Shown one piece after another: positions 1 to 42,860 of a DNA stretch of 42,860 bases (the first letter of the stretch is position 1; the number at the start of each line of letters is the position of its first letter). Source of the DNA: a virus; the IMG/VR virus record IMGVR_UViG_3300043446_003464, positions 1-42,860 of that record. One strand, 5' to 3'. The notes beneath the pieces are model-generated. The model worked only from the letters and a program-made list of their open reading frames with translations. It had not been told where the DNA came from and searched no databases. The translations under genes and the position numbers were made by a program.

Positions 1-915
1 GTGACGCGCGACCCCATCGTTCCAGGCGACAAGCAGGACCGCACCGGCACGCGCGGCATCCTGCGCCGCGCCGTGGCCGACATCAACCGGCGTTGGGCGG
101 GCATGCGGCGTGACGTGCTGGGCGTGTGGGACGGCGTGCGGGTGCTGACGGCCAATGCCGAGGCGGACACCGTGGTGTACACCGTCACGCCCGAAGAGAT
201 GGCGGCCACGAATCAGGCGTTGCGCGATGCGCTGGAGCGGTGGATTGAGGCGGGCCGCGAGGCGAAGCACACGTTCTGGTACGACGCCTACAGCGCCGAG
301 GCGACCCAGGCCGGCGCGGTGCAGTCGATGACCAACTTGACGCGGCTGTCGCCCGTCTACGCGGCCCAGCGCGACCTGCAGCGCATCGTGTTCAGCCAAC
401 CGTACCGCACGCGCGTGGCGCTGGCGCAGATCAAGTCCTACGACCATTGGACGGGCCTGCAGGCCGGGCTCAGGTCCGAGCTGTCGCAGGTGATCGGCCG
501 GGCGATCGTTGACGGTCGCAACCCGCGTGCCGTGCGCACCGAGATCGCCGAGCGGCTGGAGGTGAGCCGCGGGCGGGCCGCCGGCTACGCGCAGACCGAC
601 ATCACCGACACGCTGCGGCAGGCTCGCCTGGCCGAAGACCAATGGGCCGAGGATGAGCTCGGCGTGCGCACGGGCGAGCTGTGGACATCGGCGCTCATCC
701 CGACGACGCGCCAGACGCACGCAGCACGGAACGGCAAGGTGTACACGCGCGAGCAGGTGGCGGCGTTCTATCAGGTGGACGGGAACCGCTACCGGTGCCA
801 CTGCAGCGTCACGGCCTGCCTACTCGACGCCGACGGCAAACCGATCCTCACGAAGAAGCTGCAGAGCTCAATGGCCAACGAGCTGGCCGCCTGGAAGAAG
901 ACTTACGGCGGGTGA
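1..915 (+). CDS. Phage head morphogenesis (minor head) protein, SPP1 gp7 / Mu gpF type
   Basis: This is a minor head protein of the family that sits with the portal and takes part in DNA packaging or ejection. The C-terminal third carries the family signature: a Thr-Arg-x-x-His segment, then GKVYT, then YRCHCSV near residues 265-271, where a Cys-rich strand ends the domain. The N-terminal 150 residues are mostly helical. The frame opens with GTG at base 1, so the true start may lie upstream of the window. It ends two bases before the converging gene at 917. In related phages this gene follows the portal, which suggests terminase and portal lie just outside the window. Confidence 0.85.
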   Translation: MTRDPIVPGDKQDRTGTRGILRRAVADINRRWAGMRRDVLGVWDGVRVLTANAEADTVVYTVTPEEMAATNQALRDALERWIEAGREAKHTFWYDAYSAEATQAGAVQSMTNLTRLSPVYAAQRDLQRIVFSQPYRTRVALAQIKSYDHWTGLQAGLRSELSQVIGRAIVDGRNPRAVRTEIAERLEVSRGRAAGYAQTDITDTLRQARLAEDQWAEDELGVRTGELWTSALIPTTRQTHAARNGKVYTREQVAAFYQVDGNRYRCHCSVTACLLDADGKPILTKKLQSSMANELAAWKKTYGG

Positions 916-916
916 G

Positions 917-1126
917 TTAGGTCGGCGGAACGATTTCGACGCACAGCCCGAACTGTTCGAGGTGGCGAGCTCTACTCATCGCGCCCGCCTTCGTCTTGTA
1001 CCGCTTCGCGTGGTGCTCATCGCCGAATTGCGGTTCGCCGTACATGTTGCGATCCCAAAAATGGAACCAGTCCCCGGCGCGCATCAATAGCGCCGGTTTT
1101 GTCAGCCGGATGCTCCAGCCAGTCAT
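917..1126 (-). CDS. Hypothetical 69-aa phage protein
   Basis: Not recognised. The ATG at 1126 overlaps the stop of the upstream gene (ATGA), which fixes this start. The protein is basic and aromatic in its first half, with WFHFWDRNMYG near the middle. It is the last gene of a three-gene leftward unit driven from the promoter at 1599-1640 and ends back to back with the head morphogenesis gene. Confidence 0.65.
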   Translation of the reverse strand: MTGWSIRLTKPALLMRAGDWFHFWDRNMYGEPQFGDEHHAKRYKTKAGAMSRARHLEQFGLCVEIVPPT

Positions 1127-1398
1127 GACGTTGCTTCGGCAATGGCCCTTCGGACCGCGGCGATACACGGGACGTTCCAGCCGTTGCTGTGTTGGGCTTC
1201 GACAAGCCGCAAAGCCTCAAGCATTTCCGGGGCCGCCGCAAATAACCGCGCAGTGGCCCACCCCTCCGGCGTGTCCGGAAGTTTGGCGACGTCACCGCCG
1301 TGGCCGGGCTGACCGTCAGTCCTGCCGGCGGCCACAATGAGCGGTCTTCCGCTTGCCGACGAGATGACCGCAAGCGACCCTTGCACGTGACGGCTCAT
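1123..1398 (-). CDS. Small phage protein with ARLFAAAPEMLEALR motif
   Basis: A 91-aa protein of unknown function. Its middle carries ARLFAAAPEMLEALR, close to the A-x-L-I-A-A-A-P-E-L-L-E-A-L motif seen in very many small accessory proteins of proteobacterial phages. The start overlaps the stop of the gene at 1395 by ATGA, and its own stop overlaps the next start the same way, so the three genes are translationally coupled. Confidence 0.7.
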   Translation of the reverse strand: MSRHVQGSLAVISSASGRPLIVAAGRTDGQPGHGGDVAKLPDTPEGWATARLFAAAPEMLEALRLVEAQHSNGWNVPCIAAVRRAIAEATS

Positions 1399-1547
1399 GA
1401 TGCTGCGCTTTCGAGGAAAGTCTTGACGCGCTGAAATGCTGCGTAGTCTTCGTTTCCGTTCAGGATATCGTTGCAGTCGAGCACTGTGCGCCGGTCACCG
1501 GCTTGTTCCGCTTCGTTGAGTAGTGCTTTGACTTGTTCGAAGGTCAT
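1395..1547 (-). CDS. Hypothetical 50-aa phage protein
   Basis: Not recognised. The frame is open to an ATG at 1592, but that ATG lies at the predicted transcription start. The ATG at 1547 has GGAG seven bases upstream and gives a 50-aa product beginning MTFEQVKALLNEAEQ, so it is preferred. The product is acidic and probably helical. It is the first gene of a three-gene unit. Confidence 0.65.
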   Translation of the reverse strand: MTFEQVKALLNEAEQAGDRRTVLDCNDILNGNEDYAAFQRVKTFLESAAS

Positions 1548-1598
1548 CTCGTTCTCCATCTGGTTTCGCAGCCCGCACAGTGCCGACTGCATGACTGA

Positions 1599-1640
1599 AC
1601 TATAGCGCCGGTTGGGCGCTAGCGCAATACCGTTTGTCGG
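1599..1640 (-). promoter_or_regulatory. Class 1 promoter-operator, copy 1
   Basis: On the minus strand: -35 TTGCGC (1627-1622), a 17-bp spacer, and -10 TATAGT (1604-1599). The dyad TAGCGC-N7-GCGCTA fills 1603-1621, that is, the spacer plus the edge of the -10. A conserved box reading CCGACAAACGGTA on the minus strand lies directly upstream (1628-1640). It serves the unit 1547-917. Promoter activity is inferred from sequence. Confidence 0.8.
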
Positions 1641-1641
1641 T

Positions 1642-1989
1642 TTACTTCAGGGCGAGACGCTCGTTCACGATCTGACCCGGGGTCTTGCCGTGGGTGCGCT
1701 GGCAAGCCGTCACCAGGTCGTACGCGCCTTTTGCGTCGTCAGGGAAGGGGCCGAGCGTGGCGTTCATCTCGGCCCATACCTCCGCGGCAATGACTTCCCG
1801 GGCCGCTTGTTTGGCCAGCGCATCGGCGCGACGCTTTTCCGCGGCGGCCAGGCCGCGCGCATGCTTCTTTTCGTCAACTGTCACGGTGCCGGCACCTTCG
1901 CACCCGTAGCATTTCGTTCCGTCGCGCAGGTTGAAGCTGAACCGACCGGTCCCGCCGCAGCGGGTGCACTTGATTTGGATGTTTGCCAT
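1642..1989 (-). CDS. DnaJ-type zinc-finger-like small protein, probably leaderless
   Basis: A 115-aa protein. Residues 8-15 and 28-35 are two CxxCxGxG motifs (CTRCGGTG and CYGCEGAG), the zinc-binding pattern of the DnaJ cysteine-rich domain. With two such motifs it could bind one zinc. The remainder is an Ala-rich helical region and a short C-terminal domain. The role is unknown. The ATG lies six bases after the -10 box of promoter copy 2 with no room for a ribosome-binding site. The zinc motif begins at residue 8, so a later start is unlikely and the mRNA is probably leaderless. Confidence 0.75.
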   Translation of the reverse strand: MANIQIKCTRCGGTGRFSFNLRDGTKCYGCEGAGTVTVDEKKHARGLAAAEKRRADALAKQAAREVIAAEVWAEMNATLGPFPDDAKGAYDLVTACQRTHGKTPGQIVNERLALK

Positions 1990-1995
1990 GGATGA

Positions 1996-2037
1996 ACTAT
2001 AGCGCCGGTTGGGCGCTAGCGCAATACCGTTCGTCAG
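1996..2037 (-). promoter_or_regulatory. Class 1 promoter-operator, copy 2
   Basis: Minus strand: -35 TTGCGC (2024-2019), 17-bp spacer, -10 TATAGT (2001-1996). The perfect dyad TAGCGC-N7-GCGCTA lies at 2000-2018 and the upstream box ends at 2037. The ATG of the next gene falls where other copies read CCATC; here the sequence reads CCATG, so the start codon sits at the expected +1. Confidence 0.8.
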
Positions 2038-2285
2038 GTTCCTATGTCCGAGTATTTTTGATTGGCCATCCTCGCTACCTCGGCGACGAAGGCTTGCATG
2101 TCAGCGTTGCGCTTGGCAACGTGCGCCCTGAGTCTGGCGATCTCGCGGCGCATTTCCTCCTGCTTGCGCACCTCGGCCAGCAGGATGAGCATGTCAGCGT
2201 GGGCGCCATCAAAGGTCAGGTTGCGATAGCCCTTCGTGACGCCTTCCCAGCGCTCAGCCAGGTCGTTGAGTTCGGTATCGGTCAT
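2034..2285 (-). CDS. Hypothetical coiled-coil phage protein, 83 aa
   Basis: Not recognised. The first half reads as a compact domain; residues about 38-75 are rich in Arg, Glu and Ala (KQEEMRREIARLRAHVAKR) and look like a coiled coil. The ATG at 2285 overlaps the upstream stop (ATGA). The 3' end touches the upstream box of promoter copy 2. It is the second gene of a two-gene unit. Confidence 0.65.
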   Translation of the reverse strand: MTDTELNDLAERWEGVTKGYRNLTFDGAHADMLILLAEVRKQEEMRREIARLRAHVAKRNADMQAFVAEVARMANQKYSDIGT

Positions 2286-2509
2286 TGCATGTAGAGGTGA
2301 AAGAATGTTGCGGTGTCGTCCGCACCGAGGGTGACGGTCGAGCTTGACCCGTCGCAGTGGGCCAGGCAAACAACGGTATCGTCGGGGTATACGTAGAAGG
2401 ATTGGCGGACGGTCAGCCCGCGGGCATTGTCGTAATACGAACACGCGGCCGCGGGGACTTCGGTCAGGCAACCGGTGTCAATGTCGGCGAAAAGTTGACT
2501 GGCGTTCAT
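2282..2509 (-). CDS. Hypothetical 75-aa phage protein
   Basis: Not recognised. Two ATGs are in frame, at 2515 and 2509. AGGAG lies six bases before the second and abuts the first, so 2509 is chosen. The product has several Cys residues and beta-rich sequence (SFYVYPDDTVVCLAHCDG). It is the first gene behind promoter copy 3. Confidence 0.65.
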   Translation of the reverse strand: MNASQLFADIDTGCLTEVPAAACSYYDNARGLTVRQSFYVYPDDTVVCLAHCDGSSSTVTLGADDTATFFHLYMQ

Positions 2510-2541
2510 GTTCATCTCCTGGTTGGCGTGTCGATGGATAG

Positions 2542-2583
2542 ACTATAGCGCCCGCCGTGCGCTAGTGCAATACCGTTCGTCGG
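2542..2583 (-). promoter_or_regulatory. Class 1 promoter-operator, copy 3
   Basis: Minus strand: -35 TTGCAC (2570-2565), 17-bp spacer, -10 TATAGT (2547-2542). The perfect dyad with centre CCGCCGT (plus strand) lies at 2546-2564, and the upstream box at 2571-2583. Similarity to copy 4 continues into the leader. Confidence 0.8.
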
Positions 2584-2587
2584 AAAG

Positions 2588-2800
2588 TCAGGCGAGCGGC
2601 CACCTGGTGCGGTGTACCCGCTTCGTCTCCACCCCCGTTCGATCGAACGAATCCACAAACGCCACGATGTACCCCGTCTCGATGTACTCCGGCGCGTCGA
2701 GTGGGCCGCCCGCCAACAGTTCGGCGTGGTCAGTCGCAAAACTCACGCGGCTGTGCGTCTGGTCAAGATCGCACAATGCATCGTATTGGTTCTGGGTCAC
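2588..2800 (-). CDS. Hypothetical 70-aa phage protein
   Basis: Not recognised. It starts with GTG at 2800, overlapping the upstream TGA (GTGA), which gives a product beginning MTQNQYDALCDLDQ. The middle is acidic and the C-terminus basic (VHRTRWPLA). It is the last gene of the unit driven by promoter copy 4. Confidence 0.6.
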   Translation of the reverse strand: MTQNQYDALCDLDQTHSRVSFATDHAELLAGGPLDAPEYIETGYIVAFVDSFDRTGVETKRVHRTRWPLA

Positions 2801-3003
2801 GATCCGGTCTCCATCAGGTACAGCTCGACGGTCGCATCCCGCCGTGCGTCGGCCGGCCACGGCACGGTGCCGCAGGGGCGCACGCCGAATTGCTGGGCCA
2901 GCGTGCGCCGGGCGCTGGTGTGCAGGTCGCTGTACGTCTCGGGATCGACGCGGCCGTGGGCGGCCAGTTGCGCGATTGCGGTGTGCAAGAGGTTGGGGGT
3001 CAT
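2797..3003 (-). CDS. Hypothetical 68-aa phage protein
   Basis: Not recognised. The ATG at 3003 overlaps the upstream stop by ATGA, and its stop overlaps the next gene's GTG. The sequence is mostly helical at the N-terminus and ends in a short strand-like segment (ATVELYLMETG). It is the middle gene of a coupled three-gene unit. Confidence 0.6.
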   Translation of the reverse strand: MTPNLLHTAIAQLAAHGRVDPETYSDLHTSARRTLAQQFGVRPCGTVPWPADARRDATVELYLMETGS

Positions 3004-3137
3004 TTTGGGACCTTGGCAATTTCCGTCTTGGCGGCCTTCAGGCGGCACGAGTAGAACTGGAACACGCCATAACGGAAAACGTCGAAGCCCTTTCCGTTGC
3101 GTTTCGCGGTCCAGCCGTTCTTTAGGTCATGTGTCAT
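3000..3137 (-). CDS. Hypothetical 45-aa basic protein
   Basis: Too short for most gene callers but well supported. GGAG lies six bases before the ATG, the start is about 30 bases downstream of promoter copy 4, and the stop couples to the next gene. The product is Lys/Arg-rich and aromatic (KGFDVFRYGVFQFYSCRLK). The small basic fold could bind nucleic acid; this is a guess. Confidence 0.65.
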   Translation of the reverse strand: MTHDLKNGWTAKRNGKGFDVFRYGVFQFYSCRLKAAKTEIAKVPK

Positions 3138-3168
3138 GTCGCGCTCCAGTTGGTGTGTCGATGGGTAG

Positions 3169-3210
3169 ACTATAGCGCCCACCGTGCGCCAGTGCAATAC
3201 CGTTCGTCGG
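3169..3210 (-). promoter_or_regulatory. Class 1 promoter-operator, copy 4
   Basis: Minus strand: -35 TTGCAC (3197-3192), 17-bp spacer, -10 TATAGT (3174-3169). The dyad at 3173-3191 has one mismatched base in the distal half-site (TGGCGC for TAGCGC on the minus strand). The upstream box is at 3198-3210. Confidence 0.8.
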
Positions 3211-3211
3211 T

Positions 3212-3568
3212 TTAGTCGTCGCGCGATGCCAGCAGGTGCGAGAAGCGCCGCCGCATGAGTCTGGTGCGCCATTGGTAGATCCGCACGCGACGGCGCAACC
3301 GGTCATCCAGGTCCCGCGCGTCGCGGATCAAGTCCCAATCCATCGGCGCATTGGCGGCCAGGTCGCCCCCGCGGGCGTTGATGCGGCGGTCCAGCGCGCC
3401 CCGGGCCTCTCGGCGGATCTGCTGCAGCGGCTTGCGCGTGGAGGGCCAGCCGCTCATGTGGTCCATCGCCCAGCCGTCCGGGTCAGCCGAGCATGCGGCG
3501 CGGAGCTTGCTCAGGTAGGACGCATACGCCCCTTTGTGCGGGGCGTCCTTGATGTGTTGGGCGGCCAT
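3212..3568 (-). CDS. Hypothetical 118-aa basic phage protein
   Basis: Not recognised. The ATG at 3568 follows the upstream stop by three bases. The product is rich in Arg, with a long charged helical stretch from about residue 45 onward (IRREARGALDRRI, DDRLRRRVRIY), and may bind nucleic acid. It is the second gene of the unit behind promoter copy 5. Confidence 0.65.
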   Translation of the reverse strand: MAAQHIKDAPHKGAYASYLSKLRAACSADPDGWAMDHMSGWPSTRKPLQQIRREARGALDRRINARGGDLAANAPMDWDLIRDARDLDDRLRRRVRIYQWRTRLMRRRFSHLLASRDD

Positions 3569-3571
3569 GAT

Positions 3572-3793
3572 TCAGCGGACGGTGATGCGGCAGAAGTCGA
3601 TGCAATCGTAACGCTTGCCGGCGCTGATGTAGAGGGACGTGGCGTCGGCCTTGAACAGCGGGCGGTTGATCGCGGCAAACTTTGCCAGGTCCTTTGCCGT
3701 CACCTTGGTGATGCGCAGGCTGGTTGCGATGAACACGGTACGGCCGGCGTTCAGGACTTCGAGGATCTTGGCGAGCTTGTCGGCGGGGGCCAT
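3572..3793 (-). CDS. Hypothetical 73-aa phage protein
   Basis: Not recognised. AAGGAG lies six bases before the ATG at 3793, an ideal ribosome-binding site, and the start is about 25 bases downstream of promoter copy 5. The sequence alternates short helices and strands (KLAKILEVLNAGRTVFIATS, TSLYISAGKRYDCIDFCRITV). Confidence 0.7.
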   Translation of the reverse strand: MAPADKLAKILEVLNAGRTVFIATSLRITKVTAKDLAKFAAINRPLFKADATSLYISAGKRYDCIDFCRITVR

Positions 3794-3817
3794 GTTGCGC
3801 TCCTTGTTGATGGGTAG

Positions 3818-3859
3818 ACTATAGCGCCGGTTGGGCGCTATGGCAATACCGTTCGTCGG
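3818..3859 (-). promoter_or_regulatory. Class 1 promoter-operator, copy 5
   Basis: Minus strand: -35 TTGCCA (3846-3841), 17-bp spacer, -10 TATAGT (3823-3818). The perfect dyad is at 3822-3840, with the same CGGTTGG centre (plus strand) as copies 1 and 2. The upstream box is at 3847-3859. Confidence 0.8.
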
Positions 3860-3926
3860 AAAGTTCGTTGCGGCGGCCCGGTGGCGGTAGACTGGCCGGG
3901 CTTGAAGCGCATCGTGTAGGTTGCTC

Positions 3927-3955
3927 TTGACCCTCATTCAGATTTAGTCTACAGT
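3927..3955 (+). promoter_or_regulatory. Candidate sigma70 promoter of the late operon
   Basis: Plus strand: TTGACC (3927-3932), a 17-bp AT-richer spacer, and TACAGT (3950-3955). Transcription would start near 3962, some 30 bases before the terminator at 3991. The spacer composition and hexamers are good for this GC-rich genome. The match is by eye only. Confidence 0.55.
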
Positions 3956-3990
3956 CTCCCCGTTGTCTCCGGTTCGACCAGCGAGCCTTC

Positions 3991-4017
3991 ATCCCGCTTC
4001 GGCGGGATTTTTTTTTG
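3991..4017 (+). terminator. Rho-independent terminator in the late-operon leader
   Basis: ATCCCGC-TTCG-GCGGGAT forms a 7-bp stem with a stable UUCG-type tetraloop, followed directly by a run of T residues. It works only for plus-strand transcription. No plus-strand gene lies between 915 and here, so it would stop RNA started at 3962 or read-through from the head gene before the operon at 4034. Confidence 0.85.
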
Positions 4018-4033
4018 TTGTAGACTCGCGCCC

Positions 4034-5311
4034 ATGATCCAGCGCGTCCATATCGTCACGACCGTCAACGCCCGCAACGTCTCCAAGACCGGCGGGACCT
4101 ACACGATCCGGGACGTTTGCGGCGCGGTGGACGGCATCGTGATGAACGGCATGCTGTACCCGGGCGACCAGCTTGCCAAGTCGGCGCCAACGCTCAACGG
4201 CAAGCCCGCGCCGGCCGGGCACCCGAAGAACCCCGACGGCCAATACATCAGCGCCGCCAACGGCGACGCCCTGCTGTCCAGCTACGTCGGCAGTGCGTGC
4301 CGCAACGCCCGCCACGTCGGCGGGCGCACCCTCGTGGACATCATAGTGAACGAGGCCCAGGCTCGCGCCATGCCCGACGGCGTGGCCATCGTCGAGCGCC
4401 TGGACGCCGCCATCGCGGGCACCAGCGTCGAGCCGATCCACGTGAGCACCGGCCTGCTGTGCGAGCCGATCACCGCCAATGGCACGAGCGGCGGCAAGGC
4501 GTATGAGCGCATCGCGACCAACATCCAGTACGACCACCTCGCCATCCTGCTGCACGAGCAGGGCGCCGGCACGCCGGCCGATGGTGTCGGCATGTGGCTC
4601 AATGCTGCCGGCCAGCCCGAGCAGGTCGAGACCGCCCGCATCGACACCACGGCGGAAGACAAGCGCTACGCCGGCCTGCTGGGTTGGGTGCGCAAGCTGC
4701 TGGGCAACACCAGCGAGCTGAGCCTGCGCGCTATCGAGGACGGCCTGGGCGCGTCGATGCCTTCCGGGGCGTGGCTCGTGGACGTGTACACTCGTTACGC
4801 CATCTGGCGCGATGAAGCGGGCACCTACTGGCGCCAGGACTACGCGGTTTCGTCCGAAGGCGTCGTGTCGTGGGCCGGAACGGCCGTCCAGGTCGAAGAA
4901 GTGAGCACTAACCAAGGAGTCGATCCTGTGAAAGAGCAAATCCTCGCGGCCCTGACCGCAGCCGGCGTGCAGACTGCGGGGCTCACCGATGCCGCGCTGC
5001 TGACCGCCTACAACGCCCTCGTGACCAAGCCGGTCGAGGACCGCCTCACCGCGGCCAATTCCAAGCTTGCGGCGGTCGAGCTGGCGGCCAACGCCGCGGC
5101 CGATGCCGAGCTGACCGCGCTGGCCACCGAGCTGTCCGTGAACACCTCGCTGACCGTCGCCGACTTCCGCGCCATGGGCCTGACCCGGCTGCGCGAGCTG
5201 AAAGCCGCGAGCAAGGCCGCCCCGGTGCTGGCCGGCAACAGCGGCGGTACCGGTGGAGCGGACCCGTACGCCACCTATGACCCGAACGAACACCTGAAGG
5301 AGGCCAAGTAA
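4034..5311 (+). CDS. Prohead protease fused to scaffold (DUF2213-like)
   Basis: A 425-aa capsid maturation protease with a C-terminal scaffold. Residues 1-180 match the DUF2213-type phage protease, including AGHPKN near residue 62, HVSTGLL at 136-142 and YDHLAIL at 166-172. Residues 299-425 are Ala-rich and coiled-coil-like, as expected of a scaffold removed after assembly. The gene lies just before the cement-like and major capsid genes. No Shine-Dalgarno is visible before the ATG; the 14 bases TGTAGACTCGCGCC precede it, as they do before 12747. The catalytic residues are not assigned with certainty. Confidence 0.8.
   Translation: MIQRVHIVTTVNARNVSKTGGTYTIRDVCGAVDGIVMNGMLYPGDQLAKSAPTLNGKPAPAGHPKNPDGQYISAANGDALLSSYVGSACRNARHVGGRTLVDIIVNEAQARAMPDGVAIVERLDAAIAGTSVEPIHVSTGLLCEPITANGTSGGKAYERIATNIQYDHLAILLHEQGAGTPADGVGMWLNAAGQPEQVETARIDTTAEDKRYAGLLGWVRKLLGNTSELSLRAIEDGLGASMPSGAWLVDVYTRYAIWRDEAGTYWRQDYAVSSEGVVSWAGTAVQVEEVSTNQGVDPVKEQILAALTAAGVQTAGLTDAALLTAYNALVTKPVEDRLTAANSKLAAVELAANAAADAELTALATELSVNTSLTVADFRAMGLTRLRELKAASKAAPVLAGNSGGTGGADPYATYDPNEHLKEAK
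4928..5311 (+). CDS. Nested in-frame scaffold protein, internal GTG start
   Basis: AAGGAG lies eight bases before an in-frame GTG at 4928, codon 299 of the protease gene. It would give a 127-aa product with the Ala-rich coiled-coil region only. This is the arrangement of lambda C and Nu3, where a separate scaffold is translated from within the protease gene. The ribosome-binding site is far better than the one in front of the full-length gene, which supports real use. Expression is inferred. Confidence 0.6.
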   Translation: MKEQILAALTAAGVQTAGLTDAALLTAYNALVTKPVEDRLTAANSKLAAVELAANAAADAELTALATELSVNTSLTVADFRAMGLTRLRELKAASKAAPVLAGNSGGTGGADPYATYDPNEHLKEAK

Positions 5312-5766
5312 TGCCCGCCCGCGCCTACCTCGGTCCGACCGACCGGACCCCGTACACCATCAGCGACAAGACCGTCGCGGGTGCCTACTTGCCGTGCACG
5401 TTCGTCACCGAAGGTGCGACCACGTTCACCCAGGCGACGGCGTTCGCGCCCAACCTGCGGCTGCTTATCAACCGCGACTACTACGCCGCGTCGGCCGACT
5501 TCTTCACCGCGACCAATCCACTGCTCGTGGCCTACGCCAGCGGTGACAGCGGTGTGGCGGCCATGCTGCAGCCCGGCCAGCGCTACCTCGTAGCGGTCGC
5601 GGCGGCCACCTACACGTTCGGCCAGGAGCTGACCGTTGCGGCTGCCGGCCGCGCGGCGGGAGCCTCGACCGGGAACATCGTGGTCGCCTTCGCTCGTGAA
5701 GCCGGTGCCAAAAGCGCCGGTGACCTCATCGAGGTCGAGATCGCCAACGTCTACACCAAGCCTTAA
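5311..5766 (+). CDS. Capsid cement/decoration-like protein
   Basis: A 151-aa beta-rich protein between the protease and the major capsid gene, the usual place for a head decoration or cement protein. The end has the repeated strand-turn pattern of capsid-binding small proteins (GQELTVAAAGRAAGAS, GDLIEVEIANVYT). The ATG shares a base with the protease stop (TAATG). Family assignment is by position and pattern, not by a firm motif. Confidence 0.6.
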   Translation: MPARAYLGPTDRTPYTISDKTVAGAYLPCTFVTEGATTFTQATAFAPNLRLLINRDYYAASADFFTATNPLLVAYASGDSGVAAMLQPGQRYLVAVAAATYTFGQELTVAAAGRAAGASTGNIVVAFAREAGAKSAGDLIEVEIANVYTKP

Positions 5767-5778
5767 AAGGGGAGCCGC

Positions 5779-6786
5779 ATGCTGCGCTTCATGAATCAAG
5801 CCCAGATCGACGCGCACAACGTGCCGCGTCAGATCTTCGACGCCCGCGAGACCGAGATCGCTCGGGCCGCGGCGGGCCGCACGATGATCGGCAACGCCGC
5901 GCCGGTGGGCCTGGACGCCTGGCGGCGCATCGACGCCCGCGGCGCGATGATCCAGCGGGACGTGCTGAACGTCTTCAACCGGCTCGCCCGGGGCAACTCC
6001 ACCCCCGTGGACATGGCCGACCTGGTGTCGTTCTACCCCAAGGTGAGCGACTCGGGCCAGACCAACGTGTCGATGGATGGTCGCGGGCCCGGCAAGGCCG
6101 ACCAGGCCACCGTGACGTTCGCCGGCACGCCGGTGCCCATCGTCCACAGCGAGGCCGCTTTCGGCTTCCGTCAGTGGGCGGTGCTGGCCCGCTCGGCGGG
6201 CTTCGGCGCGGCCGACAGCCTGGCCGGCAATCAGCGCTCCGTGGCCGAGAAGCTGGAGGACATGGCCATCAACGGCCTGTCGTCCATCGTCGTGGGTGGC
6301 AGCACCATCTACGGCCTGAAGACCTTCCCGGATCGCAACTCCGGCACGTACGGGGCCTTCAACCTGAACGGCACCACCGGCGCCAACTGGCTGACGGCGT
6401 TCCAGACCGTGCTGGCGTCGCTCATCGCCGACAACAGCTTCGGCCAGGCCACGGTGTTCCTGAACTACGCCGACTGGTTCTATGCGTCGAACGCCGACTA
6501 CGCCACCAACTACCAAGGCACGATCCTGCAGCGCATGCTGGCGGTGGCCGGGGTGCGCGAGATCGTCCCGTGCAGCAAGCTGGCTGCCAACGACGTGATT
6601 GCGGTGAACAACATCGACAGCGGCGAGTGGGGTTCGATCCTCACCGGCATGCCGATCACCACGCGTCCCAAGGCCCGCGCCAACGAGATGGACGACTATG
6701 CCTTCTCGGTCATGGCCATGGCCGCCCCGCAGTTCCGCAGCGACACGAACAGCCGTTCGCACATCGCCGCCTACACGAGGACCTGA
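5779..6786 (+). CDS. Major capsid protein, HK97 fold
   Basis: A 335-aa main shell subunit. Size, place after protease and cement genes, and sequence (RGNSTPVDMADLVSFYPKVSDSG; TIYGLKTFPDRNSGTYG; AVNNIDSGEWGSILTGMPI) fit the encapsulin-like group of phage HK97-fold capsids. It lacks an obvious N-terminal delta domain, consistent with a separate scaffold. AAGGGGAG precedes the ATG by six bases. The low density of stop codons on the opposite strand reflects strong GC-codon bias, not an antisense gene. Confidence 0.85.
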   Translation: MLRFMNQAQIDAHNVPRQIFDARETEIARAAAGRTMIGNAAPVGLDAWRRIDARGAMIQRDVLNVFNRLARGNSTPVDMADLVSFYPKVSDSGQTNVSMDGRGPGKADQATVTFAGTPVPIVHSEAAFGFRQWAVLARSAGFGAADSLAGNQRSVAEKLEDMAINGLSSIVVGGSTIYGLKTFPDRNSGTYGAFNLNGTTGANWLTAFQTVLASLIADNSFGQATVFLNYADWFYASNADYATNYQGTILQRMLAVAGVREIVPCSKLAANDVIAVNNIDSGEWGSILTGMPITTRPKARANEMDDYAFSVMAMAAPQFRSDTNSRSHIAAYTRT

Positions 6787-6788
6787 GC

Positions 6789-7070
6789 ATGAAAGTGACG
6801 ATCACGGCGCTCAAGGCGCCCTGGCCCGAGGGCTCGAAGGTCGGCAGCGTCGTCGAGCTGGAGGGCGACACGGTGCCGGCATGGGCCGTCGGCAAGTGCA
6901 CGCGCGTGCCTGAAGGTCTTGTCGCAGGTGGCGGCGGGCCGGGCACGCCGGATGCGGCGATGGAGGCGCTGCAGGCCGAGAACGCCGCGCTGCGTGCCAT
7001 GCTCGAAGCGGGTGGCGGCGTCCCGACGGCTGCTTCCGAGGCGGTCGCGCCGGCCAAGGCCAAGCGCTGA
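6789..7070 (+). CDS. Hypothetical head-region protein, 93 aa
   Basis: Starts two bases after the capsid stop. The first half looks like a small beta domain (EGSKVGSVVELEGDTVPAWAVGKC); the second half is a Gly-rich linker and an Ala/Glu helix (MEALQAENAALRAMLE) that may form a coiled coil. Proteins of this shape are frequent between capsid and connector genes in phages. Function unknown. Confidence 0.65.
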   Translation: MKVTITALKAPWPEGSKVGSVVELEGDTVPAWAVGKCTRVPEGLVAGGGGPGTPDAAMEALQAENAALRAMLEAGGGVPTAASEAVAPAKAKR

Positions 7071-7071
7071 C

Positions 7072-7443
7072 ATGATCACGTCGGCCCAGGCGGCAGCCTA
7101 CCTCGATCAGGCCCTGGGGATCGTTCTCCCGGGGTTCTTGGTCGATGCCGCCGTGGCGGACGTGGCCGTTGCCGAGGCCGCCATGGTGACGGCGGGCTAC
7201 AGCGCCTCGACGCAGATCCGCGTGCAGTCGATGGCCGTTGCGATCGTGGCGGCGGCCGGCGACCCGCGCCGCCTCAACTCGCAGGCGGCGCCCTCCGGGG
7301 CCTCGCGCAGCTTCAAGAACTCCGACAAGGCATTGTCCGTGCTGCGCCGCTCCCTGTCCGAGCTGGACACCGCCGGCACCGTTACCGACATCGTGGGCCC
7401 GGATCCCTCCGTAGGCTCGCTGTTCCTGGCGGTGTGCGGATGA
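7072..7443 (+). CDS. Probable head-tail connector (adaptor) protein
   Basis: A 123-aa mostly helical protein directly after the capsid genes, the position of the gp6/gp15-like adaptor that binds the portal ring. Sequence features include a helical N-terminus (ITSAQAAAYLDQALGIVLP) and LDTAGTVTDIVGP near the end. The assignment rests on gene order and size. It overlaps the next gene by ATGA. Confidence 0.55.
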   Translation: MITSAQAAAYLDQALGIVLPGFLVDAAVADVAVAEAAMVTAGYSASTQIRVQSMAVAIVAAAGDPRRLNSQAAPSGASRSFKNSDKALSVLRRSLSELDTAGTVTDIVGPDPSVGSLFLAVCG

Positions 7444-7781
7444 GCGCCGCTGCCGCCTGGTCCTACACCGCCACGGCCACCCTGTGGGCGCTGCTGGGGC
7501 GTGACGACTGGACCGGCGCCGTGACCTACGGGCCTCCACAGGCCGTGCCGTGCGACTACAGCGCCAAGGCCGAGCGGCGCACCGACTCGACGGGCGTTGA
7601 GTTCACCACGCGCCAGATCATCTACACCGAGCGGGCAGACATCAAGCGCGGCGACCGGATCGTGATCGGCGCCAGCGCGTCACTCGACCCGGTGGCGGCC
7701 GGTGCGGCTGAGGTGCGCAGCGTGCAGCGCTACGCCGACACGTTTGACCGCCTGGCGGATGACTACGAGGTCGCCACGTGA
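7440..7781 (+). CDS. Probable head-closure (stopper) protein
   Basis: A 113-aa protein with the beta-barrel-like pattern of head completion proteins. Segments such as TGVEFTTRQIIYTERADIKRGDRIVIG match the family habit of describing a rigid barrel with an I-x-x-G-D-R-I turn. It overlaps both neighbours by a few bases (ATGA and TGATG), so translation is coupled within the connector block. Confidence 0.6.
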   Translation: MSAAAAWSYTATATLWALLGRDDWTGAVTYGPPQAVPCDYSAKAERRTDSTGVEFTTRQIIYTERADIKRGDRIVIGASASLDPVAAGAAEVRSVQRYADTFDRLADDYEVAT

Positions 7782-8134
7782 TGGCCGGCAAGCCGCGCGT
7801 CGTCAACCTGATGCCGCGGTTCATCGACTCGCGCCAACGCAAGGCCGCGGCTGGCATGAGCAAGGCCTTGATCCTGGGCGCCAGTGAAGCGAGCGTTCTC
7901 ACGCCCATCGACACCAGCACGCTTCTCAACAGCCAATACCGCAAGGTCGAGGCGGAGGGCTCGCGCATCGTTGGCACCGTGGGCTATACCGCCGAGTACG
8001 CGCTGCCGGTGCACGACCCCGACAACAAGCAGACGTTCCGCCGGGCCAGCGCCGAGAAGGAGTTCCTGAAGCGCGGCTTCGAGACCGCCGAGCCGAACAT
8101 CCGCGCCGTGATCAAGGGGAGCATCAAGACATGA
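7781..8134 (+). CDS. Tail completion protein, HK97 gp10-like
   Basis: 117 aa. The motif TPIDTSTLLNSQYRKV, then a strand segment GTVGYTAEYALPVHD, matches the HK97 gp10 family, whose hallmark is TPVDTGxLRxS followed by a YAxxVExG segment. It ends in a long helix. It acts at the neck or tail completion step. The ATG at 7781 is preferred over the GTG three bases earlier, which would make an unnecessary two-start overlap. Confidence 0.75.
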   Translation: MAGKPRVVNLMPRFIDSRQRKAAAGMSKALILGASEASVLTPIDTSTLLNSQYRKVEAEGSRIVGTVGYTAEYALPVHDPDNKQTFRRASAEKEFLKRGFETAEPNIRAVIKGSIKT

Positions 8135-8496
8135 GCGCCGCTTCTGACGCCCTGCGCGCGGTGCTGCAGGCCGCCTTCCCAACCGGCTGGGTGATCCAGT
8201 TCGGCCGCTGGCGCGACGATCCCGCCGACCAGTCGCGCCGGTACATCGTCGTGCGGCCGGTCGGCGGCGCGGGCGCGGAGGTTGTGCGCCGGCCGCTGTT
8301 CAGTCTCGCCATCATCACCGGAGCGACCGACGCCAGCACCATCGCCGACACCGCAGCGGGCAGTATCATTGAGGCGTTGCGCGTCTGGCCGGGCTCAGAG
8401 GCGGTGATGCACCTGCAGGCCGGCGAGCCCGTTTTCATGGCCACTGATGACGGGCGTACCGTTTTCGAGATGTCCGTCTCCACCATCACCGACTGA
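8131..8496 (+). CDS. Probable tail terminator protein
   Basis: 121 aa, located between gp10-like and tail-tube genes, which is the lambda U position. The alpha-beta pattern (helix, VIQFGRW, RYIVVRPVGG, long helix, final strand EMSVSTITD) fits tail terminators, which cap the tail tube and set its end. Start ATG at 8131 overlaps the preceding stop. Assignment by order and size. Confidence 0.65.
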   Translation: MSAASDALRAVLQAAFPTGWVIQFGRWRDDPADQSRRYIVVRPVGGAGAEVVRRPLFSLAIITGATDASTIADTAAGSIIEALRVWPGSEAVMHLQAGEPVFMATDDGRTVFEMSVSTITD

Positions 8497-8506
8497 GGAC
8501 CCCCAT

Positions 8507-8965
8507 ATGCCCTCCCCCAAATTCGTCGGCCGCAACGTTGCGGTTGAGTTCTCCCTCGCAGACGAAACCGCCACGGTCGGCAGCCTGACCTGGACCCGTC
8601 TCGGCGCCATGCGCGGCAAGTCGCTCACGGGCACGTGGGACACCGTGGACGCCACGGCCGACACCAGCGCCGGCAACAGCAAAGAGATGCTCGCGACGTT
8701 CTTCGGCATGGAGTTCTCTGGCGACGGCGTGACCTACGGCGAGACCGTGAGCGGTCAGAAGGCGTTGCGCGCCCACTTCATGAGCCCGCCCAGCGGCACG
8801 CAGTACCAACCGAAGGCGTGGCTCCGGCTCACCGAGCCGGACGGCAGCTTCACGGTTGGGCCTTTCATGATCACGGAGTTCGCGGCCGAGTTCCCTCACG
8901 CCGACGCGGCTACGTGGTCGATCAGCGCCACCAGCAACGGCGCGTGCACCTACACTGCCACCTGA
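8507..8965 (+). CDS. Major tail (tube) protein
   Basis: 152 aa. Position before the chaperone and tape measure genes, and the beta-rich sequence (SLTWTRLGAMRGKSLTGTWDTVDAT, then LTEPDGSFTVGPFMITEFAAEFP and ATWSISATSNG), fit the lambda V / TP901-1 tube family, in which the tube-domain ends with a strand reading W-S-x-S-x-x-S-x-G. GAGG lies eight bases before the start. Confidence 0.8.
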   Translation: MPSPKFVGRNVAVEFSLADETATVGSLTWTRLGAMRGKSLTGTWDTVDATADTSAGNSKEMLATFFGMEFSGDGVTYGETVSGQKALRAHFMSPPSGTQYQPKAWLRLTEPDGSFTVGPFMITEFAAEFPHADAATWSISATSNGACTYTAT

Positions 8966-8980
8966 CCAGGAGCCTGACAC

Positions 8981-9325
8981 ATGGCCGCCATTTCGAGCAT
9001 CAATGCCAACGTCAACGGCAGCTTTGCAGCCGCCATCACGACGCTGAGCGCCGACGACACCATCACCTACGACCCCACGAAAAATCAACTCCTGCTGTTC
9101 ACCAACACCACCGGTGGGAGCCTGACGGCCACCATCGACGGGGACGGGGTGAGCACGGTCAACTTCCCGGGCGCGCCGGCCCTGAACCTGGCCGGGGGCT
9201 ATGCCGTCGTTGTCGGGGCGGGCCTATCCGTGGGCGTGATGCTGCGCAGCATCTCGGCCTACCTGACCGGCGTGGTGCACATCACCGGCGCAAGCACGCT
9301 CAAGGTCCAATTGTTCAACCTCTGA
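8981..9325 (+). CDS. Hypothetical tail-region structural protein
   Basis: 114 aa, beta-rich with many Thr, Gly and Asn (TNTTGGSLTATIDGDGVSTV). It looks like a small surface or Ig-like decoration domain and lies between the tail tube and chaperone genes. No family recognised. A short GGAG-like site precedes the ATG. Confidence 0.6.
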   Translation: MAAISSINANVNGSFAAAITTLSADDTITYDPTKNQLLLFTNTTGGSLTATIDGDGVSTVNFPGAPALNLAGGYAVVVGAGLSVGVMLRSISAYLTGVVHITGASTLKVQLFNL

Positions 9326-9331
9326 GCCCTC

Positions 9332-9877
9332 GTGCTCATCGCGCACGGCTACACCCGGGCCACGACTGCCGGCGGCGAATGGACGTTCGCGCCGGCTTTC
9401 GCGCGCCTGGCTGACCTCGGCACGCCGCGCGAGATCGTCGCGCTGTACGCCGAGCTGCACGGGCCCGCGCCGGGCATGGCCGCCCGCTACGTGCTGGGCG
9501 TGCTGTGCGAGCAGGAGGACTGCTTGCCGCTGCTGGGCTGGGTCGAGCTGGCAGGCGACACGCCCACGCACCGCCCGGGCCTGATTCCCGAGGTCGAGCA
9601 GGTGATCCTCGCGCGCCACCTCATGCGCCACGGCATCGCCGGCACGCCGCAGCTCGGCGGCCCGGCCGGTGAGTACGCGCAGGAGTTCGACCCGGCGGCC
9701 TACATCGCAGCGGCGCGCGTGCACCTGGGTGTGTCAGCGGCCGAGGCCGGCGCAATGTCCATGAGCGAGTTCCAAAGCCTGATGCTCGCCAAGTTCCCAC
9801 CCCAGGCCGGCGGCCCGCCGTCGCGCGAAGAGTACGAGGCGACAATGGCGCTTTTGGACGGGCGGCGCGATGGCTGA
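9332..9877 (+). CDS. Probable tail assembly chaperone
   Basis: 181 aa, directly before and overlapping the tape measure gene, the lambda G/GT position. The C-terminal part (LGVSAAEAGAMSMSEFQSLMLAKFP) matches the pattern common to the region that reads S-x-x-E-x-x-x-M-x-x-x-E-F-x-x-L in such chaperones. It starts with GTG. A slippery heptamer with an extended frame was looked for and not found, so no G-T style fusion is claimed. Confidence 0.6.
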   Translation: MLIAHGYTRATTAGGEWTFAPAFARLADLGTPREIVALYAELHGPAPGMAARYVLGVLCEQEDCLPLLGWVELAGDTPTHRPGLIPEVEQVILARHLMRHGIAGTPQLGGPAGEYAQEFDPAAYIAAARVHLGVSAAEAGAMSMSEFQSLMLAKFPPQAGGPPSREEYEATMALLDGRRDG

Positions 9878-12737
9878 AAAAGTCGGAGAGATCTACTACG
9901 ACGTCACGCTCGAAACCGGGCAGATGCTCGACGGGTCGCGCAAGGTACGTCGCGAGCTTGACGGGCTTACCACTGCGTTCACAGCAGCGGCGTCCGCCGT
10001 GGCCGGGCTGGCCGCGGCCATGTCGATCGCGAGTGTCATCCGGGATTCGGTCAACGCTGCCCGTGCCTACGAAAAGACCCTGGCCGACCTGAGCGCCATC
10101 ACCGGCGTGGCGGGTGAAGGGCTCGTGCGACTGAGCGATGAGGCAAAAGCGCTGGCCCGCAACAGCACCGCCAGCAGCGGCCAGGTTGTGGAGGCCATGA
10201 AGCTCATCGCGTCCGCGAAGCCTGAGTTGTTGAATACGGCCGGTGCGCTGACGGCGGTCACCAAAGAGGCGATCGCGTTGGCCGAGGCCTCCGGCATGCA
10301 GTTGCCAGCGGCGGCCGAGGCTGTCACGTTGGCCCTCAATCAGTTCGGTGTCGGGGCGGACCAGGCGGCCCGCTTCGTCAACGTCCTGGCGGCCGGTGCG
10401 AAGTTCGGCGCTTCGGAGATTGCCGATACCGCAATCGCGCTGAAAAACAGCGCTGTGTCAGCGGCGGCGGCGAAGGTGTCATTCGAGGAAACCAACGCCG
10501 CGCTGCAGGCGCTGGCGGCAGGCGGCATCAAGGGCGGCGAGGCGGGCACATCGCTCCGCAACGTGATCTTGAAGTTGGAGAACGACACCGACAAGCGACT
10601 GAAGCCGTCGATCGTGGGCTTGGCAGGTGCGCTCCAGGCGCTTGACGCGCAGAACCTGAGCAGCGCTGCGCTTACGAAGATGTTCGGCTTGGAGAACGTC
10701 AACGCGGCCCAAGCCCTGATTGGCTCAGCAGGCGCCATCAGGACGCTGACCGGCCAGCTCACCGGAACGAACACGGCGTACGAGCAGGCCGCGATCAACA
10801 CCGACACGTATGACGCGGCCATCAAGCGCATGAGCAGCTCGCTGGAGATGGCGGGGCAGGCCATCGGGAATCAGCTCCTGCCTTTCCTGCGCCAGGGCGC
10901 AGAGGCGGTGCAATCGCTGGCCAACAGTCTGTCCACCGGGTCGGAGGTCATGAGCAAGGCTATGACCGTCGTAGAGGTCGGTTCTGCGTTGCTGGCGGGC
11001 ATGCTGGCCGTGCGCTTGGTGTCGGCCGTGCAGGCGGTGATCGCGTCCTACACCGCCAGCGCCGTGGCCGCCAATGCCGCCAATGCCGCGGCTCTCATGC
11101 TCACCGGCACGACGGCATCGCTCACGGCTGCGCAAACAGCGCTATCTGTGGCCACCGGTGTGGCCGCCACAGCGGGGCGGGCATTCGGCGCGGTCATGGC
11201 GGGCCTTGGCGGCCCCATCGGCCTTGCCGTCGCCGCGCTGGTGACGATCGCCTGGAATTGGGATGTCATCACCGGCAAAGCCAACGACGCCGCGGCAACC
11301 TCAGAGCGAGCCGCGGCGCGCATTGCCGCGGCTCTGAAGAAGTCGAGCGAATCAGCCACCGCGGATCTGCAAGGGCAGCTTGTCGAAACACAGAAGGCAA
11401 TGGCGCTCATCGATCGTGAGCTTTCGATGCCGCGGCAGTTGCAGTCGGGCCGCGGCATGGGCGGCGGGCGCCCCCTGACCGACACGCGTATCACGGAGTT
11501 GAAAGAGAAGCGCGACGCACTGGTGAAGATCGCGGCCGACATCGAGAAGGCCATGTTCCGCGTGGCCGCTAGTGACGAAGGCGGCGGCATGGTCGGGCCG
11601 GCCGACACGAGCCCGAAGAAGCCTGTACGGGCCCCAGGTGCAGACGCTCCGGCCGCATCGAAGTTCGACGCCGAGGGCTACCTGGCCGGGCTGGAGAAGG
11701 CAACGCTCGAAGGCGCCGCCCGCGTGGACGCCATCGAGCGTGAGGCGTTGCGCAAGAACGCCGAGTTGCTTGAGGCGGGCAAGATCAGCCGTGCCCAGGC
11801 GGCCCAGGCCGTCAACCTCATCGAGCAGGAGGCCGCGGCCCAACGGCTGGAGCTGCAGACCAAGGCCGAGGACGAATTGCTGGCATCGCTGGCCCGGATG
11901 GAGCAGGCTGAGGCGGATTCGGCGAAGCGACGCGGCGAGCAGCAGGCCAAGGACTTGGCGATGGCCAGAGAGATCCAGCTCGCCGACGATCCGATCGGGC
12001 GCTTGCAGTTGGAGCTGCAGACCAAAAGCGACATGCTGACGGCCGCGGCCGAGAGGGACCGTGCGAACGAAGAGATTTACGCGGCGGCGCGCGTCGCGCT
12101 GGAGGAACACACCGCCTCGGCCATTGCCAGCATTCACGCCAACACGCTCGCGGGCTACTCCAGCAATCTCGATGCCGCGGCGGGTCTGGTTGAGAAGTTC
12201 GGGGGCAAGCAGAACGCGTTGTACAAGACCCTTTTCGCAGCATCCAAGGCGTTCGCCATCGCCGAGTCGATCATCAAGATCCAGCAGGGCATTGCCGGCG
12301 CTGCCGCGCTGCCGTTCCCAGCCAACATCCCCGCCATTGGCGCCGTTGTGGCGGCCACATCGGGGATCATCAGCACCATCAGCGGCACGAATTACGGCGG
12401 CGGCCGGCTCACCGGTGGGCCTGCCAGTGCTGGCAGCACGTACCGCATCAACGAGGCCGGCGCCCCGGAGATGTTTGTCGGTGCCAACGGCCGGCAGTAC
12501 ATGATGCCAACGCAGGCAGGCAACGTCGTGCCGGCCGACGGCCTGGGCGGGAGCAAGGCACCTACGATCATCATCCAGAACACGGGCACGCCGCAACGCG
12601 TCGAGTCGCAGAGCTACGACAGCGCCAGCAACACCGCCACCCTCGTCATGGCCGACCTGGTGGACCAGATCAGCAACAACAGCGGCCCGGTGTGGTCTGC
12701 GCTGACCAGCTCCAGCAACGTGCAGGGCCGGCTGTAG
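9870..12737 (+). CDS. Tail tape measure protein
   Basis: 955 aa, the longest structural gene. It sets tail length and passes out ahead of the DNA. Residues about 80-300 match the TP901-type phage tail domain (ALARNSTASSGQVVEAMK, ALNQFGVGADQAARFVNVLA, GGEAGTSLRNVILKLEND). Hydrophobic stretches near residues 30-50 and 370-460 may become membrane-inserted. The rest is Ala/Glu-rich helix. The C-terminus has ETYRINEAGAPEMFVG-like sequence, common in tape measures. It overlaps the chaperone by eight bases. Confidence 0.92.
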   Translation: MAEKVGEIYYDVTLETGQMLDGSRKVRRELDGLTTAFTAAASAVAGLAAAMSIASVIRDSVNAARAYEKTLADLSAITGVAGEGLVRLSDEAKALARNSTASSGQVVEAMKLIASAKPELLNTAGALTAVTKEAIALAEASGMQLPAAAEAVTLALNQFGVGADQAARFVNVLAAGAKFGASEIADTAIALKNSAVSAAAAKVSFEETNAALQALAAGGIKGGEAGTSLRNVILKLENDTDKRLKPSIVGLAGALQALDAQNLSSAALTKMFGLENVNAAQALIGSAGAIRTLTGQLTGTNTAYEQAAINTDTYDAAIKRMSSSLEMAGQAIGNQLLPFLRQGAEAVQSLANSLSTGSEVMSKAMTVVEVGSALLAGMLAVRLVSAVQAVIASYTASAVAANAANAAALMLTGTTASLTAAQTALSVATGVAATAGRAFGAVMAGLGGPIGLAVAALVTIAWNWDVITGKANDAAATSERAAARIAAALKKSSESATADLQGQLVETQKAMALIDRELSMPRQLQSGRGMGGGRPLTDTRITELKEKRDALVKIAADIEKAMFRVAASDEGGGMVGPADTSPKKPVRAPGADAPAASKFDAEGYLAGLEKATLEGAARVDAIEREALRKNAELLEAGKISRAQAAQAVNLIEQEAAAQRLELQTKAEDELLASLARMEQAEADSAKRRGEQQAKDLAMAREIQLADDPIGRLQLELQTKSDMLTAAAERDRANEEIYAAARVALEEHTASAIASIHANTLAGYSSNLDAAAGLVEKFGGKQNALYKTLFAASKAFAIAESIIKIQQGIAGAAALPFPANIPAIGAVVAATSGIISTISGTNYGGGRLTGGPASAGSTYRINEAGAPEMFVGANGRQYMMPTQAGNVVPADGLGGSKAPTIIIQNTGTPQRVESQSYDSASNTATLVMADLVDQISNNSGPVWSALTSSSNVQGRL

Positions 12738-12746
12738 ACTCGCGCC

Positions 12747-13220
12747 ATGGCCATCGCCTACCCGCTCCACATCCGCACGCTGCTGCGCACCGGCAAGAGC
12801 CGCACACAGCCGGCGCGGTTCAGCGTCGCAGAGCCGCGCCGCGGGTATGCCTACGTCAAGCCGATCGGGACCGACGTGCCGGTCTTCTGGGACATCGAGT
12901 TCCGCTTCACGACCGACGAAGCGATCGTGTTCCGCTTGTGGTTCGACGAGCTTCTCAATGGCGGGGTGGACGAGTTCACCTTGCCGATCCGCACCGAGTT
13001 CGGCATCGTCACCCACACTTGCCGGTTCTTGCCAGATGGGCTGCTGCCGGTGACCGAGGTCGGCCAGACGTGGGGCTACAAAGCGACGATAATGGCCCGC
13101 GCACTGGTCACGCCAGCCGGCTACGCTGAGGCAGCCAGCGTCATAGTCGGCTTGCCCGACTGGCGGGCCTGGATGCTGGCGCTTGACCGGGGCGTCACGC
13201 AAGAGATGCCGGGGGCCTGA
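12747..13220 (+). CDS. Minor tail protein, lambda M position
   Basis: 157 aa, first gene after the tape measure, so it is a tail-tip component by order. It has a beta-rich middle (VPVFWDIEFRFTTDEAIVFRLWFDELLNGG). No Shine-Dalgarno lies before the ATG; the same 14-base sequence as before 4034, containing TAGACT, ends right at it. The TAG in that sequence is the tape measure stop. Confidence 0.65.
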   Translation: MAIAYPLHIRTLLRTGKSRTQPARFSVAEPRRGYAYVKPIGTDVPVFWDIEFRFTTDEAIVFRLWFDELLNGGVDEFTLPIRTEFGIVTHTCRFLPDGLLPVTEVGQTWGYKATIMARALVTPAGYAEAASVIVGLPDWRAWMLALDRGVTQEMPGA

Positions 13221-13699
13221 TGGACAAGCGCGAATACTGGACCACCAAGCCGCCGCTTCCAGAGTACGAGGCGCTGACCTTCGCGCACCCGGCGTTCAGC
13301 GCGCCGATCCGTCTGGTGATCGATCAGTTTGCCCCCGTGACCTTGGGCGGCCACGTGCACACGCCGGTCCCAGGCCAGGTCAAGGAGCCCGACCAAGCCG
13401 GCGGGCAAGTGCGCCTCACTCTGTCCTTCCCGCGCGCCGTCGTGGGGGCGGAGTTCAAGCGCCAGTTGCGGCTCATCCAGGCGGCCGGCAGCGTCGCGCC
13501 GATCACCTGCACCTACGCGCGCTACCTGGGGGACACCGCGGCGCCGGAAGTGACATGGGAACTGTACGTCGCGGACCAGGGCGGCGTGACGATCACCCCG
13601 GATGCCGTGCAAGTCGTGGCTACAGACGACAACCCCATGCGCCGGCCCGCCACGCTCATCTATGACCCAGCCGTGTGGACCGGGCTGCAGGTGCTATGA
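13220..13699 (+). CDS. DUF1833-like minor tail protein, lambda L position
   Basis: 159 aa. The N-terminal segment EALTFAHPAFSAPIRLVIDQF resembles the HPAF-x-x-P-x-R-L-V-x-D pattern of the DUF1833 family of phage tail-tip proteins. It ends with RPATLIYDPAVW. The ATG overlaps the previous stop (TGATGG). It probably builds the tail-tip hub with the neighbouring gene products. Confidence 0.7.
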   Translation: MDKREYWTTKPPLPEYEALTFAHPAFSAPIRLVIDQFAPVTLGGHVHTPVPGQVKEPDQAGGQVRLTLSFPRAVVGAEFKRQLRLIQAAGSVAPITCTYARYLGDTAAPEVTWELYVADQGGVTITPDAVQVVATDDNPMRRPATLIYDPAVWTGLQVL

Positions 13700-14103
13700 C
13701 GCCAGCCGAGTTCGTCGCCCGTGCCGTGGGCCTTCCATGGGCGCGTTGGCGCGCGGACTGGCAGGCCATGGACTGCTATGGCCTCATCGTACTTTGGCAC
13801 CGTGAAGTGCTCGGCGTCGAGCTGGGTGACGTGCCGCAGACCGACATTGCGGCCGGCTTCGCGGCATCAACTGGGTGGCAGGAACTGCCGGGCCCGGAGG
13901 CCGGCGCCACGTGCTGGATGGCCTGGCGCGCTGGCTCGCCGACGCATTGCGGCGTGATGCTGGACTGCGACCGCGTGCTGCACGCTGAGGGGCGCCCGGG
14001 GCAGCCAGGCAACGTGCGCGTCACGCGCCTGCGCGCGCTTGCCCGGGTGTACGGGCGGATCCGCTACTATCGGCATCTGCATGCACCTTCACCTACCGAC
14101 TGA
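13696..14103 (+). CDS. NlpC/P60 tail-tip peptidase, lambda K-like
   Basis: 135 aa. MDCYGLIVLW at residues 25-34 gives the catalytic Cys27 in the D-C-x-G-L context of NlpC/P60 peptidases; His84 in SPTHCGVML and His96 are candidate partners. Such tail-tip enzymes cut peptidoglycan cross-links or support tail assembly. ATGA overlap with the previous gene. It lacks the N-terminal JAB-type domain of lambda K. Confidence 0.85.
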   Translation: MTPAEFVARAVGLPWARWRADWQAMDCYGLIVLWHREVLGVELGDVPQTDIAAGFAASTGWQELPGPEAGATCWMAWRAGSPTHCGVMLDCDRVLHAEGRPGQPGNVRVTRLRALARVYGRIRYYRHLHAPSPTD

Positions 14104-16543
14104 CCCGCCCCGCTCGGTGCCGCTGAGCGAGGCCTCTGCGCTGCAGCAGCAGATCGCCGCGGCATGGCCGGGTGGCGCGAGTGACTGCGAGCTGCGCATC
14201 GACGGTGCGGTGGTGGACCCGCTGACGGACGCGCGGCTGGACGTGCCGCCGGTGCCCGGCATGGCTGTGCACCTGGTGCGGCGGCCGGCTGAGTCGGCCG
14301 TTAGGGGTGCGTTTCGGCTGGTAGGCTCGGTGGTTAATGCGGTGCTCAAGCCGTTCGGCCTGGGGCGACAGAATCAGGCCGCCGCAAACGGCGCGTTCAC
14401 TGGAAAGGACTCGCCCAACAACTCCCTGACGGCGCAAACCAACGTCGTGCGCGCGTACCAGGGCGTGCCCGACGTGTACGGGTATCGGCGCATCTGGCCA
14501 GATCTTATTCAGCCGTCTGTCGTTGAGTACGTCTCAAACGTCAAGCAAATAACCGAGTGGCTTTGCTTGAGCCGCGGAAAGGGTGACGTCACCTCGGTTC
14601 AATATGCCGAGACTCCCATCGGCGATATCAGCGGCGCGAGCTATGCGCTATTCGAGCCCACACCAGTGGGTGGCGTATACGAATTCGGCGCAACCACAAT
14701 AACCGACGTGTATGAGCAGTTTGCGAGCCCAGACGTAAGCGGGCAAGAATTGCCATACGCAGTAGTGTTCGCCACGCTGACAAAAACAGGGGCGTTCTCG
14801 GCCAATAACGGGGATTCGTTCTTCACCGTTGCAATCCCGGACGGGACGGATCTGGCAAATCTGAAAAGCCTTGTGCCAAGCGGCATTGCCCACGTAAATT
14901 TCACATACTCAGCCGGGATTTTCGATGCGGACTGCGCGGTCCTAGCTGTCGTTGTGGCCAGCGGCACCGCGACGTTTACGTTTTCGAGTAGCGTTTGGGC
15001 AGGCGGCCCATTATCAGAGGGCGGCATATCATTCTCGATCCTACCCTACGGGTCCACGAAAACGACTGTTGGGCCGATTACGCTCCCGATATCCGCTCCG
15101 CGTATCTGGTGGAATTTGGCGTTCCTGCGTGGTCTGCAGGGCTCCGTGCAGGTTAAGGCTGAATGGTGGCAGATCGACGGTGCCGGCGCGGAGATCGGTG
15201 GCACGCGGCAAAGCCAGACCAATACCTACACGGCCGCCACCTACGACCAGCGGTTCTATACTGAGAAAGTGACGCCAAGCGGCGGGACCGGTCGGTATAA
15301 GATTCAGTTCACTCGGCTATCCGTGCAGGTATCCGGTGACGGCGCCGACGTGGTAAAACTGGAGCTCGCATCGGCGGTGCGCTACTCGGCAGCCAAGACC
15401 CTGCCGGCGTGCACGATCATGAGGATCGCGACGAAGGCTGTCGAGGGTTCTGCCGGGCTCGGTGACCGCAAGTACAACATGCGCTGGCAGCGCCACGTGC
15501 GCACCCTGACCGCAGTCACTCCCAGTGCGTCGCGCAATTTCGCCAGGGCCCTGGCGCACGTCTGGCACATCGCAGGCAACGACATGGCGCAGCTCGACGC
15601 CGACGCTCTGGCGGCCGTCAACGCGGAGTTCGGCGAGTCCTCGCCCCTGCTGCGGTACGACGGGAGCCTCGACGACGCTGACGTGTCCCTCGGCGAACGC
15701 ATGCAGCGCATCGCCGATACGGCGCGGTGCACGATCTGGCGGGATGGCACGCAATGGTCCGTGGTGCGCGACCAGGCCCGCAGTGTGGTGGACCTGCAGC
15801 TCGACTACCGCACCTTGGCGTCCGGCGGCGAGTCGGCCATGAGCTACTCAGCCTACCTACCCAAGGCCATGGACGGCGTTGAGGTTGAGTACGTGGACGA
15901 GACGACCCAGCAGACCCGCGCCTACATCCGACTGAGCATAGCCACGGGTGCTGTTGTGGTAGGCACGCCTGTCCATCCGCTAAAGATCAAGCTGTCGGGC
16001 TGTACGACTGCCGCGCAGGCGCAGAATCGGGCCGACCTCGAAGCGCGCCGCCTGCTGTACCAGCGCACGACGGTGACCGACACGGCTCTTGCAGAGGCCC
16101 AGGCCCTCGCGCCGCTGTCGCTGGTGCGCTGGGTGGACCCCGCCGACTTTGGCGGCGCTGAGGACGGTTTGCAGGCCGGCGAGGTGCTGGCGCTGGACGG
16201 GCTCAACGTCACCACCAGCGAACCACTCGACTTCCGGGGCGAGCCGGACGGCCGGATCGTCTTCACAGGTGTGGACGGCCGCGTGCTGGGCTCACCCATC
16301 CTGTGCACCCCGGCTGCCGGCGGCGGGTGCGTGCTGGCCACGGCTGCGCCGGCTGGCGTCTACGTGGCCGGGCCGACGCGCCAGCTTGGCAGTCGGTACG
16401 CGTTCGGGCCGGGCCTGAGTGCCGCGGAACTAAGTGCCGCCGGCCTCTACACCGTCGTCCCGCCGTTGCGCCCTACCGGCAAAAATGGCAATGTCACGTT
16501 GACCCTGGCAAACTACGATCCACGAATTTACGAGGCCGATTGA
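14081..16543 (+). CDS. Central tail hub / host specificity protein, J-like
   Basis: 820 aa with the start at ATG 14081, overlapping the peptidase gene by 23 bases. The N-terminal 90 residues (CELRIDGAVVDPL, VPPVPGMAVHLVRRP) look like a ubiquitin-like lambda I-type domain fused in front. Then follow a Gly/Asn linker, the J core (VVRAYQGVPDVYGYRRIWPDLIQ) and a hub domain (MRWQRHVRTLTAV, LDDADVSLGERMQRIADTARCTIWRDG). Bases about 14480-15100 are visibly poorer in GC, so part of the protein may be an acquired insertion. Confidence 0.85.
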   Translation: MHLHLPTDPPRSVPLSEASALQQQIAAAWPGGASDCELRIDGAVVDPLTDARLDVPPVPGMAVHLVRRPAESAVRGAFRLVGSVVNAVLKPFGLGRQNQAAANGAFTGKDSPNNSLTAQTNVVRAYQGVPDVYGYRRIWPDLIQPSVVEYVSNVKQITEWLCLSRGKGDVTSVQYAETPIGDISGASYALFEPTPVGGVYEFGATTITDVYEQFASPDVSGQELPYAVVFATLTKTGAFSANNGDSFFTVAIPDGTDLANLKSLVPSGIAHVNFTYSAGIFDADCAVLAVVVASGTATFTFSSSVWAGGPLSEGGISFSILPYGSTKTTVGPITLPISAPRIWWNLAFLRGLQGSVQVKAEWWQIDGAGAEIGGTRQSQTNTYTAATYDQRFYTEKVTPSGGTGRYKIQFTRLSVQVSGDGADVVKLELASAVRYSAAKTLPACTIMRIATKAVEGSAGLGDRKYNMRWQRHVRTLTAVTPSASRNFARALAHVWHIAGNDMAQLDADALAAVNAEFGESSPLLRYDGSLDDADVSLGERMQRIADTARCTIWRDGTQWSVVRDQARSVVDLQLDYRTLASGGESAMSYSAYLPKAMDGVEVEYVDETTQQTRAYIRLSIATGAVVVGTPVHPLKIKLSGCTTAAQAQNRADLEARRLLYQRTTVTDTALAEAQALAPLSLVRWVDPADFGGAEDGLQAGEVLALDGLNVTTSEPLDFRGEPDGRIVFTGVDGRVLGSPILCTPAAGGGCVLATAAPAGVYVAGPTRQLGSRYAFGPGLSAAELSAAGLYTVVPPLRPTGKNGNVTLTLANYDPRIYEAD

Positions 16544-16545
16544 AT

Positions 16546-18825
16546 ATGACCACCACTACCATTGTACCGTCATCGGATGTGTCCGATTTTGTTTTCAACG
16601 TTCAGAAGCTGGACGAGATCGCGACCGGTACTGCCCTCACTTATGTCGATCGGCTCGGCGTCGAGCGGTCTACCGCTGCGGGCGTCATGGCGCGCTTTGC
16701 CGCGCTGAATCCGCGCGGGCCGTGGGCGACTGCGACGGTTTACCAGCCGCGAGATTTGGTGCTCGAATCCGGCACCTGGTATATCGCGCTAAACACTCAC
16801 ACGTCGGGGGCGACGTTCGCGGGCGACTTGTCGGCGCACTGGCGCCCTGAGCAGGGCGTGACGCGAGCAGATCTCGCAGACCCCACCGGCGCGAGCAATG
16901 GTGATGCGCTGATGGCAGTAAAGCGTGTCGCCACTGGGACGGTAGCCACTACACAGCATGAAGTAAATTCACGCGTCATGAATGTCTACGATTACATGAC
17001 GCCGGCATTGATAGCGGACGCAAAAAATCTAGTTCCTGTTCTTGACCACACCTCTGCGATACAAGCCGCCATCGACGATGCCAGCAATACCTACGGCGGC
17101 GGAGAAATAATTGCGGACGGCAGGTTTAGACTTACTAGTAAGTTAACTGTAAAAAGTTTTGTCAAAATAAAGGGTAAAACGTGGCTGTCAAACGCCGGTA
17201 ATGGTCATTGGACCGGTGCGACAACTTTTTTTATTGATTGGGGCGCTGGCGACGACAATCACGCAGTTGAAATGCAATATTCTTCTGCGATTGAAGGGAT
17301 AATGTTTTACTATCCCGGGCAGGTAGATAAAAATATGGAATTGTCCGGCGTGGTACAGGCGAATCCGGTACAGTTTGGATATACGATATCAACACCCACA
17401 TCTGGCGTGTCGCACGACAATATACAAATAAGAAATGTATCTCTTGTAAATAGTTACAAGGGTATTAGGCTAAACAACGCAGGCAGGTGGCGAGTAGAAC
17501 AAATTCAAGGAGACCCACTTTACGTGGGGTTCACGGCTTCCGATTGCTACGATGTTTGTTATTTAGATAGCGTGCATTTTTGGCCGTTTTTTGCGGATTT
17601 CCCGTATGCTGGAGCCCCAGGAGCGACTGCGCTAGGGACATGGAAGTTTAACAACGGCACGGGCTTTTTAATGTATCGCATCGACGGTTGCATGACTGGC
17701 AAAGTGTTTGTTTACGGTAGGCTAGTAGGATGGCAATCTGACTCCGGCCTGTGGGCTGATATTGCAAATTTGCTGACTGATACGTGTCAGTATCCGTACG
17801 TGCAAACACTGGCGAACAAAGTGCGAATTGCTAATTTGGAGTGCATCGGATCGGCCGCCGTGCGCACTGCTGTATGGTATGAAGACGGTGGGTTATTGGA
17901 GGTTGTGAACGGATATATAAACGATACAAACAGTGTGGGGTTTCAGATTGGTGGATCATCAGGCACGGTTCTTATCGGCAATGTTAAGTTTGATGACAAA
18001 GTAACGCCCCTTGTGTCAACCGGTACTGTTGTCAAAATTAAAATAAGCAACTGCCAATACAAAGTGCCTCCTTTTGGCGTAGGCAATGTGTATGTCGATG
18101 GGTTGCCGCTGCCGGATCCAACAACGGCCGTAACACTCCCGGCACCAATAAATACACCAGCGACAGCCATTTCGGGTGGATATGAATATACGTTGGCGAC
18201 AGTTGGAAGTGAAATGCTGCGCTACGATGTTACGACGCTTTTTCAGCGCAATTCGCTTTATGTATTTTCGTTCATCTACGAACTCGTAGGCGATGCCTCT
18301 TCGTGGTCATATGAGTTTGTCGTATCAAAGGACACGGGCGCGGATTTGCAGGTGAGTTATCAACCTTCGTACCCGATGAAGCTGAGCACAACGGCCGGCC
18401 AGCCATCTAGGCGCGTCTATATACCGTTCTTTGCTAACTTTGGGTTTTATCGGCAAGTGTTGCGGCTAACTATTGTAAATTCATCTGCAGTAGCTGGTGC
18501 AAAACTGAAAGTTACCGATATTCAATTGCATGAACAGGGCAATAGATATACGACAGACGCGCAGGTATCCATGATGATGACGCACGGCTACAATCTAGAT
18601 GCCTTTGGCATGGGGCAAACATTGCTCGCAAAAGGAAAAAACAGGATCGTACTGCCACGGCCAGAGTCTGGAATTGGGAGGACGACCGAAGTGCCTACTG
18701 CTGGGACATGGGCTGTTGGTGACGAGGTGCGGGTTTACAATCCAGTGTCTGGCGGGCCTATAGGGTACGTTTGCACTGCTGGCGGGACCCCTGGCACGTG
18801 GAAAGCGTTCGGCACAATCGCATAA
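16546..18825 (+). CDS. Tailspike with right-handed beta-helix, probable depolymerase
   Basis: 759 aa receptor-binding spike. Residues 1-110 are a virion-anchoring region with an enzyme-linked carbohydrate-module-like segment (GPWATATVYQPRDLVLESGTWYIA). Residues about 145-200 carry the pectate-lyase-3 type entry motif (VMNVYDYMTP, HTSAIQAAIDDASNTYGGGEI), then short beta rungs to about 530. A C-terminal beta domain and a tip (TAGTWAVGDEVRVYN) end it. From about 16950 to 18660 the DNA is strongly AT-richer and uses other codons than its neighbours, a sign of recent transfer. Substrate not predictable. Confidence 0.85.
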   Translation: MTTTTIVPSSDVSDFVFNVQKLDEIATGTALTYVDRLGVERSTAAGVMARFAALNPRGPWATATVYQPRDLVLESGTWYIALNTHTSGATFAGDLSAHWRPEQGVTRADLADPTGASNGDALMAVKRVATGTVATTQHEVNSRVMNVYDYMTPALIADAKNLVPVLDHTSAIQAAIDDASNTYGGGEIIADGRFRLTSKLTVKSFVKIKGKTWLSNAGNGHWTGATTFFIDWGAGDDNHAVEMQYSSAIEGIMFYYPGQVDKNMELSGVVQANPVQFGYTISTPTSGVSHDNIQIRNVSLVNSYKGIRLNNAGRWRVEQIQGDPLYVGFTASDCYDVCYLDSVHFWPFFADFPYAGAPGATALGTWKFNNGTGFLMYRIDGCMTGKVFVYGRLVGWQSDSGLWADIANLLTDTCQYPYVQTLANKVRIANLECIGSAAVRTAVWYEDGGLLEVVNGYINDTNSVGFQIGGSSGTVLIGNVKFDDKVTPLVSTGTVVKIKISNCQYKVPPFGVGNVYVDGLPLPDPTTAVTLPAPINTPATAISGGYEYTLATVGSEMLRYDVTTLFQRNSLYVFSFIYELVGDASSWSYEFVVSKDTGADLQVSYQPSYPMKLSTTAGQPSRRVYIPFFANFGFYRQVLRLTIVNSSAVAGAKLKVTDIQLHEQGNRYTTDAQVSMMMTHGYNLDAFGMGQTLLAKGKNRIVLPRPESGIGRTTEVPTAGTWAVGDEVRVYNPVSGGPIGYVCTAGGTPGTWKAFGTIA

Positions 18826-18835
18826 GGACTCAGAT

Positions 18836-18883
18836 ATGAAAACACCGAATCGCATCCCCCGCGGCAATCGTGTCGTAAGCTAA
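18836..18883 (+). CDS. Possible 15-aa microprotein
   Basis: ATG-started frame giving MKTPNRIPRGNRVVS. AAGGA stands ten bases before the ATG, the frame follows the tailspike stop by ten bases, and its own stop TAA forms part of the ribosome-binding site (AAGGA) of the next gene. It may be a translated leader that couples the spike gene to the lysis cassette, or a real basic peptide. Coding status is uncertain. Confidence 0.4.
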   Translation: MKTPNRIPRGNRVVS

Positions 18884-18891
18884 GGAACATA

Positions 18892-19053
18892 ATGCTGACA
18901 ACCGTTTTTATTACCGCCGCCGCATACTGCGTCGCGCTCCACGCTGTCCGCCGAGTCCGCGCCTACGTTCCGCCGGGCAAGGCTCGCGCCGCGCTGGATG
19001 CCACGCTGCGTGCGTTGGGCGGGGGCGGCGGTGGCCCCGCCGAGCCGTTCTAG
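18892..19053 (+). CDS. Small membrane protein of the lysis cassette, 53 aa
   Basis: Below usual length cut-offs. AAGGA seven bases before the ATG. The N-terminal 20 residues (MLTTVFITAAAYCVALHAV) form a membrane or signal segment, followed by a basic stretch (RRVRAYVPPGKARAAL) and a Gly-rich tail. It could be a small lysis or spanin-like component by position only. Confidence 0.6.
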   Translation: MLTTVFITAAAYCVALHAVRRVRAYVPPGKARAALDATLRALGGGGGGPAEPF

Positions 19054-19057
19054 GGCG

Positions 19058-19438
19058 GTGGCGGGTCTGGCCCTGGGTCTGGTGGCGCTGACTGTGGTGC
19101 GCTACTACGCCCCTTGGCTGGCCCCGGCCGACGTGCGCGGACTCGTGTCCAAGTCGCTGGGTGCCGTGCAAAGCCTCGTGCATATGGCGGTGCTGTGCAT
19201 CATCGTCCGGCACTGGCTACGGCGCGTGGCGGGGCCGATAATGCTTGCGGCGGCCTACGCGGTGTGGGAAGAGGCCCAGGGGGCGATCTGCCCCATCTGG
19301 TACATCTTCGAGCCGTGGCATGTGCCCCAGGGTGCGGCGATGTGCAGCGCACGGGCCGGCTATGATTTTGGCTTGCTGGGCGCCCTCGTGGCGTCCGGTG
19401 TGGTGTTGGCGATCTACCGAAGGGGCGTGCGGAAATGA
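19058..19438 (+). CDS. Membrane protein of the lysis cassette, 126 aa
   Basis: Three or four hydrophobic segments (AGLALGLVALTVVRYYA; LVHMAVLCIIV; RVAGPIMLAAAYAVW; FGLLGALVASGVVLAIY) and a basic C-terminus. Start: the GTG at 19058, just after the upstream TAG; an ATG at 18998 in the same frame would overlap the previous gene by 56 bases. Candidate holin or holin partner, by topology and place only. Confidence 0.6.
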   Translation: MAGLALGLVALTVVRYYAPWLAPADVRGLVSKSLGAVQSLVHMAVLCIIVRHWLRRVAGPIMLAAAYAVWEEAQGAICPIWYIFEPWHVPQGAAMCSARAGYDFGLLGALVASGVVLAIYRRGVRK

Positions 19439-19812
19439 GCGATGCAACAGCAACGGCTGCGTGGGTGGCGGTCGTCGTGGCGGCCGGCGCGACTCTCGGC
19501 GTGCACCCCGCCGCGGTGGTTACGGCGGGCCTCGGGGCGGGCGTCGGGCTCATCCTGACCCCGGGCCTCGGCCGAGGTCCCGCCATCGCCCTGGCGGCCC
19601 TGCTGACGCCCATCGCCCCTGTGGTGTCGGCTTGGTACGTCGCAGAGCACGTACCGCCCTTTGCCGCACCGCTGGCCGCGCAGTGCGCCATCGCATGCGG
19701 CGTCGCGATGCTCGGGCCGGCTGCGCTGCGTGTCGCGATCGAGATGACACCCGCCGTAGTGCGTGCTGCGGCGGAACGCATCGTTCACTTGGTGGGGAGG
19801 GGGAAGCCATGA
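19435..19812 (+). CDS. Membrane protein of the lysis cassette, 125 aa
   Basis: Ala/Val/Gly-rich with about three hydrophobic segments (TAAWVAVVVAAGATLGV, VVTAGLGAGVGLIL, IALAALLTPIAPVVSAWYV) and a basic amphipathic C-terminus. ATGA overlap with both neighbours. Holin-like in size and hydropathy, but no named holin family is recognised. Confidence 0.6.
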   Translation: MSDATATAAWVAVVVAAGATLGVHPAAVVTAGLGAGVGLILTPGLGRGPAIALAALLTPIAPVVSAWYVAEHVPPFAAPLAAQCAIACGVAMLGPAALRVAIEMTPAVVRAAAERIVHLVGRGKP

Positions 19813-20075
19813 ACCTGATGCTCGGCGTGATCGCCGCGTTGGTGGCCGGCGCCTACGTGTGCCGGCTCGACATGATGCAGGTGTGGACGACGCGTGCCGC
19901 GGCGATCCTGCCGCACCTGGCCGGTTTCGGCGCGGCGCTGTGGGCGATGGCGTGGGCGCTGATGGGGCGGGACCCTGGGCTCGCCGGCTGGGTCGCTGTG
20001 GGGCTCGCTGGGGCCTGGATCCTGGCTACCTGGCCGCAGTGGCGGCACGGCATGCCGGCGTGGGCGCGGCGATGA
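19809..20075 (+). CDS. Holin-like membrane protein, 88 aa
   Basis: Three hydrophobic helices (LMLGVIAALVAGAYV, ILPHLAGFGAALWAMAWALM, GWVAVGLAGAWILATWP), a short loop and a basic tail (WRHGMPAWARR). Size and three-helix topology suit a class I holin, and it stands three genes before the endolysin. Start overlaps the previous stop (ATGA). Confidence 0.6.
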   Translation: MNLMLGVIAALVAGAYVCRLDMMQVWTTRAAAILPHLAGFGAALWAMAWALMGRDPGLAGWVAVGLAGAWILATWPQWRHGMPAWARR

Positions 20076-20536
20076 TGTCCGCCCTGTTGTCGTTCCTGGG
20101 TGGCTCGGCCTTCCGCATGGTCTGGGGTGAGGTGTCGGCCTGGCTCACCGCCCGGCAGGATCATCGCTTCGAGCTGGAGCGCCTGCGCCTGCAGGCCGAG
20201 TGCGACGCCGCGCAGCACGCGCGCAACCTGGAGGCGATCAGGGTGCAGGCCGAGCTGGGGGCCAAGACCATCCAGGTGCAGGCGGAAGCCGATCTCGGGC
20301 GCGTCGAGGGCGAGGCGTGGCGCGATGCTGTGCAGGCCACCGGCCGGCCGGTGGGCGTGGCATGGGTCGATGCCTGGAACGCGACGATCCGGCCTGGCGT
20401 GGCCACGTGGGCGGTGGCAATGTTGACGGCCGCCGAGTTTGGGGCGTTCGCCCTGTCGGAAGCCACGGCGAACGTGGCCTTCGCAGCCCTCGGGATCTAC
20501 CTGGCAGACCGGAGCTTGGGCAAGCGTGGCAAGTGA
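20072..20536 (+). CDS. Membrane-associated coiled-coil protein before the endolysin
   Basis: 154 aa. The N-terminus MMSALLSFLGGSAFRMVWGEVSAW is amphipathic or membrane-seeking. Residues 29-90 form a charged coiled coil (QDHRFELERLRLQAECDAAQHARNLEA within it). Two hydrophobic segments follow (PGVATWAVAMLTAAEFGAFAL; VAFAALGIYLA). It precedes the endolysin and overlaps it by 11 bases. It may be a holin- or spanin-like accessory; not a recognised Rz. Confidence 0.65.
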   Translation: MMSALLSFLGGSAFRMVWGEVSAWLTARQDHRFELERLRLQAECDAAQHARNLEAIRVQAELGAKTIQVQAEADLGRVEGEAWRDAVQATGRPVGVAWVDAWNATIRPGVATWAVAMLTAAEFGAFALSEATANVAFAALGIYLADRSLGKRGK

Positions 20537-20984
20537 TGCCGTCGATCTGGCCGCAACCCTGTGCCGGCGGTTCGAGGGGCTGCACCTGACCCCCTACCTG
20601 TGCCCGGCCGGCGTGCCCACGATCGGCTACGGGGCCACGCACTACCTCGACGGCCGGCCGGTGCTGCTGAGCGATCCGCCCATTACGCGCGACGCTGCCG
20701 AGAGAATGCTGGCGCTGCAGTTGGAGCGGGTCTACATGCCGCAGACGCTGGCGCTGTGCCCCGGGCTCACCGGCGGCCGGTTGGCGGCCCTGACCGACTT
20801 CGCGTTCAACCTGGGCGCCGGGTCGCTGCGAGCGTCAACGCTGCGCCGGCGCGTGAACGCCGGTGACTGGGCGGCCGTACCGGACGAGCTGCGGCGCTGG
20901 GTGCGCGGCGGCGGGCGTGTCTTGCGCGGGCTGGTGCTGCGCAGGGAATCGGAGATCAAGATGATCACTGCTCGTCCCAGTTGA
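20526..20984 (+). CDS. Endolysin, GH24 lysozyme with E-C-T active site
   Basis: 152 aa muramidase that cleaves the glycan backbone of peptidoglycan. RRFEGLHLTPYLCPAG followed by PTIGYGAT gives the E-8aa-(D/C)-5aa-T triad: Glu17, Cys26, Thr32, with Cys where T4 lysozyme has Asp, as in several known phage endolysins. No N-terminal membrane anchor, so export must rely on a holin. GTG start at 20526. It ends 20 bases inside the converging gene. Confidence 0.92.
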   Translation: MASDAVDLAATLCRRFEGLHLTPYLCPAGVPTIGYGATHYLDGRPVLLSDPPITRDAAERMLALQLERVYMPQTLALCPGLTGGRLAALTDFAFNLGAGSLRASTLRRRVNAGDWAAVPDELRRWVRGGGRVLRGLVLRRESEIKMITARPS

Positions 20985-21477
20985 GCGGCGGGTTCGGCTC
21001 GTACAAGATCACGGACTGGCCTCCACAAAACGACACCAACTCTCCGGGCTTTACTCGGTATTCCATCAGCGGGTGCATGAAGTTCGGTGTACACGGATGA
21101 CCTGGTAGCCCAACGTCGCGCCACTCGTCTTCGCAGTTGCGGTAGCGCGATTGCACCGTGCACCCGATCTTCCAGCCGTCAATGGCCGGGATTGTGTCTT
21201 CGCGGACGCGTGGCGAGTCCTCGCGGTATGACAGCGCCACGTCGTTGCGGTCCTCTGGCTGCTGGGCAGCCCGGATGGCCAGACCCGTATGCACCAGTTG
21301 GTCGGCGAGTCCCGCCAGAGCGCCAAGTTGTTGCCGGGCATCATGAGAGGCCGCAGCGGCCACCTCGCGTAGCAAGTCGTTGAGCAAGTCGTCAGGGGTC
21401 ATGTCAGCCAACGGGCGATAGCCGCGGCTCGTGTAGGCCGCGATGATGGCGTCGCGCCAGGGGTTCGGTTCGTTCAT
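20965..21477 (-). CDS. Hypothetical 170-aa phage protein
   Basis: Not recognised. Start ATG at 21477 overlaps the HNH gene stop. The N-terminal half is helical (TPDDLLNDLLREVAAAASHDARQ), the second half beta-rich with a Cys and aromatic end (YRVKPGELVSFCGGQSVILYEPNPPLNWDEQ). It is the last gene of the long unit from promoter copy 6 and converges with the endolysin. Confidence 0.6.
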   Translation of the reverse strand: MNEPNPWRDAIIAAYTSRGYRPLADMTPDDLLNDLLREVAAAASHDARQQLGALAGLADQLVHTGLAIRAAQQPEDRNDVALSYREDSPRVREDTIPAIDGWKIGCTVQSRYRNCEDEWRDVGLPGHPCTPNFMHPLMEYRVKPGELVSFCGGQSVILYEPNPPLNWDEQ

Positions 21478-21851
21478 CTTCGGTATCTCCGTTGTGCGTT
21501 CTGCCTCGGCGTCACAAGGTCCAGGTGATCCGGGTTGATGCACTTGGTGGTCTCACACAGATGGTCGAGTTGCAAGCCGCTGTGCCGCAGCTCCAGGCAC
21601 GCCAAGTGCAAAGGGTACGGCGCGGTGATGCCCGTCTCCAGCATCACCCATGACGCCACGTGTGCCGTGAGCGGGACGTTGCGGGCCAACTCGGGCACGT
21701 ACAAGTTGAACCGCCCGTATCCGTAGCTGGAGCGCTTGCGGCCCGTCCAGCACCAGCAGCCGTTGTCGCTGTCGGGCTTGGCCGTGTTGGCCATGAGCCG
21801 CTCCCACAGCGAGCCGTATCGCCGGCCTTGGGTGCCGGGGTCATAGGCCAT
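21474..21851 (-). CDS. HNH endonuclease
   Basis: 125 aa. CWCWTG near residue 34, GYGRFN, LDHLC around residues 95-99 and CINPDHLDLVTPRQN thereafter form the HNH_3-type fold: the histidines of DH and NPDH would coordinate the metal, and Cys pairs frame a zinc site. Such freestanding nucleases in phages may act as homing enzymes or nick DNA. Start ATG 21851 overlaps the upstream gene by 11 bases. Confidence 0.85.
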   Translation of the reverse strand: MAYDPGTQGRRYGSLWERLMANTAKPDSDNGCWCWTGRKRSSYGYGRFNLYVPELARNVPLTAHVASWVMLETGITAPYPLHLACLELRHSGLQLDHLCETTKCINPDHLDLVTPRQNAQRRYRR

Positions 21852-22092
21852 CCGTGCGCCGCAGCTTGGCGTGCTTCTTTGGTGTCGGCACCACAGCGGA
21901 CGCCACCCCACACGTGGATAACGGCGTCAGGAGCAGGCTTTCGCGTTCGGCCAGCGCTTCCTGCAGCCGTTGCTGATGCGCCGCAGCTCGGCGCAACGCT
22001 ACGCCGGTGTCGCGTTGCGCTTCCCAGCCGAGGTGCCACAGTTCGTCAGGGTCCGCCAGGTCGGCGAGTTCGATTAGGTATTGCGGGGTCAT
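21841..22092 (-). CDS. Hypothetical 83-aa phage protein
   Basis: Not recognised. Helical, with a charged central part (RRAAAHQQRLQEALAERESLL) and a basic C-terminus (PKKHAKLRRTDGL). ATGA overlap with the upstream gene fixes the start at 22092. Confidence 0.6.
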   Translation of the reverse strand: MTPQYLIELADLADPDELWHLGWEAQRDTGVALRRAAAHQQRLQEALAERESLLLTPLSTCGVASAVVPTPKKHAKLRRTDGL

Positions 22093-22337
22093 GATGTTGC
22101 GTCGTAGTCCTTCACGGCTTCCGTGGCATTGGCCAGGCGCACAAGCGCCGCGTCTTTCCGTTCCTTGTCGATGCCGCGGTAGCGCAAGAACTGCCGGGCG
22201 GCCTCGTGCACTTCGCGAAGGAGCCCGATCTCGTTCAGCGCCCACTCGGCAATATGCGTTAGCTCAGGGCTCTGCTCGCGCTCGAAGTCAACAAAGGCTT
22301 GGAGCTGGACGATTGGCGGGATGTCGGCGTTGCTCAT
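22089..22337 (-). CDS. Hypothetical 82-aa helical phage protein
   Basis: Not recognised. A start at 22337 gives ATGA overlap with the upstream stop and is preferred to 22346. Two amphipathic helices (VQLQAFVDFEREQSPELTHI; WALNEIGLLREVHEAARQFL) and a charged C-terminus are predicted by eye. Confidence 0.6.
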   Translation of the reverse strand: MSNADIPPIVQLQAFVDFEREQSPELTHIAEWALNEIGLLREVHEAARQFLRYRGIDKERKDAALVRLANATEAVKDYDATS

Positions 22338-22720
22338 GGCAGACACTGGTTGCCGTACAGCACGGCCTGGAACAACGCCACGCGGTCTTCCTTCTGCATC
22401 AGGTTGAGCCGTTTGGCGACGGACGACGCGGCGAGGAATCGCGCGTGGAAGTCGTCGTCAACCGTGATGATGACGTTCACCTCACCTCGTGAGTATGACC
22501 GGAACGACGAGTCGAACACGAAGTCGTGGCGATCGCTGATGTCCGAGCCGTCGTGCTCGAAGCCGAGAAGCGACAGCATATCCCGCGCCGCGTCCCATTT
22601 GGCTTCGTCAACCAGCACCAGCAGGTCGAGATCAGTGTCAGTGGGCGGCGGGTTGCACGTCACGCGGCTGCCCACTGGTGTGACGGCGATCAGGCCCGGA
22701 AGGGCGTCGAGTTCGTTCAT
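22334..22720 (-). CDS. Nucleotidyltransferase-like protein
   Basis: 128 aa. VGSRVTCNPPPTDTDLDLLVLV (around residues 17-38) resembles the G-S-x...D-x-D motif of minimal nucleotidyltransferases: Gly-Ser followed by two Asp in a strand, with VNVIITVDDDF later giving the third acidic residue. The substrate could be RNA, protein or nucleotide; unknown. Start at 22720, with AAGGA about ten bases upstream. Confidence 0.7.
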   Translation of the reverse strand: MNELDALPGLIAVTPVGSRVTCNPPPTDTDLDLLVLVDEAKWDAARDMLSLLGFEHDGSDISDRHDFVFDSSFRSYSRGEVNVIITVDDDFHARFLAASSVAKRLNLMQKEDRVALFQAVLYGNQCLP

Positions 22721-22724
22721 TGCG

Positions 22725-22991
22725 TCAGTTCCTTTGTTGAGCACTTGTCCACGGGCCGAGCCCGAGTCCGACGAAGCCGTCGGCCAGACCTGGCGAGCCC
22801 TCTGGCAGCACGTAGATGACTTCGCGCATGCACTCGCGACCGGTGTAGGTCCGCGTCTCGCGGTCCCACTCGCGCAGGTGCAGCCGGTCACCGATCTTGA
22901 AACCCCGGTCGTTGCGGCGCAACTCGAAGGGTTTACGGTAGGTGTCCTCGAAGAACACCGTCCACAGCTTCAATTCGTGCGTGGTCATCAT
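22725..22991 (-). CDS. DUF3850 / ASCH-PUA-like protein
   Basis: 88 aa. HELKLWTVFFEDTYRKPFELR, NDRGFKIGDRLHLREWD and YTGRECMREVIYVL follow the DUF3850 pattern (HELK, FE-x-R-x-NDR-x-F-x-x-GD-x-L-x-L-x-E-W), a small PUA-like fold found in many phages and thought to bind RNA. Start ATG 22991 (ATGATGA) overlaps the upstream stop. Confidence 0.8.
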   Translation of the reverse strand: MMTTHELKLWTVFFEDTYRKPFELRRNDRGFKIGDRLHLREWDRETRTYTGRECMREVIYVLPEGSPGLADGFVGLGLGPWTSAQQRN

Positions 22992-23827
22992 CGTGTCCAA
23001 TGCTTCGGGTTGCGATCCGCGTACTTCGCGGTGATGTCGGCCTGCCGGCGTTCCACGTCGGCATAGGTCGGGCGCATGTCGAGGTGCGGCGGCCGGTCGT
23101 CCACAAGTTTGCCCGCCGCCTCGGCCTCCAGCAGGATCGCACAGCACGCCATGATGTTGCCCAGGTGGTGCGTGCCGTCGGCCGGGTCGTGCGTCTCGCC
23201 GCTCAGGTAGCCGTCAGCGTGGCGACCGATGGCGTCGAGGTAGATACTGGCCCGCGCGCCCGCCTCGCGCCAGTTCCAGGCTCCGTACTTGACCCGCCCG
23301 CAATGCTGGGCAAGTGCCCAATGCGCCTTGGCGATCGGGCTGAGCAGCCCCAGGGGCACGCGGCCTGTTGCCGCGGCGTCTTTCGGGTTGGTGGGCTTGG
23401 TGCCTGCCGTCGGCACGGCCCAGCGTCGCACCTGCGAGACCTTCGGGATCGCGTCAGCGTGGCCAGTCGTGTAGGCGAATTCAGGTTGCCGCCACGTCTT
23501 TGCCGCTTCGACCATCTCGTCGAGGGCCGATTGGCAGGTCACCGGTTGCGGCGCGGGCCAGATGCCGGCAGCACGCTGCGCCTCTTCCTGGGTGTCAAAC
23601 GGTGGCGGCAGCATGTCGTCGCGCGCCACTCGCACAGTGGCCGGCTCGGCTTCCTGCGGCCACGCGTCGAGCCTCGACAGATCGACTTTCGCGCCGGGCG
23701 TGCCGGCGGGGTTGCCATTACCGCGCCGCGCCAGGCTGACGGCTTCGCGCAGGCCAGCGACGATCGAGCCTGGGACGTTTGGGTTGCAAGTTGCTTCGAT
23801 GAGCAGGTCGTCGAGCAGTTTAATCAT
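22988..23827 (-). CDS. DUF5664-type nucleotide hydrolase-like protein with N-terminal extension
   Basis: 279 aa. The first 140 residues are not recognised. From about residue 145, NPKDAAATGRVPLGLLSP, KYGAWNWREAG, YLDAIGRHADGYLSGE and HHLGNIMACCAILLEAE match the DUF5664 family, which Pfam links with dATP/dGTP diphosphohydrolase domains in phages. A role in shaping the dNTP pool is plausible, perhaps in step with the 7-deazaguanine genes. Activity is not established; the N-terminal part is unusual. Confidence 0.7.
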   Translation of the reverse strand: MIKLLDDLLIEATCNPNVPGSIVAGLREAVSLARRGNGNPAGTPGAKVDLSRLDAWPQEAEPATVRVARDDMLPPPFDTQEEAQRAAGIWPAPQPVTCQSALDEMVEAAKTWRQPEFAYTTGHADAIPKVSQVRRWAVPTAGTKPTNPKDAAATGRVPLGLLSPIAKAHWALAQHCGRVKYGAWNWREAGARASIYLDAIGRHADGYLSGETHDPADGTHHLGNIMACCAILLEAEAAGKLVDDRPPHLDMRPTYADVERRQADITAKYADRNPKHWTR

Positions 23828-24018
23828 CGGTTCACCTTGTGGAGTAGTACAGACTGGATGATCTCGGCGTGCTTGCCGATCTCAGGGGGCCGCGGTTTGG
23901 CCCGCAGACCGATGATGATGCCGGTGCGCGTGACGTGCCCTTCGCGGCCGTCAGGCAGCCGCACCGGGCCGGGCGTGTGGGCGGCGGCCATTGGTACGGG
24001 GAGACGGGCTACTTTCAC
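23824..24018 (-). CDS. Hypothetical 64-aa phage protein
   Basis: Not recognised. The GTG at 24018 overlaps the upstream stop (GTGA); the alternative ATG ten codons on would leave a gap. Basic, with strand-like HVTRTGIIIGLRAKPRPPE. Confidence 0.55.
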   Translation of the reverse strand: MKVARLPVPMAAAHTPGPVRLPDGREGHVTRTGIIIGLRAKPRPPEIGKHAEIIQSVLLHKVNR

Positions 24019-24371
24019 GGCCGGCTCACTATCGGCGAGTCGTTCTTTCCACGCGTCTTGACCGCCGCTACACCGTTGGTCGGCACGTCTGCAGGGCGCC
24101 AGATGTGGCCGCAGGCATGGCAAAGGTGGCTGCGATGCGGAGGGTTGCGCCATGCCTCCGTCGCAGCGTCGATGTGCTGCGCGCCGCAGTTTGGGCAGTG
24201 GAGCACCATGTCGATCGGCACCGTCAGGCCATCAACAATGTCGCGGATGAGCTTCGACACGGCGGGGCCGAAAACGCCCGTTGACATGTCGCGCCGACCG
24301 AGCCCATCCTCGGCCACAGCCTTTGCAAGAAGCGTCGCCATGATCGTGGTTTGCATGCCTTTTACGCTCAT
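24015..24371 (-). CDS. Zinc-ribbon phage protein (CPNCG...CHACG)
   Basis: 118 aa. HCPNCGAQHID and, 20 residues later, HLCHACGHIWRPADVPTNGV give two CxxC knuckles that would bind one zinc. The same end sequence (HRSHLC-x-x-CG-x-x-WRPADVPTNGV) recurs in many phage proteins of unknown role. N-terminal helices precede it. ATGA overlap with the upstream gene. Confidence 0.75.
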   Translation of the reverse strand: MSVKGMQTTIMATLLAKAVAEDGLGRRDMSTGVFGPAVSKLIRDIVDGLTVPIDMVLHCPNCGAQHIDAATEAWRNPPHRSHLCHACGHIWRPADVPTNGVAAVKTRGKNDSPIVSRP

Positions 24372-24619
24372 AGTTCCATCATCCTTTTCGCCTGTTCCAG
24401 GCTGAGCGAGTTGTGCGCGTAGTGCATTGCCCCTTCGATCTCGACGCGACGGTAAAAGTCAGTCACGCTGGCCGTGTACTCCGTCGGGTCGAGCCGATGC
24501 ACCTTGACCCCTCCGCGATGGATCTCGCCGCGGCCAAGCTGGCGCTTGTGCTCGTGCGTCGGGCCGCTGATGTGGCCCGCTGCGAATCCGTCGAGCGGGC
24601 CTCCGATGAAGATGCTCAC
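24368..24619 (-). CDS. Hypothetical 83-aa phage protein
   Basis: Not recognised. Begins MSIFIGGPLDG, a start seen in many small phage proteins (a GGPxDG turn), then a mixed charged region (HEHKRQLGRGEIH) and a helical end. Coupled to both neighbours by ATGA overlaps. Confidence 0.65.
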   Translation of the reverse strand: MSIFIGGPLDGFAAGHISGPTHEHKRQLGRGEIHRGGVKVHRLDPTEYTASVTDFYRRVEIEGAMHYAHNSLSLEQAKRMMEL

Positions 24620-24837
24620 GGCTCCCCCTTCTCGCGGATCCGTTCCGCATCGTCACGCCCCTGGACACGCCGCACACCGCGCAGCACGCGCATCGGCGCG
24701 GACTCGTCAGCGGGCTTGACGCTGATCCGCTTTGCCGCCCGGTGCTTGTCCATCGCGTCGAGCGTTGCGTCAACTCTGCTTGGCGCCGTTACCTCGTACG
24801 GCTTGTCGGCATCGACGAAGACGAGGAATTTAGGCAT
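24616..24837 (-). CDS. Hypothetical 73-aa basic phage protein
   Basis: Not recognised. The first 45 residues look like a small alpha-beta unit (KFLVFVDADKPYEVTAPSR, then a helix); the end is highly charged (RRVQGRDDAERIREKGEP). It overlaps the upstream gene by eight bases. Confidence 0.6.
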   Translation of the reverse strand: MPKFLVFVDADKPYEVTAPSRVDATLDAMDKHRAAKRISVKPADESAPMRVLRGVRRVQGRDDAERIREKGEP

Positions 24838-25057
24838 TGCGCAGCTCCGGGAACAGGGCCCGCTCGGCCGGGCCAGCGCCCTCGACGACGATCACCACAT
24901 CGCGCGGCGCTTCGGCCGCGATGATGCTGATGGCCGTTGCGTCGGGCGTGGCGCGGTGGGCGAACTTCTCGCCGCTCTTGTCGCCGAAAGCGGCCCACGG
25001 GCCCATCGGGGTAGCGTACCAGCCGCTGGGGGTCTGCATCAAGGTGACTGCGTTCAT
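24830..25057 (-). CDS. Hypothetical 75-aa phage protein
   Basis: First gene of the long thirteen-gene... leftward unit from promoter copy 6 (this gene to 20965 makes twelve genes). GGAG lies six bases before the ATG. The sequence has a Trp/Gly-rich N-terminus (PSGWYATPMGPWAAFG) and a strand-rich end (DVVIVVEGAG). Not recognised. Confidence 0.65.
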   Translation of the reverse strand: MNAVTLMQTPSGWYATPMGPWAAFGDKSGEKFAHRATPDATAISIIAAEAPRDVVIVVEGAGPAERALFPELRNA

Positions 25058-25083
25058 GGCGTTCTCCGGGTTGCGATGGGTGA

Positions 25084-25125
25084 ACTTTAGCGCACGGCGG
25101 GCGCGTGCGCAATACCGTTTGTCAG
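25084..25125 (-). promoter_or_regulatory. Class 1 promoter-operator, copy 6
   Basis: Minus strand: -35 TTGCGC (25112-25107), 17-bp spacer, -10 TAAAGT (25089-25084). The dyad at 25088-25106 has one degenerate half-site, and its centre is the reverse complement of that in copies 3 and 8. The upstream box is at 25113-25125. It leads the twelve-gene unit 25057-20965. Confidence 0.8.
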
Positions 25126-25131
25126 GTTATG

Positions 25132-25335
25132 TCAGCGATTGACGATGAACTGCGTTACTTCGCTCGCAAAGGCGTTGTCGAGCAAAACAGAGCCGTCGCT
25201 GGCAACCACCTTCCAGCCGCGAGAGGCCGGGCGGATCGTCAGCGTGCTGCCGTCGTTCATTTTCACGGTAACGCCGTCGTCAACGTGACCGCGCAGGGGG
25301 TGAAATGCCGCTTGCGTGGTGGTTGTGAAATTCAT
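25132..25335 (-). CDS. Hypothetical 67-aa phage protein
   Basis: Not recognised. GGAG six bases before the ATG at 25335; its own class 1 promoter lies 25 bases upstream. The product is beta-rich (DGVTVKMNDGSTLTIRP, WKVVASDGSVLL), suggesting a small barrel. It stops just upstream of promoter copy 6. Confidence 0.65.
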   Translation of the reverse strand: MNFTTTTQAAFHPLRGHVDDGVTVKMNDGSTLTIRPASRGWKVVASDGSVLLDNAFASEVTQFIVNR

Positions 25336-25360
25336 GTTGCGCTCCGTTGTTGATGAACGT

Positions 25361-25389
25361 ACTTTAGCGCACAGCGTTCGCCATGTCAA
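25361..25389 (-). promoter_or_regulatory. Class 1 promoter, copy 7, inside the polymerase 3' end
   Basis: Minus strand: -35 TTGACA (25389-25384, consensus), 17-bp spacer, -10 TAAAGT (25366-25361). The dyad at 25365-25383 is degenerate in its distal half. The upstream box of copies 1-6 is absent. The -35 and spacer lie inside the last codons of the DNA polymerase gene. Confidence 0.75.
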
Positions 25390-27418
25390 ACCCCACGTCG
25401 TTAAGTATTGCACGCGCCTTCGCGATATACCAGGCGTAATCGATGTCGTCTGGGAACACGTCAGGCAGCGTCATGCATGGCTTTGCGCCGTACGATGAGC
25501 CGACCCAGTTACCGTTGGTGGCGTACACGATTGGGCCTGGCGAGTTCTTGCCGTAATACCAGCGGACTACCTTTCCGAGGTGCTCCGGCCGGCGCGGCGG
25601 GAAGCTGGCCGCGTACGCTTCGGCCGGGCTGCTGCACTCAGGCCACAGGCTGCCGCGCGTCCACTTCCGGCCTTCGCGCCGCCACCCCATTGCTTCCAGT
25701 CGCGGCACCAGGTCGCGCACCAACTCACCCTTGATCGGCCCGTCGCCCCACATCTTGACCCCGCCACCGTTGACCTTCTGAATCGTGACGAACTTGCGGA
25801 TGTCGGTGCACGTGATGATGGTCCACTCGATCGGCGTGCCGTTGGCAAGGAACTCCGCGACGGCATCGCTGCACACCTCACAGTCTGGGTTCTTCTTCTC
25901 AACGAGCCCGGCCTTGGCGTACTCGCCCTTGCGCTTGATGTCGCCCTTTACGGGTATTGCAAAGTAGCTGTTCACGTCGCGCGCATAGATGGCGCGATAA
26001 TCCTCCGTCTCCATGCGCAGAGACGTGCGCCGCTCCCACTCGGCGATGAGCCAGTCGCAAGCTGCGATCTTGCCGCGTGGACACATGAGCACCAGGCCGT
26101 CAGTGTTGGCGCTGATCACGCGGATCCCGTACGACTCCATCCACTCGATCAGCATCAGTAGCGAGAGTTGGCCGGGCAGCGTGGTGTTGATGAGCATCTC
26201 GGGCGCCCACACCACGCTGTGCGGGCTGCCGGTCTTGCCGAACGTGCCGTTGATCTGGATCTTTCCTCCAGCGTCGTCCGTCTCGGTGTCGGCATACTCG
26301 ACGGAACCTTTCTTGTCGGCAGCCTTCAGCGCCTTGAGCTTCGCTTTGCTGGCCTCTCGCTCCTGCTTGATGCCCTTGTACTCCACCTGGAACGCCGGGC
26401 CGAGTGCTGGCGGCCAACACCCGGAGTTCGTGATCAGGTTAGGGTAATAGGCCGTCACGTCAGGCATGCGCACAAGGTGCGTGTCACTGCTCACCGCGAC
26501 AAGCTGCTTTTCCTGGCTGTGCAGGCCGCCTATGCCGAGCTGGTAGACCGTCTGGCCAACCACCACGGTGAGTCCTTCCAGCTCCGGCGGCATCGCCACG
26601 CACTTGCCCTTGACGGGATCGTCGTCGGGCCCGCGCATGCTGGGCGGGGGCTGGATGCGGAACACGGCATTGCGCACGATGTCAAGCGCCCGCTGCAGTT
26701 GCGGCAGCGTGAAGGTGATGTGCTCCGGCACGTTGCAGCGGAAGCGGAACGACCAGTCGATCGTTGGTTTGTAGATTCGCCGGCCGACGGCCATCTCGCA
26801 TCGCTTGCGCAACACCGCCTCGGCGACCTGGGCGTCGGACTTGCTGCGCAGGTCGATGCCGTAGCGTGCCGTCAGCCTCTCGCGCTGGCGCAGTTGCGGC
26901 GCCAGCGCGTTGAACAGCGCGAGCAGCACGTCAAGGTCGTTCTCGCAATAGTCCGCAACCTCGACAATCTGCGCGGGCGTGAGTGCCGTGCCCGGGTCGT
27001 ACGGCAAGTCTCGCATTGTCTTGTGGTGGATGCGCCCGGCGTATTGCTTCTGCGACCCAGCGCCAGGGCACACCTTCATAATGTCGATGTGGTCGGCTGG
27101 CGCCCATTCGCCCATGCCGAGATCCCACGGCATCACCTTGTCCACGATGAGCCGGTCGTTAAGCTCCTTGAGCTGCTCCGTGTTGAAGCCGGCCATCACG
27201 CCGCGCAGCATCGGTACGTCGTAACTCAGGCCGTTGAAGCTCACGACGGTATAGGTCTGGAATAGCCGTTCGATCTGCTCCGTCTGCTCGCATGAGAAGG
27301 CCGCGCCGTCACGGATCTCGAAACTGAGCGTCACCCCGCCGATCGGCCGCAGCTTGAGCAACCAAAAGTTGGGGTAGCACTCCGTGTCGAAGACGGCGCG
27401 AAGGCGCGGCAGCGTCAC
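25364..27418 (-). CDS. Family B DNA polymerase with 3'-5' exonuclease
   Basis: 684-aa replicative polymerase. Exonuclease motifs: FDTE (Asp11, Glu13), SFNGLSYD (Asn62, Asp67) and YCENDLDVL (Tyr157, Asp161). Polymerase motifs: A, DVTAYYPNLI; B, KIQINGTFGKTGS; C, ANTDGLVL, in which the first Asp of DTD is Asn, a position that is not the catalytic metal ligand in known family B enzymes. Compact size and no terminal-protein insertions seen. Start GTG at 27418 overlaps the upstream TGA; the frame is open 117 codons further but that stretch covers the repeat gene at 27415-27720. Confidence 0.9.
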   Translation of the reverse strand: MTLPRLRAVFDTECYPNFWLLKLRPIGGVTLSFEIRDGAAFSCEQTEQIERLFQTYTVVSFNGLSYDVPMLRGVMAGFNTEQLKELNDRLIVDKVMPWDLGMGEWAPADHIDIMKVCPGAGSQKQYAGRIHHKTMRDLPYDPGTALTPAQIVEVADYCENDLDVLLALFNALAPQLRQRERLTARYGIDLRSKSDAQVAEAVLRKRCEMAVGRRIYKPTIDWSFRFRCNVPEHITFTLPQLQRALDIVRNAVFRIQPPPSMRGPDDDPVKGKCVAMPPELEGLTVVVGQTVYQLGIGGLHSQEKQLVAVSSDTHLVRMPDVTAYYPNLITNSGCWPPALGPAFQVEYKGIKQEREASKAKLKALKAADKKGSVEYADTETDDAGGKIQINGTFGKTGSPHSVVWAPEMLINTTLPGQLSLLMLIEWMESYGIRVISANTDGLVLMCPRGKIAACDWLIAEWERRTSLRMETEDYRAIYARDVNSYFAIPVKGDIKRKGEYAKAGLVEKKNPDCEVCSDAVAEFLANGTPIEWTIITCTDIRKFVTIQKVNGGGVKMWGDGPIKGELVRDLVPRLEAMGWRREGRKWTRGSLWPECSSPAEAYAASFPPRRPEHLGKVVRWYYGKNSPGPIVYATNGNWVGSSYGAKPCMTLPDVFPDDIDYAWYIAKARAILNDVGFDMANAVR

Positions 27419-27720
27419 CTGGCCACCTTCGTACCGCGTGGCCACGGTGTGGCGTCCAACGTGGCGCGCAGCCACGCGGAGCCGCCAAGCGCCTTGAACC
27501 TGCGCAGTTGTGCGGGCTCGGCGCGGAACGACTGCGTGACGAGGTTGTCGCCAGCAGACGGGTGCGCCGTGACGGCCTTTGATCCCCGCGGCGCGCAATG
27601 GATCCTCTCGCGCACCCAGGCCCCGCCCCCCAGCGCGGCGAACTTGCGCAGTTGCGCGGGCTCGGCGCGGAACGACTGCACGACCATCCGTTCCGCGCCA
27701 AGCAATCGCGCCCCGCTCAT
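27415..27720 (-). CDS. Small protein with two copies of a QSFRAEPAQLRxFxALGG repeat
   Basis: 101 aa, between SSB-like and polymerase genes and coupled to both. Two repeats of about 28 residues start with QSFRAEPAQLR and contain ALGGGAWVRERI or ALGGSAWLRATL. The ALGG-x-x-W-L-R segment is common in short phage proteins that look like ribbon-helix or DNA-binding units. The DNA of the repeats is nearly identical at 27497-27540 and 27641-27684, so the duplication is recent. Confidence 0.7.
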   Translation of the reverse strand: MSGARLLGAERMVVQSFRAEPAQLRKFAALGGGAWVRERIHCAPRGSKAVTAHPSAGDNLVTQSFRAEPAQLRRFKALGGSAWLRATLDATPWPRGTKVAR

Positions 27721-28673
27721 GCCAGATACCCCGCGGCCCGGAGCTGCTCGTCGGTGTGGCCGGCATCACGGAGCTGCTTGTACGTGTGGCCGGCCGCCAG
27801 CGCCGCGGGGCTCAGGGTAGGTGCGGCCGGCGCGATGGGTGCCAGCGGGCCCAGCAAGAACGCCGGGTTCGGCTGGACCACCACGCTAGAAGGGGACGTC
27901 ATCGGGGTGGATCCAGGTGAGGCCGCCGGTTGCGGTACGGGCTGGGACAAAGGGCCGGCACTCTGCGGGAGCACCGCGGCGGGGACGACGGGCAGGCCAT
28001 GGGCGGTAGGCGCGGTCGTGCCGGGCAACGCAGCGGCGGGCGGGGTCAGCGTGGTGGACGCCAGCGGTACGGCCGACGCGCCGGGCGGCAGGGCCGATTG
28101 GCCGAACCCAGCGACCGACGGATCGGGTGCGACTTCGATGAGCGGCCCGTATCCGGCAAGCGCGACCATGACCGGGTTAAGGTAAACCCCGGGCGTATCG
28201 CCGGTGTTCCCTGCGACGTTGGCGAAAACCTCGACGTATCGCCCAGGCATGAACTCTTCGCCTGGCATCGGCGCCGACCCAGTGGCGTTCCACGTCGAGA
28301 TCGGCCCCCGCTTCTCGGTGCTGAATTTGAGGATCCAGTGCCCCGGATGGCCTTCCCTGTCGCAGTTCCGTTTCATCTTCTTGTTCGGCACGGTCGAATC
28401 GCCATCTTCGATTTTCCAAGAGAAGCTCGGGTGTTGAGACATTTGCGGGTAGGCCTTTTGCCCTTCGGCCCAGATGATTTGTCCCCACTGGGTCTGCGAC
28501 CAGTGCGTATGCCCCGGCGTCTTGGCCACAGCGACGGCGAAAAAGCGGGACTCGCGCTGCAATCCGTCTTTGCCAAGAAGCGGCGCCCCGGTCTTCGGGT
28601 CGGTCTTCTTCTGAACCTTCCACAATTGGCCCTGCACGATGCGGCCTACGGGAATCTTGAGATCGACTGACAT
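27717..28673 (-). CDS. ssDNA-binding-like replication protein (DUF2815-type) with Pro/Ala tail
   Basis: 318 aa. The first 150 residues form an OB-like domain (FFAVAVAKTPGHTHWSQTQWGQIIW; HPSFSWKIEDGDS; GHWILKFSTEKRGP; GEEFMPGRYVEVFANVAGN) resembling DUF2815 phage ssDNA-binding proteins. Residues 170-290 are a Pro/Ala/Ser-rich linker. The last 23 residues hold two turns of H-T-x-x-Q-L-R-x-A-G, a short helical repeat that may contact partner proteins. A class 2 operator-promoter lies upstream at 28703-28730. Confidence 0.75.
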   Translation of the reverse strand: MSVDLKIPVGRIVQGQLWKVQKKTDPKTGAPLLGKDGLQRESRFFAVAVAKTPGHTHWSQTQWGQIIWAEGQKAYPQMSQHPSFSWKIEDGDSTVPNKKMKRNCDREGHPGHWILKFSTEKRGPISTWNATGSAPMPGEEFMPGRYVEVFANVAGNTGDTPGVYLNPVMVALAGYGPLIEVAPDPSVAGFGQSALPPGASAVPLASTTLTPPAAALPGTTAPTAHGLPVVPAAVLPQSAGPLSQPVPQPAASPGSTPMTSPSSVVVQPNPAFLLGPLAPIAPAAPTLSPAALAAGHTYKQLRDAGHTDEQLRAAGYLA

Positions 28674-28702
28674 TTAGCATTACCTCAGTTGTGAAAACGT
28701 TG

Positions 28703-28730
28703 ATTATGTATTGCTTGACCCGAATGTCAA
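28703..28730 (-). promoter_or_regulatory. Class 2 promoter-operator, copy a
   Basis: Minus strand: -35 TTGACA (28730-28725), 16-bp spacer, -10 CATAAT (28708-28703). The perfect dyad TTGAC-N6-GTCAA occupies 28715-28730 and includes the -35. It overlaps the 3' end of the gene at 28704 and would drive the SSB-like, repeat and polymerase genes. Confidence 0.7.
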
Positions 28731-29849
28731 GCGTGCGAGTGTGCCGTCGTCGGCGATGAGCTTTGCGGCGGCAGGCTTGCGCTTGGCGTACATCGTGACG
28801 ACGGCTTCAGGCACGCCCTTTGAAATGGCCTGCGTCGGCGTGATGACAGCCGGGGGCCTGCGAATGTCGATGCCCATCATGTCGCCCACGACGGCCGCCT
28901 GCGCCTCCGGCACGGTCCACTCAAGGGCCCCGTCCTTGCCGCGCTCCAGCGCCCAGCCCGGCACGGCCGTCCCTGCTCGGATCGTCGCTTCGATCTGCGC
29001 GGCGTTTCCTTTGACGCGCGCCTCCAGCAACGCCAGCGCGCGCGTCAGCGCCCGCTGCTCCAGCCCGAGCGCCGCGGGCGACAGCTCAACCGGCGTGGAC
29101 GCGTCGGCCACGTCTGCCGCGGCGTACCCCTCCCGCTGCAGCGCCTGGCACACGTGGCGCCCGCTGCAGTCGCGGCAACCCTCCGGCGTGGGCCGGGCGG
29201 GCGGGTTCGGTGCCAGGGCCAGCGCGCCCTGGTTGGACAGGATGTTGACCAGCGCCCTGATGCCCGACCCGACACACCGCCACGTGCGGACCGGGCCGTA
29301 CCGGTGGTGGGCGCGAGGCTGCACGATCGTCAGGTCGAGCACCGTCTCTTGATCGTTGAGGTTCGGCTGCTCGCTCATCAGGCCCGACGCGTAGGCGACC
29401 AACTGCTCGTTCTCGAACGCCTCGACGACGGTGCGCCCAAATTTGAGGTCCCACACGTAGAGGATGCGCCGGCCGCTACTGAGCACGCCCCAGGCGGACA
29501 GATCGGCGGTGCCCCAGCACTGCGTGGCGTGCACGCGTGGGATGGCGACGCGTCGTTCGCTGCTGACGATCGACCGCCAGCCCGGGCCGAGCTTCGCCTC
29601 CACGTCCTGGAGCACCAGCTCGACGGCCTCGAACATCTCGCGCGTGACGGCCACGCCGTTGGGCGCACGGTCACCCTCGGCCGGTGGAGTCCCGGCAACC
29701 GTGCGCTCTAGCACCCAGTGGCACGCCGAACCCTCCGCGGCGCTGGCCCGGTCCGACGTGTCCGGGTAGGCCGCCTCCAGCGAGACGGACAGAGCGCAGC
29801 GCCGCCACCGGAACGCGGCGCTGGGGGCAAGTGGGGCGTGCTCGCTCAC
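28704..29849 (-). CDS. DUF2800 / Cas4-like PD-(D/E)XK nuclease
   Basis: 381 aa. Begins LAPSAAFRWRRCALSVSLEAAYPD, the N-terminal Cys of the Cas4/RecB-like clan, followed by EGSACHWVLERTV. The core has WDLKFGRTVVEAFENEQL, the D-x-K of the active site, and C-terminal Cys in CRDCSGRHVC for an iron-sulfur or structural cluster. In phages this gene stands next to ssDNA-binding and polymerase genes and probably acts in recombination or end processing. The GTG at 29849 overlaps the upstream stop (GTGA), so the earlier 32 codons are not used. Confidence 0.8.
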   Translation of the reverse strand: MSEHAPLAPSAAFRWRRCALSVSLEAAYPDTSDRASAAEGSACHWVLERTVAGTPPAEGDRAPNGVAVTREMFEAVELVLQDVEAKLGPGWRSIVSSERRVAIPRVHATQCWGTADLSAWGVLSSGRRILYVWDLKFGRTVVEAFENEQLVAYASGLMSEQPNLNDQETVLDLTIVQPRAHHRYGPVRTWRCVGSGIRALVNILSNQGALALAPNPPARPTPEGCRDCSGRHVCQALQREGYAAADVADASTPVELSPAALGLEQRALTRALALLEARVKGNAAQIEATIRAGTAVPGWALERGKDGALEWTVPEAQAAVVGDMMGIDIRRPPAVITPTQAISKGVPEAVVTMYAKRKPAAAKLIADDGTLARLTFGSSNT

Positions 29850-30922
29850 AGCACCCCCGGATACTGCGCCTTGATCGACTCCCAGACCGTCGGGATCGCC
29901 GCCGGGTTGGTCGCCAGTCCGGCCGGGCCGCCGTAGAGCTTGCACGCCTCGCCGAACTGCAGCGCCGTCAGGCGACCGCTTTGCACCTCAACCGTGGCCG
30001 CCGTCATGAAGTCCGCGAACGTCGTCGGGATGGGCTTGCCGGCGGGGAGGTCAGCAAGGGAGGTCAAAGGACTCGCACCATGGGCAGCGCCAACGGGCGC
30101 GAGGGCCACAAGAGCAGCCGGCAAAGGGGTGGCACTCTGCGCCTGGACGGGCGGCGCGAAGTTGGCTGCTTGCAGTTGTGTCAGCGCCGTCACGCCCCCC
30201 GCGGCCATCTGCGCCCGCAGTTGCGCCACGACGCGCGGCACGAGGTCCGGGTCGTCGATGCCCTTCTTGGCGGTCCACCGGCCGTCGGCGTTCTTGCGCT
30301 TCGTGCCCGCGTGGATGCGGGCGTCCCACGGCAGACCGTCCGCGTCCAGCTCAACGCCGCCGGCAGGGCTCGCCTGGGGCGCAGGTGCCGCTGGGGCATC
30401 CGCCGAGACGGCGGGCAGCGGTGCAGGGGCCTGGCTCACGAGGGGTGCCAGCCCAGAAGCCGGCGGCGCCGCGGGGGCAGTCGGTGACGGTGCGACACCC
30501 GCAGTAGAGAGGGCAGGCAGTGGCAAAGGGGTGGCACTCTGTCCGAAGACCGAAGCTGCGTCCATCGGCTGCGCCGTCACGGGATCGACGCCCAGGCCGC
30601 GCAGCTTCTTGGTATCGGCAGCAAGGGCGCGTTCGATGTATGCGGCCTCGTCCACGTCGAGGACGTCGGTCAGGTTCCCGCGGCCGATGTTATCGGCGAT
30701 CACAGGGGCCGGCGCAGGGTTGACGACGAATGTTCGCAGCCCGCGGGCGTCGCGCATGGTCTCTGCAAGCTGTTCCGCCAGTGCGGCGGTCGTGCCTTCA
30801 GCCGGCGGCAACGTCGGCAGCGGCGTGTCACCCGTGGCAAGCTCGCGGTGCACGTGCTCCAGCAGGGAAACCGCGGCGGCAACCTCGGCGAGTGAGGAAA
30901 GATCAATGTCTGTGAGCTTCAT
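29846..30922 (-). CDS. Phage protein with LPWDARIHAGTKRKNADGRW motif
   Basis: 358 aa. Central segment DADGLPWDARIHAGTKRK, followed by NADGRWTAKKGIDDPDL, is a signature shared by many phage proteins in replication clusters; function unknown. The N-terminus is helical, a Pro/Ala-rich linker spans about 120-200, and the C-terminus carries a helical domain. The chosen ATG at 30922 has a class 2 promoter upstream; a TTG at 30943 lies at or before the transcription start and is unlikely. Confidence 0.7.
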   Translation of the reverse strand: MKLTDIDLSSLAEVAAAVSLLEHVHRELATGDTPLPTLPPAEGTTAALAEQLAETMRDARGLRTFVVNPAPAPVIADNIGRGNLTDVLDVDEAAYIERALAADTKKLRGLGVDPVTAQPMDAASVFGQSATPLPLPALSTAGVAPSPTAPAAPPASGLAPLVSQAPAPLPAVSADAPAAPAPQASPAGGVELDADGLPWDARIHAGTKRKNADGRWTAKKGIDDPDLVPRVVAQLRAQMAAGGVTALTQLQAANFAPPVQAQSATPLPAALVALAPVGAAHGASPLTSLADLPAGKPIPTTFADFMTAATVEVQSGRLTALQFGEACKLYGGPAGLATNPAAIPTVWESIKAQYPGVL

Positions 30923-30936
30923 GGTGATGTGGTTGG

Positions 30937-30965
30937 TTGACAAGAGCGGCCAGTATCGGTATCGT
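30937..30965 (+). promoter_or_regulatory. Rightward early promoter of the helicase unit
   Basis: Plus strand: TTGACA (30937-30942), 17-bp spacer, TATCGT (30960-30965). It overlaps the leftward class 2 promoter and ends where the dyad begins, so one bound regulator at 30965-30980 could affect both directions. Assigned by eye. Confidence 0.55.
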
Positions 30966-30980
30966 TGACGGAAATGTCAA
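30952..30980 (-). promoter_or_regulatory. Class 2 promoter-operator, copy b (divergent)
   Basis: Minus strand: -35 TTGACA (30980-30975), 17-bp spacer, -10 GATACT (30957-30952). The perfect dyad TTGAC-N6-GTCAA covers 30965-30980. It would start the leftward unit 30922-28704 and lies just before the rightward gene at 30991. Confidence 0.65.
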
Positions 30981-30990
30981 GTGATACACA

Positions 30991-31212
30991 ATGACCATCC
31001 AAGACAACATCCGCCGCGCCAATGAGGGCCTCGCCGCCGTCAAGGCGCATTGCATGGCCCTCACGGTCGAGGTGACCAAACACCACCTCATTGTCATGTA
31101 CGGGCCAGGGTATCGATGCGACGGAATACGCCTAAGCCTGGAAAACGGGCTGGCCAATGCGTGCGAGCGGGCCATCGCACGCATGGAAATTCACTGGGCG
31201 GGTGGCCTGTGA
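30991..31212 (+). CDS. Hypothetical 73-aa phage protein
   Basis: Not recognised. Helical N-terminus (IRRANEGLAAVKAHCMAL), then strands (VTKHHLIVMYG). It starts the rightward unit of the divergent control region and overlaps the helicase gene by GTGA. Confidence 0.65.
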   Translation: MTIQDNIRRANEGLAAVKAHCMALTVEVTKHHLIVMYGPGYRCDGIRLSLENGLANACERAIARMEIHWAGGL

Positions 31213-32996
31213 AGCTGCGCCCGTACCAAGAAGCCTTAGAAGCCGACATCTGGCAGGCGTGGGCCCGACCCGGCGTGCGCGTGGTGCTGGCCGTGCTGCC
31301 GACCGGCGGCGGCAAGACGGTCATTTTCTGCACCGTGGTGCGCAAGTTCAACGGGCCAGCCGTCGTGCTGGCGCATCGCCGCGAACTCATCGCTCAGATG
31401 AGCCTTGCCCTGGCGCGAGAGGGCGTGCGGCACCGGATCATCGGGCCGTCGGCGCTCATCAAGCTGTGCGTCCGGCTGCACATGGAAGACTTGGGCCGCT
31501 CGTGGTTCGACGCAAACGCACGCGTGGCTGTGGCCAGCGTGCAGAGCGTGTCGGCAAAGAGCATCGATCCGGCATGGGCCGCACAGGTCGGGCTGTGGGT
31601 GGGCGATGAGGGGCACCACTACCTCAAGGACAACGAGTTCGGGCGGGCACTGGCTCACTTCCCGAACGCTCGCGGGCTGCTGGTGACGGCCACGCCGGGC
31701 CGGGCCGACGGGCAGGGACTCGGCTCACACGCTGACGGTCTGGCGGACGCCATGGTGCTGGGCCCGAGCGGGCGCGACCTGATCGCAGCCAGCTACCTCT
31801 CGAAGTACAGACTCTTTACGCCGCCATCTGACCTGCACCGCGAAGACATCCCGGTGACCGCGAGCGGCGACTTCTCGCCCGTCAAGCTGCGCGAAGAAAC
31901 GAGCCGCTCCAGCGTGACGGGCGACGTGGTGAAGCACTACCAGCAGGGCGCGGCTGGCAAGCTCGGGCTGACGTTCGCCGACTCGATCGAGAACGCAACG
32001 ACGATCGCCGGCAAGTTTCGCGATGCTGGAGTGCGCGCCGAGGTGCTGACCGGCAAGTCGCCCGACGAGGTGCGCGACGCAGTGCTGCGGCAGTTCCGTC
32101 AGCGCCAGGTGATGCAGATCGTCAGCGTTGCGCTGATCGACGAGGGCTTCGACTGCCCGGCCGTCGAGGTGGTAAGCGACGCTGCGGCCACGGAGTCCTT
32201 CGGGCGCTTCGCCCAGCGGTTCGGTCGCGGGCTCCGCATCATGGACGGCAAGTCGCACATGATGTACTTCGACCATGTGGGCAACCTGCTGCGCCACGGC
32301 AACCCGACGGCACCTCGCGAGTGGACGCTCGACCGGCGGGCGAAGCGTGCCGCCAGCGATGACGACGCAATCCCCCTGCGCGTGTGCGCCGTCGGCAACA
32401 AGCACGACGGCAGCCCGCCCGTACAGGGCCTGGCCACAACGCCGGGCGAATGGGCGGGCTGGACGCGCAAGATCGGCGACGGCATCCGGGCCATGACCTC
32501 CGTGCCCGACGACGGCGCGCCGGTGTGGCTGTACCGCGGCAGCGGCATGGCGTGCGCCGAGCGGTACGAGCGTTTTCACAAGGTCTGCCCGTACTGCGGG
32601 CACCAGCCGGAGCCGCAAAGCCGCAGCTCGCCGGAGTTCGTGGAGGGTGACCTTACCGAGTTGGACGACGAGACGCTCGCCCGGCTGCGCGGCGAGGTGA
32701 TCGACTTGGACGCCCCGCCGCCCGACCTGCACTTTCTCGGGCCGGCCGCGCAGGGTGGCGCACGCAAGAACCACGAGCGGCGCGCGACGGCCCAGCAGCA
32801 ACTGCGCGATCTCATCGCCCTGTGGGCCGGCTGGCAGCGCGCGCTGGGGCGTGACGACTCATACGCCTACCGGCTGTTTTTCCACACGTACGGGGTGGAC
32901 GTGCTGGGGGCGCAGGCCCTCGGCGGCCCGGACGCATCGGCGCTTGCAATGCGCCTCGCACTTGACCTTGCAACCAATGGAGTGACCGAAGCATGA
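31209..32996 (+). CDS. DEAD/DEAH-box helicase, superfamily 2
   Basis: 595 aa ATP-dependent helicase. Motif I LPTGGGKT (residues 30-37), Ia LAHRREL, II DEGHH (133-137), III TATPGR, IV-V region GLTFADSIENATTIA and VSVALIDEGFDCP, VI RFAQRFGRGLR. C-terminal residues 440-595 hold a CPYCGH knuckle and a charged region typical of phage UvsW/RecG-like single helicases. Likely unwinds branched DNA in replication or recombination. GTG start by overlap with the previous stop. Confidence 0.9.
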   Translation: MKLRPYQEALEADIWQAWARPGVRVVLAVLPTGGGKTVIFCTVVRKFNGPAVVLAHRRELIAQMSLALAREGVRHRIIGPSALIKLCVRLHMEDLGRSWFDANARVAVASVQSVSAKSIDPAWAAQVGLWVGDEGHHYLKDNEFGRALAHFPNARGLLVTATPGRADGQGLGSHADGLADAMVLGPSGRDLIAASYLSKYRLFTPPSDLHREDIPVTASGDFSPVKLREETSRSSVTGDVVKHYQQGAAGKLGLTFADSIENATTIAGKFRDAGVRAEVLTGKSPDEVRDAVLRQFRQRQVMQIVSVALIDEGFDCPAVEVVSDAAATESFGRFAQRFGRGLRIMDGKSHMMYFDHVGNLLRHGNPTAPREWTLDRRAKRAASDDDAIPLRVCAVGNKHDGSPPVQGLATTPGEWAGWTRKIGDGIRAMTSVPDDGAPVWLYRGSGMACAERYERFHKVCPYCGHQPEPQSRSSPEFVEGDLTELDDETLARLRGEVIDLDAPPPDLHFLGPAAQGGARKNHERRATAQQQLRDLIALWAGWQRALGRDDSYAYRLFFHTYGVDVLGAQALGGPDASALAMRLALDLATNGVTEA

Positions 32997-33160
32997 TCGA
33001 ACTACGCCTCGCCGTGCCACCTGGCGCCACGACAAGCCCGCCGGTGCTGCAGTACCGGGAACGCCTGCCCATGTACGCGGCAGGACCGTACTGCCCAGGC
33101 GACTGGGGGCCGTGGCGCACCGTACCGGTGGTGGTTGTCGATGAAGGGGTCAAGGTATGA
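32993..33160 (+). CDS. Hypothetical 55-aa phage protein
   Basis: Too short for most gene callers. ATG overlaps the helicase stop (ATGA) and the stop overlaps the next start, so it is part of the coupled chain. Product has MYAAGPYCPGDWGPWRTVPVVV, Pro/Trp-rich. Function unknown. Confidence 0.65.
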   Translation: MIELRLAVPPGATTSPPVLQYRERLPMYAAGPYCPGDWGPWRTVPVVVVDEGVKV

Positions 33161-33639
33161 GCCTCCACGACTGGGCCATCAAATGGCACGTCCCGCTCGA
33201 CTGCCTGCAGGACCTGCAGCGCACGCTCGGCCTGCAGTGCCCACCCGTGCCGGAGGTTGCGCCGGCGCACGGCAAGAGCGAGGCGTTCGCCACGTCGCTG
33301 ATGCTGCTGGAGGCGTCGCGCAATGGCGTGCGGCTGTGGCGCAACAACGTCGGGGCGCTGCAAGACAAGACCGGCCGCGTGGTGCGCTACGGCCTGGCCA
33401 ACGAGTCGGCGAAGCTCAACGCCGTGCTCAAGTCGTCCGACTACATCGGCTGGCGGACGGTGCGCATCACGCCGCAGCATGTCGGCATGGCCATTGGGCA
33501 GGCCGTGCTGCGCGAGGTCAAAGCGCCGGGCTGGAACTACACCGGCCAGGGCCGCGAGCCGGCGCAGAAGGCGTTTCTTGACATGGGCGCGGCGGCCGGG
33601 TGTGATGCTGCGTTTTGCACTGGGGAGGGGTCGTTGTGA
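33157..33639 (+). CDS. VRR-NUC nuclease
   Basis: 160 aa. VRLWRNNVGALQDKTGRVVRYGLANESAKLNAVLKSSDYIGW, followed by a strand-rich VREVKAPGW, is the VRR-NUC (PD-(D/E)XK) pattern: Asp of SSDYIG and Glu-x-Lys of EVKAPGW form the catalytic set. Such enzymes cut branched or Holliday-like DNA. It sits between helicase and methyltransferase genes, consistent with a recombination role. (The quoted pattern spans residues about 59-130.). Confidence 0.85.
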   Translation: MSLHDWAIKWHVPLDCLQDLQRTLGLQCPPVPEVAPAHGKSEAFATSLMLLEASRNGVRLWRNNVGALQDKTGRVVRYGLANESAKLNAVLKSSDYIGWRTVRITPQHVGMAIGQAVLREVKAPGWNYTGQGREPAQKAFLDMGAAAGCDAAFCTGEGSL

Positions 33640-34787
33640 CCGTCATTTGCGCACCGTGCGAGATCGGCATGTCCCTGCTGGACGAGGCGTCCATTGATGC
33701 GATCGTCACGGACCCGCCGTATGAGCTGGGCTTCATGGGCAAGTCGTGGGACTCGACCGGCATTGCCAACAGCGTTGCGATGTGGCGCGAGGCCCTGCGC
33801 GTGCTCAAGCCGGGCGGTCACTTGCTGGCCTTCAGCGGCACGCGCACGTATCACCGGATGGCGTGCGCCATTGAGGACGCCGGTTTTGAAATCCGCGACC
33901 AGATCGGATGGGCCTATGCGACCGGCTTTCCCAAGTCGCTGGACGTGTCGAAGGCCATCGACAAGGCCGCGGGTGCGGAGCGCGAGGTGATCGGGTATGA
34001 CGCAGCAGCAGCAGCCAAGCGAACGCCAGCCATCGGAACAGCGGCATACGGTGATTACAAGGGCCAGAGCGGCGACATCACAGCCCCCGCCACAGAAGCC
34101 GCGCGCCAATGGCAAGGCTGGGGCACCGCACTCAAGCCCGCATGGGAGCCGATCGTCGTAGCGCGCAAGCCGCTGATTGGCACCGTGGCGGCCAACGTGC
34201 TGGAGCACGGCACGGGGGCTCTGAACATTGACGGGTGTCGGGTGGGGACCACCGTCGAGACTTGGCCGACCTCGCGCAGTTTCAGAAGCGGCATAAGTAG
34301 CGGGTATACCGAGGGCATCGACAAGGGCGCTACACAATCTACCGGAGACGCTCCGGCTGGCCGCTGGCCCGCCAACATCATCCACGACGGCAGCGACGAG
34401 GTGCTCGCGTTGTTTCCGCAGTCGGGCGGGCAGCGCGGCGCAGTGAGCGGGGATGAGCCCAGCAGCAAGACCACCAACACCTTCGGCGAGTTTGCCGGCC
34501 GCACGCCCAGTGAGCCGCGGGGCGACCAGGGCAGCGCCGCGCGCTTCTTTTACGTGGCCAAGGCCAGTAAGTCAGATCGGGGCGAGGGCAACAACCATCC
34601 GACGGTGAAGCCGACCGACCTGATGCGCTACCTGTGCCGGCTGGTCACGCCGCCCGGTGGCCTGGTGCTGGACCCGTTCACCGGCAGCGGCAGCACGGGT
34701 AAGGCCGCAAAGCGCGAAGGCTTTCGGTTCATCGGCTTCGAGATGAACCCTGAATACGCTGAAATTGCACGAAGGAGAATTGGATGA
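33636..34787 (+). CDS. DNA methyltransferase, beta-type (N4-cytosine or N6-adenine)
   Basis: 383 aa. Motif IV IVTDPPYELGF (DPPY at 26-29) comes before motif I LDPFTGSGSTGKAA near residue 345, the order of the beta group of amino-methyltransferases. The middle 200 residues form a large target-recognition region. A DPPY motif suits N6-adenine or N4-cytosine. No matching restriction enzyme gene is next to it, so it is probably a protective orphan enzyme. GTG start overlaps the nuclease stop. Confidence 0.9.
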   Translation: MTVICAPCEIGMSLLDEASIDAIVTDPPYELGFMGKSWDSTGIANSVAMWREALRVLKPGGHLLAFSGTRTYHRMACAIEDAGFEIRDQIGWAYATGFPKSLDVSKAIDKAAGAEREVIGYDAAAAAKRTPAIGTAAYGDYKGQSGDITAPATEAARQWQGWGTALKPAWEPIVVARKPLIGTVAANVLEHGTGALNIDGCRVGTTVETWPTSRSFRSGISSGYTEGIDKGATQSTGDAPAGRWPANIIHDGSDEVLALFPQSGGQRGAVSGDEPSSKTTNTFGEFAGRTPSEPRGDQGSAARFFYVAKASKSDRGEGNNHPTVKPTDLMRYLCRLVTPPGGLVLDPFTGSGSTGKAAKREGFRFIGFEMNPEYAEIARRRIG

Positions 34788-34948
34788 TCGAAGCTCTACT
34801 ACTCACTCTCGCCGGCATGATCACCCTGCCGCTCGGCGCGCTGATGGCGGCCGGCCTGGCTGTGGCGGTCGTCGAGGCGGTCGAGTTCGCATCGCTGATG
34901 CTGTTCCTGTTGCTCGTCACAGGTGGGCGGAAAGCGGGGCGGTTGTGA
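34784..34948 (+). CDS. Small membrane protein, 54 aa
   Basis: Short. Two hydrophobic segments (LLLTLAGMITLPLGALMAAGL and FASLMLFLLLVTG) and a basic end (GGRKAGRL). ATGA overlap at both ends. GAAGGAG stands 10 bases before the ATG. It is an inner-membrane peptide; function unknown. Confidence 0.7.
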   Translation: MIEALLLTLAGMITLPLGALMAAGLAVAVVEAVEFASLMLFLLLVTGGRKAGRL

Positions 34949-35439
34949 CACCAGTGCTCGACCCCTGTTGCGGCTCTCGCATGTGGTGGTTCGATAAGAC
35001 CGACCCCCGCGTTACGTTCTGCGACGCACGTAGCGAGGTGCTGACGGTCGTTGACCGGTCCCACGGCAAGCAAGATGGCACTCGCATTCTTCACATCGAT
35101 CCCGACGTGCAGATCGACTTTCGTGCGATGCCGTTCCCAGACGCTACGTTCCAGCTCGTGGCCTTTGATCCGCCGCACCTAGTACGGGCAGGACCTCGCT
35201 CGTGGCTAGCCGCCAAGTATGGCAAGTTAGGCGCTGACTGGCGAGACGACCTGCGCGCCGGCTTCGCCGAGTGCTTCCGCGTGCTCAGGCCTGAGGGTAC
35301 GCTGGTCTTCAAATGGAGCGAAACTCAGGTGAAGGTGCGCGAGGTATTGGCGTGCACGCCAGAGGTGCCGCTGCTCGGCAATACGAGTGGCAAGAAGGCC
35401 GGCACTCATTGGATTGTCTTCATGAAAGGTCCGTCGTGA
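34945..35439 (+). CDS. Class I SAM-dependent methyltransferase-like protein
   Basis: 164 aa. VLDPCCGSRMWWFD near the N-terminus is a variant of the glycine-rich SAM motif, and VAFDPPHLVRAG about residue 72 is the D-P-P catalytic motif. The same small protein with DPCCGSRMWWFD recurs in many phages and is annotated as a methyltransferase; target (DNA or RNA) unknown. GTG start overlaps the previous stop. Confidence 0.8.
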   Translation: MTPVLDPCCGSRMWWFDKTDPRVTFCDARSEVLTVVDRSHGKQDGTRILHIDPDVQIDFRAMPFPDATFQLVAFDPPHLVRAGPRSWLAAKYGKLGADWRDDLRAGFAECFRVLRPEGTLVFKWSETQVKVREVLACTPEVPLLGNTSGKKAGTHWIVFMKGPS

Positions 35440-35780
35440 CCAAGCTGCGAGTCCTCGTGTTCGGCGGCAGGGACTACGCCGACGCCGCGACGGTTGATGC
35501 CGCCCTGAGCATGCTCGACGTTGGGTGCATCATCCACGGCGGGGCTCGTGGCGCCGACACGCTGGCGGGCGAGTGGGGCAAGCGCAAGGGCCTGCCGGTG
35601 CTGCGCGTCGATGCGAACTGGGACTTCTACGGCAACCGGGCGGGCCCAGTGCGCAACTCGTGGATGATCGACTTTGCGTTCCCAACGTATGCCGTCGGCT
35701 TCCCTGGCGGCGCCGGTACGCGCGACATGGCGCAACGATGCGAGGCGGCCGGCTTGCCGCTGTGGAGACCAGTACCGTGA
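35436..35780 (+). CDS. DUF2493 / SLOG-family protein (YspA-like)
   Basis: 114 aa Rossmann-like protein. LVFGGRDY and IIHGGARGADTLAGEWGKRKG, then FPGGAGTRDM, are the nucleotide-binding loops of the DUF2493/SLOG group (GGxR, GGARGAD, GGxGT). SLOG proteins bind or hydrolyse nucleotides or nucleotide-derived signals. GTG start by GTGA overlap. Its place near DNA-modification genes may be chance. Confidence 0.85.
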   Translation: MTKLRVLVFGGRDYADAATVDAALSMLDVGCIIHGGARGADTLAGEWGKRKGLPVLRVDANWDFYGNRAGPVRNSWMIDFAFPTYAVGFPGGAGTRDMAQRCEAAGLPLWRPVP

Positions 35781-36184
35781 CCCGCAAGAGCTGCCGACGC
35801 AAGTACATCCCTGCCATGCTGACGGCCGCCCAGGTGCGCGACTTGGACACGGCGCACCTACAGACGCTCGACGACATCGCCCGCGGGCTGGGCACTGAAG
35901 CGCTGCTGATGCAGTGGGCCGGCGCGGTGGCCACGTGGGGGCATGTGGCGCGCATGCGCGGTGAGGGCGTACCGGAGATGGCGGAACAAGCGACCGTTGT
36001 GGCCGGCATGCAGGAGCGGTTCGCGCGCACCGGGCGGGTGGGTTTCTCGGGCTTGGAGTACCAGACGGCCCGCCGCGGCGTGGCGGTCATGAACGCCCTC
36101 GCCGAGGTGACCGACCTTGCGACCGCGAAGCGCGCGGCGGATCTGGCCGAGCTTGACTTGACACACACGTCAACGGCATACTGA
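35777..36184 (+). CDS. Hypothetical 135-aa phage protein
   Basis: Starts VTRKSCRRKYIP, a basic N-terminus of the KRKYRPK type frequent in phage accessory proteins, then helical segments. GTG start overlaps the previous stop. Its end overlaps the class 2 promoter of queE (stop at 36182-36184). Not recognised. Confidence 0.65.
   Translation: MTRKSCRRKYIPAMLTAAQVRDLDTAHLQTLDDIARGLGTEALLMQWAGAVATWGHVARMRGEGVPEMAEQATVVAGMQERFARTGRVGFSGLEYQTARRGVAVMNALAEVTDLATAKRAADLAELDLTHTSTAY
36153..36182 (+). promoter_or_regulatory. Class 2 promoter-operator, copy c, before queE
   Basis: Plus strand: -35 TTGACT (36153-36158), 18-bp spacer, -10 CATACT (36177-36182). The dyad TTGAC-N6-GTCAA (36158-36173) fills the spacer. 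Seven bases separate the -10 from the queE ATG, so the ATG is at or next to +1. Very similar to copy d over about 38 bases. Confidence 0.7.
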
Positions 36185-36189
36185 CCGAC

Positions 36190-36825
36190 ATGACTTACGC
36201 AATCAAGGAAATCTTCTACACCCTGCAGGGCGAGGGCATACAGGCCGGTCGGCCTGCGGTGTTCTGCCGATTTGCCGGCTGCAACCTCTGGAGCGGCCGC
36301 GAGGCCGACCGGGGCCAGGCGGTCTGCCGCTTCTGCGACACCGACTTCGTGGGCACCGACGGTACGCTGGGCGGCAAGTACGCCACGGCCGAGACCCTGG
36401 CCGACCGCATCCACGCTTGCTGGCCGGCGCCCGGCCAGGGCCGTCCCTTCACCGTGCTCACCGGCGGCGAGCCGCTGCTGCAGGTGGATGCCGCGCTCAT
36501 CGATGCCCTGCATGCGCGCGGCCTGCAGGTGGCGGTGGAAACCAACGGCACGCTGGAGGCCGCGCCGGGGCTGGACTGGATCTGTGTCAGCCCCAAGGCC
36601 GGCTCGACCATGAAGCTGCGCCGCGGCCACGAACTGAAAGTGGTGGTGCCGCAAGCAGGCCTGGCGCTGGACGAACTGGCGGCGCTGCCCTTCGAGCACC
36701 GCCTGCTGCAGCCCATGGACGGCCTGCTGGCCAAAGACAACACCCGACTGGCCGTGCAGATGTGCCTAGCCGACCCGCGTTGGCGCCTGAGCCTGCAGAC
36801 GCACAAGGTGATCGGCATCCGATGA
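36190..36825 (+). CDS. queE: 7-carboxy-7-deazaguanine synthase QueE
   Basis: 211 aa radical-SAM enzyme that rearranges 6-carboxytetrahydropterin to 7-carboxy-7-deazaguanine (CDG), third step of the preQ0 pathway. Cys31, Cys46 and Cys49 form the Cx14CxxC cluster site, with the insertion between the first two known from Burkholderia QueE. FYTLQGEG at 9-16 and LTGGEPLLQ follow the family; QTHKVIGIR ends it. It is probably leaderless (see the promoter at 36153). ATGA overlap with queD. Phage QueE enzymes supply DNA-base modification or lower host queuosine synthesis. Confidence 0.92.
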   Translation: MTYAIKEIFYTLQGEGIQAGRPAVFCRFAGCNLWSGREADRGQAVCRFCDTDFVGTDGTLGGKYATAETLADRIHACWPAPGQGRPFTVLTGGEPLLQVDAALIDALHARGLQVAVETNGTLEAAPGLDWICVSPKAGSTMKLRRGHELKVVVPQAGLALDELAALPFEHRLLQPMDGLLAKDNTRLAVQMCLADPRWRLSLQTHKVIGIR

Positions 36826-37184
36826 ACTACGAACTCACGCAGCGCTTCTACTTCGAAGCCGCCCACACGCTGCAGCGCCAGGTGGACGTGGAGCCCAGCC
36901 GGCGCATCCACGGCCACACCTACCTGGCCGAGGTGGCCATCTCCGGCACGCCCGACCCCACCACCGGCATGGTGGCGGACCTGGCGCACCTGCGCCGCGC
37001 CATCGACACGCTGCGCGACCGACTCGACCACCGTCTACTGGACGAGGTGCCCGGCCTGGGCCCGGCCACGCTGGAAAACCTGTGCGCCTTCATCGCCCGC
37101 GCGCTGGGCGATGAAGGCTGGAACCTGGCCCAGGTGGTGGTCCGACGCGAGGCCAGCGGGGATGCCTGCAGGATCTTCCCTTGA
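36822..37184 (+). CDS. queD: 6-carboxytetrahydropterin synthase QueD
   Basis: 120 aa member of the PTPS/QueD family that converts dihydroneopterin triphosphate to 6-carboxytetrahydropterin. FEAAHTLQR and RIHGHTYLAEV give zinc ligands His15, His30 and His32; LDHRLLDEV and VVRREASG keep the family's later motifs. The catalytic Cys of E. coli QueD (C-G-R-L-H-G-H) is Ser26 or Ser27-type here (S-R-R-I-H-G-H). Whether this variant is active or has a substituted nucleophile is unclear. Coupled with queE (ATGA) and dpdA. Confidence 0.88.
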   Translation: MNYELTQRFYFEAAHTLQRQVDVEPSRRIHGHTYLAEVAISGTPDPTTGMVADLAHLRRAIDTLRDRLDHRLLDEVPGLGPATLENLCAFIARALGDEGWNLAQVVVRREASGDACRIFP

Positions 37185-37894
37185 TCCACTATCACGGGTT
37201 ACCGATCACGCCAGAGACCGCGGCCGTTCGTGTACTCACCTCCGGGCACGGGTTTGTTTCTTTTTCTGAGCCTCGCAATCTCGGGCTTGCCGCATCGGTT
37301 TGCCAGTCATTCGCTCTGGACAACGGGGCGTTTCCCGCTTGGAAAAGCGGGAAGCCAATATCGGATTGGGGGGCTTATTACGAGTGGGCCGAAGAAGCCA
37401 GGTTAGTCCCTTCTTGCGACTTCGCAGTAATACCAGACGTGATAGACGGAACCGAAAAGGAAAACGATAAGCTGATTGACGAGTGGCCTTTACCTCACTG
37501 GTTCGGGGCCCCGGTCTGGCATATGCACGAAGGATTCGAGCGGTTGATTCGTCTCGCGGACTCTTTTCCGCGTATATGCCTAGGAAGTTCAGGCGAATTC
37601 GCGAAGGTCGGTTCAAGGCCTTGGTGGGAAAGAATAGAAGTCGCAATGCTGCTCGTTTGCGACTCTATCGGCAGGCCCCGCGTAAAAATGCACGGGTTGC
37701 GAATGCTCAATCCTTCGATATTCACACGCTTGCCATTGTCAAGCGCCGACAGCACGAACATAGGCAGAAATATCGGTATAGACAAAGCGTGGAAAGGGTC
37801 ATACCCGCCACCGACAAAAGAGGCCAGAGCCGATGTAATGCGCTCCCGCATAGAGTCGCACAATTCCCCGGCCCGGTGGCCTTTTGGAACTTGA
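37181..37894 (+). CDS. dpdA: DpdA-like TGT-fold transglycosylase (DNA 7-deazaguanine insertion)
   Basis: 237 aa. DNGAF (Asp47) and SADSTNIGRN (Asp190) take the places of the two catalytic aspartates of tRNA-guanine transglycosylases (DSGGF and the later nucleophile Asp). Other conserved pieces: FAVIPDVIDG, HMHEGFERL, LGSSGEFAKVG, HGLRML. Short TGT-like proteins of phages with this pattern are called DpdA and exchange guanine in DNA for a 7-deazaguanine. Next to queE-queD this role is likely; the exact base is not predictable. The DNA is somewhat poorer in GC than its neighbours. ATG overlaps the queD stop. Confidence 0.75.
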   Translation: MIHYHGLPITPETAAVRVLTSGHGFVSFSEPRNLGLAASVCQSFALDNGAFPAWKSGKPISDWGAYYEWAEEARLVPSCDFAVIPDVIDGTEKENDKLIDEWPLPHWFGAPVWHMHEGFERLIRLADSFPRICLGSSGEFAKVGSRPWWERIEVAMLLVCDSIGRPRVKMHGLRMLNPSIFTRLPLSSADSTNIGRNIGIDKAWKGSYPPPTKEARADVMRSRIESHNSPARWPFGT

Positions 37895-37920
37895 CTTGAC
37901 ACACGCGTCAACTGCATAAT
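37891..37920 (+). promoter_or_regulatory. Class 2 promoter-operator, copy d
   Basis: Plus strand: -35 TTGACT (37891-37896), 18-bp spacer with dyad TTGAC-N6-GTCAA (37896-37911), -10 CATAAT (37915-37920). The ATG at 37928 lies seven bases after the -10. The ATG at 37919 is inside the -10 and is not used. Confidence 0.7.
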
Positions 37921-37927
37921 GACCGTT

Positions 37928-38230
37928 ATGAGCAAACTCGAAGCGCGCGCCCGCGCCGCACAAATTCTCGCCGCTGCAGTCGAGGCGGCCAGGGACCACG
38001 GGTACACACGCTTGACGCGCGAGCAAGTGGCCGCACGCATCGGCGTCGCGCCGTCCCTCATCCCGCACTACATGGGGACCATGGCGCAGCTCAGGCGGCG
38101 CATCATGCGCGAGGCGGTGCGGCTCGAATGCCTGCCCGTCATCGCCCAGGGCCTTGCGGTGCGCGACCCGCACGCCCTGGGCGCGCCGGCCGACCTGCGT
38201 CAACGGGCCGCCCGGCACCTCGCGCAATGA
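37928..38230 (+). CDS. TetR-like helix-turn-helix regulator
   Basis: 100 aa. ILAAAVEAARDHGYTRLTREQVAARIGVAPSLIPHYMGT contains the TetR_N type three-helix DNA-binding domain (helix-turn-helix REQVAARIGVAPSLIPHYMG). It lacks the long ligand-binding domain of full TetR proteins, so it is a bare DNA-binding unit. Its start is probably leaderless and sits directly at a class 2 operator, which makes self-regulation and control of the class 2 promoters a good guess. Coupled with the primase-helicase. Confidence 0.75.
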   Translation: MSKLEARARAAQILAAAVEAARDHGYTRLTREQVAARIGVAPSLIPHYMGTMAQLRRRIMREAVRLECLPVIAQGLAVRDPHALGAPADLRQRAARHLAQ

Positions 38231-40602
38231 TCCTCACCATCTTCGAGTCGCTGCACGCCGCGGCGGGACAAGCCGTCGCCGTCGAGTGGGACGCTCTCTG
38301 CGCCTACCTGGCCGCGCCGCCGGAGCACCCGAGCAAAGCGGCATGCCCGCTGCTCAAGCTGGCGACCTTCGGCGACGTGCCCAGCCCGCGGAGCGGCATC
38401 CTGCGCCACGACGCCAACGTCACGAGCGTGTGGGGTGTCGAGGGCGACCACGACGACGAGACGGTCAGCCCGGCGCAGGCGGCCGACATGCTGCGGCGTG
38501 CGGGCGTGCGGGCGCTGGTCTACACCAGTCCGAGCCACACGGCAGCCAAGCCTCGCTGGCGCGTCCTGGCGCCCACGTCGCAAGCCTACACACCGGCACT
38601 GCGCCGCGAGCTGGCCGGGCGCGTCAATGCGGCCCTGGGCGGCTGCTTACGGCCCGAGTCGTTCGCGTTGAGCCAGGCGTTCTACTTCGGACGCGTGGTC
38701 GGCGTGGCGTACGAGTCGCACGTGGTAGCCGGCCAGCCGGTGGACCTGTGCGGGCACCTGGTGTCGACGTTCCCGACCTTCGATGCCTCGCCGCTGGCCG
38801 ATGACCTGGCGGACGGCCCGGTGCCGGAGTGGCGCGGCCCGGCGGACGACGCCGACCTGTTGCGCCGGGCGCTGCAGTCACGCAGCGCGGCCAGCACCTT
38901 CGGCAACCGGGCGTCATTCGCCGACCTGTGGGAAGCCAACGTGCCGGCGCTGGCGCGCGCCTTCCCCGACTCAGAGAACCCATACAACGCCAGCGAGGCG
39001 GACGCCGCCCTGGCCGCTCACCTCTCCTTCTGGACCGGCCGCGACGCGGCGCGCATTGAGAGGCTCATGCGGCAGAGCGCGCTGGCCCGGCCCAAGTGGG
39101 ATCGCGAGGACTATCTGCCGCGCACCATTGGGCGCATCACGTCCGCCCCCGGCCAGGTGCTACAGGACAACCCTCCCGAGCCCCCGGCCGCCACGCCGCG
39201 CGCCGAGGCTGAGGCGCCCCGGCAGCGGCCCGTCGAGGGGGCGACAATCCTGACGCCAGCCCAGCAGGTGGACCTCTTCAACGGCTGCGTGTACGTGACG
39301 GCGCACCACAAGGTGCTCGCGCCAGGCGGCAAGCTGCTCAAGCCGGAGCAATTTCGCGTGGCGTTCGGTGGCTACGCGCACCTGATGGACAACGCCAACC
39401 AGCGCGTGTCGCGTGACTCGTGGGAGGCGTTCACGCAGAGCGAGGCTCTGCGTCCACCCGTGGCCGACTCGATCTGCTTCCGGCCCGACCGGCCGGGCGG
39501 AGAGATCATCGACGTGGCCGGCAAGACGCGCGCCAACACGTGGTGGCCGGCAAAGGTGCGCCGGCTGGTGGGCGACGCAACGCCGTTCCACGACTTGCTG
39601 CGCCGGCTGCTGCCTGTGCAGCGGGACCGGGACCTGCTGCTGGCCTACATGGCCGCGTGCGTGCAGCACCAGGGGTGCAAGTTCAGTTGGTGGCCGGTAC
39701 TGCAGGGGTGCGAGGGCAACGGCAAGACCACGATGAGCCTTTGCGTGGCCGAGACGGTGGGGCAGCACTACACCCACTGGCCGCATGCGCTGGACCTGGC
39801 GTCGCAGTTCAACGGCTGGGTAGCGAACAAGACATTCGTGGCGGTCGAAGAGCTGTATTGCCCGGAGCACCAGAGCGAAATCAACGAGAAGCTCAAGACC
39901 CTCATCACCGGCGGCGCAGGCATCCAGGTGCAGTTCAAGGGCGTTGACCAAGAGTCAATGACCATCGTGGCCAACGGCATGGTGACCACGAACTACAAGG
40001 CGGCCGTGCGCAAGACGCGCGACAACCAGCGGCGCCTCGGGCTGTTCTACACCGCGCAGCAGACCGCGGCGGACCTGCAGCGCGACGGCATGACGCCGGC
40101 CTACTTCCGGCAGTTCTATCGCTGGCTCAAGGGCGACGGGTTCGCGATCGTGGCCGAGGTGCTGCATGAGCACGCCATCGCGGACGACATGAATCCAGCG
40201 GCGGACCTGGTGCGCGCGCCGGATACCAGCAGCACCGAGGCGGCCATCCTGGACAGCCTTGGACCAGTCGAGCAGCAGGTGTTGGAGGCCGTCGAGCAGG
40301 GAGCGCAGGGCTTCGCTGGCGGCTGGATCTCGTCCGTGATGCTCGACGCCTTCATCCATGACGTGCTGCGCATGGGCGGCAAGCTGAGCATGACGAAGCG
40401 CCGCGAGATGCTGCAGGGCATGGGCTACGTGCTGCACCCCGGGCTCGACGGTGGTCGCACGAACAACCCGGTGCAGCCGGACGGAAAAAAGCCGCAACTG
40501 TGGGTGCGGCAGGGTTCGGGGCTTGAGGCGCTGCGCGGGTCGGCCGAGATCGCTCGGGCCTACACCGCGGCGCAGATGGTCACGACTTCGAGGGTCGTGT
40601 GA
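38227..40602 (+). CDS. Primase-helicase (DUF5906 / SF3-type helicase)
   Basis: 791 aa replication protein. N-terminal 300 residues look like a primase/prim-pol part (SVWGVEGDHDDETVSP; ALVYTSPSHTAAKPRWRVLAP). The C-terminal half is a DUF5906-type SF3 helicase: Walker A GCEGNGKTT (494-502), Walker B VAVEELY near 540, and TTNYKAAVRKTRDNQRRLG as the sensor and arginine-finger region. It would prime and unwind DNA for the family B polymerase. The ATG overlaps the regulator stop (ATGA). Confidence 0.85.
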   Translation: MILTIFESLHAAAGQAVAVEWDALCAYLAAPPEHPSKAACPLLKLATFGDVPSPRSGILRHDANVTSVWGVEGDHDDETVSPAQAADMLRRAGVRALVYTSPSHTAAKPRWRVLAPTSQAYTPALRRELAGRVNAALGGCLRPESFALSQAFYFGRVVGVAYESHVVAGQPVDLCGHLVSTFPTFDASPLADDLADGPVPEWRGPADDADLLRRALQSRSAASTFGNRASFADLWEANVPALARAFPDSENPYNASEADAALAAHLSFWTGRDAARIERLMRQSALARPKWDREDYLPRTIGRITSAPGQVLQDNPPEPPAATPRAEAEAPRQRPVEGATILTPAQQVDLFNGCVYVTAHHKVLAPGGKLLKPEQFRVAFGGYAHLMDNANQRVSRDSWEAFTQSEALRPPVADSICFRPDRPGGEIIDVAGKTRANTWWPAKVRRLVGDATPFHDLLRRLLPVQRDRDLLLAYMAACVQHQGCKFSWWPVLQGCEGNGKTTMSLCVAETVGQHYTHWPHALDLASQFNGWVANKTFVAVEELYCPEHQSEINEKLKTLITGGAGIQVQFKGVDQESMTIVANGMVTTNYKAAVRKTRDNQRRLGLFYTAQQTAADLQRDGMTPAYFRQFYRWLKGDGFAIVAEVLHEHAIADDMNPAADLVRAPDTSSTEAAILDSLGPVEQQVLEAVEQGAQGFAGGWISSVMLDAFIHDVLRMGGKLSMTKRREMLQGMGYVLHPGLDGGRTNNPVQPDGKKPQLWVRQGSGLEALRGSAEIARAYTAAQMVTTSRVV

Positions 40603-40858
40603 TCTCTTCAATTCGCTTGGCGCTCTGCATCATGTCGTCAGGTGAGGCGATGTCCGAGCAGACGATCCAAGAATGCACCTCATCGAGCTTCGCGCGGGCC
40701 TGATGCAGCTCCGTGAACAGCGCGCCGACGAGGCCGTCTCCAATAAGGTCTGGGCCACGCCACGGCTGACCGTAACGCAAAGCGGACAACTTGCCGCCGT
40801 CATTGATGATCGTGTATTTGCCGTTTTCGAGGTCAAGGCGTTCCGGTTCTGTGCTCAT
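40580..40858 (-). CDS. Hypothetical 92-aa phage protein
   Basis: Not recognised. The ATG at 40858 has AGGTG about eight bases upstream. Strand-rich N-terminus (YTIINDGGKLSALRYGQPWRG) and a helical C-terminus. It converges with, and overlaps by 23 bases, the primase-helicase 3' end. Last gene of the unit from promoter copy 8. Confidence 0.6.
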   Translation of the reverse strand: MSTEPERLDLENGKYTIINDGGKLSALRYGQPWRGPDLIGDGLVGALFTELHQARAKLDEVHSWIVCSDIASPDDMMQSAKRIEEITRPSKS

Positions 40859-40988
40859 GTGTATCACCTAAGAATGGCGCCGGCGGATAGACCGGCTTTG
40901 GCTGCTGCTTGAGAAGGCGGCGCAGCTCGCGGGGGTCGAGTGCGCCGAATGGCCAGCCGAGCGGGTCGGCGCGCTTGTTTGGGCTCAT
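40833..40988 (-). CDS. Hypothetical 51-aa phage protein
   Basis: Short. ATG overlaps the upstream stop (ATGA). Product begins MSPNKRADPLGWPFGALDP and has a Leu/Arg helix and a Pro-rich stretch. Its 3' end overlaps the next gene by 26 bases. Function unknown. Confidence 0.6.
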   Translation of the reverse strand: MSPNKRADPLGWPFGALDPRELRRLLKQQPKPVYPPAPFLGDTHEHRTGTP

Positions 40989-41182
40989 TGCTTGTCGATA
41001 ACAATGGTGATCGACTTGCCGTTCGTGCTGTTCTGGTTTAGCGCGTCACGGTTGAACGCGCGAGCGGCATCGAGACTGGGCAGCTTGTCCGAAATTGCGA
41101 TGAGTCGCCCGTCTGCATTAACAGCCTTCGCCGTGTAGTGGCCCGATCGACTCTTTGTGATGTAACCACGTCCCGCGGTCAT
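40985..41182 (-). CDS. Hypothetical 65-aa phage protein
   Basis: Not recognised. The ATG at 41182 overlaps the upstream stop. Beginning MTAGRGYITKSRSGHYTAKAV, with a strand-helix-strand pattern and a C-terminal KSITIVIDKQ. Confidence 0.65.
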   Translation of the reverse strand: MTAGRGYITKSRSGHYTAKAVNADGRLIAISDKLPSLDAARAFNRDALNQNSTNGKSITIVIDKQ

Positions 41183-41361
41183 TGCCGTTGCTCCTTGGGT
41201 TGCACAGGCGACCAGACCTGCACGACGGCCCGCTCGCCGGACACGCCGCGGGGGCCCAGGTTGACGATGTGAAGCCCGGTGCGCATGGCGTAGCACTCGT
41301 AAGTGCCAGCCGGCACGGGCGGCAGCGGGTCATTGCGGCGAAGGGTTGCGAGGGTGGTCAT
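41179..41361 (-). CDS. Hypothetical 60-aa phage protein
   Basis: First gene behind promoter copy 8. AAGGAG six bases before the ATG is an ideal site. Pro/Arg-rich with a strand-like core (TYECYAMRTGLHIVNLGPRG). Not recognised. Confidence 0.7.
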   Translation of the reverse strand: MTTLATLRRNDPLPPVPAGTYECYAMRTGLHIVNLGPRGVSGERAVVQVWSPVQPKEQRQ

Positions 41362-41387
41362 GGCGGGCTCCTTGTTGCGATGGATGC

Positions 41388-41416
41388 ACTTTAGCGCCCG
41401 CCGTGCGCTAGGTCAA
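41388..41416 (-). promoter_or_regulatory. Class 1 promoter-operator, copy 8
   Basis: Minus strand: -35 TTGACC (41416-41411), 17-bp spacer, -10 TAAAGT (41393-41388). The perfect dyad TAGCGC-N7-GCGCTA is at 41392-41410, with the same centre as copy 3. The upstream box of copies 1-6 is missing. Confidence 0.8.
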
Positions 41417-41421
41417 GCGAA

Positions 41422-41730
41422 TTACTTCACGGGTGACCAACCGATTGGTTGCGGGCGCCATTCGATGCTGTGCTCGAAACCGGGGCCTGTGCCAAACGAC
41501 GGAGGACCGCCGTCAAAAGTGCTGCGGCAGTACGCCCTCACCTTTTCGCAGCCCTCGAAGTGCAGCGTGATCCACGTGCCGTCACGCGGCGCCGTGCTCA
41601 TCGGCCGCGGCTTGTTGCTGGCCTCCACCAGCGCCGCGGCAACGTCGGGACCGTCGAGCACCTCACGCAGGCGGCGCCAGGCCGATTCCATGGCTGCAAC
41701 GGCTTCGGTCAGGGACTTGTCAGTAGACAT
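41422..41730 (-). CDS. Phage protein with MSTAPRDGTWI motif
   Basis: 102 aa. PRPMSTAPRDGTWITLHFEG followed later by FGTGPGFEHSIEWRPQPIGW resembles the widespread phage accessory proteins that carry M-x-T-A-P-R-D-G-T and a W-x-P-x-P-x-x-W end. Role unknown. Starts at 41730; it overlaps the upstream small gene by 22 bases. Confidence 0.7.
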   Translation of the reverse strand: MSTDKSLTEAVAAMESAWRRLREVLDGPDVAAALVEASNKPRPMSTAPRDGTWITLHFEGCEKVRAYCRSTFDGGPPSFGTGPGFEHSIEWRPQPIGWSPVK

Positions 41731-41798
41731 GCGAGGATCGCTCCGAGTAGTGCGTACGTGAAGATGGCGCACGCGGTTGAGATGGTCGAGGGCTTCAT
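41709..41798 (-). CDS. 29-aa single-span membrane peptide
   Basis: Too short for usual callers. ATG at 41798 overlaps the upstream stop (ATGA). Residues 7-27 (STACAIFTYALLGAILACLL) form one membrane helix. Function unknown. Confidence 0.55.
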   Translation of the reverse strand: MKPSTISTACAIFTYALLGAILACLLTSP

Positions 41799-42025
41799 GA
41801 TGTGGCGGGGCGTTTGATCTTGTACGGCAGCAGAAGCGGTTGAAACGTCTCGGCCTTGAACCGGCCGACTTCGTAGCCCTGGATCTGCGCTTCGGTCATC
41901 CAGGTGAGCACTGTTCGCGCGAGGTCGATCACGTCGGCTTTCGTCTTCAGGCCGTACGTCACGCGCAGCCACTCCATGTTGTCAACGGCCGCCTCGTCCA
42001 GGATCACCGTGTAGCGTACCGTCAT
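41795..42025 (-). CDS. Ribbon-helix-helix-like small protein
   Basis: 76 aa. The start MTVRYTVILDEAAVDNMEWLR then TKADVIDLARTVLTWM has the strand-helix-helix plan of ribbon-helix-helix DNA-binding proteins. This is a pattern match, not a firm family. ATGA overlap with the upstream gene. Confidence 0.55.
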   Translation of the reverse strand: MTVRYTVILDEAAVDNMEWLRVTYGLKTKADVIDLARTVLTWMTEAQIQGYEVGRFKAETFQPLLLPYKIKRPATS

Positions 42026-42255
42026 GACGCACGCACCTTCCCGTTGCTGTCGATCGTGACCTTCTGGCCGATGGTGAGGGACCACAGGTTGTGCATGGTG
42101 CTGCAGTTGCCGCTGTGGACGACCATGCCGACACGGCCGCCCAACTTCTTCGCTGTGGCGTTGGCAAAGGGGATCGTCTTGTGAGCGGACTTGATCACGT
42201 CGCCAACCACGACCACGTAAGGGGCGCTTTGACCCACTCTGCGCGGCGTGGTCAT
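42022..42255 (-). CDS. Hypothetical 77-aa phage protein
   Basis: Not recognised. The strand-rich sequence (APYVVVVGDVIKS, GRVGMVVHSGNCSTMHNLWSLTI) suggests a small beta barrel. Coupled to both neighbours by ATGA overlaps. Confidence 0.6.
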   Translation of the reverse strand: MTTPRRVGQSAPYVVVVGDVIKSAHKTIPFANATAKKLGGRVGMVVHSGNCSTMHNLWSLTIGQKVTIDSNGKVRAS

Positions 42256-42497
42256 GACACACCCAGCAACGCGCAGATGGACGGGCGGACCCACTGGCGC
42301 ATCCAGCGGCCGACTGGCAGGTGCTGCTCGGCCGCCAGGGCAAGGCACACCAGCTCGGCCGAACCGGCGCTGATGGACCGCTCGCCGCTGAGCCAGTTCT
42401 GCACCGTCCTCATCGGCACGCCGAGGACAGGCGCGGCAGCGTATCCGCTTGGCAGGCCTGCGCGGTTGAGCAGGGCGCGGAGATCGTCGGGGGTCAT
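42252..42497 (-). CDS. Helix-turn-helix DNA-binding protein
   Basis: 81 aa. GYAAAPVLGVPMRTVQNWLSGERSIS has the XRE-type helix-turn-helix plan: helix, glycine turn, recognition helix RTVQNWLSG. Followed by a helical dimerisation-like part (SAELVCLALAAEQHL). It is a candidate regulator for one of the repeated operators. ATGA overlap with the hexapeptide gene. Confidence 0.75.
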   Translation of the reverse strand: MTPDDLRALLNRAGLPSGYAAAPVLGVPMRTVQNWLSGERSISAGSAELVCLALAAEQHLPVGRWMRQWVRPSICALLGVS

Positions 42498-42860
42498 GCC
42501 ACGCTCCAGCCGGCCAGCTCGGCACGCACCTTTGCATACGCCAGCATCGCGCGTTGCTCCGGGCCGTCGGCGTACTCGCTGTGCTCCGCTGCCTCCAGGC
42601 TCATCCATTGGCAGCCCGCGCCGATGTGTGCGACGCCTTTCACGGCCGCAATGCACACGCGGTAGCCTGCGGCTGTGCCAAGATCGATCGCATTTTCGGC
42701 GCCCTCGCCGATGCTGGCGCCCTCGCCGATGCTGGCGCCCTCGCCGATGCTGGCGCCCTTGCCGATGCTGGCGCCCTCGCCGATGCTGGCGCCCTCGCCG
42801 ATGCGGGCGCGGTCGCCGATGCGGGCGTACGCGCCGATGCGGGCGTACGCGCCGATGCCG
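42494..42860 (-). CDS. Hexapeptide-repeat left-handed beta-helix protein (5' part outside window)
   Basis: The visible 121 codons read GIGAYA, RIGAYA, RIGDRA, RIGEGA, SIGEGA, SIGKGA, then SIGEGA three times, that is nine hexapeptides of the x-I-G-x-x-A type. Three hexapeptides make one turn of a left-handed beta-helix, so at least three turns are present. A 60-residue C-terminal domain follows (VCIAAVKGVAHIGAGCQWM), resembling the tail domain of other phage hexapeptide proteins. The start codon lies past 42860. Function unknown; possibly an acyltransferase-like or structural protein. Confidence 0.75.
   Translation of the reverse strand, partial: GIGAYARIGAYARIGDRARIGEGASIGEGASIGKGASIGEGASIGEGASIGEGAENAIDLGTAAGYRVCIAAVKGVAHIGAGCQWMSLEAAEHSEYADGPEQRAMLAYAKVRAELAGWSVA
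42698..42859. repeat. 18-bp tandem repeat, nine units, continuing past the window
   Basis: Unit GGCGCCCTCGCCGATGCT and near variants, exact period 18 with no spacers. Units 1-3 and 5 are identical, unit 4 differs by one base, unit 6 by one, and 7-9 diverge more. In frame on the minus strand it encodes hexapeptides, so the repeat is coding, not a CRISPR array. Confidence 0.9.

Follow-up and report, generated by a model that had tools for sequence, protein, structure and literature searches.

What is the role of a promoter that is followed at once by a terminator, directly before the first gene of a structural operon? Such an arrangement is seen in the window (the whole stretch of DNA analysed, a phage record of 42,860 bases) in front of a gene encoding a head maturation protease-like protein. 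The initial annotation had described it as a leader producing a short RNA of about 55 nt and had likened it to Q-dependent pR'-tR' control in phage lambda. Comparison with related phages suggests that the region 3927-4017 is most likely a self-contained small RNA (sRNA) gene with its own promoter and its own terminator. The relevant features are as follows.

3927..3955, plus strand: candidate sRNA promoter TTGACC-N17-TACAGT; L029 keeps this upstream region, L002, L003 and L004 have other TAnnnT -10s
3962..4016, plus strand: predicted small RNA gene of about 55 nt, conserved from 3962 on; its covariance model matches distant loci; no Rfam match
3962..3970, plus strand: seed GUUGUCUCC, unpaired and 5'-terminal; its reverse complement GGAGACAAC is a consensus Burkholderiales ribosome-binding site (RBS)
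3971..3987, plus strand: hairpin 1, GGTTCG-ACCAG-CGAGCC; fold kept, sequence different in L003/L029 and the freshwater clade
3991..4016, plus strand: candidate intrinsic terminator ATCCCGC-TTCG-GCGGGAT and T8; stem changes compensated in relatives
4019..4033, plus strand: promoter-like element TGTAGACTCGCGCCC of the protease gene; -10 TAGACT ends 7 nt before the ATG
4034..5311, plus strand: head maturation protease-like protein (PHROG 760), with which the structural operon begins
12733..12746, plus strand: the element again, as TGTAGACTCGCGCC, immediately in front of the ATG of structural gene 12747-13220 (PHROG 384)

The candidate promoter consists of TTGACC (3927-3932), a spacer of 17 nucleotides and TACAGT (3950-3955), with the RNA start predicted at 3962. 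It agrees with the consensus at 9 of 12 positions. Sites of this pattern occurred six times in 20 kb, compared with 3.0 +/- 1.9 in shuffled sequences, and the pattern taken alone is weak evidence. The candidate terminator hairpin (3991-4008) has a UUCG loop and is followed by a T-tract at 4009-4016 (8-9 T) ending 16-17 nt before the protease ATG. Its T run is the longest among the terminator-like sites in our scans. Overall, the scan did not find more terminators than expected (8 against 13.3), and thus the evidence for this site lies in its own quality and its conservation.

Relatives were identified by a protease search of IMG/VR; the first set came from this search alone, and some members were found by the seed motif. 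The close relatives (L002-L004, later L029) have 80-91% identity in the best segment, and the distant ones (L006-L022) 52-58%, the proteases of a freshwater clade being at 52-57%. The sRNA element is carried by about 20 distinct sequences, in one copy each and in the same genomic slot. They fall into three lineages: the window type, the freshwater clade, and L055. In all window-type phages and in the freshwater clade the protease gene is preceded by GTTGTCTCC, a small hairpin, a terminator hairpin and a T-tract. In the five window-type phages the identity sets in abruptly at position 3962, where the G of GTTGTCTCC is the predicted +1. The promoters before it differ among these phages, but four of them have a TAnnnT hexamer with its end 6 nt before +1. 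The terminator hairpin with its T-tract is kept in all five. This conservation is strong evidence for the predicted promoter-terminator pair. The start near 3962, the UUCG-loop terminator and the short RNA between them, all proposed in the initial annotation, are thus well supported.

GTTGTCTCC is exact in all carriers except L055 (TGTCTCC) and L017 (GTCTCC), where the seed of the RNA is shortened to UGUCUCC and GUCUCC, respectively. Folding of the predicted RNA (about 3962-4016) gives two hairpins and leaves the 5' end free (-20.5 kcal/mol, z -2.4). The hairpin sequences vary between phages and the fold is retained with covariation, hairpin 1 being weak or absent in L055. In the two helices of the freshwater clade RNAs 95.3% of cells are paired and six pairs have changed on both sides; this covariation was matched in none of 500 shuffles, and no slid register comes near it. 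A joint covariance model places the element on the rightward strand and retrieves the window (E 2.5e-9), though the window was one of its training sequences. It also adds L055, from outside the training set (E 2e-7). The L055 element includes both a promoter and a terminator, as well as TGTCTCC and a 5' hairpin whose AGGGG loop sits on a different stem. With a model built from the freshwater clade alone the window is only marginal (E 0.83). The freshwater RNAs bear an extra 5' hairpin, also with the AGGGG loop, which could mask the seed. They contain a candidate pseudoknot between this loop and the seed, AGGGG with CUCCU, both sides of which are invariant.

Searches beyond this group were negative. 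No Rfam covariance model matched the window or its relatives at the gathering threshold, and a megablast search of phage records found nothing. A wider scan with a DNA pattern gave no members outside this phage type among the matches listed. The INPHARED relatives of the protease (35-41% identity) have no conserved RNA in the same gap, just unrelated genes or another terminator. Matches in L121 and L127 were rejected as real RBSs of other genes, and covariance-model hits in L070, L097, L098, L041 and L039 were left out of the count, as the seed is absent there.

The position of the element relative to the neighbouring genes is variable. In L011, L015, L066 and L090 the terminator is immediately followed by leftward ORFs, with the protease gene 0.9-2 kb beyond. 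An insertion of about 430-500 bases separates the RNA from the protease gene in L009, L010, L012 and L019-L022. On the other side, the distance from the RNA to the upstream head gene of the window is about 3 kb, occupied by leftward ORFs. Thus the element is not tied to either neighbour.

Other features of this region deserve mention. The insert in L022 (5560-5960), also present in L009, L010 and L012, is a GC-rich stretch of about 400 bases lying between the sRNA terminator and the protease promoter, with no evident conserved ORF, and is preceded by its own GTAGCAT element. Possibly it is a larger structured RNA; the L022 and L009 sequences have no Rfam match. The same pre-protease slot contains tRNA-like sequences in L039 (around 4811-4890) and, upstream of the protease, in L094 and L095. 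In L022 (2958-4874) and L011 (2819-4723) the head morphogenesis gene is interrupted; the insertion is intein-like, has an antisense ORF, and is missing from L066.

The protease gene appears to have a start signal of its own. After the terminator the window contains TGTAGACTCGCGCC immediately followed by ATG, and the identical 14-mer occurs once more, at 12733. No Shine-Dalgarno site was found before the protease ATG at 4034. In the close relatives (L002-L004, L029) the corresponding element is TATATTCGCGCCC. In the wider family YTCCCTAGCAT-like motifs precede the protease gene in 54 of 65 distinct upstream regions, compared with 3.3% of random positions, and 222 copies lie on the late strand versus 8 on the other. 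The motif stands anywhere between about 8 and about 40 nt before the ATG, with a Shine-Dalgarno-like stretch in the longer cases. It therefore behaves as a promoter (-10 TAnnnT) and not as a translation signal, and we infer that these elements are promoters. A -10 followed by ATG 6-8 nt later is a known layout of leaderless genes (PMC12340547, PMC3160421). The structural genes probably start at this separate post-terminator promoter, giving a leaderless mRNA that lacks a Shine-Dalgarno site.

The conserved seed would fit translation starts of the likely host. GGAGACAAC is the reverse complement of the invariant 9-mer GUUGUCUCC. Related prophages, from which the sRNA is absent, reside in Rhodoferax, Comamonas, Pseudorhodoferax, Pseudacidovorax and Roseateles, and the host of the window phage presumably also belongs to the Burkholderiales. 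In seven host genomes the pattern GGAGACAACN0-5ATG has 135 sites, whereas the reversed control has 2; the total numbers of occurrences of GGAGACAAC and of its reversed control are 236 and 57. The corresponding median for 59 further genomes of the phylum is about one GGAGACAACN0-5ATG site per genome. Independently of gene-start calls, all 9-mers in 2.4 Mb from four host genomes were ranked by closeness to ATG: GGAGACAAC is sixth of 137,924, and first among 638 GGAGNNNNN. The leading 9-mers are AGGAGACAA and AAGGAGACA, and therefore the consensus host RBS is AGGAGACAAC-like. Within the window RNA, nearness to host ATGs is seen for the 8-mers of the seed and for no other part. A perfect seed duplex has a free energy of -15.4 kcal/mol.

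There are no perfect seed targets within the window. The best imperfect ones that look like real RBSs, those of the leftward genes at 3793 and 25335 (AGGAGCGCAACATG and CGGAGCGCAACATG, respectively), have about -11 kcal/mol, near the 1% background level, and we make no claim for them. Avoidance of GGAGAC RBSs by the phage is not significant (0 seen, about 2-3 expected).

As expected of a trans-acting sRNA, the locus has, at the sequence level, its own promoter and intrinsic terminator with no dependence on an ORF, a conserved unpaired seed in a conserved fold, and complementary sites at translation starts in seven Burkholderiales genomes, the order to which the window host is assigned by inference. 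We consider it somewhat more probable than otherwise that this is an autonomous sRNA gene of the phage, with an anti-RBS seed that pairs with translation starts of host (or phage) mRNAs. Four other readings of the locus have to be weighed against this one.

In the reading suggested by the initial annotation, polymerase starting at this promoter would stop at 4016 until a Q-like antiterminator permits reading into the structural operon. The lambda pR'-tR' leader (6S RNA) under Q is indeed alike, with a promoter, then a terminator, and a short RNA before the late genes, and here too a strong terminator stands directly before the operon. However, in the window a promoter-like element belonging to the late operon itself follows the terminator and is conserved in relatives, and leftward ORFs separate the RNA from the protease gene in four of them (see above). 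Loading of Q needs a -10-like pause hexamer in the initial transcribed region (PMC6606751), and none (with A2 and T6) occurs at positions +1 to +20 of the transcript. The search for Q proteins, proposed together with this reading, found neither PF06530 nor PF03589, the controls having worked; PF06323 was not found either, but its control was silent, and Q proteins are diverse. Antitermination control of the structural operon is unnecessary and, on these comparisons, not supported, and we hold it improbable. Still less can be said for a cis-acting antitermination or anti-pausing RNA like HK022 put, which would account for two adjacent hairpins near a promoter within about 55-70 nt. The put RNAs stand before distant terminators, and their hairpins are not terminators (PMC9378689), whereas the second hairpin of the window RNA is a U-tailed terminator, so that the transcript should end there. 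This we regard as very improbable.

Alternatively, the terminator might act only as an insulator, stopping upstream transcription where accessory genes keep inserting, with the short RNA a functionless by-product. The slot is indeed rich in varied accessory genes, and unrelated terminators occur there in L025, L039 and L052. This explanation, which we consider unlikely, leaves unaccounted for the conserved unpaired GUUGUCUCC, the maintained hairpin 1 and the match with the host RBS consensus. That same match underlies another explanation, that the 9-mer is kept as a minus-strand RBS (GGAGACAAC, a typical host RBS) of a short leftward gene, the hairpins and T-tract being an ordinary rightward terminator. 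Most members of the freshwater clade read GGAGACAAC-AACG-ATG-AACCGG at this place, like a real gene start. However, none of the five window-type phages has a start codon within 15 nt, nor do L017 and L055 have a start at the site; in L009 the start is GTG and a stop follows after six codons, and in L018 and L066 the length differs by 1 nt. The T-tract is on the plus strand only, the rightward hairpins persist, and hairpin 1 is maintained by changes on both sides. A rightward RNA is thus favoured over a minus-strand RBS; the latter, although quite unlikely, is a real doubt.

The sRNA reading can be compared with known systems. Some bacterial sRNAs with CU-rich anti-Shine-Dalgarno motifs present an unpaired CUCC-containing seed against Shine-Dalgarno sequences. 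The window RNA differs in being phage-borne and in having a 9-nt seed that runs past the Shine-Dalgarno sequence into the host-typical ACAAC. The c4 RNA of phages P1 and P7 is likewise small, and is regarded as preventing translation initiation through base pairing. Its target is a partner in its own operon, whereas the window RNA has no perfect partner in the window. In PMC12197685 c4 is named as an antisense RNA. DicF, StxS, AsxR and svsR (PMC12197685, PMC12803456, PMC10448788) are, like the window RNA, short phage RNAs with a U-tailed intrinsic terminator, and act by base pairing, as would be expected of the window RNA. No sequence or Rfam relation to them was found; the window RNA is encoded in the region of the head genes and has a promoter of its own, and its seed fits the consensus host RBS and not one mRNA.

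Several other repeated or conserved elements were noted. Eight intergenic repeats in the window (at 1579, 1976, 2522, 3149, 3798, 25064, 25352 and 41368) look like minus-strand promoters before leftward genes. Most have -35 TTGC(A/C), an inverted repeat ATAGCGCC-N5-GGCGCTAT in the spacer, and -10 TATAGT or TAAAGT; they are probably under the control of one repressor. Two of them, at 1592 and 1989, would start leaderless ORFs. A second repeated promoter/operator, TTGACTTGACACACNCGTCAACNGCATANTGACCG, at 36149-36193 and 37887-37931, lies directly before a QueE-like gene (36190) and a gene for a TetR-N protein (37919 or 37928), which may be its regulator. The QueE-like gene (36190-36825) and a queuine tRNA-ribosyltransferase-like gene (37181-37894) make 7-deazaguanine DNA modification possible. 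The right end of the record (42698-42859) consists of an 18-base tandem repeat, GGCGCCCTCGCCGATGCT. In L030 (3396-3490) and L042 (2328-2420) a conserved stretch GGATAGGG...CCCCGAARAGCCTTAAGCAAGCCTGCCGCC, after a TCCCTAGCAT element and before an ORF, is a candidate second RNA element.

Returning to the sRNA, a conserved element, its covarying fold, its autonomy from the protease gene and its match with host RBSs can be read directly from the genomes compared. The RNA would start at its own promoter near 3962 and end at its own terminator at 4016, both ends and transcription itself being predicted. Its build would be that of a base-pairing sRNA, probably bound by Hfq: the unpaired seed GUUGUCUCC stands at the 5' end, a single small hairpin comes next, and a U-tailed terminator hairpin completes the molecule. 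Being the exact antisense of GGAGACAAC, the seed would most likely pair with RBSs in mRNAs from the host, or from the phage where similar sites occur, and so may lower the translation of chosen messages during infection. A broad translation shut-off, which the leaderless structural operon would escape by lacking such an RBS, has in our opinion little chance of being the function of the family.

Discovery of phage small RNAs by sequence analysis alone is rare, and lambdoid phages of enterobacteria are the source of most of those known. If the proposed reading is true, environmental Burkholderiales phages would have a conserved sRNA family, and its predicted mechanism could be tested by a reporter. 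Its seed, corresponding to the consensus RBS of the host order, would give the virus an unusually general route onto host translation.
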